From Neonectria sp. B-13 (Eukaryota > Ascomycota > Sordariomycetes > Hypocreales > Nectriaceae), in assembly GCA_002682825.1 (NCBI GenBank), contig NOKP01000009.1, forward strand, positions 496,001 through 560,000: DNA of 64,000 nt. Reading direction: 5' to 3'. Under the pieces are notes generated by a model, which saw only the letters and a program-made list of their open reading frames with translations, was not told the DNA's origin and made no database searches. Position 1 is the first letter of the stretch. Each line of letters opens with the position of its first letter. Position numbers and translations under genes: made by a program. Shown here piece after piece: positions 1-64,000 of this stretch.

Positions 1-1851
1 GTTTGGGGAGCTGCGTTGCTTCCAGGGTTGGCTCTCTTTTTCCCTTTCTTCGTCGGTGACTTGCTTCTTCCTTGCTGATTCTGCTGAGTATGACTGGGCG
101 CGAGCGATGGTACTCCCTCCCGGATGCTCCTTCCGATCGGTTACTGCCGAGTTCTCACAGTCGGGGTCGCCTGGCCGATCGTAATATTGCTCTGTGGCAC
201 TAGGTGGTACCTAGGACGTGCGGCGTAGGTGGCTTTCACCTTGGCCATCTCCGCCTTCCTGGTTGCGCATTGATTGCTCCATGCCTCGTGTTCGCCTTTA
301 CAGTTGGTACCCTTTCTGGGCACGCTCTTGTCAGACTTGATAGGGCATTTACGGGACGCATGTTCTTGAGCGCAGTAGCCGCATCTCGTTGTTGCCTTGC
401 ACTAGGTTCCTATGTAGCCATATCCTTAGCAATCAAAGCATTGCCTCAGTCGGCACGACCTATTACACAGCTCGCACTGAAAGACTTCCCCATGCCAAAT
501 TAAACCCTTGTCTATGATCTTGTTGGCGTCTTGGGGTCTTGTAAACTCAATGATGATCGAGGAAGCAGTCTTTGCCGCCAGCCGATGTATTTTATTCCAG
601 CGCTTGAGATGAACGGTCTGTTTTCCTAGAGAATGTTGTCTCTCGTGTCCTCAAACTGGCTTATATCCATTGAACTAGTGCGAATGCCGTACACCAGAAC
701 TCCGTATGTTGGGATGTGGACGGTGGCTCCGTTGCCGACCCGGTGCTCCCAGTCCTCAGCGAACTGTCGTAGTACCTCCATGTTCGAAGTCGTAGCCGTC
801 TTGATGCTAAGGTCGCCGCTTTTAAGTTGGTTAGTTGAGACCGTTTTGATGTTTTCTAAATGCTCGTTTCCGCTTTGCTCTATAGCACGGTCTACGTGTG
901 CTTTCAGACTACAAGAGTTCATCGCCCGTAGGCTGGCTATGGTGAGCAGATTCCGAATATTCATTATGAACTCACGAAGCACTTGCGCAAGCGGTGCCTT
1001 GTGCTTCAGCGGATTGTGTATGCTTGTAGCTAGCCCATTTCCAACTGCAACAGATGCGTAGGTCCGTAGCGAGCTCAGCCGATTGTGCTGATCTGCGTTC
1101 TTGATCTCTCTCACCATTGTCATGACTGTTCTGCTGATATCGGTCGATTCTCTGGCTGCCGCCTTCGTCTCGTTCTGTGCTTCGTGGCTCTTGCGTATTC
1201 CTTCCAATGTCTGCTGGCCCGTGTTCGCTGCCTGTTTGAGTTCCGTCTTAATGTCATTGAGAGCCTGCATCGTGCTTTTCGCCGCGATCTTCGATTCGGT
1301 TCTTGCCATCTGCAGTGCGTCGTGTACGGTGCCGAGGTCTGGGATGTTGTGGATCTTGTTGACGAGGGATAGTGCGCCCATGGCCATAAACTTGGCTAGG
1401 CCATGGGGAACGGGTTGGTCTTTCGCGTGTTCGATGCATAGGAGGGCCTTCCTGAGATATTTGCCGAGTTGCGTGGCGTGCTCGCGGAATTCGGCGGGCT
1501 ATGCCACCTCTTGGGGCCACGAGGTCGCCATACTTGTCTAAAATCGCACTGGGCACTGCGATAGACCGCAGGCTATTCGCTTGACCCGTCGGAGAGGCGT
1601 GTAAGGTGCTGTTTATGGCTGTCGTTTCAAAAATTCGTTCTCGCTGTTGTGAAAAGTTTGTCAAAGGAGTTCTGTCAGATTGGATCATGTACAAAGCATC
1701 GGATCGGGTGGTCACGTGGTGATAGCCGAGGCCCTGCCAAGGGGTCGGCGACCCCTTGGCGAGCATAGTCCGAATAGGATGGCGGTCAGGGAAGCCTATA
1801 ACCCCTGACCAACGCCGAAATAGCTCAGTGAAGAATATACACAATACACAG
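1..1851 (-). mobile_element. Decayed Tad-like LINE retrotransposon, ORF1 (gag-like) part
   Basis: This is a minus-strand remnant of a non-LTR retrotransposon of the fungal Tad clade. The longest open piece (626-1387) encodes about 253 residues rich in helix-forming sequence, typical of Tad ORF1. A second piece (141-323) has the CxGEHEAWSNQC zinc-knuckle end that closes ORF1 proteins of this clade, followed by a Lys-rich tail running off position 1. The coding sequence continues upstream of 1387 in the same frame to an in-frame TAG near 1500 and then appears to shift frame (1254-1844 is open in another frame), so ORF1 is broken in at least two places. The reverse-transcriptase ORF2 would lie left of the window. 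Positions 1852-2145 are AT-rich with no gene. The LINE identity is from recalled family pattern; the 5' end at about 1851 is estimated. Confidence 0.72.
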
Positions 1852-2145
1852 TTATCAGTAACTAAGTCAACTGAGTGCCACGCTCTTCGTTAATTATTTT
1901 AATGAAACTCTACCCCATGTCATCAATAGCGCGGTTTTCTCCAGTATGGGATTTCAATCGACCTCTTTAAACAAGTCCAACACAATTTGTTGATAGGTCC
2001 TACTAGCAGAGATGAAAAGTTTCAATTACTATGAATATACTATATAATACAAATTTTCGAAGGAGAATTGTCTTACGGCTATTAACATATATTAATAGTC
2101 CGTTCACTTAACCACTGTATCAAACGCCCTCAAAGGAATGACTTG

Positions 2146-3421
2146 CTAATACAGGTCGTCGTATGTATAACACAAGAAGTCGTTATGAATGTCCATCAAG
2201 TTACGGATTGTTACCGTCGTCTTCGTCGTTGTGCCAAAATGAACTGTGTCATCCAGTGTAACATTGCGACCTTTCTGATTAGTCCAGTCATGAGCTTCAA
2301 CAGGACCGGATATATCAGTCAGTCGCCCTGGTAGGTTCCGCGACTGCCATGACCACCAGACACGGTCCAAATTAGCATGATGAAGATAGAAGAGAGGGTC
2401 GCCAGCTGCAGTAGACTCAGGTTAGTCAATCAGGATCAATCGGACAGCAAGCAGAACAAACATACGACTGCTATAAACATCCGTGATAGTGCCATATAAT
2501 CCCCCAACACCAGGATGGCCAGCTGAATGCAGTGAGGTTTCCGATGAATTCATGAACAGTCCAAAGTTGCCCTTGGCCAGGTTCTCGTCGACCATCTTCT
2601 GGTTGCCCCACCGCATGAACACGTCTGGGACAAAGTCTCGTCGAACACACCAAGGATTGTAGGACACGTTGAATCCAGGCCCCATGTGAATCGTCATGTT
2701 GGCAAATGGTCCGTCCGGTATACACCCACCGCCTGTTCGACCGCTTAGGTCATAGGGCAAGCCGGCAGCTGTGAACGGTACCCCTGGCTCTAGGTTCTCC
2801 ACAGTGCCGGGAACCCAGGCGCCGTTGCCTCCGAATCCGAACTTTGGGTCAAACACGACGGACTCGAACATGGCTTCACGGGAGACGGCGTCGATGGTCC
2901 AGTCCCAGTACGGTTGGGCGCCCCGGAAGCCACAATCTCGAATTTCGCGTTCATATATGCGGATCAACATCCGATGCCATGGGTAAAAATATCCCTCGGT
3001 CTCAGTCAGCAAAAAATACAGGCGTCCAAAGAGGCGTGGCTCCTCACAGTGAAGTGATTTGCGCTCGTCTGAAGAATGTGATCGCCGAGGAAATCTTCAA
3101 ATCGATTCGTGACACCAGGCATGTCGCTCTTTGAAGTTCTTGGCTTCTTATGCATCAAACATTTGACAGCCTTCATGTATGAATTCTGTTCGTGATGCGA
3201 GAGAGAGCGCCTAAATTAGAGACCGTTAACCTTCCGTGCTCCTTGTCACAGAGATGAGACCCAGCGTGTTAGTGCAAGACTTACCATTCCTTTCGGACAA
3301 TGGGCTTGGAACATTTCGCCTTTGACGGCAGCAGCGACGCGCCAGATGTCTCTGTAGTTGGGGCAGCGTTGAGGGGTACGCCCAGCCACAGCATGAAGAG
3401 AAAGATTAGCCAGTTCTTCAT
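2146..3421 (-). CDS. Secreted tyrosinase (polyphenol oxidase)
   Basis: This is a type-3 copper enzyme that oxidises monophenols and diphenols to quinones, probably outside the cell. The model has four exons: 3421-3285, 3210-3048, 2994-2466 and 2405-2146 (introns of 74, 53 and 60 nt), giving 362 residues with phase closing throughout. The start at 3421 is chosen because it opens a signal peptide ([14 protein letters not shown]); an upstream in-frame ATG at 3532 would bury it. The CuA site is HILQT, then NHF and PWHR, the second and third histidines being brought together by splicing at [11 protein letters not shown]. The CuB site is SLHSAGH plus the [12 protein letters not shown] signature. 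The short length fits the small secreted fungal tyrosinases without a long C-terminal extension. No disruption is seen. Confidence 0.9.
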
Positions 3422-3538
3422 GATCGATATAACAAAAGAATCAGAAGAGGAAAAAAGTGGTTTGATCAAGTATGGATGAAACGATAAAAGCTCTACAGGA
3501 CCAGATGTAATATTGAAGTCAATGATGGACAAATGATC

Positions 3539-3546
3539 TATTTATA
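3539..3546 (-). promoter_or_regulatory. TATA box of the tyrosinase gene
   Basis: TATAAATA on the minus strand, 118 bp upstream of the chosen ATG at 3421. Its spacing supports that start over the more upstream ATG at 3532, which it would almost touch. Confidence 0.5.
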
Positions 3547-5474
3547 TGCGGTAACTGAACCCACCAAGCGGGGATTACATATTGAGCTGCTAATTCAGGG
3601 CACCGACACCGGCACTCGCATCAATCTGGGAACCCGAGACATCGGTATAATGGACAACGATCGGGAGCACGGAGATCGCAAATCCGTGACTTGACCAGGG
3701 TAATTGACTTGGCATGACTGTTGAAGCCTTCGCGGACGGAGCTTCGGTGTTGACATGGTATGCGATATGGAGTGGATATTGTCTTGCTAGAGTTTGCCCC
3801 TTGACAATATGGACTAGCCCCACTGATTTCATTGGCTAATGCTTATGCTGCATAGTCCACCCCGTAGACATTTTACAAGACAATATGGAACGGATAGTAA
3901 GGTAGGGAGGGGTCTACGACCCGGGATGATGACTGTTCAATATCTACGGCACAGGCCGCAAGAATAAGTGATACCACGTTCTTGGAGTTTGCATCATTCC
4001 TGAAGTCTTCTCGTTGCCTTCAGGTGACAAGTCACACACTTTGCCGGTTGCGATCAATTCCTGTAACAGCATGAAGAGATTTCTTACTTTGTATGGCCAT
4101 TTCGTTGCCTCCACCTGGACCTGGACTGACATGTCTGTGCGTTAAGGCTGTGCCAGGAGGTTCTTGCGCTTACTCAGCGCCGTATCTACGGGGCCCAATA
4201 GATGGGCCCCATCCATCACCAACCTGTCTTGATAACGGGTCCGTCTCGCTTCCCAGCCGGGGCAAGGCTCTGTAACTTCCCGCAGCCACAATACGAGCTC
4301 ATGATGATTTCAACACTGTTGTTCGAGCCTGGACTCGCTGGAAGCGGCTGAGGAAGCATAATGCACTGACTCTCTGTCAAGCCTATATGTACAAGGTAAA
4401 CTTAGGTTTGATTTCAAGTAGTAGGCTTCTTCTAGTAAGGGCCTTTTAGCCTTAGTATCTTATTCATTAAAAAGTTCAAGACTAAGTAAATATCATAAGT
4501 ATATTATTTCCTTATAGCTCATTCGCTCAACTTAGGTTAAGAACCTTCTTTTTAAAAAACAAAAGGTATTTAGAAAGCAATTAGGAATTTAATATATAGC
4601 AAAAGACATTAGTTAAGCTATAGTTATATTTATTACTTTAGGGTTCTAGAAGCTATTACTCTCTCTATACTACTAATAAGGAGTATTCTATACTAACTTA
4701 GTAGATATCTTACAGTTGGCATAAAAACTATACCTAAACAATCAAAGGACACTTAAGATTATCCAAAATTGCAATAATTACTGTAGTTTAGTACAGCAGA
4801 GAAAGAGGGAACATCCAAGATCCCGACTGCCGCTGAGTCAGCGGGTCATAAAGTCAGATACGACTTTGCGTAATCTACTAACGCAGGGCCTAAAAATAAC
4901 TGAATGGCTTGGTGTCTCAAGCGCCTCGATCGGAGAATTACATCCCTGATGATCACTTCTGCCAAGCCCGATGCCTTGATTTTCTGTTCAGTCTTAGGTC
5001 CGACGGGCTGGGGAACATGGGTGAAGTCGAATTTTACTGGCCTAGAGCATTCCCGTCGACACTCATCAAATTGGGGATCACGGACGCGGATAGCACCACG
5101 ACGAAATCGAGACAGTACATGACTACAAAGCTGTACCCACGGGTTCTCTACATCTTCTCGGATGTGGTAGTTTAAATTTTGAAACCAGAAGTCAGAATGT
5201 TACACATGCCGCCTCAACCACACGGGCGACAGAGGAGCACGACCAAGAAGCTGCAAGATGTTACGTCTCACATCTCGCTGTCGTGATTCAAGAACAGGCA
5301 CCCGATTCAGATAAACAGTTTTCGTGGTCTCTGACCATTACACCTTTTCTTAACACTCCTTGTATCTATATATTCTAGCTCGACTTTCCGCCCATACACA
5401 TAAGCCCTCAACTGTTCCATTCCGAGACGGAGTCTAAAGCCGTCACATAGGCCCTCTATTCCACCCCCAGCAAC
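3547..5474. other. Intergenic, with AT-rich block 4380-4860
   Basis: No gene is supported here. From about 4380 to 4860 the sequence becomes strongly AT-rich, with recurring words such as CTTAG/CTTAGTA and TATAG/AGCTATA, unlike the surrounding DNA. That composition is what an old repeat-induced-point-mutated transposon relic looks like in ascomycetes, but no protein similarity can be read. Small ORFs at 3590-3832, 3944-4132 and 4904-5175 have no recognisable features. Confidence 0.5.
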
Positions 5475-6464
5475 TTAGCCGCAGACGTCGGCCAACGCAT
5501 CGTTGAGTCCCGCCCAGAAGACGCGGATGATAAGATGCCCGAGGCTTTCTCCGCCTCGTCGAATCTGCATGGAGAAGTTTTCCTGGTCGCCATAGGTCTG
5601 GCGCTCCTCGACCGCCCAATGCAGGAGGATGATCCTCTCCTCGGGTGTAACAGCGTCAACGTTATGGTTGTTGTGTGCGGCCCACTCGAACTCGATCAGC
5701 ATCTCGCCGGGGGCCATATACGCCGCGGGCCGGAGGGTTGAAGGCTGGCCCTGCGCATTATTCCAGTCGACAAGCAGATTTTCCATGCCGTTCTCGAGTT
5801 GTTCAGTCGCGATGGTCTCATCGGGCCCCCACGCGGCGCGGATGTTTGCGTACAACCCCGTGTTAGGGATATTCCTCGTTTCCTTGCTCCACCAGTTGTT
5901 TGCACGTTTTTCCAGGTTCGGATACTCGCCGTCCTCGCCTGGCCAAGTCTGAACCTCCGTCTCCTTGGTTTCTTCCCGCTCGTCCAGGGTCAAGGCACTC
6001 CGGCGCCCTAGCAGGCCACGCTTTCGTTTACCCTGGGGATTAGGGGTATCCTTCCGAGCGACCTTAACAAACGTCTTGAAGCCGCCGGAGTCGCTATAAT
6101 CATCGAGCGAGACGTATCCCGCTACATTCCCGTCCGCCTTGTGTCTGGCGTGGACGATCCTAGCTGCCGTCCACACCGCCTCGTAGTAGATGGCCCTACG
6201 GACGTCTGAAGAGTCGCACATGGAAATTTCGCAGTCGCCCGCCGTTGCCAAGGAGACGCAGCCGTTTGAAGCCTCTGGGACGACTTCACCAAAGTGCTCC
6301 TCCAGCTGGTTGGTAGCTTCCGCGCAATCCTTGGTCGACGCGCGCCACTGGTCGTAGCCCTGGAAGCCGTTCGTGATACCGAGAGAGTTGCAGTTGACGA
6401 TTTGGCTTGCGGCAAGCTGGAAGCTACCGAGGCCAAGGAGAACGAAGGGAACAATGGAAGGCAT
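5475..6464 (-). CDS. Secreted protein of unknown function with a dibasic processing region
   Basis: A single exon encodes 329 residues. The first 20 residues (MPSIVPFVLLGLGSFQLAAS) form a signal peptide, so the protein is probably secreted. I do not recognise the family. The mature protein has six cysteines, mostly in the first third. A basic stretch near residues 145-155 (KRKRG, then GRRS) and a further LEKR near residue 185 look like Kex2-type cleavage sites, which would split the protein into an N-terminal Cys-containing domain and a C-terminal domain of about 145 residues. The ORF is intact and has a TATA box at a sensible distance. It could be a secreted effector-like protein or a processed pro-protein; no enzymatic motif is visible. 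Confidence 0.75.
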   Translation of the reverse strand: MPSIVPFVLLGLGSFQLAASQIVNCNSLGITNGFQGYDQWRASTKDCAEATNQLEEHFGEVVPEASNGCVSLATAGDCEISMCDSSDVRRAIYYEAVWTAARIVHARHKADGNVAGYVSLDDYSDSGGFKTFVKVARKDTPNPQGKRKRGLLGRRSALTLDEREETKETEVQTWPGEDGEYPNLEKRANNWWSKETRNIPNTGLYANIRAAWGPDETIATEQLENGMENLLVDWNNAQGQPSTLRPAAYMAPGEMLIEFEWAAHNNHNVDAVTPEERIILLHWAVEERQTYGDQENFSMQIRRGGESLGHLIIRVFWAGLNDALADVCG

Positions 6465-6625
6465 TGTAAAGGTTGGGGGAAGAGACTTTGAGTTGTTGGT
6501 TCGCTGTTTCGATGTTCAAAGAATCAATGTTGAACTGTTGCCCAAAGTAGATGGACTGTTGAGAGGAAGGTTGATTGATGATCTTGTTGTAGATAGATGT
6601 CCAGAAATATCGTCGAGTCGGTCCC

Positions 6626-6632
6626 TTTTATA
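6626..6632 (-). promoter_or_regulatory. TATA box of the secreted-protein gene
   Basis: TATAAAA on the minus strand, about 160 bp upstream of the ATG at 6464 with no closer candidate, consistent with a short 5' UTR. Confidence 0.45.
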
Positions 6633-7796
6633 ACAGACTGAGGTGGACTCGGAAACCAAGCTTGTAGTAATCCATGCCATGGGTAGTGGCGGTTCACATT
6701 CGCAACTAACACAGCCTCCTCCTACATGCAGATTAAACAACTGTTACGTAGGTATGCTGGCCGGGAAGGAATGTTGGATACCTGCCTGTGTTAAGGGTGG
6801 ATTCACTTTTGGAAGGAATAGCCCCCAAATTTTAAGCTAAAATTAGTATGCTGACTGCATGCTCGGACTGATACAACATGGAGGTAAGCAGCGTTCCTGG
6901 CGGCAATTGATGAGTGCGAGCGCGGGGATTATATAATACAGTCAGCCGCGAGATTATCGTTTAACACGACAACATCCATTGAAACAATCCATGGATGCTC
7001 GGATCGCTCCACATGCAGCGTTGACTGTGTCATCACTACTTTCCGGCTGCTCCAGCATGTTTAGGCACATCATTGGGCATGTTCACCGCAAGGAGCCAGA
7101 AACATGCGGATTCATAGCGTCATGGTACCGCAACGAGACTGAAGATGATCTGATTCAATGCTAGGCATACGGGGATCGCAAATAATCAATAATGCCAAGA
7201 ACAGGACCTTAGGTGGGGTGCTCGGAGTTATGTGGCGAAGTCGGTCGGAAAATAGGATCTCCACAAATGAAGTTCCGTGGGGCACTCGCTCGGACTCCAT
7301 CGCCAAAAGCTCAGTCCGAGGTAATGTAGTTATGCTGATCATGCTGGTTAAATGACATGAGCAGTCATGCTGGTGATGGGCCCAGATTTGGCGTTAAATT
7401 TCTTTCTTCGTAATGAGCTTTGCTCTCCTTTCATCTTTCAGCAACTGTGGAACGACGTGGGCGTTTCCTAACACATGGACTTCGAGACGGTCGTTACGAG
7501 CGGGCGATATGCGTGACGGACTATACGGAATACGGTGGCCTCATGGACGAATGCGACAAATCCAGAGCGAGCCGCTTTGAAGATAAGATACGCTTATATG
7601 GCCTCTCTTGGTGTTTGGTGCACATGATGCACATCCGGGGCTCGCTCATCGGAGGGCACATTGACTAATAGAGAAACTCTGCTGCACCTTTATCATCATG
7701 GTAGACGTGACTTTCAGCTAGCAGAATTTAACTCGAAGTAAGCTCGACAGCCGTGGAGAAGATCCCCAATGGCGCGTTGGACGCTTTTTAGGCCTC
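6633..7796. other. Intergenic, nothing recognised
   Basis: Short ORFs on both strands (for example 7112-7342 and 7420-7668) show no domain, signal peptide or splice-supported extension. It contains the upstream region of the secreted-protein gene and the 3' flank of the HeLo-pseudokinase gene. Confidence 0.5.
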
Positions 7797-9479
7797 TCAG
7801 AATGAGATCTCGCTCAGCCGGAACAAAACCTTCTCGATAAACTTCAACCCAATCAAAATCCCATCCTCGTCTTGCAACTCACTCTCTCCGCCAAAGTCCG
7901 CATTTCCTTCGTCAAGGCAGGTAAGACAGTTAACCACGACAGACGTATACTTATCACCCATCCTCATTGGAAGTTTGGACTGGGCAAGAATGACCAGATG
8001 ATCCTTGACCAAGGGGAAAGGCTTAGAGTCTAACGTCTCTTGCTTGAAGTCATTTATCTTCAATCCCAAAGCCTCGCTTGGCGAGACCTCGATTTTTCCA
8101 TCATCTGCCTCGTACTCGACAAAGCTCATCCATAGTCCAAGCTCCAGCAAACAAACCCCTAGGCTATACAAATCATGCTGCATCGAGTATTTATCTTGTG
8201 CGCGAACTCCCTGACGAGATGGATGTCGATACAGGTTTCGTTCCCATGCAACATCGCCTCTGAGAAGAGTATGGAAGTTCACGCTGCGAAAGGAATCGAA
8301 GCCGAGCACGTAAGCATCGCCGAGAAGCTTGCTGTTGCCCAAGGTACCGTCGCTAGGAAACAATAGAATTGTCTCTGGTCGAATATTCTTGTGAACAAAG
8401 TCACAGGCGTGCACAAAACTGACGGCTCTGGCAAGTTGCCTTGCGACATTCAAAGTATCCGTCAGACTGAAAGTTGACGGCTGCATCAGTCGTTGCCTTA
8501 ATGTCATAGGAACGCCCTCTGTTGGCATACAAAAAACCAAGTCTAGTGATGCAAGTCGCCGCGTTTCTAGATCTTTCCTTTTGACGAGCCCATGGCATGC
8601 AAGGAGACCGAAAACGGCTGTGTCAGCTTGGCTTAACTTCTTGACCAAGTCCTCTGTGTCTGCCCTGGCGGCGGGGACGTCAAGGTTTGAATCGCAGAGG
8701 ATTGTATCGACAAGATATATTTTTGAAGAGCCAGTTCGCCGAACAAGTCGCGTTTTGGAAAACGGGATAGATGTTGCATTGTCCCAGTCTAATCCATTCT
8801 GAAGAAGGGATATGTGTATGTTCGTATCCGGCGCGCTCTTCAAGACATTGCGTAGGGACTGCGCCGCGGTCAAAGTATGACCGATATTGGTTATTGGAGT
8901 GTCTGTCGAGCGTAAGGAGGAGCCCGAAATTGAACTAGACTGTAACTCGGTGGCCAGTTCTACATCGACGAGTTTGTCGTCGATTCGAAGCATCAGGTAC
9001 CAGCTAGGATCAAAAAGACGTTGCCATAGTTGCAGTTGAGATACCGTCTCGTCGAGACCTTCACGGACCAAAAAGAGCTTCCACTTCTTGACGCCATTGT
9101 CGGGAGGCTTTTTAGAGATGGACTCAAATTTGGTCACCGCTATTATCAGCTTACTTCTGAGCATCTCAAGAACCTCAAATTGAACCCTGCAATGCTCTTT
9201 GTCAAGCGTCTTCGTGATACGCTTGACGAAGTCGATCTGAGTAGCTGTTCGACTCCATATCGCCTCTACTATTAGGATTTTCTCCTTGACAGATTCGTCG
9301 GCATTTTTGAAGTCTTGATACAGCCCGACGAGCCTCTTACCATATCTGCACACGGATTAGCGCTCACGGTCTTGGTGGTTGCTGCGGGTCTTTGTTGCTC
9401 TTTGACCTTGAATTTGAGTTACTTACTTGAGGCAGAGATCCGCTGCAGCGACCACCGCAAGGATCAATTCGGCGCTCAT
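7797..9479 (-). CDS. HeLo-like domain fused to a pseudokinase (MLKL-like architecture)
   Basis: Two exons (9479-9427 and 9345-7797; 81-nt intron) encode 533 residues. The N-terminus (MSAELILAVVAAADLCLKYGKR) and following helices to about residue 150 match the fungal HeLo/HeLo-like four-helix cell-death domain. A kinase-fold domain fills about residues 200-533 but lacks catalytic residues. No glycine loop or VAIK lysine can be found, the HRD motif is HKN (336-338) and DFG is replaced by GFD (366-368). The helix-F region (HDLYSLGVCLLELG) is kept, so the fold is probably preserved. Mammalian MLKL has the same order: four-helix bundle, brace, pseudokinase. The likely role is a membrane-acting cell-death executor switched by its pseudokinase; that is inferred from architecture. 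It is divergent from the active kinase at 9932 with a 452-bp shared promoter. Confidence 0.85.
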
Positions 9480-9931
9480 TGCTTCTTGAACGCTACCCAG
9501 ATTGTTCCAAAGAAGCTGCCAAAGCGTTCGGATGATGATGGAAAGCGTGGAAAAGACAAGGACCAAAGAAACCGCCAAGTTGAAACGAGGCTCGGAGTCG
9601 GGTCTCGGAACATAATAGAGGTGCATGAATACGCCACAAGCATATGTGCCTCAGGCAAGCAAAGTAAGCAAGTGACCAGGCTTGATCTTCTGTTACCACA
9701 GCCTTAAGCACCCCACCTAGAGTTCTCTCTTTCGACCATCGGGCCAGAATCAGTGCCACTTTGGTAACACGCTTCGGATACACCACAACAACCTCCTCTC
9801 AGCTAATACACCGAAAATAACAGCATTATTGAAGCCCTTGAATCCAATTTAGGGCTTCCATCGCGACTACCTCGCCCATAACGCCACGAAACGCCGTGCT
9901 GTGACTAAAGCAACCCGAGCGGGGCACGAGT
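9480..9931. promoter_or_regulatory. Shared divergent promoter of the HeLo-pseudokinase and kinase-RING genes
   Basis: 452 bp lie between the two start codons (9479 minus, 9932 plus). No other gene fits, so the two genes probably share regulatory sequence. I see no clear TATA box. ORFs crossing this region are antisense or out of frame and lack features. Confidence 0.45.
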
Positions 9932-12443
9932 ATGCCTCGTGAGAAAGCCCAACTCTCCGATCTTGTTCGCGATTCCAAACTCCAGACCACCTTCTTTGAA
10001 ACCTACGTTCAACATGTTTTCCACGATTCGGGACGATCGGCGGGCGAACGCCGCTTGCGCAGAGAGGAACGCTGGACGAGGCTGAGGTTCCTAGGCCACG
10101 GTACATATGGAATGGTGTACCTGGAAAGGTGCACAGACGATGGGAGTGACAGACTTAGGGCTGTCAAAGAAGTCAAGAAGTCCGTTGTCTCAGGACAGGA
10201 TTTGGACTATTATCAGGAACTTGAGGCGGTCATGAAGTTCTCACATCCCAATGTGCGTGCCCATGCCTTATTGCTGGTCAAGAACCAAGAATCCTAATGG
10301 GAAAGCAGTACATTCATTGCTTTGTGAGCTCACATGGGTGGTTTGAACGTGATGATACCGTTTTCATTACGATGGAGTTCCTAGAACTTGGCGACCTGCA
10401 GCGCCACCTCACTCAACCGCTACCGGAACTCCAAGCAAGACAGATCACAGAGCAAATCCTGGAAGGCTTGTCGTTCATGCACGACAACGGGTTCATTCAC
10501 CGGGATTTAAAGCCAGGAGTATGAACTGACTGCTGATTGTGTCATTAATATCTTGCTAACATGGTTGTTCAGAATGTCATGGTTGTTGGAAAGGAGCCGG
10601 AGTGGTTTGTGAAAATCACAGATTTTGGTATCAGCAGGAGGAGACATAACGATGTTACCAGTACTCTAACCGTCCAGCGTGGTACGCTTGGGTTTGCTGC
10701 CCCAGAGGCCCTGGGTGTTATCCTGGAAGGGCCCTACACCTTCTCGGTGGACCTTTGGTCGCTCGGAGCTGTGGCGTACAGGATACTGACAAACACCACT
10801 CCCTTCCAGAACCTGGGCGATTTGTTCCAGTATGCACATGGGATGGTTGATTTCCCAACCGCCCAACTGGCCTCATACCGAGTATCACGACAAGGACAGG
10901 ACTTCATCTTGAAACTCATGCGGGCACGCCCTGACGATCGACTGTCTGCAATATCGGCTGCTCAACATCCATGGATGACTACGCCTCTTGTCTCCACCGA
11001 TGATACCAAAAAAGGGTAAGTAGCAAGCTCTTTCATTTGAATTAGTGATTGAACTATGCCTATAGACGCATCCTTGAGACTTGTGAGACGGAGTCAATCA
11101 GAAATACGTGCAGCACAGTAGCTTCAAAAGCATGGAGCAGCGGAAGCAAAACTGCTGTATTCTCCCGACCAACTGTCAAACAGACTGCTTCACAGTTTCT
11201 AGAACCCCTCGCTGTGGAATCTTGCACAGACGAGAGAATTACTGCTGAAAGCGTAATGTCACCAGACAATTCCGGGCATACAACAACTGAAAACCAACAC
11301 CATCAGCCTACTGCACAGCCTGAGTCTGAGCCTGAGTTTTCAAGTTCATCATACTGTTCCTCCGAAAGAGATACTAATCAAGACCAAGAGAGAACTGTTT
11401 GTTTGCATGAAACGACCACTGTTCCCATCTGGTTGGAGATAGCTCGGGAAGAAGACAACGAATTGCAGAGCCTAGAAGACGTCCCCAATAAATATGGGGC
11501 GAAAGTGCAAGATGGACCTCTTCGCCCAGATAAGCCGTCTATTGGATTGGGAAACGAAAGCATGATGGATATAAAAGTATGCATCGAGGAGACTGCAGCC
11601 ACTAGTGAAAAAGGCGCATTGACGCCCAACACCAAGACAATATCAGCTGTGGGTACCAAAACCCAGAATTTGAGATCGGTTGAAGACGACGATGGGGACT
11701 CTCAATTGGGTCCCGAGAGCTCTACGCCTAGTAAACAGGGTGGAACTGAAGAAATGTGGGTAAACATCCGTGTTCATCGTCGTCTTCAATGTTCTGATGT
11801 CGCTAACCACATTAGAAACGCCATGGTAACGGGAACCAGCTCCAAGCGTACCTGCGACCTCTGCAAGTCAGAGACAATATCTGGCCACGGTCAGCTTCTT
11901 CTGTGCGGTCATTATATGTGCCATATATGCCTCATTCAACTCTTGGCTCTGTCACTTGCTTCCCCAAAGTATATGCCGCCTCGATGCTGTGGCAGCAAGT
12001 CAGGGGAAATTAGTGCGCCGATTTTCTCGAGGCTGGTCCACCCACCCATCTTCACTGCCTTCTCACAACTTCGGGAACTCAAAACTCGAAACGAGTGGAC
12101 ATGTCCCAAGGGACATCCGCCGGAAGGTGGCTCACTTTCAATGACTACTCATCCGATCCCAATTTGGCAAGAGAGCGTAAGTTGCGGTCGATGCTCCTAT
12201 GCACTAGGGTTCTTGCTACACAGAATACGGACGTTTTGCTTCTTCTGTTCAAGAACAACACACACCAGACCTGTATGCAAGAAATGTGCTTATGGTTTGG
12301 TCGTTTGGCCTTTTTTAAAAGAGCTGGAGGACAATGGGATGTTGACTATTCCTCGGATTAAATTAGCCGTCAAGTTAGCTCGGCGTAGCAGGGCTGACAT
12401 GAAACATGGAAAGGAAATTCTATGCATCCCTTTGGACAGCTAA
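9932..12443 (+). CDS. Ser/Thr protein kinase fused to a RING-like Cys-rich C-terminus
   Basis: Four exons (9932-10252, 10309-10518, 10573-11015, 11066-12443) encode 783 residues. The kinase domain (about residues 48-320) is catalytically complete: glycine loop GHGTYGMVY, VAIK lysine in RAVKEVKK, alpha-C glutamate in YYQELEAV, HRDLKPGN created by splicing, DFG, and an APE motif (FAAPEA). A low-complexity linker of about 260 residues follows. The C-terminus has a RING-like CDLC...LLLCGHYMCHIC...CC pattern starting near residue 587, then further CxxC/CxxH pairs (SCGRC, FCFFC, VCKKC). This suggests one protein that both phosphorylates and may act as a ubiquitin ligase; the RING assignment is by cysteine spacing only. 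It is divergently paired with a HeLo-pseudokinase, a plausible substrate. Confidence 0.85.
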
Positions 12444-12731
12444 ACGACCGCATGGAACCTTGCTCTCTAAGGTATAGAACTACTCAGGTCTTCTTGGTCA
12501 ACTAGAGGTACGTTGAGCCCGACTAATAGGAAGTAGATGTGATAGCAAGGCAGGTTCTAACTAGAATGAAGTCGGAGCTAGCTACGAGGAAGAATGGTCC
12601 TATTTTTGTACAGATGTTTTAACTCTGGGGGAAGGAACCGAAAATACTGGGCTTGTATCGCATTGAGATCTTCATTTCGACCCTTGTTGATTTAAAGTTC
12701 AAATAATCCCAAGCTTTACATGGGAACCCAG

Positions 12732-12755
12732 CGGCGAACCCGACGGCGAACCCGA
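12732..12755. repeat. Two tandem copies of a 12-mer
   Basis: CGGCGAACCCGA occurs twice back to back, in a GC-rich island within otherwise AT-richer intergenic DNA. No function is apparent. Confidence 0.8.
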
Positions 12756-14760
12756 GGCGGGTCTAGACTGGGTGCGGGATCAATGCGAAACAAGGTATAT
12801 TAACGGAGAATGTTGCTAATAAAGTCTATTAACCTGTTTCTTAAATAAACTTGAATCAGACTGTCAGGATAGATATCGTGAGGCCTTGACTAATGACTTA
12901 CTTTCTAAGTGCTAGCGAGAATTTGAACAATCGGGACCGGAAGTCTCTTTTGGCTGTGGACTGTTTAGTTGACACTGGGACATGGCGAAGTGACTAGAGA
13001 AATAGACTTATCCGCAAAAACGAACAGTTGAGGAACAAAAGCAAAAGAGAACAAGAAACCCACTTATAAAATGGTGTCCTAAGAGTGGTAGTCAACAGCG
13101 CTGTCGTTCCGCCTCAAGCCCTCAAATGGTTTACTGAGACTGGGTTTTCTTTTCTTTTTTTCACACGCTACATCAAGCTGGGTACACGCGAATTTTAGTA
13201 TTTGGAGATGAGATAATGGTTTCTTTCCGTCATCGCTTCTGTTTGCAGTGTGCTCATCGCCTGCTTAGCGGGTCGCTGTTTGGTCGCAAAACTGATGAGA
13301 AGCCCGACGCCCCATCAATCCGCCTCATATAAAATGTTCGCAATCACGATGACAAGTAGGTGTGGGCAATTATTGAGGGGTTTGAGAAAGACCACTTTGA
13401 GAAGAAGACTGCCACAGCAGTCATACCATGAGTCGTGCTCGACTTTGCTCTTGTAATAGAAATCTCGAAAGAACTCCTTATGAGGAAGTCGAAGCGAGGT
13501 CCGTTCCCACTACAAGTCGACCGGGATGAAGGTCCACCTGACGGCTGCCACTGTTACAAATATATTTGTCCCCGGCTTTGCTCCCACCGATCCCTGCAAG
13601 ACGCAACAAGGGACCATTGTGACATTGCCAAGGATCTCGCCAACCTTGCATCCTGTCAAACACAGTGCCGAAGATGCCTGTCATAGGATTCAACCGGTGC
13701 TTTCATTTAACCCACAAATCCTCCCCCGTATTTCCATGAGGCTAATGATCAGTTAGCCGATGAGAAGCAGTTGACCCGGTCGCTGACAATCGACCAGGAT
13801 CTGGAACGCCCTGGAACCGCCAAGAGCCAGCTCTGGAGGGCGTTTGTGGCGTAGAAGTCGCCGAATTCCTTCCATTGCGCCCAGAGACGTTGAATCAGGC
13901 CACCATGAAAGCTAGATCCAAGACAGCATTCCCAAGTTCTGCCATGAATGCTGCTTCTAGATGTCTTCAAGTCCTCGGAAGCTTCCAATAGTTCGGCAGT
14001 CGTTTGACCCCACCCGCTCTTTGGCCGACTGACCGGGATGTAGGCCATTGGCTGGGTGTGTCTTCCCTGTACAGATAGGGATGCGTGAGAAAGCTTCAGT
14101 TATCAGTCACAATCCTGACAGACAAATGCGGCTTTTGGGTCTCTGGTTCAGGCATGTTCGCCATACTGACGTCTGATGGCTCTGACTCGGTAGACTCTCT
14201 TCTCGGCACTCTTTTATCTGCCGAGGGGCATTGGGCTCGAAGGTCAGGCTAGGAATCCTTCCAGTCCGACCGCGGCCGCTGGTTCTCGTCCATAAGGAAT
14301 GTGGATCGACATGCGAGTGAAGCTAGACGACGTGGACCCCAGACAAGGTGGGATGATTACTCCCAATTGCGGCTTAGACTTTCCCTTTGCGAACATCCAA
14401 GGCTGGCTCACCGTCATTTCAGTCGTCGTTCTCGCCTGCAAGGAATATGGTGCACTACCGCCCCGGTTTTCCTGTTCTACGGCCGGTTTTGGCGCCGGGT
14501 GAGATGTGATAGAGTCAAATTGCCAGCTACATACATAGTCGGCGACGTCAGATTCAGACGTGCGTTTCAACATATCTACTGTTGACAGCCATGTTTTGGG
14601 CATAGCGAGCACTGGACAAGCCTCCTTCGCGAAGCGATGGACGTGGATTTAGCGGTATAGATGTGATTAAAATGCCTAAAACAAAGCGAACCCAACCCTA
14701 TAAACGATTGCCCAATATGTCTTGTCCCCATCCTACTATGTTCCATCATGCCTATTCCCG

Positions 14761-14792
14761 CCATGCACCGTTCCCCCCATGCACCGTTCCCC
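14761..14792. repeat. Two tandem copies of a 16-mer
   Basis: CCATGCACCGTTCCCC occurs twice, 18 bp downstream of the terpene-cyclase stop codon, so it probably lies in its 3' UTR or terminator region. Confidence 0.8.
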
Positions 14793-14809
14793 CCAATGCC
14801 TCGACCTCT

Positions 14810-16009
14810 TCATGCGCTGATTATCTGTGCTTTCCGTTCAAAGAACTCGCCTATCTTGTGCTCGAAAGGAGCAAGGGGATGCTCCTCACCTAAGCCTAAG
14901 TCTTTGAGCTTGTACCGGGGGTTCGTGGTGTGCATGGCCATGTAACCTCTGATGCTCTCGTTCCAGGACTGTGCGTATATACCCCTGCCCTTGAGGATTT
15001 CCTCGACCCTTCTTGCAGCCGTGATGGTCTCCTCGTTCACCTCCTCTAGAACGGTAATGATCGACTTCCCCGTGCACGTAGCGCGGTTGTGGAGGTAGTT
15101 TCTCGTATCCCCGCCCAGCTCCTCCTTGTAGAATCTACCAGACGTTAACGAGCTGTTGAGGACGACAGACTGGGGTACTCACGATAGCACATCGTTGGAG
15201 ATGTCGATAAACTTGGCCATATCCGGGATCGCCTCCAGGAAGGCTCCAACGTCAGGGTAGAGCGCTTTGGGGTAGCAAAATACGGAGTAGGCGACGTTCA
15301 TGCCTGACATGTCTCTATAGAAATGGGGGAACTGCTCGCCCGCCTTGGTAACGGACATGTTCTGGAACCCATCGTGTCGCTCCAGCGAGTTGCTCGTAAG
15401 GAATTTAAGAACGGAGATCTGTAGCAGGTTCGCCATGACGGGGTCGAAATGGACATGCGCCTCTCGGATCAGGCCTGCGATGCCCTCGAGGAGGTTATTC
15501 GGCTGGGTCTCGCCCTGGAAGAACCGCTGCTGGAAGAGGAGGGCCTCCTCGACCATCTCGTTGCTCTGGCCTACAATGTCGTCGAACTGGACGACGAGCC
15601 AGGTGAAGAGCCCGACGTATCCCTGGACTTCAACGGGATGATTGGGGTGAGCCAGCTGGGCTGGTGTTAGCAAATACATGACGTCTCGCCATACAGGGGC
15701 ATTTCAACATGCCAGTCCTTCGGCATAGCCTAGGCGAAACCCTTTGGCAGAGATGGCGGTGTCAAGGGGCACGCCGATCTCGACGGCCCTCTTGTGCATG
15801 ACCTCGAGCAGAGCTTCAACGGCCTCGCCTTTGAGTTTGGGGGCGCCGGGATAGTTCAACTGCTCCAGCATCTGGGCGCAGATCGGCCCGACGAGCGAAG
15901 CGAGACGCTCAGGCTCCTTTGCCAGGAGCTCATCGCCTAGAACAATGTGGTTCCGGAAGAAGACGCCCCATAGGGCCGTGGCGGCGGTGTGAATGCCAAA
16001 GTTAAACAT
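14810..16009 (-). CDS. Trichodiene-synthase-like (TRI5 family) sesquiterpene cyclase
   Basis: Terpene cyclases of this family ionise farnesyl diphosphate and cyclise it. Three exons (16009-15709, 15660-15183, 15134-14810; both introns 48 nt) encode 367 residues, close to the usual TRI5 length. The Mg-binding NSE motif is intact (NDVLSFYKEE) and is assembled across the second intron; a C-terminal RY pair (NPRYKL) is also present. The aspartate motif reads QFDDIVGQ, so the third acidic residue of DDxxD is not where expected. The first intron uses an unusual donor (GTTGAA); without splicing, exon 1 runs into an in-frame TGA at 15704-15706. The acceptor (CTAACACCAG) is textbook, and the spliced protein reads smoothly through EVQGYVGLFTW. 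No P450 or transporter is adjacent, so a full biosynthetic cluster is not evident. Confidence 0.8.
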
Positions 16010-17871
16010 GGTTTTGCGTATGGAGTTTTATCCGCAGAGGAGTATTCGTATAGGTCAGGTAGCGTGGCTACGCTTTGAAGGTCAAGGATCAGAAGAGTGA
16101 ATAAAGCTGGGAAAAAGCAACCTCGAGGATTAGGGCGATATGAGCACAGACGGAGGGCTAAGTATGATATGAAACGCTCGACACGGGAGAATCCCCGGGA
16201 AAGAGGAAGGCCTACGGCGGCTACGCAAGGAAGGGAAGTGGGTAGCGGAGTGGTTTCCTGGCCTAATGGAGCGCTCTGGCCGACGCACGTCTGGAGTGAG
16301 GGTGGTCAGGATGATGCTAATGCCGTTGGCCGCAGTCTGTGCAGCAGTTGAAAGGAGCACAGGTGGGCACACCCACCTTGGGCACGCTCGTTGGCAGTCT
16401 TCATGACGAACTGGCGCAATACAAGGAAGTACGCGGGCTCGAGGCGGATCTTGTCCTGGTTGAAGGGTGGCGATCCACTCGAAGATGGGACTCTGCAACG
16501 ACCTGGCCACTTGCCATATATTAGCCCCGCCGGGATCCTGGTTCCGAGGACGAGCTACGGACTATCCGTACAAGTGCAGCAGACGACACGTGCACCGTGG
16601 CACTGGCGTGGTGTGCGAGTGTGAGGGGGGCTCGAGGCGAGGTCGACGACGCGAGCTAGTCTAGCAGAACCGGGGCAGATGAGGCCGCAACTGGACGGTT
16701 CCTTTCGTGGACGGCCAGCCAGACATCTCTGAAGCCCGAATCCAGATCGATACTGCTCTGCCGTGATCACTGCACGCCGCTGGCTTACAGCAGGGGTGCG
16801 GAATCTCGCCTCCAGGGCGGTGGTAACGAACGCTTCCGACGCCGTGGTGGCGGGCCGTCCACAACCAACAGAACCGCCAAAAGGGGGTGTGTACATACTA
16901 CATGCCACGCGCCGCATGCAAGCATCTGGCAAACCTGCTGGGCCTTGGCACGGAAGTGGGCTGGGCCGGGGTGCCGCGAGCGCTAGAGACACACTACTCC
17001 AGAAGATGCCATGATCGTCTCGCAGGATGGGACTTGGGGACCACAGCAGGGACCCTGGGCGCAATTTGCTTCACATACCGGCAAGATTGCTTTTTTGCTG
17101 CTCAGTTTGTCACTAAACAAATTGCTCCCGCGTCCACACAAGTCCGAAAATTGTCCCCTCCCGGCGAGAGCAGCGAGTGGATGTCGTGGGGCAGCCCAGT
17201 TAGATGGCCTCATTCCGCGGCTGAGGCGCTGTTCTAGACTTCGAGAGGGAATTAACGGGGCATCTCCCACGCTACTACTCCGGGCTGTGTCTGGGTTTGT
17301 AGAGTTTGCAAGGGATGGTGAGTGTGTTCTTCGTACATGGTACATAGCACTCGATACAGGCTCACTTCGCTGCCATCCATGGGAGCTGCACCTCGAAACC
17401 TGGTAGGTAGGTTATTAGCAGTCCGCAAGGCGCTCGCCGAGACATTCGCAGACGGCGCCGAGGAATGCTGAGCAGCAGATTGTCGCTACTTGGCGGCCGG
17501 GACGCGGCCCTGGGCTGGCTGGGAGCTCGTTCCTGATGGTTCACGCTGGTGGCCATCATCCCTGCGGCCTGGAATGCACGCCCGGTAGCTGGCTCAACCG
17601 AAAGCAGGGCAGGATGCCTGCCGGAAACGCATGATGGGTCGTTCTAGGTATAAACGCCGGCATCCCGCCCTGTGCGTCCGCAGTCTCGGGTTGCATTGGT
17701 GCTTGTCGGTGCTGGAGGAGATGCCGCCCAACAGTGAACAAGACCCCTGCTATCTGCCGTCTGCCAACTGAGAGAGAGAGAGTGAGAATCCATCGTCCTG
17801 CAGCTTCAAACCAACAGTCGCACAGTCACAATCGCGGACGCGGTGGGATCATAGCACCATAGCATCATAGG
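16010..17871. other. Intergenic, GC-rich, nothing recognised
   Basis: Many overlapping open frames occur on both strands (for example 16130-16510, 16555-17064, 16983-17345), but they are Pro/Arg/Ser-rich readings of GC-rich DNA without domains. The region holds the upstream sequences of the terpene cyclase and the HET-domain gene. Confidence 0.5.
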
Positions 17872-19150
17872 ATGGGCCTCACCTACAGACGCCTCGACCC
17901 CCTGAGGCGAGAGATCCGCCTGCTGGAGATCCAGTCGGCACGCAACCTCAACGACGCCGTCGAGTGCCGCCTGGTCACGACCTGCCTGACCGACGACCTC
18001 GAGTACATCGCCCTCTCGTCCCTCTACGGCGACGCAACCGACACGGACAAGATCCTGGTCAACGGCCGCCCCATCACCATCACCACGCACCTCACCCAGG
18101 CCCTCAAGCACGTCCGCGCCGTCTTCTACCCGACCATCTCACAGCGCTTCCAACGGAAGCCCGCTAGGCGCCCGCATGGCGCGCCCCGCTGGCTAAGGCA
18201 TCTCTTCGGCATAAGCCCGCAGTCTAGAGACGGCGATGTCTTGCGGCCGCGGGCGCTACGGGTGTGGGTGGACTTGCTGTGCGTCAACCAGCGCGATGAG
18301 TTCGAGAAGTCGAAGCAGCTCGTCGAGATGCGACACATCTATCGGTCCGCCGAACTCGTCGTCGGCTGGCTGGGCCCCAAGGGTGAGCACACCGACGTGG
18401 CCATGGCGACGCTGGCCGAGATCGAGGACGCCATGCCGCCCCGCTGGGGAGATCCGGGAGACCGGGAGAGGCATCCGGAGGACTACTCGCCGACTCACAA
18501 GTGGGCACAGTCGATAACGCACATCTGGTCCGCCGGGCCCGACGGCGAGATCCCCTTCATGATGCCGCACTGGGTCGGCTGCAACGACTTCATGACCCGC
18601 CAGTACTTCCAGCGCCGATGGATCCTCGAGGAGACCGCCATGGCCCGGTTCCCGTCCTTCCTGATCGGCGATACCATCGTGCCGTGGAAGCAGGTGCTCC
18701 GCCTGAACCGGATGATGGAGGAGTTCAAGTATCATCCGTCGGATGTGTTTCCAGCTGTACGTGACCTAGACCGTCTGCGCGTTGACCTTGTTGGCTTGCA
18801 TCTTGCATCTCGCATCTGAGACAAACGAGTGACTGTGCTTGTGATCTGCATCCAAGTCAAGAGTACACTACACACGGCTTGCTTGTATCCGAGGTCCAGT
18901 GCCGCTCGTTAGCTCACCTCCGAGACCCAATGCTCGCTGACTGCCTCATCGCTCACATCCGAGACAAAGACCCCATCGCTAACTCGTTTCTGAATAGGAA
19001 CTGAGCGCCATGATCGCCGATCTGCCCTTGGAAACCGCCCACAAGCTCCTCGACGAGTTCGCTAAGAGAGAAGCGCTGGAGGATGCCCAGATTCTCAAGG
19101 AGACGGGGCGTAGGCCGAACTCTGCATCCACCCGGTCTACCGATAATTAG
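17872..19150 (+). CDS. HET-domain (heterokaryon incompatibility) protein
   Basis: Two exons (17872-18756 and 18998-19150) encode 345 residues, with a 241-nt intron that is long for this window. The HET domain starts near residue 43 with YIALSSLYGD. It continues through the conserved core LRVWVDLLCVNQRDEFEKSKQLVEMRHIY (here about residues 125-155) and the LVVGWLG block, and ends with the YFQRRWILEE motif. HET domains trigger cell death on non-self recognition in fungi; many are fused to sensor repeats, but this protein has almost nothing beyond the HET domain, so it may be a stand-alone effector or a shortened copy. The second exon adds a 50-residue helical, charged tail. Confidence 0.85.
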
Positions 19151-20931
19151 CACGGCGGCTACGGGGCGGCAGTGCGGTGCTTTGTAGGATTTTATACGGG
19201 GTGCAGCGTGCTTACCATCTCGGAGCTTGCGGGAGGATACAGCAGGTTTCCACGGATAGATGGCTTCAGTGCTGGAAGGATCAAAGGATACCCCAAAGTT
19301 TGTTCTGGCGTCTTGAGCGAGAGATGAAATTCGTCTGGGAAGATGTGGATTACGGAACTATTTTTTTTTGTTGTGGTTTGCGGTATGGATGGCTGTACCT
19401 GTTGTTTAGCGACGGCGAGTTTCTACGATTCATTGGTTTCTGAACAAACGTTGCAAAGACAAGTGATCTGAGACATCAGCTGCCGCCACTTGCCACTAGC
19501 ACTGTAGTCTGGAAAGGTCATGTTTTTCTTTTTTAGACGGGTGTGGAATTTTACTGCACGAAATCATCGGCTATCTGTGTGGCGGCGCGCGTGCACGTGG
19601 GATCGCCGGAAATGGAAATTGGTGGTGTCAGGGTTGTGTGACTGTGTGATGGACGACCAACAAGTGGATAGTTCGTGCAGTAGCTGAGCAGCCAACCAGG
19701 CTAGGCGTCAATTGTAAGACGAGATCCCCTATGAGTGCGTCATTCATGACAGCCAGTGTGGCCAGCAAGTGTGATTGCGTGAGGTTAGTCTGGATCGTAG
19801 ACTAGGTGGCATTCTAATCAGCAATAGCCTCGCTTTGCCCGTAGCTGGCCCTCAATATGGTGAGACACGCATTCAATAGCTGCCATCGTAGACTGATACT
19901 TACAGTGACTTGCAGATTCCAGACCGTTGTACCTGAGCTCGGAACCGCTACGGCCTCACCGCAGAACACAGGACCTCGAGCGAGACCCGGTTACTCTGAA
20001 CCACCAACACGAGTATGCACGTTGCCACAGGGAAACGATACCCGCCAGACTTCGCTCGTGGCTGCCAAGACCTCCCACCTCGCCCGATGGCGTTTTGCAC
20101 GGATTCGACAAACGTCCTAGCTACGCCCCGGATCCATTCGTGGCGGCGTAACACATTCCTCTTGGGCCCGCGAGCGCTGGCAATTGTGGGCTGTCTAACC
20201 CAAGCCACCAAGCCAACTGGGCCATACAGCTGTGTCTCACTTCTTCTGTCTAGACCATCATCACACGCCTTAGTGCTCGCCGCCTATGCAAGGGATCGGC
20301 ATAGAGAATCGAGGCTTTGCCCTGCAGGATATCACCCGCATGCTTCGACTTGCCCAAGCATCGGACCCGGTCACTGGCTCTTTGTCTTTGTTCAAGGCGG
20401 ATGAGGCCGAATTCCGATGCAGGAGAATGTGGCTTGGTCCGAAAAGAGAATAAAACGCCCGTATCGAACGAGTTGCCCCCGCCTCAAGCAGGCCATCTAG
20501 AACATGCACTGCCATCCCACATTCTCGCCTGTTCAGCAATGATTCTAAATATGGTGCATGAGATTGAGCACAGGATGCCCAAGGACTCGGAATTTCAATT
20601 GGGTTGGGACAAGAGTGGTTAACAAGTAAAAGTAGTTTGGCCATTCAGGGCTTGTGGCTGACACGGAGGTAGAGAAAACAAAAATCAAATTCACTGGCCT
20701 TGATCAATTAGATACTAGCTGAATACGACTAACACCTCTCTGCATACAGCCCGGAATAACTATAGAACTAGGACGGAGATTTAAAGGGCCTAAACTAATA
20801 GCCCGGCGAGACGCAATTGGTTGGACGCGGGCGCGAGAAAAGACCCCATGTCGAAAATAGGCTGTTGGCCGACGACAAGCCCAGCCTTGCTTCTGTTCGC
20901 TCATAGGTCAATTGCCACCATGTTTCCGGCC
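19151..20931. other. Intergenic, nothing recognised
   Basis: The 3' flanks of the HET gene and of the MFS transporter meet here. ORFs at 19857-20120, 20015-20404 and 20270-20644 overlap each other on both strands and carry no recognisable features. Confidence 0.5.
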
Positions 20932-23128
20932 TTAGACGTTGTGCTCCTTTTCAATATCATCTAGATTCCCACCGTCGCCATGACCCCGATTCAAGAGGTT
21001 GTGAAGGCCGATTTCGCGATTGATCTCGTCCATTCTCTCCGAGTCGGCTTGTGCAGTTCCCTCTGAGCCGAAAATGAGATCCTAGTCATGATATTAGCTG
21101 TGATGTAAAAGACACTAAGGGGAAGCAGAATTGCCGGTTTACCATTTCTTCCAAGGAAAGCCGCTTGGTTTCCGGCACAGTGAACCACACAAACGCAGCG
21201 CCCATGTAGGTGAGCACCCCGAAGAGTATATACGTGCCGTATGTCATGCTGGTGAGCATATCCGGTGTGACTTGACCAACGCTATTTGAAGTCAGTAGAA
21301 TACCGGGAATTGATATTTATTACCATACATAAAGTTGTTCCTAGACCACACTGTCAGCATTTGTTTCATCTCGGTTCTGGGGCAATTTCCTCACATCCAG
21401 TTACTCGACGCACCAAGCGCTACGCCATACGGCCGCGTGCTGAGCGGCCAGACCTCAGCAATGATAATCCACGCACATGGACCCCAGGAATCTTTTGTTG
21501 TTAGCTTCTGAGGGGTTGTATTGCTGGGGAAGCAACAAGAAAGGCAGACATACAACCGAAGTGAACCACAAAGAGCCAGACCATACACACCGCGGCCCAT
21601 CCGGCGGCAGGCTGTTCATTGAAATGATCAATGTTCCTCGCAAGAATAACGGCGATGATGATGTGGCAAGTGCCCATGCCGATGGCACCCACAGTCAACA
21701 CCGGCTTGCGACCAGCTCGATCAATCCACAAGACGGCAGGGATAGTGGCGATGAACATGACGATGCCCACTACGCCCGTCGCCAGAAGGCTTGTAGTGGT
21801 CTGGCTCAGACCCAGTTGACTGAAAATCTGCGGGGCATAGTAGAGAACCTGGTCCCATCGTCAATTTGCTGAATCTAGGGCCTGAAACAGAGGAAACTCA
21901 CAGCATTGATTCCAGTCCACTGTTGGAAAAACATCGTCACAGTTGCCACAATGACGCGCCTGAACATGGCACGGGTCTGAAAGAGGGCCTTGATGGCGAC
22001 AAATTGCAGCTTGAAGGTATTCCAAGCAGTTTGTACTTGCAGGTGGGGGAATCTCTCAGCAAGACTGCGCTTCTCGAACAGCGACTGGGCTTTGATTTCA
22101 AGGAACTCAAGCTCAATCAGTTCGTGGTCCGGAGGGAGGTCGCGAAGGTTAGCTAGGATCTCGCGGGCTTCGGCTTCTCGGTCGTGGTGGATCAGCCAGC
22201 GAGGGGAGAAGGGCATCCAGATCATTCCGATGAAAAGAATGACGGCCGGTGCGACTTGGAGACAGATTGGAACGAGCCAAGCAGCGTCGGACTGAGTATC
22301 CTCTGTTGTGCCTCCAATGTAGTTGCATCCGCTATCAAGGTTAGAGTCGGGAACCAGCGCGTGAAAACACTGAAAGCCTCTTACTAGTCGATCCAGAAAC
22401 TAATCATGATGCCAAACGTGATAGCTAGCTGCTGTAAAGCCACTAGAGCACCTCGAACCTCGCTGTGATGGAGGGTTAGTAATTGAGAATTTCATGTTTG
22501 CATAAGATGAGCTCGAGAACTGATAGAGAAGACATACGGTGGAGCACATTCCGAGTTATAAAGAGGGACAATCATAGAGAGACTACCGACTCCAATGCCC
22601 CTACAATTTGTTAGCAAGATATTCCAGGAGATTGGAGAGAGAGTACACACGTGATGAAGCGTCCAGCAAGAATAGCTTGATGGCCGGCGGTAATCGAAGT
22701 AGCCTGGACAATGACGCCAAGGATGAAGACACCAGTCGCAATCAAGACGCCATACTTTCGAGAGCACACCTCAGCGATGAAGCCGGAGAGAATCGCACCA
22801 AGCCATGCACCCAGCTCAAGAATCGACGTGAGCCAGCCTTTGAGGGTCGGCTTGTCGATATACCCGTCCATATCTGCAAACTGTCAGTCTGTTTCCATAT
22901 TGAATTAAGACGACGAAGAACCGTACGCTTCCCGAAAGAGGGCATGGCCAAAATGCCCGAAAACATTCCTTGGTTGTACCCATAAAGAATGCCACCGATG
23001 CAGGCAAAGGCAGCGATTCGGAAGACCTTGAAGTTCTTGACGAGGGCTCTCGCTCCGCTTGCGCCCATTAGGGCTTGACGCCTCTGCAAGGCGGCATCGT
23101 AGGCGCTTGCCGCGGCCATTGCGCCCAT
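20932..23128 (-). CDS. MFS sugar-type transporter (sugar porter family)
   Basis: A plasma-membrane permease of the 12-helix sugar-porter type. Ten exons encode 562 residues: 23128-22927, 22873-22651, 22600-22538, 22462-22385, 22331-21902, 21848-21554, 21491-21395, 21340-21329, 21281-21143, 21081-20932. Exon 8 is a 12-nt micro-exon. Family marks are GGILYGYNQGMFSGIL in TM1, the KGWLTSILELGAWLGAI stretch of TM2, GRFITGIGVGSLSMIVPLYNSE in TM4, the SPRWLI loop motif, QQWTGINAVLYYAP in TM7, DRAGRKP, and PETKRLSLEEMD at the end. A start at 23128 is preferred; an in-frame ATG lies 20 codons upstream at 23188. Substrate cannot be set from sequence; the TM7 GIN motif suggests a hexose or related polyol/quinate-like substrate. 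Confidence 0.9.
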
Positions 23129-24856
23129 TTTCGACGTGTGTGCTAGATGGCTCAGTTCCTGCTTGTGTTCCGGAAAGATGCAAATCACAGATTGAGGAGG
23201 GCTACGTGAGAATGGCTAGCAAGAAACCAAATGTTCGATGCTAGGTTGCTGATATATACGGGAGGTATATCTGTAAGATTTGTCGATATAGCCTAAATGC
23301 CTCCCTACCATACCCTGGAAGCTTGCTGGGTGCTGAGTTGAAACACATCGACCAGTCCCATTAAAACAGGCCCGATTCATCGACATGTTCCCAATCCATC
23401 GGGCAGGTTGATTGGAATGTCAGCCCATGCATGACCCATGTGTGGTGGTCGGGTGGGATCAGTTGCAACCACAGCATTGGCTTGGCCCTGTCAAAAGTAC
23501 GGGTGTTCAAGATATGTGCAGGAGGAGGATTTAGGCTAAACGGGAATCATTGCACACTTTAGCAATGCACCCTAAGCATCGGCATTTAGAACTCCAAGTC
23601 ACATTCTAGGACAAGGGTTTGGCTACAACGCTTCAACTGAAAAGGATGGACAGCGTAACAACGAGCCCTGTAGTCCTCGGCCAAGCTCCAATGAAACAGC
23701 TTCTACCAGGTTTAGCCTATGCTACTGTAGTTTCCGACCCGCACCACTCGTTTGCCAACGGCCAACCCTGGTGTCCTGTAACATCATGTTCCACTCCCGT
23801 CTCCACGTTTCCCCCCGCACTCTCCCTTGACGATGTTGTTGGCTCTAACACACACCCCTGGTTGCATGGTGCCATTAATGTCCCCCAGAGCCGGGGTGCT
23901 CAGGTGGGGAAGTTGAGTTGAGCGTCAGATGCTTGAGCGTGCAGGGTTCTGCTGATCCTTTCCACTTCAAGGTCGACTGCTTTATCCGGGTTAACGAGAC
24001 CCGGAGGAAAGGATATAATCTTCCTCCAAGAAGTCATAAAAAGCGAATTTAGGGCAAGGAGGCAGTCCCAATTTAACAGGAAAGGATGTTAATGATTGCT
24101 TTCTTGACGTCAAACAGCACCATGTTTCTGATCCAAACAGACAGAGGCTGAAAGCTAGAATTTTCGTGCCAAATCATTGTTACACAAAATTTTGCATGCT
24201 CTCATGAATGGCCTGTTTGCAACTGTGCCATTGAATCCATCCTATGAGCTTGTGTGCCGGATAACCAGCGCCTACTCTAACTACATCCACGAGCAGCTCA
24301 TGGATATCGCAATCGGACTTTCTCGTACCCTCAGGTTGGAGAAGAGCGCGGACTTGGAGGGATGCAGTCATCGTTTCATGGGCGTCGAGTTGATAATTAA
24401 CCCATATGAGACCTGGCCGTTGCTTCTTGCTATATAATATCCTCCGAGTTGCTTTATCTCTGTGAGAATATTGCCCGAAACTGAAAGATACTCAAATATG
24501 GGCAGTATTTAACTTCAATCAAGCATCGTCCACGAATTTCGCCTTCAGCCCCCTCTCAGCCACCCTCAGCAACCACTCCGCTCCCGGTCTAACATGAACC
24601 TGGATCAGGAGACTCGTAGCTTGAATGACACGAGGTGTTGGCTGCCGCTTCAATGCACTGCGCCTGCATGTCTGCCTTAACATAGGCTGCATTTCCTCGA
24701 TGCACTGCCACCCACCCTACCTTGCAGCTCAGCCTGATGCGCAATAAATGCTGATTTCTCTTACGTAGTCTGTCAATCTTGTTCCTGCAATAACCTGTCA
24801 ACTAAACCAGCTATTTCCACCTCTCGATTGATCTTCCTCCATATCTTTGCTGCAGA
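23129..24856. other. Intergenic, nothing recognised
   Basis: Divergent upstream region of the MFS transporter and the HeLo-E2 gene. A TATATAATAT run near 24431-24441 lies about 420 bp before the HeLo-E2 start. The open frame at 24177-24437 begins with TTG rather than ATG and has no known domain. Confidence 0.45.
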
Positions 24857-26344
24857 ATGGAAGGAGTTGGCCTCGCCATCGGGATCATTGGGCTTGCAGG
24901 CCTCTTCAGAACCGCCCTGGAGGCATGGGAGTTCGTTGACAGCGGCCGGGACCATGAAGAGAATTTTCACTGCTTCAGTACGAGGCTGGACAACCAGCGT
25001 GCCATCTTCCTGATATGGGCCGAGAGGCTGGGGTTTTTCTCATCAGAGGGATACACGACCAGTCTCAATTCCCCAACTTGGCGAGCCCGACAAATTACCG
25101 ACACGCTCCAGCAGATTGTTCTTCTCTTCTCCAACACCGACCGTTTGGTTCAACAGTATGGGTTCAAGATTCACCAGCAACAGGCCCCTGCACTGGGAAA
25201 TCTATTCGACAACGACTCGTCCTCCATACAAAGAAATCCACCTTCCGCAGTATTCAGAAGCAGATACATCCGGTTACAAGCCGTTGTACGCAGAGAGCGT
25301 CAATCAATGCGACAGCAAGATACCACCTCGTTCTGGAAGAAAGCGAAATGGTCCATTCGGGATGAGAAGAAGGCGACTGCTTTGCTTACCCAAATTGTGG
25401 CGCTTGTCGACGACCTCGACAAGTTGACTCGCGATATTCAAGCCGCCAAAGCGATAGAGCAGTATGCAGCTGAAGCTGTAGCAGAGGTCAGCGAAGATGG
25501 ACTTTACAGAATCGAGAAGAGCTCTGTGGTGGAGAAAACCGTCATATCCGATGCCGCAAGTATTCGCCTCAGCTTGATTCATGCCCGGACAATCGACACG
25601 TCCAGTACTACATCGGCGACTTTCATGACTGCCGAATCGCATCCTTCGTCACACATAGAAGTCCAAACTTCACGAGACGAGGAGGGTGTGAATGTACGGA
25701 CTTTATTGTTCTCGGATATTGAAGCGACCAATCGTCAAGTTTGCAAATACATTTTGGCTGGGTTGCCGCCTGAGCCTTTGGTCACTAATGAACCTTATGA
25801 GCCCGGGAAATGGGCCAGGAGGCGTATCAAGATGGAAATGAAAACCTGGACTGATCAAACAACCCCGAATGGATGGTTTACCATCACGCCCATAAGTGAA
25901 TCGCATTTGGACAAATTCCTCGGTACTTTCTGCGGCCCAGAGGGCACCCCGTACGAAGGGGGTATTTTCCATGTTCGATTCAATGTCACTGGGGGATATC
26001 CATTTCATCCGCCCCAGGTGTGGTTTCTGACAATGATATTTCATCCTAACATCGATAGATACGGTGCTGTTTGCATAAGCTCCCTTTCCAGGACACTTGA
26101 TGACGGCTCGTGGTCACCGTCGTTGACTCTGGAAAAATTGCTGATCAGTGTGGCGTCACTGCTTGACGAACCAGCCTGGGATAACCCGATTGAGACCGAA
26201 ATGCCCTTGAATTGGACATCGGACAAGGAGTTATTCAAGGCTCGAGCGATTGAATGGGCGCATAAGTTTGCCACGGGAAGGATCATAAATCCGGATGAAC
26301 GAGATGATGGATTCTACAACGTGACCGATGTTACTGAGTACTGA
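24857..26344 (+). CDS. HeLo domain fused to an E2 ubiquitin-conjugating (UBC) domain
   Basis: A single exon encodes 495 residues. The N-terminus (MEGVGLAIGIIGLAGLFRTA) and following helices to about residue 210 match the HeLo domain of HET-S-type cell-death proteins. A complete UBC fold occupies about residues 320-480: PYEGGIFHVRF, YPFHPPQVWF, the HPN motif (396-398), the catalytic cysteine Cys406 in GAVCISSL, then SWSPSLTLEKLLISVASLLDEP and DNP. All residues needed for ubiquitin transfer therefore appear to be present. The start is firm because the HeLo signature begins at the first residue. The predicted role is to couple a membrane or cell-death module to ubiquitination; HeLo proteins usually end in an amyloid or effector part, so an E2 here is unusual. 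It is convergent with the sirtuin, 273 bp away. Confidence 0.88.
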   Translation: MEGVGLAIGIIGLAGLFRTALEAWEFVDSGRDHEENFHCFSTRLDNQRAIFLIWAERLGFFSSEGYTTSLNSPTWRARQITDTLQQIVLLFSNTDRLVQQYGFKIHQQQAPALGNLFDNDSSSIQRNPPSAVFRSRYIRLQAVVRRERQSMRQQDTTSFWKKAKWSIRDEKKATALLTQIVALVDDLDKLTRDIQAAKAIEQYAAEAVAEVSEDGLYRIEKSSVVEKTVISDAASIRLSLIHARTIDTSSTTSATFMTAESHPSSHIEVQTSRDEEGVNVRTLLFSDIEATNRQVCKYILAGLPPEPLVTNEPYEPGKWARRRIKMEMKTWTDQTTPNGWFTITPISESHLDKFLGTFCGPEGTPYEGGIFHVRFNVTGGYPFHPPQVWFLTMIFHPNIDRYGAVCISSLSRTLDDGSWSPSLTLEKLLISVASLLDEPAWDNPIETEMPLNWTSDKELFKARAIEWAHKFATGRIINPDERDDGFYNVTDVTEY

Positions 26345-26617
26345 TGAAGTAGAAAGCATAGTTACTTAGTCAACGAGCAATTCCCTTCGCTTTATTTTGT
26401 AGGATATGTTTGTTTTGTCTCGACACTACTACACCACTGTGTTATTCTGACGTATTGGAGTTCAGATAAAGAAGTAGGGACAGGCTTATTCCACTTCAAT
26501 GTCGTCTCCAAGTAGCTTGGTACTACTCATAGCTTTGAACAACTCGAAGTGAGGAGTGACTAACTGCTCGTTACGAATATTTGGATGCAAGGCACAACAG
26601 TACTTCCGCGCCGGCTC

Positions 26618-27939
26618 CTAAAGCACAGAATCATCCAGAACAATTTCTTGGACGGCCTTCCACTCCCCAGTGTAAGGGTTATAATCAAGGTGATATAAGC
26701 CCTCTGAATCCTGCACCCCATTGTACTGATGAACGAGTTTCAAATTAGGCTCGCCGTAGTGTCCCATGAATTCCAGCTCGAGCTTGAACTCCAGTCCAGG
26801 CTCAAGCGTTCCGCGAAACTGAATGGCAAATGGCTCATTCCGGATGACCCTTCTGTTATTCTCGAGCTTTACCGATTGAAGAAAGGTGACTGGTGTGCCG
26901 TCCACGTCGACACCGCCCACAGTCAGTTCATGCCGATTATCATCCTGGCTTTTGAGCTGGACGACGAGACGACGATGGAGGACGAATTGCGGGATCGGGA
27001 TATCAAGATTTTCCATCACCGCAATCATCAAGGTGTCAGCCTCGGAATGAATGCGCAGCTCGGATAGCTTGTCCAGCGGCGTCTTCTGGAGGTTGCAGAT
27101 GGCCAGCTTGGCACCCTTTCTTCGACCGACGACTTCGGGGATTTCGTTGGCCGGAGTGACTGTGAGTGATGACCCAAGAACGAGGCAAAGGTCGGCATTT
27201 TCAGCGTTATCGAAGGCGCGTTGGAGAGGCTGCTTGGGCAACGACTCTCCAAAGTTGATGATGGTGTCGTGAAGGGGTTCTCCGCAACGAGCGCATTTCC
27301 GCCCTGTGCGATGATCGTGAACGGTCTTTTCGTAGGTGGCGACAGCTCGGAAGTCTGTGACATATGAGAATAGGAAATTTGAAGCATTAGGAGAGGGTTT
27401 CTATACCGCGAAGGTACTCTTTCCCACAACCTTTGCAGCATTCACGGTTGTTATTACCGTGAAGCTCCGATATGTTGTCCTGTCTTTGGGCTTAGTAGGC
27501 ATCTAAGATTGCTGTTCATCACATCTCGTATACTTACAGGCAATATCCCGCTTCTTCGATGTAGACCGTCGCAGTTTTGGCTGATCAGGTACTTCAACAG
27601 GCCCCGGTTCTGCAGTTCGAGCAGTGCCATGTGCGTGGGTGTTGGAATGGCTTGCAATGTGCTCACGGACTTTGCGGTGGATTGTCTACCTTGGGCGCGT
27701 AACGTCCAAACACCCTCGGGGCCACGGAAGTCAGGAATACCTGCGTGAAATGAGTAAGACGAGTGAATTTCGCTCGGAAAGTGAGGCTTACCGGCAGAAG
27801 TAGAGATGCCTGCACCGGTGAAAACGACGAAGTGTTTACTCTCCTTTATCAGGCTCGCCAAGGCTCTGGCTTTGCGGGCGAGTGTGCTAGGCGCATCGTG
27901 CTTTTCAGCTTCAGCAATCTTCGGAGCAGAGGAAGCCAT
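26618..27939 (-). CDS. Class IV sirtuin (SIRT6/SIRT7-like NAD-dependent deacylase)
   Basis: NAD-dependent protein deacylase, probably nuclear. Four exons (27939-27792, 27740-27538, 27479-27407, 27354-26618; introns 51, 58 and 52 nt) encode 386 residues. The Rossmann NAD site reads FTGAGIST and continues over the first intron to [16 protein letters not shown]. The catalytic loop is [12 protein letters not shown] followed by ISELHG (catalytic His), with Cys where the usual QNVDGLH has Val. Two zinc CxxC pairs are present (CKGCG and CARCG), and then [10 protein letters not shown]. The GPEGVWTL and DGLHRRSG patterns are those of class IV sirtuins. The true ATG is at 27939; an open frame extends nine codons upstream only through a TTG. 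The gene looks intact and ordinary. Confidence 0.9.
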
Positions 27940-29236
27940 GGCAAAGTTGGCAGTGAATTCGCCCAAGCCTTTACTCTATAAGCCTTAGTAAACGAATGTT
28001 AATACAGTCTTATGCCGCCATTCAACCGTAAACGAGAGAGCGATTGTTTACATCTGATGATGAACGCTAGGGTGTATTAGAATAGCTGCAATATACAGCG
28101 TGCTTTCTGCATAACTAAAATAAGCTAGCGCTCGGCTATGAAGGTCTGACATTTTAGGCAGCAGCGACTGCCATCCCATGCAGCCACAGTTCATGTATCA
28201 CAGACACCACTTGGTTCTTATGTGCACCAAGAAGCTGGAGCATCTCAAATGAATGGAAACGGTGAATCGAATAAAATGACTTAAGAGAAGAAGTGAGTGC
28301 ATAGTCACACCCGGCGAGTCGGATCCGCTCCGAATGTCGATCTGCTCGAGGGTAAGATTCCTCTTGGCTGGTTGGTGCCAGCAGTTGATGACATCTGGAC
28401 GAGTAAATCTATAGCCTATCGACCGTCTTTCATGTGAAATACCTGAAACATCTTGTGCTACCTTGACAACTAAGAGTTACTCATTGATTGGAGGTTGAGA
28501 TCTGACATGGAGCGATGCAGCACCCTGCATTCCCCTTTGCTGGTCCATTTTGGCTTGGCGACTCTCTGAAGATTTGGTGGACGGTTTCCGCCTGGTACTG
28601 TGTTTCATCTTTGCGAGCGTTTGCACGAGAGCGAAACCTAGGAATGTAGATACTTTGCTCCAAGTATCTTCACTTGCGCCTGACTCTCCCGTCCCATTTA
28701 CACCGGACTTATAAGTAAGTGCTGCTCTAAGCGTAAGCCAAAATAATTGCAGAGCCCCTTACAGCCCACAAACACCGTAAACAGCTCGGCTCATCCCCTA
28801 AAACAGCCACTGCTCCGGACAGCTCGCTAACATTCTTGGCCGTTTTGGCTTACTGTCCTGGACGTCCGGCACCCGAGACCTCCGAGGGGTGATGCGGGGT
28901 AATTCCGAAGCCTCCGGGATGACAACTCCAACATCAGATGATGACGTTGATGATACTGACATTTGCGAACTTAATCTTCCCATTGGCCATCGATACACGT
29001 ATTTGGCGTTTTTGCCGCTGATGTGCTCGAAGGATCGTATTACTTAACCTGAGCCGCGCGTCGCCCTCTTGGAAGCACAGTAGTCAAGAACCGCTGTTTC
29101 TCCCGCCACGACCGTGTTGAGACAATAACTGCCAGAATTCGACTCGCTGCGACTCAATTCCGCGACCGTATTCAGCAGCATCGTTCTGTTCGACAAATCT
29201 CCCCATCTAGACGATTTGGACGCTCGGTTTGCCATC
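27940..29236. other. Intergenic, divergent promoter region of sirtuin and fasciclin genes
   Basis: No gene is supported. Small frames at 28481-28663 and 28798-28998 (minus) have no features; the minus-strand frame 29044-29571 is the antisense of the fasciclin gene. Confidence 0.5.
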
Positions 29237-30641
29237 ATGAAGCTCACCACGTCCCTCACATTCGTCACCGCCGCTTCGGCGATCGCCATCCTGAAGGATG
29301 TCGAGGAGCTCTTTAAGGACTCAGTCAGCCACGCGGAGTCCCTGGTCGAAGATGCTCGGTCAAATGTCGCCTCCTCCTTCGATGAGGCGATCGATTTTCT
29401 GTCATCAGGCATAGAGAGTGTTGTCCGTACCGCCGAGGAGAAAGCTGGTGAAGAGTTCACTGGGCTATTTGGCAAGGATTCCAGCCACGCGTCCTCCTTT
29501 GGATACGATGTCGACTTCGTGGACCACGACAGGTCGAACCATACCATCTTCGAGCTCATTTCCGAGAGCAACTATACAAAAGAGTTCTACAAGCTGGTCA
29601 AGGATCACGAGAACGTTACAAAGCTGCTCAACGACACTGACAATGAGTACACTTTGTTCGTGCCGATTGACAAGGCGTTTGAGGATATCCCTGAGGACCA
29701 CAAGAAGCCGTCCGATGAATTCATTGAGAACCTTCTCGACTATCACGTTGGCCTGGGAAGCTACCCTGCCGGAAGAATCCTAACCACACACACCATTCCG
29801 ACGTCTCTTAAGGAGGACTTCCTCGGCGGAAAGTCCCAGCGCCTTCGAACCAGCGTTGGACTTTCCGGTGTGCGGGTGAATGTCTACAGTAAAGTTGTGG
29901 GCGTGAACTTTGTAAGAACTGACTCCAGTCCATCCAGAGATGATGTCTGAAGAATGGCTCTAACCTCAAACATAGAAAGCCAAGAATGGTTACATCCACG
30001 CGGTCAACAAGATCCTCATCCCGCCCACGTCCATCGGCCGAGAAATCAGCCTGTTCCCAACCGCATTCTCGACTCTCCTTCTTGCATATGACAAGACCGA
30101 CTTTGTCAAGTATATCCATGGCATTAAGATGGTCGGCAGCACAGTTTTCGCCCCCTCGAACTCGGCATGGGAGCGCCTGGGTCCCAGGACTAATGCCTTC
30201 CTCTTCAACTCTGAAAAGGGACACAAGTACCTCACCGCGCTTCTGAAGTATCAGATTGTGCCGAACATCACCTTGTACAGTGACGAGATCTACTACGGAG
30301 ACGAAGCAAACAAGCCCACGGCCAAGGGCGCCGACGGCCACTTCCACATTGAGCTCGGCACTTTACTGGAGAAGAGTCTCGGAGTGGACGTGCACAGCTG
30401 GAAGGGATGGACGTCAATCGTTGTGAATGGGGCCGTGAAGGTTGGGTTCCAGGACGGCGTTGGCAAGAATGGTGTGATCCAGGTTGTCGAAGGTATCCCA
30501 ATCCCTCCTTGCAGAAAGAGTGGAAAAGAGGCCGAAGTCCTTACTGGGGAGATTGAAATCGACGACCTGATTAAGAGACTTCGAGAGTACGTCGACGACA
30601 ATGAGAATGATGAAGAGGAAGAGTTCCTCGGTGACCTCTGA
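29237..30641 (+). CDS. Secreted protein with two fasciclin (FAS1) domains
   Basis: Two exons (29237-29911 and 29976-30641; 64-nt intron) encode 446 residues. The start is the ATG opening a signal peptide (MKLTTSLTFVTAASAIA); the frame extends seven codons upstream only through TTG. The first FAS1 domain (about residues 95-235) has HTIFELISESNYTKEFYKLV, the TLFVPIDKAF motif and LLDYHV. The second (about 240-400) has FSTLLLAYDKTDFVKYI, TVFAPSNSAWERLG, ALLKYQIV and the closing GVIQVVEGI. The C-terminus is highly acidic. FAS1 proteins mediate adhesion at the cell surface or wall. No GPI-type hydrophobic tail is seen, so it is probably soluble or wall-associated. Confidence 0.88.
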
Positions 30642-30734
30642 ATAAAGGAGGAAAAGCATAAAAAGATATAAGATGGTTAGATGTGGAACACCAGTAACTT
30701 AACTCACATTCGCTCAGAACTGTACAATTTTGTA

Positions 30735-31582
30735 TCAAAGAACAATGACATGCACTTCCACTCCTTCCTGGATCGTGATTACTTGATTATTCGAGATCAT
30801 TATAGGGAAAAGCTCCTTTGGGAAAGCTTTTATTTGTGAATGCACTACGCAGATTTGGTGGGTTGTTAACTTGTTCCCCGAGTTGAACTCGTTTTCTTCC
30901 TTGCAAATGTCGTTCAATCTCGAGCAAGTTGTTTCCCCGATCATCTGACACAGCCCACCAAACATTCTCATATCACTTGCCCTTGGAGTCGCCTTTGGGA
31001 GGGAATATTCCAACGGCCCCGAATCTGCAGGGTTGGCAGTGTTACCAAGGGTAAGACTTGGACGTCCTTTCTAACGGGGATCGCTGTACCAACTTTTGCA
31101 AGTACTGGAATTCCTAAACTGTGCCATTGGCATGGAGGAGGGATTACTTGTTGGCATCTTCACCAGCAGGAACATGTGCCATCCATTAGCCCCAGCGGTG
31201 AACACCACGGCGTCAAACTCCGTCAGCTGGTCCGGAGTGATGCCGTTACTGAGGTAATACCCTTTCAGAAAAGGGAACCTCCCCTCCACCTCGACATTGA
31301 TCATGTAATTTCCTAGAAACGAAGCTACCGTCCCCGGGACATGGCAGGTCAAGGGTAGATCTTACCCTAATTCACTAACGGATACTTGGAAGTCAAGTGA
31401 TGTAGTTCTTCAGGATCCATCTCAAGTCGAAACCGTTCGGCTTCCGTTACATCCGGGCTGGCCAGAGCTATCTGTGTGGTATGTACATAGAGATCCGGAT
31501 TCACAACCTTCTCAATATCCGCGTCTTGTGTTCTCCAACTGCCGACTGACGCTGTGGGTTGAGAAGAGGCTATCAAACCCAT
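30735..31582 (-). pseudogene. Unrecognised gene fragments downstream of the hydrolase relic
   Basis: Three short minus-strand frames (30735-31013, 31071-31352, 31367-31582) read like genuine protein rather than noise, for example a stretch around VEGRFPFLKGYYL and DAVVFTAGANGW in the second, but I cannot place any of them in a family and no splice pattern joins them cleanly. They may be debris of one or two genes decaying together with the adjacent hydrolase. Confidence that they were once coding is low to moderate. Confidence 0.3.
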
Positions 31583-31889
31583 GCGAAAGACCCGGATAAA
31601 TGTGGCTCTCTACTTCCACACCAGCATCAACGAATTTCTGAACATAGCTGATGTTCTCCTTCACAAACAAGTCGAACTGGCTGGTGTCCAGGTACAGCTT
31701 TGGTAGCCCAGATGCATCCGTAAGACGACCTGGAGCGGCAAGATATAGAACATTGGCATGTCCTAGGGCCATCCCCAGGTAGGCGGTCCAAGCAGTCAAG
31801 TTGTCCTCTTCAGCCCAAAGCTTGAAATCTCCTGGAACTTCTCCGCACGTCCTATCGTCCATGGGCGATGAAAGAATTTGTTCCGCAAT

Positions 31890-31959
<70 letters not shown>

Positions 31960-32140
31960 TTAGGCCGACATCTCTGGCCTTGAGAGTCATGGCTGCCGTA
32001 AGGCCTCCTCCGGTGCTTTCGCCCATGACAGCTATACGTTTTGGATCAACACCAAGAATCTCCGCTTTGGAGTGAATCTAGGTGAGTGTGGTCCAACAAT
32101 CATCAAGAGTCGCGGGGTAGGGGTGTCGGGAGCAAGATGT
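31512..32140 (-). pseudogene. Decayed alpha/beta hydrolase (HSL/arylesterase type)
   Basis: Minus-strand relic of an alpha/beta-hydrolase fold-3 enzyme. From its N-terminal side, a PYPATLDDCW stretch is followed by an in-frame TAG where the family has Trp (near 32080), then the nucleophile elbow GESTGGG. A run of 68 G on the plus strand (31890-31957) then interrupts the gene. After the run the frame has changed and the C-terminal half follows (EDNLTAWTAYLG, LYLDTSQFDLFVKENISY, the catalytic His region HIYPGLSHGF). Just upstream, LAP and HPYP lie in different frames, consistent with a one-base loss near 32128. Stop, frame changes and missing N-terminus make this a pseudogene even if the G-run is an assembly fault. 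Confidence 0.75.
31890..31957. repeat. Homopolymer of 68 G
   Basis: Uninterrupted G on the plus strand inside the hydrolase relic, between residues corresponding to GLM and the later QILSSPMDDRT segment. Nothing similar occurs elsewhere in the window. It resembles a sequencing or assembly artefact more than a natural tract. Confidence 0.95.
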
Positions 32141-33970
32141 CCTGTCCCTTAAGGACAGTTTACCTCCATCGGATTTCGTCGTAGGTCTGCTACGGGCCGC
32201 AAGGCGTAAGCCCGTCCAACTCCTGTCTTGGGGTCACGCTAATTTTCAGATGGCCACAGGTTCGGATTCTCTATTGACGGTTTATTTCTCAGTGGACTGC
32301 GCGCAGAAACTTACAGGAACATATTTCTTTGCATACCCGGTACATAGACATGGATCTAGAGACCTTGGCGTACTTCACAGTCTGGTATACTCTCACCTCG
32401 ATCTCACCAAGGGCCACCAATCTGACCATCACAGGGTTCACATATCCTCCTTTTTCACCCCGTTCCTAGTGACATTTCATCAATGCGTCACCAAGTTGGA
32501 CCTCGAAGATTTGAACCTGCTGAAATGATCTCTGGACATCCTGGAACAAACGAAGGGCCTCGTGAGCTCGTGTCAGCGAATCTTCGAGAACTGCAATCGT
32601 CTCTACGGCATTGCGGAAACGGAATGCACTACATCGTGGATGGGTGATGGTGTCTATAGGATCGACGATCAAGCACTATTGTTTCCTTTTGATTAGGCAT
32701 TGGAAGAGCCCTGGATTGTTACGGAATCCGATTGTCAGAAAGTACCCTTCTATTCACGAACGGGCCCTTAACATGGCTGCCGTGAACGGCCTCTGGTAGC
32801 TGGATTCCAGCTATGTAGCCCAGGATTCTATCTACATTAAGCATATAGAAGAAAGAAAGAAGTTCTTAAGTGCCCCTGAGCTGTGAGACGATTTCTCATT
32901 CCTAGCACACATACGCTTTGATGCTACGGCCATTCTTAATGAGGCAAATTATCCGAATAGCAATTCTAGATAAAATGCACAGTCTTGGTATTTTACAATA
33001 CTCAGGTTATATTATATATATCTACGGACCTGGAAGGTTTAGGCATTCTTGTTAGACTCTGAATGAACATTTTCGCGTCATTTCCCAAGGGATGCTATTG
33101 CAATGGAGCTGGATTCTGTTGCACGGTTTTGATAGTTCTGTCGCAGTGTTTTATCGCAAGGTTCAACTCATTAACTAGAGAGGACTAATGTTGCATCACG
33201 CTTCTTGCATTGTCGCTTAGAATCTGTCCAGGTAAGGTCCATGAAGAGCAACACTGCGGGTCTTGACTTTGTGTCCCTTCTTCCTAGCGGGCATCCAACA
33301 ATCGAACCTCCGCACTTCTCCCATGTTCCCACATCTCGGCTTTCGGTCTCAGTCATAAGCCCCGACAGAACACATGCAGGAGCACAACGCCCCTCATCTG
33401 TCCGTGTAGTAGCGTCGACTTGATTCCCCTCAGTGATGCAACGTCCAATCCGTCTTATTAATCAGCACACCCGATCCTCGGACACTGGGCTTATCGTTCT
33501 CACGGCCTCCGTCTTTATCGTGGGGGTCGGAAAGGGCCGAAAACTCTAGCCCGACGCCCACCGGCACACAAGTGACAAAGCCAACTCCTCAATTGGAAAG
33601 CGTGCCGCTTATCTTCGTTATCTTCACGTCATGACGGTAGTATTTTCCTGAAACTAGCTTGCCTCCGCCTTATCTCCGCAGTGTCTGGACCACACTTCTG
33701 TACCCCACTTTCGAATCATCCCGAACATAGACAACTTGGCGTCCAAACGCTAGTTGACTCGTCACTTGATGCAGCTTGGAATTGTGCTCAGTAGGACGTG
33801 AGGCTGCATCCAAACCTCATCCCACTCACCCAAAGACGATATAACATTCGTCTCCTTGACGCCATAGTCGATTGTGCATCTTGGAATCAACAGCGACAGA
33901 GATCAACAGTTCTGAAGCAACTAACACCTCCAATCACCACTTGCTTCGTCGAGTCAAAACACATTCCATC
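32141..33970. other. Mostly intergenic with weak minus-strand coding debris at 32290-32800
   Basis: A minus-strand frame at 32466-32672 (HPRCSAFRFRNAVETIAVLEDSL) and neighbouring frames around 32290-32460 and 32690-32800 read like pieces of one protein, split by stops. They might be a regulator fragment, but I cannot name the family. From about 32830 to 33060 the DNA is AT-rich. The part after 33,430 is the upstream region of the dioxygenase gene. Confidence 0.35.
33702..33711 (-). promoter_or_regulatory. Candidate cluster regulatory word upstream of hxnY
   Basis: The plus strand reads ACCCCACTTT (minus AAAGTGGGGT), about 260 bp before the dioxygenase start. It matches the AAGTGGGG core found upstream of the other cluster genes. 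Confidence 0.35.
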
Positions 33971-35138
33971 ATGTCCAAGCTGGAAATCCCCACCATTGAC
34001 TTTTCAGGTTTGTCCTAGTCCACTGTTTACTTGCCTCAACAATCGAGTATTCTTAAACAAAACTAGTATCTGACATTCAAAACCACTGTAGGCTTCTACT
34101 CTGGAGACCCCGCACTTAAGCAAAAGGTCGTGGACCAGGTCCGTACCAGCTGCCTTTACAATGGATTCTTCCAGATTGTGGGACACTCTGTCCCGCTAGC
34201 CCAGCAGAAGGCCGTGATGGAAGGCACCAAGAAGTTCTTTTCTCTACCACTGGAAGAGAAGAAGAAGGTCGCCAAAGAGAACAACACCTGGAACCGCGGC
34301 TATGAGATGCTGAGGTCGCAGATCCTCGAAGAGGGAACCAAGCCTGAACTGAAGGAGGGCTTTTACATCGGCGCCGAGATCCCTGAGACGCACCCCTACT
34401 TTGTTAATAAGAAGCTCAACAGCGGTCCTAACCAGTGGCCCGAAGGCCTTGGTGACGATCTACAGAGTTTCCGTAACGGCTCCATGGAGTACTATTCTTC
34501 AACGCTGAAGCTGGCGTCGGACTTGATGCGTGTGCTTGCATTGTCTCTAGACTTGGAGGAAACCTACTTTTCCAAGTTTATGGATGGCGCTGTCGCCACA
34601 ATGAGACTCCTTCACTATCCAACCCAGCCCAAGGATGGAGACGACAAGCTTACCCGGGGAATCGGAGCTCACACTGATTTCGGTGCTATCACGATGCTTC
34701 TGCAGGATACAGTTGATGGTCTTCAGGTCTGGGACAAGAAGAACGAGACCTGGATTGATGTAAGTGCATATAACCTTGGCATTCTCCAAACCATTGTGCA
34801 GCTCGCTAATGAGTGAACAGGTCGCACCCACTGAGGGAGCATACGTGGTGAACTTGGGCAACCTGATGGCCAGATGGACCAACGAAAAGTACAAGAGCAA
34901 CATCCACCGCGTCATCAACAAGTCGGGCAAGGAGCGTTACTCCATCCCCGTATTTGTGTCCGGAAACCCAGACTACCTTGTTGAATGCATCCCGACCTGC
35001 CAGTCTGCGGATAAGCCAGCCAAGTTTGGAGCCGTGACGGTGGAAGAGGCTGTCTCAGCGGCTTACGCCGAGTCTTATGGAAGAGCGCAGCTCTACAAGC
35101 AGGGTTTGGAGAAAATGGCGGGTCAGAAGGTCGCGTAA
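33971..35138 (+). CDS. hxnY: 2-oxoglutarate/Fe(II)-dependent dioxygenase, hxnY-like
   Basis: Non-heme iron dioxygenase of the isopenicillin-N-synthase-like superfamily. Three exons (33971-34007, 34092-34759, 34821-35138) encode 340 residues. The N-terminal PTIDFSGF is joined by the first intron (84 nt). The iron ligands are His and Asp of GAHTDFG and the distal His of SNIHRVI; the 2-oxoglutarate-binding Arg lies in ERYSIPVF. The last intron is 61 nt and ends in AACAG. It begins the run of nine genes whose families match the Aspergillus nicotinate-catabolic (hxn) genes, in which HxnY is an alpha-ketoglutarate-dependent dioxygenase. The enzyme family is certain; the hxnY assignment rests on genomic company. 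Confidence 0.88.
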
Positions 35139-35710
35139 AGTGATGCACGCGATGACGGAAGTGTAGGTATAAATAATTATACAGATTGTGTCAATAAGAA
35201 TTGTAAGAGCGTACGTTGTGTTTTTGAGACATTGTACATATGAGGTTTGGTGACAATGTGAAAGTATTTGTTTTTAGATTTAGAGCTGAGCTCAACCCGG
35301 CACTGGAGCAAATTAATGTGTTCAAAAGGGCCTTGGAAGCAATTGTGACTTTCTAACTTTCCAACGCATCACCGCTTTTTATCTATGGGCTTGATAATCA
35401 CCTAGTGATATAAATGCTCCTGGTACAAAGGTTTAATGTCCTAGGATTCGCTTACAATGAAACAGGAGCAGGTTTATCAAGCTGAAGGCCGGACCAATAT
35501 CCATTTAGGAACTTTAAACGCTTCAGAGAGCTATTCATTCGGCAATCAACTGGAGGTCCTACGCAGCAGCGTATGCCATTTAATTGTCAAGTTTGTGGAA
35601 AAGGCCATATACACATTGTTGCTCAGTAAAGTTCTATTGACTCCGTGAATCCATCCCCAGGGGTCTTATTTTCATGCAATAACCCATCATGAACCCAACT
35701 TAGTTGACAA
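35139..35710. other. Intergenic between convergent hxnY and hxnW
   Basis: 3' flanks of two convergent genes. The open frame at 35457-35648 has no recognisable features. I see no further gene. Confidence 0.5.
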
Positions 35711-36667
35711 TTACCATTTTGTAACACCTCCGTCAACCAAAATGTCACTTCCGGTGCAGTAACTAGAGAAACATTAGCATTTTCCTTAAGTTGCCTCGTA
35801 CTATTTCTGAGGTGAAATATAATCATGCGAGTAGTAGGACATCCACGTACCGGCTGGCATCACTGGCCAAAAATACGCAAGCTCCCTTGATATCATCCGG
35901 CTGAGCGACACGGTGATTCATGATCTCATCCTTCCACCCTTCGAGAAGATGAGGGAAAGCAGCCGTCATGTTTGTCTTGACGTATCCAGGGCTGATCGAA
36001 TTCACCCGGATGCCATGTGCATTCAACTCAGCAGCGATAGGCGCAACCATGGCACGCACCGCTCCCTTGGTTCCACAGTAGGCTGATGATCGCTGGGACC
36101 GGATTGCCATGTGTGATGCGATGCTAGCTACTAGAATGATGCTGCCGCACTTGGTTCCATTGGCGATCATGGCCTGGGCGGCGAGCTTAGCGGAGAAGTA
36201 AACGCCCTTGCAGTTGACGCCGAATAATCTCTCAAAATCTTCCTCATTTGTGTCGAGAAACTCGACATTCTTGTTGACGCCTGCGCATGCAACTAGGACG
36301 TCAAGTTTGCCGTTGAAGTCGGCCTTGACGGAAGAAAACCCGGCTTCTAGACTAGAAAGCGACGTCACATCGACAATGTAGGACCGAACTTGAACGCCAT
36401 ACTGAGAGGAAAGAGTTTCCATGTCTGAAGGTTCTGGATGCGTCATGTCAAAAATAGCGACATCTGCGCCGGCTTCGGCAAGCCCTTGAGTGAAGGCGAA
36501 GCCGCAGCCTCCGGCACCGCCGGTGACGACGGCAACGCGGCCTTTCAGAGAGAACTATGTGGAAGATAAGCGTCTATTCCTATTATGTATTGACCAAAAC
36601 AAATAAAGTGACCGGAGCAGAGCTACTGAGACTACATGAGTTGGAATTTGCAACATACCGGAGACAT
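35711..36667 (-). CDS. hxnW: Short-chain dehydrogenase/reductase, hxnW-like
   Basis: NAD(P)-dependent oxidoreductase of 254 residues in three exons (36667-36659, 36554-35851, 35762-35711). The first coding exon is only nine bases (MSP), joined over a 104-nt intron to FSLKGRVAVVTGG. The cofactor site is TGGAGGCG. The NxG block reads VACAGVN, and the catalytic Ser and YxxxK are in VASIAS and YCGTK. The C-terminus has the classical SDR ending ASRY...TGSDILVDGG, restored by splicing at a GTACGT donor. In the hxn pathway HxnW is the short-chain dehydrogenase. It is divergent from the deacetylase-fold gene, with a 1.2-kb shared upstream region rich in GTGGG words. Confidence 0.88.
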
Positions 36668-37897
36668 GGATGGAATAGAAGCTTGGAGCAATCGTGTAAC
36701 TAGGGATCTAGTGGCGCTGCTGCACAGTTGACAATGCTGAAAGTGAAATGATTTGTATGGATGATTTCGTCTCAGTAGAAAGGAAGCACGGGGTAGGTGA
36801 CGAGGCAGGTTTCGTAAGCCTTTCTGGTGAATTAGAAGTCAACGCATTCGGTGTCCTCCCTTCTAATCCAGGTCAGCCTTTCTTTTACTCTGCAGTTATT
36901 AAACAGACCTAGCTTATCGCCCTCGACGTCAAGGTGGGCCGGCTAAGCATAGCCTCCCAAGCTACGGGCCCAAGCACAACACGGAAATTATTCCCGTGCC
37001 GAGATTCCCCCACTATGCCCCATTGTGTCTTGGTGGTTTGTCTACAATGTGGAGAAGTTGTGAGGAGGGAAGATGCGCAAGGTAAAGTGGATTGAGAGTG
37101 GAATAAGAGTGGAAGTGGGAGTGCTTCTAGCACCTTGGTTCGCATTACGCCTCACAGGGAATGGAGAAATCCCTCGAAGCGGAGTTGAATCAGATCCAAT
37201 GGATAGCATGGGAGAACCAGCAGAAGTGGGCTTGACACAAAAGTACCCTGCCCACTCTTATGCCAAGAGTGGGATATAAGCGATGGATGCAAGAGTGGGA
37301 TGTGGGTACATGCAAACGCATGCTAAGGAAAGGACACTAGCTAAATTAGGTTTCTTATCTTGAGTTGTAGATATCACTCGACTCAAGCATCAATTTAGTC
37401 AGCTCGAGTTGAAGGCAATGGGAGAGAGTTGGTTTGTCGCAACGGACAGGCTCCAAGTAAGTAGACGTGAGGGATTGATTTCAACGGAATCGATCAACGC
37501 ATAGTAACAGTAACAATCCAAACCTACGTGCTATAAGCATTGTTAAAATGACGTCGTCTAGGAGTAATAGCTACTTATTGGACCTTGGACGATTCGTAAC
37601 TAATTTATAGATTCTGATTCAAGCCGCATGCTATAGGGTAGGTTATCCAGCAATAATCCACACCCTTATCAGTGATGAATGCACTAAAGGCTATGTTCAC
37701 TTCCTTACATATAAGGCCAGACCACACACGGTCCTAGCCACTCTCACTCCCTTGTCACTTCATAACCTATTCCTCCACACATCAGTCTTCCTTGCAAACT
37801 AAGACCCCCGTTCTTCCTCGGTAGAATTTCCCATTCGTCAACTGAAACACCCATTCAACTTCCCTTGTACCAAACGCTTTTCGGTCACGCAGGAAAT
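36668..37897. promoter_or_regulatory. Divergent hxnW/hxnM upstream region
   Basis: 1.23 kb without a gene. It contains the densest set of cluster words: TTCCCCCACT at 37005-37014, GGAAGTGGGAG at 37111-37121, GAAGTGGG at 37223-37230, a 9-bp-arm palindrome at 37251-37273 and another AAGAGTGGGA at 37291-37300. The open frame at 37073-37279 lies over these words and shows no protein features. Confidence 0.45.
37251..37273. promoter_or_regulatory. Palindrome CCCACTCTT / AAGAGTGGG
   Basis: A perfect inverted repeat with 9-base arms around a 5-base spacer (ATGCC). A third copy of the right arm, AAGAGTGGGA, follows at 37291-37300. It lies between the divergent hxnW and hxnM genes and is a good candidate operator for the C2H2 activator encoded at 52988. 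Confidence 0.5.
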
Positions 37898-39198
37898 ATG
37901 GGCAAGAAGAAGGTTCTCGTGAGGTAAGCTTGTCCAAGACTCAGCTTTAGTGTTATCCACTCACCATTGTGGTCTCATCAACAGCTACGGTGTGGATATT
38001 GATGCTGTGGCTGGTTGGCTGGGCTCTTACGGTGGTGAAGACAGTACGAGCGACATCAGCAGAGGTAAGACTATCCGCGTGATCCACCAGACCCCAGCAT
38101 AAACTAGGCCCCCTCCATACTTGGACTACTATCAAGCTTCGGGAAGGGGCCGACACAGACCGGGTAACTGAACACGGTACTGACGTACTCGTTAGGCTTA
38201 TGGGCTGGAACCATCGGCACTCGCCGGCTGCTCAAGCTGTTTGAGAAATACAACATCAAAGCATCATGGTTTATCCCAGGCCACTCCCTTGAGACTTTCC
38301 CTGAGGAATGCGCCATGGTGCGCGATGCCGGCCACGAGATTGGTCTGCATGGCTACAGCCACGAAAACCCCGTCGACATGACCCTGGAGCAGCAGCGTGA
38401 TGTTCTCGACAAGACGTGGAAGATGCTTACCGAGTTCTGCGGGAAGCCGCCCCGTGGAAGCGTGGCCCCATGGTGGGAGACCAGTGAGGAGGGCACTGAG
38501 CTGATGCTGAGCTACGGCATCGAGTACGACCACTCCATGTCGCACCACGATTGCCAAGCGTACTGGCTGCGATCAGGAGATACCTGGACCAAGATTGACT
38601 ACACAAAAAAAGCCGAGACGTGGATGAAGCCATTGGTAAAGGGGAAAGAGACCGGGCTGGTCGAAATCCCTGGATCATGGTACATCGACGATCTGCCTCC
38701 GATGATGTTTATTAAGAATTCGGCCAACTCACACGGCTGGGTGAACCCCAGGTGAGACAAACTCACTAGCTTATGAAGAACCATACTGATGGGATCTAGG
38801 GATGTCGAAGACATTTGGAAAGACCATTTTGACTACTTTTACCGAGAATATGGTTCGTATATCCAGCTCTCCCATGAAGACATTAGCTAACTCCCCAACC
38901 CAGACGAGTTCATTTTCCCAATGACGATCCACCCCGATGTTTCGGGCAGGCCCCACGTACTCTTGATGCACGAGCGTATCATTGAGCACATCAACAAGCA
39001 CGAAGGCGTCGAATGGGTTACAATGGCCGAGGTAAGCTTTCTCCCATGTTCTTCACCGAAGAGTCAGGTTAACTGACATGACACAAGATGGCCGATCATT
39101 TCAAGAGCAAGAATCCTGTTCCTGAAGGAGCACTCATGCCTGCGAGTCAAGAGGAAGTGATGAAGAAGTATGAGGATTGGAAGAAGACGCAGGTATAA
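37898..39198 (+). CDS. hxnM: Polysaccharide-deacetylase-fold hydrolase (cyclic imide hydrolase), hxnM-like
   Basis: Six exons (37898-37923, 37985-38064, 38196-38751, 38800-38852, 38904-39031, 39088-39198) encode 317 residues with no signal peptide, so it is probably intracellular. The fold is that of the polysaccharide deacetylase/PuuE-type carbohydrate esterase 4 group: [12 protein letters not shown] near the start, [26 protein letters not shown] (metal histidines) and PRGSVAPWW. Members of this intracellular subgroup hydrolyse cyclic amides rather than chitin, and HxnM of Aspergillus is described as a cyclic imide hydrolase of this fold. Its position between hxnW and an amidase gene fits a step releasing an open-chain amide. 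The first exon encodes eight complete codons. Confidence 0.85.
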
Positions 39199-39486
39199 GA
39201 CCTGTGTAGGAAGAACATATAATGGATAGCCAATGAATTAAACAATGTTAAATCACATTTATTCCCAAACTTCTTTTAGATCAACTAAATCTCATGTGAG
39301 TACCGAGAAAGTGGTCGTCTTGGGCTACCAATCTAAGTGTAGAGATGAGATGGGCATGATTGGCATTGCGCCTAACTCTTTGAACTACGGATGTCTCGTC
39401 TTATCAAGCATGTTTGAGATACTACGATGGAAAATAACTTGAAATACTCAAAGATGTCGTAAAATATTAACTAACTACTCTAATAC

Positions 39487-41599
39487 TTACTTACTATTCA
39501 CTCCTCGAAGCAGGTCGTCTAGAACCTTCCCAGCACCCAAGACCGTCTCCTCCTCAAGTTTACGACCGACGATCTGCAAACCCACAGGCAAACGAAGAGA
39601 CGCCATCTCACGTCCATGCTTCTCCCATAACCCTGTGTTCCATTCATCCTCTGGCCCAAGTGCCTCGGATGCCAAGGGCTCAGCAACATCGTCCTCGCAC
39701 GCTGAACCACCTGGTATCACAAGCGCTGGATAGTCGAGGAAGTTCCACACCTTGGTGTAGCCAACCCAGCGACAACCTCCATGCGGTACGGCGGTGTGTG
39801 GCATGGGAGGCATGAGCAGGATATCTGCCTTACGCCCGGTCTTTGCCGACCGAATGGAGTCCCATTTCTTCAGATACATCTGCTGTAACTCAATCTTGGT
39901 GGTATTCAGTTGCCAATACTGGTACACTGAGATTGGCTTCCCGCGGTTCACGAGACGCTCGACGTGAGGGATGAACGGCTCGCCTCCCGCGAGTATGTCG
40001 TTGCGGATATCTTCACCACCGTCAGCCGTGTAGTACTGGTCCTGTGCGTGTCATTGTTAGCAATTTGTGTGCACATAAGAAAATTCTCGGCTGCTTCGTA
40101 CCATTACTCTGACGCAATCTTCGTGTAGGTCGGCGTTCCATTCTATTATGTCATGACCGGCAGCACGGAGGGCTTCGACGGCAGACCGCAGAACACGAGT
40201 GATGGGAGGATTCGGCCGAACGACCTCATCGTCAAATAAGACGCCAATAGTCAAAGGACGACTTAGAGCCTCGTTGTACATATCTTCCCTCCAGGGGATA
40301 GGAACGCAGCGAGCGTCCATCTCCCATGGCTTCGCATGAATGAGGGAACTCATGGTTAGGTGGATTGTGTCGAGACTGCGAGCTAACGGACCAATGGCGG
40401 AGGGCACATGTTCCTGCCCTTCAGTAGAAACTGGAACTCCTCGATAAGGCAGTCGGGCGCTCTATGAGCATGGTTAGCCACTTTCTTGCTGTCATGGATT
40501 GAGTGTATCATTGACAACCATAAGGTATCCCACTTACACTTGGTTTAAACCCATACAGGCCCATCATATGGGCTGGGATGCGGATACTTCCTCCGATATC
40601 AGTTCCCCAACCCAACATGCTGGCTTTGCATGCGAGAAGTGCTGCCTCACCTCCAGTTGAGCCTCCTGGAGTGTAGCCTTTGTGTATAGGGTTGGTGGTC
40701 AAGCCCCAGAGGGGATTCTCAGTCTCGCACCACTACTTTCGTGTTAGGATCTAGTTCTCTTACGGCATGAAGAGGGTGTAGATTTTCAGCGCAAAACAAA
40801 ACTGAAACTCACCATAATACTTTGAGGCAGATTCGACTTTGCGATTATGACTGCACCAAGGGACCGAAGCATCTTGACAAGGACGGCGTCCTCTCCAGCT
40901 GGGGCAAACGATCTACCCACATAGCCGAGAGTAGTATCGTAGCCTTCAAGGTTGAACTGATCCTTTAGTGTCACAGGAACACCGAGTAGGGGTTGCAGTG
41001 GCTTTTCCCCTCTAACTAGGCTAGCATCGAGCTCCGCGGCTTGTCGAAGGGCGTCATCAAATACGACCTCTGTGAGGCTATTGATACAAACAACAGAGTT
41101 AGTATGCTGATGAGACATTCCAGTAGTGAAGCGATCTGCTCTGACTGTGACAATGCTTGGCCGATTGATGGGATGCTTACCAGTTTGTCTGATGTGTTTG
41201 TGAGTGATGAGATCATTGAGGATGGTTCGGACATGCTATTACATACCTCATTATGAGCTTCAACGGCTCTATCACGAAGAAATTGAATGTAAGCTTGATG
41301 TCCCCTTGTTGAAAAACCACGCTCAGAAATAGGGACACACTGAAACCGTACCTTTTTATGTAGGCTTCTGTAACGGCCACACAACTTGTCTCACGGCGGG
41401 CAATCGAGTCAACCAATTCACTAGCACTGGGTTCGAAGGTGAGATCACGGCCTATGCCAGCCTCGCCTGTATTGCCATTATTGTTCCCCCCACCAGGGCC
41501 TGCATTTGTGAAGGGTGCCAGCCGCTTCGCCTGTTCGGCTTTTTTCCTAGCGACGACATCTTGCCACGACGGTTTTGCGCTCCCGTTGATGTCAGACAT
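39487..41599 (-). CDS. hxnN: Amidase (amidase-signature family), hxnN-like
   Basis: Six exons (41599-41352, 41268-41247, 41106-40813, 40732-40538, 40461-40103 with the exact end at 40102, and 40041-39487) encode 557 residues; all phases close. The amidase-signature triad is present: Lys in GVPVTLKDQFN, then the Gly/Ser-rich GGSTGGEAALLA with the cis-Ser, and the nucleophilic Ser in GTDIGGSIRIPA. The second exon is just 22 nt. The C-terminal part has the usual PALVIPGG and LPVGLQIVGR motifs. It would cleave an amide to acid and ammonia, consistent with nitrogen release in nicotinate breakdown, where HxnN is an amidase. The acceptor used for exon 3 (CATCAG) is less typical, but it is the one that keeps frame. 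Confidence 0.9.
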
Positions 41600-42280
41600 G
41601 GCGGCGGTTGCGACAGAAGTGTACAGGTCTCTGAATGAGGCGAGGAATTGTTTCTCGAATTAATGAACTCGTCATTCCATCCAATCTGTAGCAAGTGCTG
41701 TAGAACCCCCCCTTTGGCGCCCTATCTGAAGCGAAGTCGGCCCTGGATCCTGCGATAACCCCGGATAACCAAGGCGGGGAACGGGCGCGACCGGGTTTAC
41801 CATAGTGACCAGCCGGGATTCCGACATATCACCGGCGTAGCGTGGGTGGAGATGGATCATCGGAGGCATTGGCTGTGAGGCCGAAAACCAGGAGACTTTG
41901 CCCAAAGAGGCCCAGTTCCTCGGAAGTGGGGGAACTGTGAGATGGAGCTAAAGTGGGGGAATGGGCGTGAGGCGTTCACTATCTCGACCCCATCTATGGC
42001 GTCCCATCTGCCACTCAGCATCACGGCTTACCAAGTGCCGTCGCGGAGAAGGCCGAGTGAACTGAGGCGGCTCGTCGAGATGCTCGCGCCACCAGGGACC
42101 AAGGGACGGAAACCATCATCAACCTCGTTGAAGTAATAAATGAACGCATGACTGCCTCCATCTAGACAAGAGCGGAAAGTATCTAATACCTACTTCGTAG
42201 ACGGACACTTTATTGGTTTTCGGACACGTCATCTTCGGGGTCGATCAATTCATCATATACAGTGCAGCCGACAATTCAGC
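41600..42280. promoter_or_regulatory. Divergent hxnN/hxnV promoter with two AAGTGGGGGAA words
   Basis: 681 bp between divergent start codons. GGAAGTGGGGGAA lies at 41922-41934 and AAAGTGGGGGAATGGG at 41950-41965, 28 bases apart in the same orientation. A short open frame at 41942-42136 covers part of this region but has no features. Confidence 0.5.
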
Positions 42281-44307
42281 ATGACTACCTCATCAGCTAG
42301 CCCGGCAAACGGGACCCCCAATGGAACAAACCATTCCTCCCAATCTCAGAACGGCCAGCAACAAGATAAATCCGATGTGTGTGTTGTCGGAGCTGGCCCT
42401 GCCGGCGTGATGCTGGGGTAAGTGCTTCACTTCGTCTTATACATAAACCAGTCCTCGTTTAACACGCAGTCTTAGCGCTCTACTTGCCAGGTTCGGTCTC
42501 AAGGTCGAACTTCTCGATGAGCGGCCCGACCAGACATCCGTTGGCCGTGCCGATGGAATCCAGCCAAAGACGATTGAGACGTTTCAGATGCTTCGAGTAG
42601 GCGATGAGTTATTCCGCACCGGAGTCAAGGTCCATGACATCTGCATGTGGCAGAGCTCCGGTGACAAGGGCCTCCGTCGTCTCGGTCGCGAAGTCCACTA
42701 TCCGCCTTCCATCGTCGACGTCTTGCAGCCCTACATCCTGCTCTGCCACCAGGGAATGGTCGAGGGCGTCTTCATCGACGATCTGCGCAAGAGCGGCGCC
42801 GAGGTGAAGCGCAGCCACAGCTTCAAGACATACAGCTACCAAAACGACGAGCCGCAAGGAGCTCTGCAAATCAGCTGTGACTGGGCCGAGCACGGAGAGA
42901 AGACCATCTTCGCCGACTACCTGGTTGGCTGTGATGGATCGCGCTCGCTGGTGCGCAAGAGCATCCCCGATACATACTCCCAAGGCACGCCGCACAACTC
43001 CGTATGGGGAGTTCTCGACGGAGAGCTGGATACGGACTTTCCTGACCTCTGGAGCAAGACGGTGGTGTTTTCCGAGGAGCACGGTTCTGTGCTCATCATC
43101 CCGCGAGAGCGCAACATGACTCGCTTCTACATCGAGATGAAGACCTCTGCAACATCAAAGGACCTAGGAGAGGAGTACGTGAAGCAACAAGCCCGCCTGA
43201 TCCTGGCACCGTACCACGTCGAGTGGCGCTCCGTGGAATGGTTCGGCAACTACCAAGTAGCCCAGCGCGTCGCCGCTCGCTTCTCGGATCCGAACCGAAG
43301 GGCCTTCATCGCGGGAGACGCGAGCCACACGCACAGCCCCAAGGCGGCCCAGGGTATGAACACGAGCATGCATGATTCGTGGAACCTGGGCTGGAAGCTC
43401 AACCTGGCCTCGCGAGGTTTGGCCAGGGATGAGGTTCTTCTAGAGAGCTACGAGCACGAGCGGAAGAAGATTGCACACGACTTGATCGACTTTGACTTTG
43501 AGCATGCCAACGAGATTGCGGCAGGAGATGCGGGCCGACTAGCTGAGAACTTTCGCAAAAACACACGCTTTATCTCAGGTGTTGGTGTCGAGTATGGTCC
43601 CAACAAGCTGAACCTGGAGGACGGGGCTCTGAAGGGTGCGGCCAAGCCAGGATGTAACCTGCCTCCAGCAAAGGTTACAAGATACATTGATGCCAGCCCT
43701 GTTGACGTCCAGCTTGATATCCCGGTGTTGGGACAGTTTCGTGTCTACGTTGTCTTGGGTAGCGAGATTGGGTCATCTGAGACTTCATTCATGGCTGCCC
43801 TCAACAGTGGTCTAACATCAGAGTCCTCACTCATCTCCCGCGTCTCAGAAGCAGCGGCAAAGTCATACCAGGACAAGCCGCGGCCGCAGAGGTCAGATGA
43901 CGTTTACGTACGGCCGGAGCGATATACACCGGTCAGCCAGCTCATCACATACTCATTAATCAGTAAGTTGATACCCTTGTTTGACTCAACGATTATGTGC
44001 CTAACAACTCCTAGCATCTGCGGACAAGAAAGATTTTGAAATCGCCTCTCTTCCGCCATTTCTCAGCAAGAGCGGCTGGACTATTTACCTAGACGATGTG
44101 CCCAACCTAGATACCCAGGGTCGACGATGCACCGAGAAATGGCTCGGGGCTCTGGAGTCCAATGAAGTTGCGATAGTTACCGTCCGACCGGATGGCTATG
44201 TTGGAGCGGTGAAGCGATGGAGTGCTTCCGAGTCAGGCGCAGGAGAGTCGGCGGCTAAATGGCTAGATGGTTACTTCGGAGGATTTCTTAAGGTCCCCGA
44301 GAACTGA
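42281..44307 (+). CDS. hxnV: Phenol-hydroxylase-type FAD monooxygenase, hxnV-like
   Basis: Flavin-dependent aromatic hydroxylase of 640 residues in three exons (42281-42417, 42470-43962, 44015-44307). A Gln/Asn/Ser-rich lead of about 30 residues precedes the FAD site VVGAGPAGVMLG. The second FAD motif (DG) is in GCDGSRSLVRK, and the GD motif is RRAFIAGDASHTHSPKAAQGMNTSMHD. The C-terminal thioredoxin-like dimerisation domain of phenol 2-monooxygenases occupies roughly the last 180 residues. HxnV in Aspergillus is a monooxygenase of this type acting on the pyridine intermediate. It is divergent from hxnN and upstream of the transporter gene on the same strand. Confidence 0.9.
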
Positions 44308-45586
44308 AGCACGACTTGGAATGCAGATGGATGATTATACGAGACAATCTATGAAATCACGCTACTCTTTACGAGTAAACGACTGTACTCAATATTTCCA
44401 CTCGTGCAGCTTTTACACAGCTTGCATTTAGCTCTATGTCTGTCGAAGAGGTGATATGCTCGTATTCTCTACTCACTACTCAGAGCGCGAATCTGGAGCA
44501 ATCGGCCCAGGGATTTCGTGGCAGTTGCCCATTCTGGCAGGATATCAACTCCGTATACTTCATTGGCCATCTGGAACAGGCTGCTAGTTGATACACAGTT
44601 GTCACTACGTAGCTTTGACAAAGCTAGTACGGTCTAATGCAGTGGTCCTGCAGGGGTAACGAGAAAGCGATGATACAGAATTCTTCTGGAACGACACAGC
44701 CCACCCTTGCCTCCGGGGAACTATTGCTACTTCTGGATTGTCTGGTTCTTTGGCGGGCGTCTCTTCCGTGTTTCGCACCGAATCCGCAAACCAGCACCAG
44801 AAGCCGATTGCCACCTGACTTGTTGACTTCTGTGACGGCCGCAAAGACTGGTGGTTGAACTCTATCCTCCCCCATTCTAACAAGCAAAGTTGGAGCCCGT
44901 ATGTCCACTGCCCACTACCGACTCTGCAATCATCCGTAATCTCCAACTCCCCAGATGCTTCAAGCTCATGAACTCACCGAGAATCCGAGTTGCTCACCCA
45001 CCCTGGCCTCACCCCAGATTGCGGCTTCTCGCCCGGAGTTCCGATCCATGCCTGGTCCCCCAGGTTTGACCACAACTCGGAATAGCACAATCGACCCCGA
45101 TTGCAGTCGTGCAACTTTTCCCCCGCCCTCGAATGACTCGTTTGCTCGTAGCGGCCACAAATATGGATGGGCTCATTGGTCAATGCCTCGGAAGTGGGGG
45201 TGGAGCCACAGCAACTCCAAGGCTTGATCCTGGCAAACGGGCTGATAACCGCGATACTGGTCCTGATACCGATACTGAAGAGACACGATATACTCAGTGC
45301 TAGACAGATAGGTTGCAATCATCATCGCATGTTGAGGTGAGCCTGTCACGCCAGACCATGGATAAGCGATAGACTCGGTCAGCATCCAACCTATCGCCCT
45401 CAGCTCGAACCCCTAGTCGCGTACCGTCGTAATCGACGCGTCCCCGGATTCCGGCAGGGATGGAAAAAGCAAGTCGAATAAATTAAACGACATCGCCCCC
45501 AACAAGGCTCAGAACGACCTCGACGAAGCAGACACTTCTTCATATACCCCTCAAACACTACATCATTCCCCTTTGACATATTCGCC
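44308..45586. other. Intergenic between hxnV and the MFS gene, one cluster word
   Basis: No gene is supported; the frames at 44605-44946, 44955-45227 and 44974-45318 overlap on both strands and lack features. GGAAGTGGGGGTGG at 45190-45203 repeats the cluster word about 390 bp before the transporter start. Confidence 0.45.
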
Positions 45587-47418
45587 ATGTCTAGTGACAG
45601 TGAGAAGGGAAATTCTGGCAAGGGGCCGCAAGACCTAGCCCAGCTTACAATTTCCAACTCCATCCAGCCTGGCGAGACGGACGTCATTGATGATGCGGCT
45701 GTTAGAGAATTCTACGGCAGTGCTGTTGATGATAGCTATCGTTTGAAGTCGGAGCTGGTCTCGCACCACCTGACCGAGATTGGCATGGGCAAGTAAGTGC
45801 ATCCACACCAATTCATAGAGCGCATGCAGGACATGGCAGCACGCACACGGGATCAAGCTAACAACCCTTCTGTAGGTTCCAATGGATCCTCTTCGTGGTG
45901 AACGGATTCGGCTGGATCGTCGACAACTTCTGGTCTCAGGGCATCACCGCTGTCCGACCTCCCGTCGGCAACGAGTTCAGCGACGTTACCCGTCTCAGCT
46001 ACAGCTCCGTAGCATACTACATCGGCCTCATCATCGGTGCAACCTTCTGGGGAACCACTGCTGATCTCATCGGCCGAAAGCCCGCTTTCAACGCCACCAT
46101 TCTCATTGGTGGTGTCTTTGCTTGTGCCGTTGCTGGTACCCAGAACTTCGTCGCCTTTTGTGCGATTTGGGCTGTCATCGGTACGGCTGCTGGTGGAAAC
46201 GTCCCCGTTGACAGCATCGTCTTCCTGGAGTTTGTACCGCAGAGCCATCAGTGGCTGCTTGTCAGTCTCTCTGCATGGTGGAACCTGGGCCAGGTCATCG
46301 TTGCCCTCCTGTCCTGGGTTTTCCTGGCCAACTTCGCCTGTTCCGCCGAGGATGCTCCCTGTCCGGCGAGCGAAAACATGGGCTGGTAAGTGATCATCTG
46401 GTTTCCTTCCTTTAGCATGATTCAACGCTAATATTCTCTCCCAGGCGTTATCTTATGATCACTCTCGGAGCCATCGCCATCGCATTCGGCCTCTGCCGCA
46501 TTCTCCTGTTCAAGATCCCCGAGTCCCCGCGCTACCTCATCTGCAAGGGCCGCGACGCCGAGGCCGTGGAGGCCGTCAACTACATCGCACGATACAACGG
46601 CAAGGAGGAGACGCTCACTCTCGACATGCTCCAGGCCATCGACAGACGATGCAACGCCGACAAGTCTGGCTCCGAAGTCATCGTTGCCCCAAGCCAGGCG
46701 GGAATGTCCTATATGCAGATCCTCAAGGAGAGCTTCAAGGACTACAACTCCAGCAACTACAAAAAGCTGTTTGCCGGCCGCAAGATGGCCCAGCACACGT
46801 CGGTCACGTTCCTGATCTGGCTCACTATCGGCATTGCATACCCTCTTTACTTTGCCTTCATCACGTCGTACCTGCAAACAAAGAAGACGTATTCGGCAAA
46901 CACTGGCTTCGACCACTCCTACATGGTGTACTGCATTGTCTCGGCCGTCGGAGTTCTTGGTCCCGTCGCTGCGGGCTTTTGTGTCGAGACACGCTTTGGC
47001 CGTAGGTGGATGATGGCTATCTCGGCCGTCTTGACGGGAGTTTTCCTGTTTGTTTACACAGTGGCCGGGACCGAGGCTGCAGACATTGGATTCCAATGCG
47101 CGACTGGTATCTTGGGCAACTTTGGTACGTCTCCCCATCAACTTGTCTACCCTTTAATATCATAACTGACTAACTGTCTGTGCAGAGTACGCTGTCATGT
47201 ACGCCTTCACGCCAGAATCCTTCCCTGGGCCTGTGCGCGGTACGGGAACGGGCATCGCCGCCACATTGCTCCGTGTTGGAGGACTGGGTGCTTCGTTGAT
47301 TTCGACCTTTGCAGGATACACTGTGGTGCCAATCTACGCCAGCGCCGCGTTGTGGATTTTGGCTGGTATTTTCTGCTTCGGGCTGCCTTTTGAGACCCAT
47401 GGCCATGCTTCGATCTAG
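45587..47418 (+). CDS. hxnZ: MFS transporter, hxnZ-like
   Basis: A 12-helix major facilitator of 542 residues in four exons (45587-45792, 45876-46385, 46445-47124, 47186-47418). The first 70 residues are a hydrophilic cytosolic tail. Marks include DNFWSQGI in TM1, GTTADLIGRKPAFN after TM2, GTAAGGNVPVDSIVFLEF in TM4, IPESPRYLICKGR at the central loop and the GRRW loop between TM8 and TM9. The pattern is that of the SV2/niacin-type organic-acid facilitators rather than sugar porters. It would import the pathway substrate. The hxn set of Aspergillus has two MFS genes (hxnP and hxnZ); HxnZ is the better guess because HxnP is of the Dal5/Tna1 type, but only one is present here and the symbol is tentative. 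Confidence 0.82.
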
Positions 47419-48388
47419 ATGAGCATAGCAGCGACGTCTTGTCGCGGTGATAGCAGATTGAATCGATTGTAATATTTCGAATTTTGGGAATTAGACCTCC
47501 CTTTAGATGCTACTTAGTAAATACAAAGTTTCGCACACACATTTGAATCTGATTCACTCTTTGATGTCGTTTGTTTGTGAGGAATTAGGAGGCATGTCAA
47601 AAGAAGAAGCACACTGACTAGGCGCGCCATCGAGACTACACAGTAGGTGATGACTTCGTCACCTAAATCTTGCACAATTGCTCATCACTCAGCATGCCAG
47701 AGTCATATTGTCTTGTCCAACATCTGAGAATGAATGACGTAGCATTGCTCCCTCGAAGCTAGTACAATGCGATTCCTCGTGGGTTCAATGCAGGCTCACG
47801 CTAAATCCATAGATAGACAAGTAAAACTAATGGAATTAATGCTCCGGCGCACTTCATGCACTCCAAACCGATCTTGCCGCTCCACACCCCCCACTGACAC
47901 GAAGGAAGTCTGGAATCTGTCCGTTTGGCCAAAGCTTCCAAGTAGTCTACGTCTCAAATGACCACTTCCGGCATGCTGCGTTGTGAATCTTGATTACCCC
48001 CTAAAGATCCACTGATTGTTTCCCCTGAGGGCAATTCCACTCCCTGATACGAGTGGAGGGTGGGTTTAGTTCCTTAGGCGATGGCTGATCGGGAGTGGGA
48101 CTCTAGGGGCGTGATGATAGTCAACCTCGCCCATCCCCCACTCTCGCCGGGTCCTCATCCACTTCCCACTCCAAGAATGGGGATCACGGCAAATGTCCAC
48201 CCTTAGAGATTGAATCCAGGCGTGCCATTGGACAAGGACCTGTAACGGACTTGGGTTGAGGAATCTCGATTGGCGATCTACGTTTTGAGATTCAATCTGC
48301 GTCTTCATAACCTCGTTGCGTTTCCCGAGGTCAGAAATCTGGACTATCTACAACTCATCCATTACAGTCTCAACTCACCGAACCAACC
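47419..48388. promoter_or_regulatory. Upstream region of hxnT with several GTGGG words
   Basis: 970 bp without a supported gene. Near hxnT there are an inverted pair CCACTC (48037-48042) / GAGTGG (48051-48056) with 8-base spacing, GGGAGTGGGA at 48091-48100, ATCCCCCACTCT at 48133-48144 and CTTCCCACTCC at 48162-48172. The open frame at 47767-47961 has no features. Confidence 0.45.
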
Positions 48389-49815
48389 ATGCCTGCAGCC
48401 ACCACACCCCCGCCGGCCATTGCCGCGCTCAAGGACACCGTTCTATTTATCCCCATGAAGCTGGGAAAGATCACGCTGAAGCACCGCATTGTCCAGGTGA
48501 GTTGCCCCCATCACGAGTTAGTTGATAACGCACAACCAACTGACATGGTACCTAGGCCCCCAACACTCGCATGCGAAGTGACTTTGAGTCCCGCGGCGTT
48601 CATGTTCCAGGACCGCGCGTTGCCAAGTACTACGGTGACCGCGCCAGCTCCGGCGGTCTTCAGATTGCCGAGGCCACCGACATCTGCCTTAATGCTAGCG
48701 CCTACCCTGGCGTCGCCGGTGTTTTCACCGAGTCCCAGCTGCAGGGATGGCGCAAGGTGACGGATGCCGTCCACGCCAAGGGCGGTTTCATCTTTGTTCA
48801 GCTGTGGCACACCGGTCGGGCTTCTTCTGCCGGCCTGCGAGGTGGCGATGCGCCCCTTTCGTCGGGGACTACGCCCATGAATGGAAAGTATCTTGATGGC
48901 ACGGATTGCAAGGACGAGCCGCCTCGCGCTATGACTGTGAATGATATTCACGAGTTAACGGCTGAGTGGGCAGCTGCGGCCAAGAGGGCTGTGGATGAAG
49001 CTGGGTTTGACGGTGTTGAGATTCACGGTAAGAAACAACTTCCATCACTATCTCAAGCTCTTGCCTTTATGTTGTATGTATCTAACTTGTTCCAGGAGCA
49101 AACGGATATCTCTTGGAGCAGTTTCTCCACGACAACGTCAACAACCGCACTGACGAGTATGGTGGCACCATCGAGAACCGGTGCCGCTTCGTCCTCGAGG
49201 TTCTGTCGGCTGTTGCTGACGCCATTGGCTCCGACAAAGTGGGCGTCCGTCTTTCTCCGTTCAACTATTTCCAGGACACCAGGGACAGTGATCCCAACAC
49301 GCACTGGTCATATCTCTGCAGCCGCATCGCCAACATGTCTGCATCTCAGCGACCAGTCTACGTTCACATGTAAGTCTCAACGCCTATTCCGAGTTTTCCG
49401 AGAATTGAAGGTGCTGACATATTGTGCTCCTAGGGTGGAACCCCGTTTCGACGAGGTCCTGGATGAGGCGGAGAAAATGGCCTCGCTGGAGGGCACTACA
49501 AAGGAGAACAGCAAGGTGCAAAAGGCACAAAACTCATTGACACTTTTCCGCGACATTCTGAAGCCCGCTGGGGTCCAGTTCCTTGCCTGCGGAAACTTCA
49601 ACCAGGATAATGCGGCGCCCAAGGTAAAAAGCAACGATGCCGATTTTATTGCCTTTGGCAGAAACTTCATTGCCAACCCCGATCTGGCCGAGCGCCTCAA
49701 GAACGGCTGGGCACTTAACAAGTATGACCGAACCACCTTTTACGGAGCGTCGCCTCCGGAGAAGGGTTATAACGATTATCCCTTTTACGACGAGGCTCAG
49801 TCAAAGAAGGCATAG
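48389..49815 (+). CDS. hxnT: Old Yellow Enzyme family FMN oxidoreductase, hxnT-like
   Basis: FMN-dependent ene-reductase of 411 residues in four exons (48389-48496, 48556-49027, 49096-49369, 49434-49815). The N-terminal LGKITLKHRIVQ is joined to APNTRMRS by the first intron. FVQLWHTGRAS is the beta-strand core, and the substrate-binding His/Asn pair lies in EIHGANGYLLEQFL, assembled by splicing. DEYGGTIENR is the family signature, and FIAFGRNFIANPDL near the C-terminus binds the FMN phosphate. In nicotinate catabolism HxnT is the Old-Yellow-Enzyme-type reductase thought to act on a pyridine-ring intermediate. No disruption is seen. Confidence 0.92.
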
Positions 49816-50343
49816 TCCAGCTGAAGGAAAATAGCCGAGGATGATTGATGCCGAAAACGATCTCAGTTTCGACCGTGGGAAGAGATTCCTGTCTAGATAA
49901 TTAGATTAGAGTGATAGCCTTGAGAAAAGACAAGGCTATCTCAAGTACTGGAGTAATAAAGACAAGTTTACTCAGTTATTAGCATTGAAGTCCTACTTGC
50001 GTGCGCGAGATTTTCGAGTGGCGACTACATAGCTTAGTTGCAGGGATTTGCGGTAAGATGTAAGTGTTCAAGCAAATACAACAGAAGAGAAATAATAAAG
50101 TTGGCGTCTCGTGTAAGGCCCTTGGTCGAGTAACTAGACAGGTATAGAGCCAAGTGCAAAGTAACTGTCAAGTTTGCGGCATTTTGTTAAATGATGGTGC
50201 GGCTTTCTGTTAGAATGAACATTGGAGTACACCGGCCGGTTAGAAAGACGGCTGCCAACGCCCGGAAGATAAAGCATGCTAACCGCAAATGCACGATATA
50301 AAGGATACGTATGAGGCTTAAAATATTGCAATAAAATTTGCTT
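49816..50343. other. Intergenic between convergent hxnT and hxnX
   Basis: 3' flanks of two convergent genes; AT-richer than the coding sequence. No gene or motif is recognised. Confidence 0.5.
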
Positions 50344-51857
50344 CTACAGACTTGCTCGAACTGGTACATCTGATGCTAGATTTGTGCCCTTCGCCCATTT
50401 TGCGTCAACATCCTTCCACATATCATACGTCAACAACCACCTCCCTACTCCATTGTACCTCCACGGGAACGGATCTTCTCCCGTCTCCTGGGACACTGGA
50501 AGGACAGGCGACTTCTCACTCAACCACTGCTCGTCCTTCTCCCCGAACAATCGGAACTTCTCATCTCTGTCTTGCTGCTCCGGGCCGTCCGAGAGGTGGT
50601 AGATCCACTGGTTATACGTGCCCCTTCGCACGACATTCTCCGTCCTCTCCCGTCGACAAGCCTCGTACACCTCCAACGCCTTTTGTTTCGAGCTTTGAGA
50701 CTTGTCTGTCAGTCGCGCCAGGCAGATTCCCAGCACACCGCCGTCTTCAAGGGCCATTCCCGCTCCGCTGGCGAGATACGGCAGAGTGGCATGGACGGCA
50801 TCGCCAAGCATCGTGAACGAACCGGAAGGGTGTGACCACGTGGGCTCGAGACCTGGCCGGATGCAAAGGCGCCACTTGAGGACAGAGTCGCTCATTGCGA
50901 GCATCTTTGCGATCCGGGGATCCCAACCGTCAAAGTGGGCTCGCATCTCGTCGATGCCTCCCTCTAGTGTATTCCCTTGGTCGAGTGGGATGTCGTCCGG
51001 GACCAAAAGAACCATATTGAACAGCTCGCCGCCCTTGAGAACATAGTTGACCACATGTTTCTCCGGGCCAACCCAGTAGTTGACCTGGGGATTCTCCACA
51101 AACGGCCTCAGCTCCGGGTCCTTGAGCATGTCGGACGTGTTCAGCAGAAGCCGGTAAGCCAAGTCTCCAGTAAGCTCTGGCGGGTCCGACTTGCCGAGAA
51201 AGTCTTCTCGCAGCTTTGAGTTGATCCCATCAGCGCCGACCAGGACGTCCGTGGACATGGATCGCCCGTCGGCTAGGAACACAGTCGTCGAACTGCCATC
51301 CGCAGACACTGTAAAGGTATCGACTTTGGCGTTGGTAATGAGCGTTGCACCAAGCTCGACTGCACGATCCAGGAGACACTTGTGGAGGTTGGCGCGGTGG
51401 AAATCCCAGAAAGGATACCCTCCTGTCGCGGCCGCGTACCCATGGTAGTCCATCTCGGAGAGGTGGTTGCCCTTCCAGCCGATGAAGTTGCACTTCTGGG
51501 GCTTTGTGGCGAATTTTTCAAGCTTGTCCTTCAAGCCCCAGGAAAAGAGCACACGCGCGGCGTTGGGAAGAACTTGGATTCCTGCGCCGACTTCGCCGAT
51601 GTTTGACGCGGACTCAAGAACCGTCACATCGTGGCCAGCAAGGAGGATGGAGATGGCCGCCCCCAAACCGCCTAGACCAGCGCCGACAATTATTATCTAA
51701 TTGGAGGGAAGATACCAAGTCAGCAAATGATCCGACTTGAAAGAATTTGCAAGTAGACAGCGAAAAGCTGTTACTCGTAGGAACTGCCTACATCTAGCTT
51801 GCTTGCCGCATCTCGCTGTATTTTTTCCTGAACAAAGAATTGTCTCGAGTCGGCCAT
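50344..51857 (-). CDS. hxnX: Salicylate-hydroxylase-type FAD monooxygenase, hxnX-like
   Basis: Flavin monooxygenase of 472 residues in two exons (51857-51792 and 51696-50344; 95-nt intron). The first exon gives a 22-residue lead that joins directly to IIIVGAGLGGLGAAISILLAGHDV, the FAD-binding Rossmann motif. The DG motif is in VLVGADGINSKLR and the GD motif in GSFTMLGDAVHATLPYLASGAGMALEDG. This is the group of 6-hydroxynicotinate 3-monooxygenase and salicylate hydroxylase, and HxnX of Aspergillus is the enzyme proposed to hydroxylate 6-hydroxynicotinate. It is divergent from the regulator gene, sharing a 1.1-kb upstream region. Confidence 0.9.
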
Positions 51858-52987
51858 GGTTGATTGTCGAACCGAAGTAATATTATAGTTGAAGAGGCAA
51901 TCAATTTCATCAACTTAAAGCGAGTGAACAATATACTGAAGTTTGTGACGTTGATGTGATTCTGGCAAGTAGGGTACTGTTCAATGAGTGTTTGTACCGA
52001 TGTCACCAAGGTTCCAATTCCTGGGATAAAGGGCGATTTATTCCGAATGACCTCCGTGCCATTCGGCTGAGCAAGAATGCATGACGACTCTATGGGATGG
52101 ATTCGGGAGTGGAAGTGGAAATGTCACGGCGTCCAAGGCCGAACTGCGGGGCTAGTTTGGAGCCGATGCCATCTGCCGCTTGGGTATTTTACGATCTGTT
52201 TCTTAAGAACCTGTCTTTACTGCATGACATCTATCTTCCCGACTTCCCCAAAGCCTGACACAGATAAGAAGCAAGATACCGAAGGGGCCCGGTAGGACGA
52301 TTCATGGTCCCTCCCTGGAGACTTCCCCACCTCCGAGACTTAAATGCCACGCCTCTGGATACGGCTTAGTGCAGAGCAATCCCACTCTTGGAGCTACATG
52401 GGCTTATCTGGAAGTGGGGGAATGGTGGAGCAAGAATGGGGAGAGATAAGGAGGGAAAATGGCTTGCAAGCATCCTTATCTCTGAGATGTCCTTATTCTT
52501 CAGCTCAGGCTCGCTGAGAAAGGGGTAAACAATATTGAGATATTTGGCAATGACTTGAAGTTGGTAAAGTCTATCTTCTACAATTTATTCTCACATGTAT
52601 CGACGTCTTGTGCCAACTCAACAGATGTCGTAGTCCCTTAGGAGGCGCAATTAGCCTGTTAGTAATTGGACTGCATACTCCGCACTTTAGAGTATTGTGC
52701 CGCTTGTAAACCCGTTCTGCTGGCTTCCATGTAGCTGTTCGTATCCTAGATCATAGCACACTCTTATCGGTTTTCGTTACCCATCACCCCACTTCCTTCA
52801 CATGATAGCGAGTCAACCATCCGAGCATCGCGAACGCCGGAGGTGAAAATAGACCGCCCACCCTTCCTCTCCACCCTCGACCAGACCACGCATCGTCGTC
52901 CCTTACCCCATTTTTACCCTCTATCACCAAAAAAGAAATCCAAGGTACTTTTCAGGGGCTTTGGCACTCTGACCAGAAGTGGATAGA
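51858..52987. promoter_or_regulatory. Divergent hxnX/hxnR upstream region
   Basis: 1.13 kb with no supported gene. Cluster words: GGGAGTGGAAGTGG at 52105-52118, CCCACTCTTG at 52381-52390 (same as the left arm of the 37251 palindrome) and GGAAGTGGGGGAATGG at 52410-52425. CT-rich tracts and a CACC-rich stretch precede the regulator start. The open frame at 52077-52295 has no features. Confidence 0.5.
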
Positions 52988-55900
52988 ATGGACGACTCCT
53001 GGAGATCCACGGACGAGCCAGACGACGCTGAGCTGGCTGATGCTGAAGACCCCAGCATGTTGACCGTCGGCGAGAAGTCATTCGCCTGCACCCATCAGGG
53101 CTGTACCAAACGCTTCACTCGCGCCGAGCATCTGCATCGCCATGCCCTTAATCACACGACTGGCGGGTCGACCTGCACTCTCTGCCGCGCCCACTTCAAG
53201 CGGCCTGACCTTTTGAGTATGTCTCGTCGTCGTGAAGCAATTATGGCGTATGGATGGCCCATACTGACGTTTTCTTGTTAGAGAGGCATATGGATCGTCA
53301 CCGCCAAAAGGATCTCGAAGCAGGTGGTCTAGGCTGCGGCATTCTCGATACAAGAAAACGATCCTGGAAGGCGCCAGACGGGTCTGTTGTAGAGAAACGC
53401 CCTCGTACAAAATCTTCCACCCGAAGGAGGTCTTCAACCGGGCCTCTCCAGCCCCAAGCTCAACAAGAGCCGTCGCCGGACCCTGAACCTGCCGAGCTTG
53501 ACTATGCTGATTCTTCCTTCAAATCAACTGCGGCACCCAACATTGGAGGAGGCACCGAGACTGACACATCCATCGTCCTGGACATTCGATCTGGGCACAC
53601 CAATATCACTACGGAGAATTCTGCAAACCCTGTCGACGCTCTCCCCTACTCGGAAGTCATCTCTTCTACCCAGCAACACGACCCCACCCTGGTCTACACC
53701 CAATCTTGGACAGACCTCCTCCAGTCCCGGGTACTAGACGATCCGTTTGGTGGGACCGAGAATCTCCAATACGACAGGATCTTCCAGCCCGACACAGCGA
53801 GCTCGTTTAATATGCCATATACGACCGCTCTGGATTACAACTGGCTATTTAACGTGGAAAAGTCTTCTCCAGCTGCATTTGGAGGAGCTGAATTTACCCA
53901 ATCTCCGGATTTCTGTGCACAAGACATCCAAGGACTAAGCATGACGCAAACTGGCTTGGCCATTACCCCGGAATCAATGGGGGCTGCCCAGGCTTGGTCA
54001 GACGCTACGGATGCGGATCAGCACGAACAGAGAACCCAAGAGCAACAGTTCATGGATATGAACAACCACCCGCAAGCACATAGGATGCCAGGCCAGTCTG
54101 TCCGCCCCGGTTCAACAGAGGTTTATCCCGACCGAGGAGCAAGACGAAGACTGGGAGATGGATCTGCTAGCACCCAGAAGAGCCGGACTGGCGGAGCTCA
54201 TTCTATTCCCCTTGAGCCCGAGAGACCACTCTCAACCTTACGGAAACCGCTTCCTCTTCCAATACTCACCGAGGTTATACGAGAACGCCTGTTGAAGATT
54301 ATTGACTTGGCCAATCCTGCTCTCCCGGACCAACGTCACTCCATCTGGGACCACCCTCTCCTCTCGGTTGTCTCTCTTCAATCGTATCTCGAACTATACT
54401 TTACTCGCTTCAACACAGCATATCCATTGATTCATCTAGCCACCTTCAACGTCCATGAGGATGAGCCACTACTTCTCCTATCCGTCTTGCTTCTCGGAGC
54501 AACGTACTCAGGAAAGGATGCGCACCAACTTGCGGTCTGTATCCACGATGTTATCCGACCAAGCATCTTCGCCCACACTGGCTTCTCGCCGCGGCCAGAG
54601 CTTTGGACACTGCAGTGCATTCTGCTGGTAGAATGCTTCGGAAAGTCAAGGGCTGGCCAGAAGCAACACGACATGAGCCATCTGTTCCACGGACTCCTCA
54701 TCAATCTCATCCGCCGTTCAGATTGTCAGTCCATCAGACCCAGTGGTCCACCTCCGGGTTCAGGTGAAGACAATCCCGAGGCTCTCGAACGTACTTGGAG
54801 ACGGTGGGCCGAGGCTGAGCAAAAGAAGAGGTACGCACTATATTCACTACACTCATTGTGCACGGCGCCTAACATAACATCATAGACTTGCCTTGCTCTG
54901 CTTCATGTGGGACACGCAACATGCAGTGCTTTTCTGTCAGAGCCTCTGCATGTCCTCATTTGAATTGCGCTTAGAACTTCCCTGCAGCCAAAGCATCTGG
55001 GAAGCCCGCGATCCGACATCGTGGGTGTCTGCCTGGCGGTCTACGCTCTCAGCAGACCATAGAACACTATATCTCCCCACTCTCAAGTCGTACTTGTCCT
55101 CGAACACCCCCCGACCTACAGGACTCAGCGGCCTTTCTCGGATTCTGGTTCTACATGGGCTAATGTCTATTGCGTGGGACATGCAGCGACGTGACCAGAC
55201 GTCTCTTGGGGTAGTGTCTGAGGGCACCGTCGACGTTTCCTGGCGCAAACTCGTCAGCACAGCCTACGATCTTTGGAAGGGTGACTTCGATGCCTATTGC
55301 ACAGCGGTAACCGCGAGGTTCCCAAGAGGACAGCAACCTGGGCGTGATGATTTCATGCTTGAGGAAGAAACACAACGCAGCGAGTTTATAGCGTTCGCCG
55401 CCGCCTACAACGCCGTGTATCACTCCGCACAAGTGTTGCTGAACCTCGATTTTCTGGATGTCCAAATCTACGCTGGAGCTCGCCATATTCTCGGACGACC
55501 TGTGCAGCAAAGAGATTACCTGCGTTCAGCTCAGGTAGTGAAGCGGTGGGCCACGGCCAGCACGGGAGCTTCAAGTCGAGATGCATCATCTGGCTCTGGC
55601 TCGAGAGATTCTACATCCACCCCATCAGGTGAACATCAAGGCCCTCAGTCAAGCCAGTCTGCGCCAACTGCAGCCTGGCATGCGGCACGGATGCTACGAG
55701 ACACCATGAGAGTCTTGATCGACTCAGAGGCTATGAACTTGTTCCATGTGCCTTGGTGTCTCTACTTGGTTACGTTGACCTGCTGGGCTTACCACCATGC
55801 GCGTCCAAGTCGTGGACGTAGGGATGAGGAGGATGAAGGTGCTCACGAAGATGACGAGATGGTCTGGGACCCTCAGGCCGAGATGAAGTCACTATTATCC

Positions 55901-56092
55901 AGCATGGCAGGTGGACTACACCGCAATGAATCAGTGCTGGCCTGGGAGCGAAGGCGCACAAACGGACTTGTCTGGCTCATGGCAGATGCACTGACCAAAG
56001 TTCGATGGGGGATCGTACACTCAGGTGTTGTCGTTCTGCGAGGCTTGGTTCCGCAGCGCTTGATCAACCAGTACGATCAGTTTGAGGATTAA
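52988..56092 (+). CDS. hxnR: C2H2 zinc-finger transcription activator with fungal_trans domain, hxnR-like
   Basis: A 994-residue regulator in three exons (52988-53216, 53282-54830, 54886-56092). Two classical C2H2 fingers sit at about residues 32-85: CTHQGCTKRFTRAEHLHRHALNH, whose key residues are two Cys and two His, and CTLC...HFKRPDLLKRHMDRH, whose last half is joined by the first intron. A basic KRPRTKSSTRRR segment (nuclear localisation) and a long polar linker follow. The C-terminal half is the fungal-specific transcription factor domain, starting near YLELYFTRFNTAYPLIH. HxnR of Aspergillus is a C2H2 protein of this architecture that activates all hxn genes. The frame extends upstream to a GTG at 52979, but the first ATG is at 52988. 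Confidence 0.9.
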
Positions 56093-56441
56093 AGGAGTCT
56101 CCCGTTGAATATTTAAACGACCGTAATTGAATTATGACGCATTTATGACATTTGCACGTTTGTTCTTCCGAACTTGCTTTCTTTGTGACGCCTTTGCTAT
56201 GAGTTAGAGTAAGGAGACGAAGCTGATGATTCATTCGGAGACGACCTTTAATCACTGAACCTTGGTAACTCCATGTCTGTTGGTGTTGCGATCGGAAGCT
56301 AGTAACCAGCTGACGGGATGATTAAACTGATGCAATTACATGGAGCTATCCAGAGCAACCTAAACCATCACACTCGTAGCGTCGTTGACTCGTACATACA
56401 GTTTTCCTTGAGTACACCCCTTCCTGTATAGCAAAACCACC
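56093..56441. other. Intergenic between convergent hxnR and the Rieske oxygenase
   Basis: 349 bp of 3' flanks; no gene recognised. Confidence 0.5.
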
Positions 56442-57892
56442 TCACCACGCCAATTCCTCTTTAGCCCGACAGCTCGAGGTTTCGAGTTCTGAACAAAACA
56501 TCTCCTCCTCACTCAACTTCCCCGTTTTCATCTCCCCGACTATCTTTGGCGTAGCAGGCCAGATCTCCTGTCCGCCCTGCTGCATTTCCTTCTTCCGATG
56601 GTTCATTACCTCTTCCCTGACAGCATTTTGGAAATGAACAGGACCCTGTTTGTTTTACCGGTCAGCAAGAGTAAATCTAGACAAGTCTCCAAGATACTAA
56701 GAACTGGTCAACCGGGGCATCATCGAACTGACCTTTTCTTTCTCAGGATGGAGCTCGCCATTTACGAACACACCCGCGTTGAGATTCTTCTGCGCCGCAT
56801 CGCACAAGTGCTTGTCCTCCTCCAAGACCTGCTTATAAAATGCGTTGATCGCAGCAAACTCCTCGTCTGTTGCGATGTTGTGACGATAAACCTCATTCTC
56901 AATCTTCGTCTTTGTTGCACTCATTGGAATCATGCGTTGGATATAGAAGAAGTTTTTACTATGTTGTTAAAACTGTTAGTTAAGCCATAATTCCAATCAC
57001 TTCTGGATGAAGCGTGAGGATGTAGGAATGTCATCCAGGAGTGGGGGTGAAGAAGAAAGGGATTTACAACTTACGTAACTGTGACAGACGTGCAGGGGAA
57101 GGCAAACGTGATAGAACGCCGAAACTGATCCTCCTCGTCTTGCGACTTCTTATTAATAATCTCGTGTTCCAAACAACCGCCGCTAGGTTCGACTCGATAT
57201 TTGGTCAAATCCGATACCCCCGCAATCAGCGGGTGTGATGTCGGGCAATGATAGCATTCGTTATAGTTCTCCATGACCGACTTCCAGTTCGCATCGAGGT
57301 CCATCTCCCAGACGTGGTCGAAGAAGTAGCCACCCGAGAAGTCAAACTGCTTCATTCTCGGCTTGTCCTCCATGCCTCCAAACTCGTCTTCCCACTTCAC
57401 GTCTGGCTCTCCCGCTTGCAGGTTCACCCAGACAAAGCCCGCCTTGTCGATGTGCACATTGACGGGCAGCAACCCATGCTGACTCTTGTCAAAGTCCTTG
57501 ACGGTGTCAAATCTGGGGGCCTTGGCGAGGTTTCCACCGAGCCCGTAAGACCACCCGTGATATTTGCAGCTCAGGATCTTGGCTTCACCAGAGCGACGCT
57601 CCACGATAGGGTATGCACGGTGGCGGCATGCGTTGTGGAAGCCATTGATGGAACCTTCCCGGTCCCGGACGAGGAAGAATGCAAAGTCAGCATATGTGAA
57701 AGATAGAAAGTCGCCGGACTGGTTGAACCTCAATGAGTGAGTGACGAGGATCCATTTCCGAGAGAATATGGCGCGTCTTTCTAGTTGGAACATCTCTGCA
57801 GACCTGTACCAGGAGGCAGGAATGCCTCGAGACGGGGGCGTCTTGGCACTAGCTGTGTCGCCAGACGAGCCGAGACCGAGAATGCGCCACAT
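56442..57892 (-). CDS. Rieske [2Fe-2S] ring-hydroxylating oxygenase, alpha subunit type
   Basis: A 415-residue Rieske non-heme iron oxygenase in three exons (57892-57075, 56958-56733, 56645-56442). The Rieske cluster ligands are CRH (in NACRHRAYP) and CKYHGW about 18 residues later. The mononuclear iron site is [14 protein letters not shown] with two His, and its third acidic ligand would be downstream. The second intron (87 nt) has a rare GTCAGT donor, but phase and protein continuity support it. Such enzymes hydroxylate or dealkylate aromatic acids or quaternary amines (choline monooxygenase-like) using a partner reductase. It is not one of the classic hxn genes, yet it lies next to hxnR and an AGTGGGGG word occurs both in its first intron and upstream of it. 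Confidence 0.85.
57038..57050 (+). promoter_or_regulatory. Cluster word inside the first intron of the Rieske gene
   Basis: GGAGTGGGGGTGA, similar to the word at 45190-45203. It sits in an intron rather than a promoter, so the match may be chance. Confidence 0.25.
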
Positions 57893-58996
57893 TGCTTATG
57901 GGGTTGACTGTGTGTATGGTTGTGTTTGTCTGTAGTCTGTACAATTGTATGCTTGTGAGATTGTGAGTCGTGTCTATTGAGGGAGTCGTGATCCAAGCGT
58001 CTGGATGGTAATATACTGCCAGTTGCTCTTCTCCGCACCCGTCGCAGCGCCGTGATTACTCAAGCCTTGATTCCTGTTGGCTGAGCGTTATCGTACCAGG
58101 CTATCATGTACTATGGGCTAGACACGAACGGGTCAACTGCTTCACTCCTTCGAGTCGAACTAGCCCAGCAATAGTGGGGGTGGGGGAGACAGAAGTGCGC
58201 TTTGTGGGGAAGACGCAACAGTGGCGACCCCATTTCTCGCGGTGCAGTCGTGGCCCAAGAGAGTTAAGGTTCCCTCCAAGAGATAGCCCATCCATTCTTG
58301 AGTCATGCTGTCCTATCATCGCGAAGCTCCTACGATAAGCGCTTCAAGGCGTAAGTTAACCCTGTGATAAGAGACGGACAGTGTGTTGGGTCGTGGCTTG
58401 ACGAGTCATATTCTCCAGGACCAGAAGAACCGCTTACCTTCGGTAAGTCAAGGCAGATGGAAGAGGCTGGTTGTCTTGTTGCCGTTGTTATCGGCAACAT
58501 CGGCAATTGAGCACTGGATTCCACCACCGATGCAACTAAATTCCCCCCATTTCTGGCACCAAAAGCTGAACTGATGCTAGACCTTGCAATTGTGTGACCA
58601 ATACGCCATGCTCTTGCAGCTTCCGCGTAACCCCCAGCGGTTGTGTCGTTGACATCATGCTTCGGTACTTTGCTTTTTGCATCCGCAGAATGGAAAGGCA
58701 TGGATACGGAAGGAAAGTGGGTTGAGGAACAACTTTAAGGGGGAAAATAGCACACGAGTTTCATAGTGGAGAACTACTTGATCCTAGAGTACAAGAAAGG
58801 CTGCGGCCGTTTGGTGCGCCAATGAAGAGACGGCGAAACAGGCAGTTAACTCTACGGAAAGATCCCAAAGCTGTTCGTTGACGCAGCTCCTAGACGAGAA
58901 TGCGAGAGGATGATTGCGATGAAAAACGAGCCTCAATTTGAACATACTAGGCGATAGAAGATGGTTTCGCCCGAGTCTGTGCATATCTATTACAGG
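57893..58996. other. Intergenic, with one cluster-like word at 58171-58190
   Basis: ATAGTGGGGGTGGGGGAGAC at 58171-58190 lies about 280 bp upstream of the Rieske start. The minus-strand open frame 58330-58701 starts with ATG but has no domain, signal peptide or splice partner, so no gene is called. Confidence 0.4.
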
Positions 58997-61900
58997 CTAT
59001 AGTTGTAGCTTTGCATCTGGTACTCCTCGGGAGTTGACATGTACCATTTCGGCCAAAGGGTCCGCCGTTGAAAGAGTAAGCCATGTCTCCGGAAGCAAAA
59101 GGTCGAACTCGGTTGACACCGCCGCATCAACATCTAGTTCGTCAATCGTACTCGCGCTTGCGTCGAATTCAGATGGTCTGTCGAAGTTTGATGTAATATA
59201 CTCAATATCAAAGTCCGCAGACCTTGTAGGAGCCACATCTGCGAACCCCACCGAAGACCAATTCAGGTTCCCGACATCTGGATGGAATGTCGCATGCGTT
59301 CCGGCAGAGACCTGTGGTGGTGGCGAAGCTTGACGTTCCCCTGTGTTCGTGGTTGCCGCTGGTGGAACACTCAACTCCAGCATGTCCAAATATCGAGCGG
59401 TTCCCTCGCTTTGAGACCCGGCTTCCAATGTCGAAACTTGCCTCCCCATCGTAATACCACTGTCGGTCACGAAGCTCATTGGCGTCGGCTGTCCTGTCTG
59501 TTGAATGTTTCTGCTCTGATTTCTTGAGGATATTGGACCGATAGATTGGTGCGACTGCCAAGTCTCAAACAGGCGACTTATACCCTCGGCTATTACCCGA
59601 TCCAATGCCCTCTGACGCTCTTCTTCTGTAAGCTCCTGTCTCAAACAGCCTGGGTTCGACATTATCTGCTCTCTCAACAAGGCCGGGCCACGGCTATAAC
59701 TGTATTCCCGGAAGAGACGCATCTCTACTGAAAGATCGGTATTTACGTACGCAGACGTTGGCTTTGGGTGTTCAGGGAAGATAATCTCCCAAATCGCAAA
59801 CCATTGACCCTCCTCACCGAGACTCGGTTTGGACTTTTTGGAAAGCTTCTGGCGTTGATCGTACGATATCCCTTCCAGCACCGAAGGATCCTGGCTGAAA
59901 CATGCTCGCTCGCTGATGTGATCCTGTAGGTTTCTCTGATTTGCAAAGTTTGTTGATAAACACAGCTGGCAGTATCGTTCAGGCGTGTGTCGCCGAGCCA
60001 GATGCTGTTTGACGTCTCGAATTCTGCTCAGTTTCCTCGTGCAGCATTCACCGTGTTCGATAGGATCTCTCTTCAAATAAGGGCAAGCAAACGACTTCTT
60101 AGAAACTTCGGATGCATCGCAATTTGTTTTCTTTTGCGGTGGTCGTTGAAAATCATCCTGGTCAGCATCATCCCTGTCGTCATTCCCCCGTTTCCGCTTT
60201 GGGTGATTGTGACTTGAGGCGTCTCTAGCACTGCTGTTTGACTGTCCGTGTGCACTTGTAGATGCGCTAGATCTTTGACCGCTTTCTCTTGCAGACGAGG
60301 GGTGTTCCGCCAGGGTTCGATATCCAGAGAGAAGTTGAAGCAGCACGGGCTTCAGAATCAGATATAACGGTTCGTTGATATCCAGTCGTTTAGTTTCTTC
60401 TGAAGCATCTGATATTGAAAGCTGATCTGTATCGAAAGATTCCACACCGGATGAGGTTGCTGTCACTGATCGAAAGTCTCTCTGACTTCCGGAGAGTTCC
60501 ATCGGAGTTTCAGGTGAGCAATGCTCAATTACTGGAATCCCAGCTCCACGGCTTATCAACCGTCTCCGAACAATATTCTCAGGAAGTATGGTATCCGTAG
60601 ATAATCCATCATCATCTGTGTTCCATATGGTTAGAAATTACGCTTCTGAAACGAGAGATCTGGAAGCCTACCCTGGGGTGGGGAATCTTGAGGGTTGCAA
60701 CTTCCTAGAATGTGGCGATCCGACTCCATGTTCAAAACATTGACACTAGAGGGAGGCTCATCACAACAACAGTGCTTGGTGGTGGAGCTAAGAGGGTGCC
60801 AAAGCCAGACATTTTCAGTCTGGCTCACCAATTTCAGTGACGTCTCTGGTCCAGTGATCAAAACCTGTCCTTCAAAGATACAAGCCTCTCTGGCCTGCAT
60901 CAAATACAATAGCATGCCCAAGGAAAGCTCTAGCCCTAGGTATCCCTCTGGCCGTCGAGCGATGGGATACCCTTGGATAAGGTTGTGTCCTCCTACCACA
61001 GTTTCCCAAGCATTATGCGTCCCTAGTGTAGAACGAGCTGCTGAGCTGGCCGCATTAGTAATGCCGAGCACAACATGGCATTGGCCACGGTAGTTCGAGC
61101 TTCGCGGATGTGTGGCCCGAACATCGATGTTCTCGATTGAGGGCGTCAAGTAACCGACGGCATCTCGACTACTGTTTGAGAAAGCAGATGCGAGCCAAGC
61201 CAACTGTTCACCACATTCTGCAATAGAGTACGCCGTTCCGGCTACTTTGACCATTAGTCTGAAAGCAGATATTCTTGCGACAATGGGGGCATTGGCCAGC
61301 GACTTGGCTAGGTACATTAGACGGATCAGTATGAAGCACAGCAGGACAGGACGAGTTGGGTTGTCTTACCAGGTACTAAGCTACTGGGGCTCGCAATCGC
61401 CTCTTGAAGCGCATTCAACATTTCCAACCCATTAGCTGGCCATGTTTGACTCATGTACTGCCTCACTGTGAGTGCCTGTGCCTTGTCCGGTGAGCCTGTC
61501 AGGACAGCAAAACTTGAAAATGATTGAGCCGGCCACGATGAAAGTTCAATGTTTTCGCGGTCAAGACGCAGTCCCATATTCGGGTGCCAGTCAAGAACGA
61601 ATGTCACTTCATGACTGGCAGGTGCATACCGCTTACTGATGGTTCCCGTTGGGAGCCTTTCGAGAAGTCTGCGGCGAATGCTCTCGATCATCATGCGTGG
61701 ACGCGAATCCTCCCACTGCAGCATTGCTTCCCTCTGAAAGCTGGCAAGAAACCACTTGTAAGCCTGGCTGTTGAATATGACGTTTTGGTACGCTAGCAAG
61801 TGGATCTCTTCAATGTTGGTGTCTTCGTCGTCGTCGTCTTTGACGCCCTGGAAACAGTCTTCGCCTTCGGCCGCAGGGATATCGTCTTCATCTTTGCTTT

Positions 61901-62988
61901 GCCACATAGCCATCTTGTCAACTAGAGCCATTCCGGAAAGGCCATCTCGACTATCCTCGGGTTGGTTGTCAATGTCATGACTGAACATCGCTTCAAGCCG
62001 CGCTCCCACTTCTCTGTTCGAATTGATTAGCCTGCGCAGAAATACCAGGGTATGACGGAAGAAACTAACCTGTGTCGTTTGTGAACGAAAAACATGATAT
62101 CTCGGTTGACCTGAGCAGTAGAGTCGTTCCCCAGCTTGACAGCAAAAGCTTTGATCAGGTCGGGGAGAATCTGGGATACATCGGTCCACGTTTTGGTCTT
62201 GACACAGTCGCTCACTTTGCTGTAGATGTGATTGCATATCTCGGCAATATAATTCTCAGCTCGGACAGGCGCAACAGTAGTCCCATCAGAATACAGTGTT
62301 CCGGTATCATCGTTGTCATTATCGTTCATTGCTGCTGGAGATGTATTAAGAGCAGGGCTGCTTCCTTGCTCGGCCAAAGGTTTTGCGAACGAACATGCAT
62401 TCAGATTCGGTGCTGATGCGTATCCCGATTCTGTAAATGCCGCCTCATCTTGTGTTTTAATGGCTTCTTCTGTCCTATCAGTATGATCAACGCTCCTGCG
62501 GCCGTAGGATAGCTCGGTAAGTTCCAGTTCCATAAGCTCAGATGCATCGCCGCCGCGTTCTCTGGGAGCAGCCTCACTGACTTCCCTCGTCGTCCTTGAC
62601 TCTTTGACAGAATAGTCCTTGGTGTGTCGTTTCATGTGTCTGGCTAGACTCTTCTTGAAGTATTTCGGATTCCCGCGTGGATGGTAGCCACATGTCTCAC
62701 AGCGAAAGCGGCCCATATCTTCCTCAATCTCGCGGCCCTCTATCATCTGGATCGCCCAATAATCGGACGGCTGGTTGTCCGCATATTCATCGTGGAGGAA
62801 AGAGTCGAAGTCGAAGTCATTGAGCACATCCCCCGTGTGTAAGGGGCTAGGATATTCCATACCACCAAAGTCCTAAAATGTTATAATTAGCACATGCATC
62901 TGAGAAGACTTAGATGTGATGTAACAATAGGCCAACATACCATATCAACCCAATTGCCCATAAACAGAGCCCTATTTTGGTCCGACAT
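58997..62988 (-). CDS. Large protein with two C2H2-like zinc-finger regions
   Basis: Five exons (62988-62941, 62872-62070, 62031-61370, 61307-60672, 60615-58997) encode 1255 residues; phases close at every junction. The start is MSDQNRALFMGNWVDM. Near residue 70 there is one finger, FRCETCGYHP...KSLARHMKRH, preceding an acidic, Ser-rich stretch. The middle (about 290-710) is a conserved-looking globular region of a fungal family I know only as hypothetical. Near residues 860-925 a second zinc region reads FACPYLKR...CCTRKLSRIRDVKQHLARRH then YCQLC...LQDHISERAC, a type common in fungal proteins linked to signalling or NLR-like genes. The rest is disordered. The second intron is only 38 nt. Probably nuclear; function unknown. 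Confidence 0.75.
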
Positions 62989-64000
62989 TCTATGATCTTG
63001 AGGCGCGACTGCGACCGGCAGCCCGTCCGCTACGGATCAAACATAAACTGGCTGTTCCTTGTATTGTTGACTAGTGTATCGTTGACTGGGGTCTAGTTTT
63101 TTGTGTCCTAGGCCAAAGTACAGATGTTGCAGACGTCAAGTTGAGCCTCTGGAATCGTTCTATGACTGGAGGTCTGAACGAGGCTGAGTCGCATCAGCAC
63201 AGATGTGCCTTATTGTCTCATTGGCAGACGCTACCCCTGCACGACACCCAGAAGCAGCCAATCAGATCCGACAGCACAGCTGCGGTATTGCTTCACGATG
63301 CGAGTTTGCGCTCTGTGGCCATGTGGCATCGGTGTGGTGATGCCCCTGTGTTACCGGACGAGAGCGTTCTGACGTTGCTAGGTTAGGACGATGGTGGCGA
63401 TCGCGCGACGTCAGCAAAAGCGAATTGTAGGGTAATTAGCTGCTGCACTCGCCGAGATGTGGGAGAACATGCGTACAGAATCACTGTCAAAATCAGCATT
63501 CCTGGGAACTAAGACCAAGCAGGTCGTGCACAAGCGCTCTACCAGCCCGAATATAGTTGTCCATCTCTCACTATTTGTGCTTGGAGTAATTAGACAACGC
63601 TCAGGCTAAGAGTCTGATGGAAGATCCAGTAGTGGAATTGGATGACAACAAGAACCCACACGCAACCTGCGGTGGCCTATGGGGATCTTGGGGATGCTAA
63701 AAGTGTCAAGAACAGGGGAAAGGTACTTTCACCGCCATTTTAGACGAATATGAAGACTCTCAGCGCTCGACAAGGAGAGTTGGCGTGCTCCTTAAAGACG
63801 GGCCTCAGTTTCTTTCATCTATTGTATTAACCAACGTGCCACGCATTAAGTTCACATCTCGAGCCTGATTGATTGAAACTTCATTTTTACCAAGCTATGT
63901 ATTGTGTTAGAGGATTTATGCACTTGGGGTTTAATGCTAGCAAGGGCAGCACCAATTGGCAGCACCTACTTAAGGGACTGAGACTGCCACTTATTGGCTT
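62989..64000. other. Intergenic, nothing recognised
   Basis: The last kilobase holds the upstream region of the large zinc-finger gene and no supported gene. The frame 63141-63386 has an ATG but no recognisable feature. Confidence 0.5.

What the first reader, a model, noticed from the sequence alone, without database searches (positions are those of the whole stretch)
7797..12443. Divergent HeLo-pseudokinase and active kinase-RING genes: a fungal layout resembling RIPK-MLKL
The sequence shows a HeLo-like helical domain followed by a kinase fold lacking the glycine loop, VAIK lysine, HRD (HKN) and DFG (GFD), next to a divergent gene whose kinase retains every catalytic motif. In animals MLKL (four-helix bundle plus pseudokinase) is activated by an adjacent-acting kinase, RIPK3; HeLo-like domains are known relatives of the MLKL bundle. 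The inference is that the two fungal genes form a kinase-executor cell-death pair with its own RING module.
Basis: partly seen in the sequence, partly recalled or inferred. Interest (0 to 1): 0.88.

Follow-up and report, generated by a model that had tools for sequence, protein, structure and literature searches.

The report
Fungal MLKL-like pseudokinase and kinase pair
Two neighbouring fungal genes that point away from each other encode a probable membrane-attacking protein with a dead kinase domain and a working kinase with a zinc-finger tail; the pair keeps recurring, which suggests a cell-death switch built like the animal RIPK3-MLKL pathway.

Summary
Gene A (minus, 533 aa) has a helical N-terminus and a pseudokinase; gene B (plus, 783 aa) has a complete kinase and a RING-type finger; 452 bp separate their start codons. 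The pairing is not chance: in 8 of 10 other assemblies with comparable locus tags the homologues of A and B bear consecutive numbers, and in the window's own genome three paralogous A/B pairs, plus three distant A-like genes beside other active kinases, lie head to head. Catalytic residues are lost family-wide in A and kept in B. A modelled ortholog shows a four-helix bundle, brace helices and a kinase fold, the MLKL layout. A threonine in A's flexible activation segment is kept in 119 of 121 sequences: a candidate switch site. Best reading: the kinase phosphorylates a HeLo-like pseudokinase executor. Linkage, motifs and layout are shown; phosphorylation, membrane attack and death are inferred. 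HeLo membership of A's N-terminus is not proven. HeLo-like/pseudokinase proteins are already in print; seven searches showed me no account of a kinase partner.

The parts
9427..9479 (-). Gene A exon 1 (start ATG 9479; hydrophobic start of helix 1)
   Evidence: N-terminal residues conserved in homologues
7797..9345 (-). Gene A exon 2 (rest of helical domain, linker, pseudokinase, stop)
8991..9479 (-). Gene A N-terminal four-helix-bundle region (residues about 1-136; interrupted by the intron)
   Evidence: AlphaFold2 models of the ortholog P0001 (pTM 0.84) and of window residues 19-206 (pTM 0.66)
7800..8783 (-). Gene A pseudokinase domain (about residues 206-533)
   Evidence: Weak Pkinase match; kinase fold in the ortholog model; profile match, probability 100, to the pseudokinases of six other loci, four of them HeLo proteins
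8385..8393 (-). HKN in place of HRD (residues 336-338)
   Evidence: catalytic Asp in none of 121 aligned
8295..8303 (-). GFD in place of DFG (residues 366-368)
   Evidence: Gly in 121 of 121
8268..8270 (-). Thr377, candidate phospho-switch in the activation segment
   Evidence: Thr in 119 of 121, kept in the three paired paralogues; residues 376-379 of the ortholog model have pLDDT under 50
9480..9931 (.). 452 bp between the two start codons (shared intergenic region)
9932..10252 (+). Gene B exon 1 (LSDLVRDSKL N-terminal motif, glycine loop, catalytic Lys)
10309..10518 (+). Gene B exon 2 (to HRDLKPG)
10573..11015 (+). Gene B exon 3 (DFG to the end of the C-lobe)
   Evidence: Pkinase 3.7e-53 over residues 49-312
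11066..12443 (+). Gene B exon 4 (linker, RING-type finger, second Cys-rich region, stop); possible in-frame intron 11756-11815
11853..11993 (+). RING-type finger C-x2-C..C-x-H-x2-C-x2-C..CC of gene B
   Evidence: Pattern in 22 of 48 sequences scanned; weak RING family matches in homologues
12183..12287 (+). Second Cys-rich region of gene B (CxxC at residues 698, 716, 729)
   Evidence: CxxC at similar spacing in some homologues there

Best explanation
The two genes form one functional unit, a two-gene cell-death module. Gene B is an active Ser/Thr kinase whose variable C-terminus (here a RING-type finger) senses a trigger or is recruited to it. When engaged, B phosphorylates gene A's pseudokinase in its short, flexible activation segment, most likely at Thr377. 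The pseudokinase then releases the N-terminal four-helix bundle, which oligomerises and permeabilises the fungus's own membrane, as RIPK3 does with MLKL. Shown here: gene structure, conserved linkage, recurrent head-to-head layout in this genome, family-wide inactivation of A and retention of B's active residues, bundle/brace/pseudokinase layout, conservation of Thr377. Inferred: phosphorylation of A by B, membrane attack, death, the trigger, that the C-terminus is a sensor, and that the RING is a ubiquitin ligase.
For: Consecutive locus tags of A and B homologues in 8 of 10 comparable assemblies, with all eight B partners outside the clade of other kinases in the B tree. Three further head-to-head A/B paralogue pairs in the same genome and three distant A-like genes (L004, L005, L006; two with Pfam HeLo) head to head with active kinases that have ankyrin repeats in the same ORF (L005) or in the next ORF of the same strand (L004, L006): 7 of the 14 distinct A-like loci have a kinase on the divergent side; rough chance estimate about 1e-12. 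A's pseudokinase is homologous to pseudokinases of HeLo proteins. Catalytic residues lost in A, kept in B. Model: helices 3-28, 35-64, 67-95, 105-136, two short helices, kinase fold. Thr377 in 119 of 121. [quoted passage not shown] passages).
Against: No functional data. A's N-terminus matches no HeLo profile at E<=1, hhalign against seven HeLo domains of this genome gave probability 2.8, and the fold searches are inconclusive. Seven of the 14 A-like loci have no divergent kinase (one, L007, has a tandem one); by comparing coordinates, only 3 of 20 distinct Pfam-HeLo genes have one (C66, C72, C96); of 8 B-type kinase loci that I picked, 3 face neither an A-like nor a HeLo gene. The tails of the paired B paralogues L001, L002 and L003 match no Pfam domain, so 'sensor tail' is not supported there. 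F. nematophilum has A and B 43 tags apart and Cylindrodendrum on different contigs; many species with A have no B in the capped list. L010 pairs a B-type kinase with a HeLo gene in which no pseudokinase was found, so the pseudokinase is not obligatory for the association. Orientation outside this genome could not be tested.
Confidence: 0.5

Rival explanations
1. Poison-antidote arrangement: A is a constitutively dangerous membrane-targeting protein and B restrains it by phosphorylation and, in this copy, by RING-mediated ubiquitination; tight linkage keeps the two together.
For: Tight, conserved, head-to-head linkage fits a poison and its keeper as well as a receptor and its executor; the RING could mark A for degradation.
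Against: No RING pattern in the ORFs of the paralogous pair loci; A's own pseudokinase is a plausible inhibitory domain, as in MLKL; three B-type kinases of eight examined stand without A.
Confidence: 0.18
2. A is a pseudokinase scaffold or allosteric activator of B (as STRAD is for LKB1, recalled), and its helical domain only anchors the complex at a membrane; the pair signals in growth, fusion or stress, not death.
For: The nearly invariant C-lobe stretch of A (RNLYRHPxRQG..MQHDVYSLGVCLLE) could bind B.
Against: Distant paralogues in the same head-to-head layout carry Pfam HeLo domains at 5e-23 (L005) and 2e-41 (L006), a class described as pore-forming; L010 pairs a B-type kinase with a HeLo gene in which no pseudokinase was found.
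Confidence: 0.2
3. The neighbours share a promoter but act in separate processes; the linkage is frozen ancestral order.
For: Short shared intergenic region (452 bp).
Against: The same kind of pair recurs at unlinked places of one genome with strongly diverged copies, which frozen order alone does not predict.
Confidence: 0.08

Closest known systems
MLKL with RIPK3 (animal necroptosis)
   Same: Four-helix bundle, brace helices and pseudokinase in one protein; a separate active kinase; a Thr in the activation segment (MLKL details partly recalled)
   Different: No sequence link between A's bundle and MLKL was found; B has a RING-type tail, and no RHIM search was made; the genes are adjacent here; function untested
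Fungal HeLo-like (HELL) proteins with kinase/pseudokinase domain
   Same: Architecture; [quoted passage not shown]
   Different: The passages that I saw name no partner gene; here an active kinase gene is the recurrent head-to-head neighbour
nwd2/het-S, fnt1/hellf, pnt1/hellp two-gene clusters (NLR plus HeLo or HELL executor; passages of PMC7885112 and PMC12881547)
   Same: Adjacent receptor and membrane-executor genes
   Different: The partner gene is a kinase, not an NLR; the executor ends in a pseudokinase, and no amyloid motif was looked for
Protease/gasdermin two-gene clusters of fungi (passages of PMC12881547)
   Same: Adjacent activating enzyme and pore former
   Different: Activation would be by phosphorylation instead of cleavage; unrelated folds

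Membership tests
MLKL-like executor | N-terminal four-helix bundle plus brace before the kinase fold | tested here: met
   Model of ortholog P0001: helices 3-28, 35-64, 67-95, 105-136, then 142-147 and 175-186, pTM 0.84; the window fragment 19-206 has matching helices, pTM 0.66
MLKL-like executor | Catalytically dead kinase domain | tested here: met
   HRD Asp in none of 121, DFG Asp replaced by Gly in 121 of 121; by sequence only
MLKL-like executor | Activation-segment site phosphorylated by the partner kinase | not testable with these tools
   Candidate Thr377 conserved in 119 of 121; no phosphorylation data
MLKL-like executor | Membrane permeabilisation and death | not testable with these tools
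   No experiment
HeLo / HELL / MLKL bundle superfamily | Sequence or fold relation of the N-terminal bundle to a superfamily member | tested here: inconclusive
Fungal two-gene regulated-cell-death cluster | Conserved adjacency of activator and executor genes | tested here: met
   8 of 10 comparable assemblies; paralogous pairs. That they act as activator and executor is not tested
Fungal two-gene regulated-cell-death cluster (known types) | Activator is an NLR or a protease | tested here: not met
   B has only kinase and weak zinc-finger matches in Pfam
RIPK family | Active kinase domain | tested here: met
   by sequence only
RIPK family | RHIM motif and RIPK-type kinase phylogeny | not tested
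   No RHIM search and no kinome-wide tree was made
RING finger ubiquitin ligase | C3HC4-type cysteine/histidine array | tested here: met
   Pattern in 22 of 48 sequences, window included
RING finger ubiquitin ligase | RING profile over curated cut-off | tested here: inconclusive
   Only weak or sub-threshold matches

The most novel reading that the evidence does not exclude
Fungi have a third class of two-gene cell-death system beside NLR/HeLo and protease/gasdermin: kinase receptors, in which an active kinase carries a variable sensor tail (RING here; ankyrin, WD40 or TPR in relatives, as in NLRs), head to head with a HeLo-like pseudokinase executor that it switches on by phosphorylating its activation segment. 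It would be a fungal counterpart of RIPK3-MLKL with the kinase itself as the sensor, present in several paralogous copies in one genome.
Probability: 0.35. Interest if true: 0.9.

Novelty: new variant of a known kind. Interest (0 to 1): 0.76.

Why it matters
The published link between fungal HeLo proteins and MLKL rests on the bundle and on amyloid motifs (passages); in the searches I saw no fungal counterpart of the kinase step. A conserved, repeated kinase/pseudokinase-executor pair makes that step testable with two adjacent genes and one predicted phosphorylation site. It also points to possible new allorecognition or antiviral loci in Sordariomycetes, and offers a way to ask whether kinase-triggered membrane killing is shared by fungi and animals by descent or arose twice.

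Tried and rejected
Search of the RING part of B alone (residues 570-783) found no homologue at E<=0.001 among 565 candidates. I first read this as lack of conservation; the full-length search and the motif scan showed that the finger is conserved but too divergent for a word search.

The C35 locus (L017) looked like a further pair in the hit lists, but a zinc-finger-like ORF lies between the pseudokinase and the kinase, so it was dropped. L007 (HeLo-pseudokinase and kinase in tandem) was not counted as a pair: the orientation differs, and its kinase looks like a housekeeping type (recalled). Two fragments (C54:254286, C39:5223249) are kept among the 14 loci as misses. Mirror copies on palindromic contigs were counted once. 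L008, L013, L014 and L015 carry pseudokinase-type genes with no divergent kinase found. The other 10 of the 11 DUF7580-only loci showed none by the regular expression and profile; this is a narrow test (the expression missed the kinase in L017).

Of 20 distinct Pfam-HeLo genes (26 rows) only C66, C72 and C96 have a kinase on the divergent side by comparison with the kinase lists, which are lower bounds. So most HeLo genes here are not in such pairs.

Not in print, as far as searched: the listings (the last found 0 papers) showed me no paper recognisable as describing a HeLo-pseudokinase gene paired with an active kinase. I read passages of PMC12881547, PMC10197012, PMC9815663, PMC12258605, PMC5485727, PMC7885112, PMC7849911, PMC3689799, PMC4835503, PMC3937382 and PMC12394161, no paper in full. 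Subscription papers and preprints are not held; Daskalov et al. 2016 (PNAS) was not available. The fungal kinase lineage FslK (PMC3937382) was set aside: catalytically complete and not detected in 62 ascomycetes. A kinase-encoding incompatibility locus (vic4 of Cryphonectria, recalled) could not be checked; the passages of PMC7849911 say nothing of its kinase.
Full report
WHAT IS THERE. The window lies in an unnamed fungal genome (60.9 Mb, 123 contigs); the best-scoring named relatives of both genes come from Cosmosporella, Fusarium and allies. Gene A runs on the minus strand, exons 9479-9427 and 9345-7797, 533 aa. Gene B runs on the plus strand, four exons from 9932 to 12443, 783 aa. Their start codons are 452 bp apart.

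GENE B. A full kinase (Pkinase 3.7e-53); 14 motif residues (glycine loop, Lys, Glu, HRD..K..N, DFG among them) are each present in 26 of 26 aligned homologues, a selection from the 120 listed. The C-terminus holds a RING-type array; the pattern C-x2-C..C-x-H-x2-C-x2-C is in 22 of 48 sequences scanned, the window included. Pfam RING families match weakly in up to 12 of 26 homologues, and IBR in one (0.00039). The sequence resembles the first RING of fungal RBR ligases (recalled).

LINKAGE IN OTHER FUNGI. The protein database gives no genomic context, but locus tags do. Among the 120 listed homologues of A and the 120 of B, ten assemblies have comparable numbered tags. Consecutive numbers: Cosmosporella sp. 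VM-42 (046070/046080, numbered in tens), Fusarium solani (NW759_015936/015935), Neoarthrinium moseri (009528/009527), Neopestalotiopsis clavispora (g11018/g11019), Cercophora sp. LCS_1 (7211/7210), Aphanocladium album (07045/07044), Lecanicillium saksenae (g4279/g4278), Hypoxylon texense (002692/002693). Misses: F. nematophilum (008783/008740, same listed contig length, 43 tags apart) and Cylindrodendrum hubeiense (different contigs). Eight more species have both genes on contigs of identical listed length, distance unknown: Annulohypoxylon maeteangense, A. truncatum, A. moriforme, Rostrohypoxylon terebratum, Pestalotiopsis sp. NC0098, Purpureocillium lavendulum, Magnaporthiopsis poae, Colletotrichum truncatum. 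Xylariaceae sp. FL1651, Truncatella angustata and Endocarpon pusillum are in both lists with different contig lengths (for the last two the tags suggest different assemblies). Many species with A have no B in the list; as lists and lengths are capped, this counts neither way. All eight tag-adjacent B partners fall outside the supported 39-row clade of other kinases in the B tree; of the eight same-contig partners, the one of C. truncatum falls inside it. Both trees are quick trees with some long branches.

PAIRS WITHIN ONE GENOME. Searches of the window's own genome with A and B and profile scans of 10-kb loci show three more head-to-head A/B pairs: C41 (L001), C2 (L002) and C1 (L003), with A 42, 35 and 44% identical over the main matched stretch. 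Three more distant relatives of A are head to head with other active kinases: L005 (HeLo 5e-23 plus DUF7580; partner 1265-aa ORF with kinase and ankyrin repeats), L006 (HeLo 2e-41 plus pseudokinase; kinase ORF followed by ankyrin ORFs on the same strand) and L004 (N-terminus without Pfam match plus pseudokinase; kinase ORF followed by an ankyrin ORF). Whether kinase and ankyrin ORFs of L004 and L006 are one gene was not resolved. Of the 14 distinct A-like loci (mirror copies counted once, two fragments included) 7 have a kinase on the divergent side; from 141 kinase matches in 60.9 Mb and a 5-kb reach I estimate p = 0.006 per locus and about 1e-12 for 7 of 14. This is rough: the kinase list is a lower bound, includes split and mirrored matches, and related loci are not independent. 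Of the 8 B-type kinase loci that I picked (window, L001-L003, L009-L012), 4 face an A gene, one (L010) faces a HeLo gene (PF14479 2.5e-20) in which no pseudokinase was found, and 3 face neither. Of 20 distinct Pfam-HeLo genes only 3 have a divergent kinase, so the association belongs to a subset of HeLo genes.

THE TAIL OF B VARIES, BUT ITS ROLE IS OPEN. The RING pattern is in the window's B and in orthologues, and in no ORF of the 16 paralogous loci scanned. The tails examined in the three paired paralogues (L001, L002, L003) and in L011 match no Pfam domain. P0147, in the window B's own clade, has ankyrin repeats, as has P0208 next to L010's kinase in the tree; L009's kinase is followed by an ORF with SH3 and VHL matches. 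In the precomputed Pfam column, 24 of 120 relatives carry such tails: 13 WD40/beta-propeller, 5 TPR, 4 SH3, 2 ankyrin (my reading of accession numbers; some entries are truncated). Ankyrin, TPR and WD40 are usual C-termini of fungal NLRs (PMC12258605, passages). This fits a sensor role but does not show it; because the paired paralogues lack a recognisable sensor domain I lowered the novel reading from 0.40 to 0.35 on checking.

HOW IT MOST LIKELY WORKS. B is triggered and phosphorylates A; A's pseudokinase releases the bundle; the bundle attacks the fungus's own membrane. The most specific prediction is Thr377 of A: Thr in 119 of 121 sequences, present at the same spacing in the three paired paralogues, and inside the stretch 376-379 with pLDDT under 50 in the ortholog model. 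Everything from phosphorylation onward is inference. Rivals are poison-antidote and kinase-scaffold models.

COMPARISON WITH WHAT IS KNOWN. HELL domains in proteins with kinase/pseudokinase domains, and clustering of fungal cell-death genes in twos and threes, are stated in a 2025 review (PMC12881547, passages); NLR/effector and protease/gasdermin gene pairs are described there and in PMC9815663 (passages). HeLo domains are enriched among genes induced during incompatibility in Podospora (PMC3689799, passages). I found no description of a kinase partner for a HELL-pseudokinase in the searches named under Tried and rejected. So: a new variant of a known kind (two-gene cell-death cluster), which would work like RIPK3-MLKL if the inference holds, without being shown to be a member of that family.

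VERDICT.

Noticed in passing
24857-26341 (+): ORF with a strong HeLo domain (PF14479 2.9e-37) fused to a ubiquitin-conjugating (E2) domain (PF00179 2.2e-34): a HeLo-E2 fusion about 12 kb from the RING-bearing gene B.
   Followed up: partly
17863-18816 (+): HET (heterokaryon incompatibility) domain ORF, PF06985 1.1e-19; with gene A and the HeLo-E2 gene, three genes of cell-death type lie within 19 kb.
   Followed up: partly
G000 contigs C114, C41, C50, C72, C47, C95, C105, C54, C57: Matches come in mirror pairs with constant coordinate sums: long stretches of these contigs are palindromic, probably fold-back assembly artefacts. The window's gene pair appears twice on C114 for this reason, and the genome size is inflated.
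   Followed up: partly
L009:5837-7714 (+): ORF next to a B-type kinase with SH3 (6e-11) and VHL beta domain (2.2e-06) matches, an odd combination.
   Followed up: no
L010:6525-7247 (+): HeLo ORF head to head with a B-type kinase; on the kinase's strand follow ORFs with ankyrin-like sequence (by eye) and a masked stretch. No A-type pseudokinase profile hit in the 10 kb.
   Followed up: partly
15179-15703 (-) and 2422-3096 (-): Terpene-synthase-like ORF (TRI5 0.00026, below cut-off) and a tyrosinase-domain ORF (1.5e-21) on either side of the pair.
   Followed up: no
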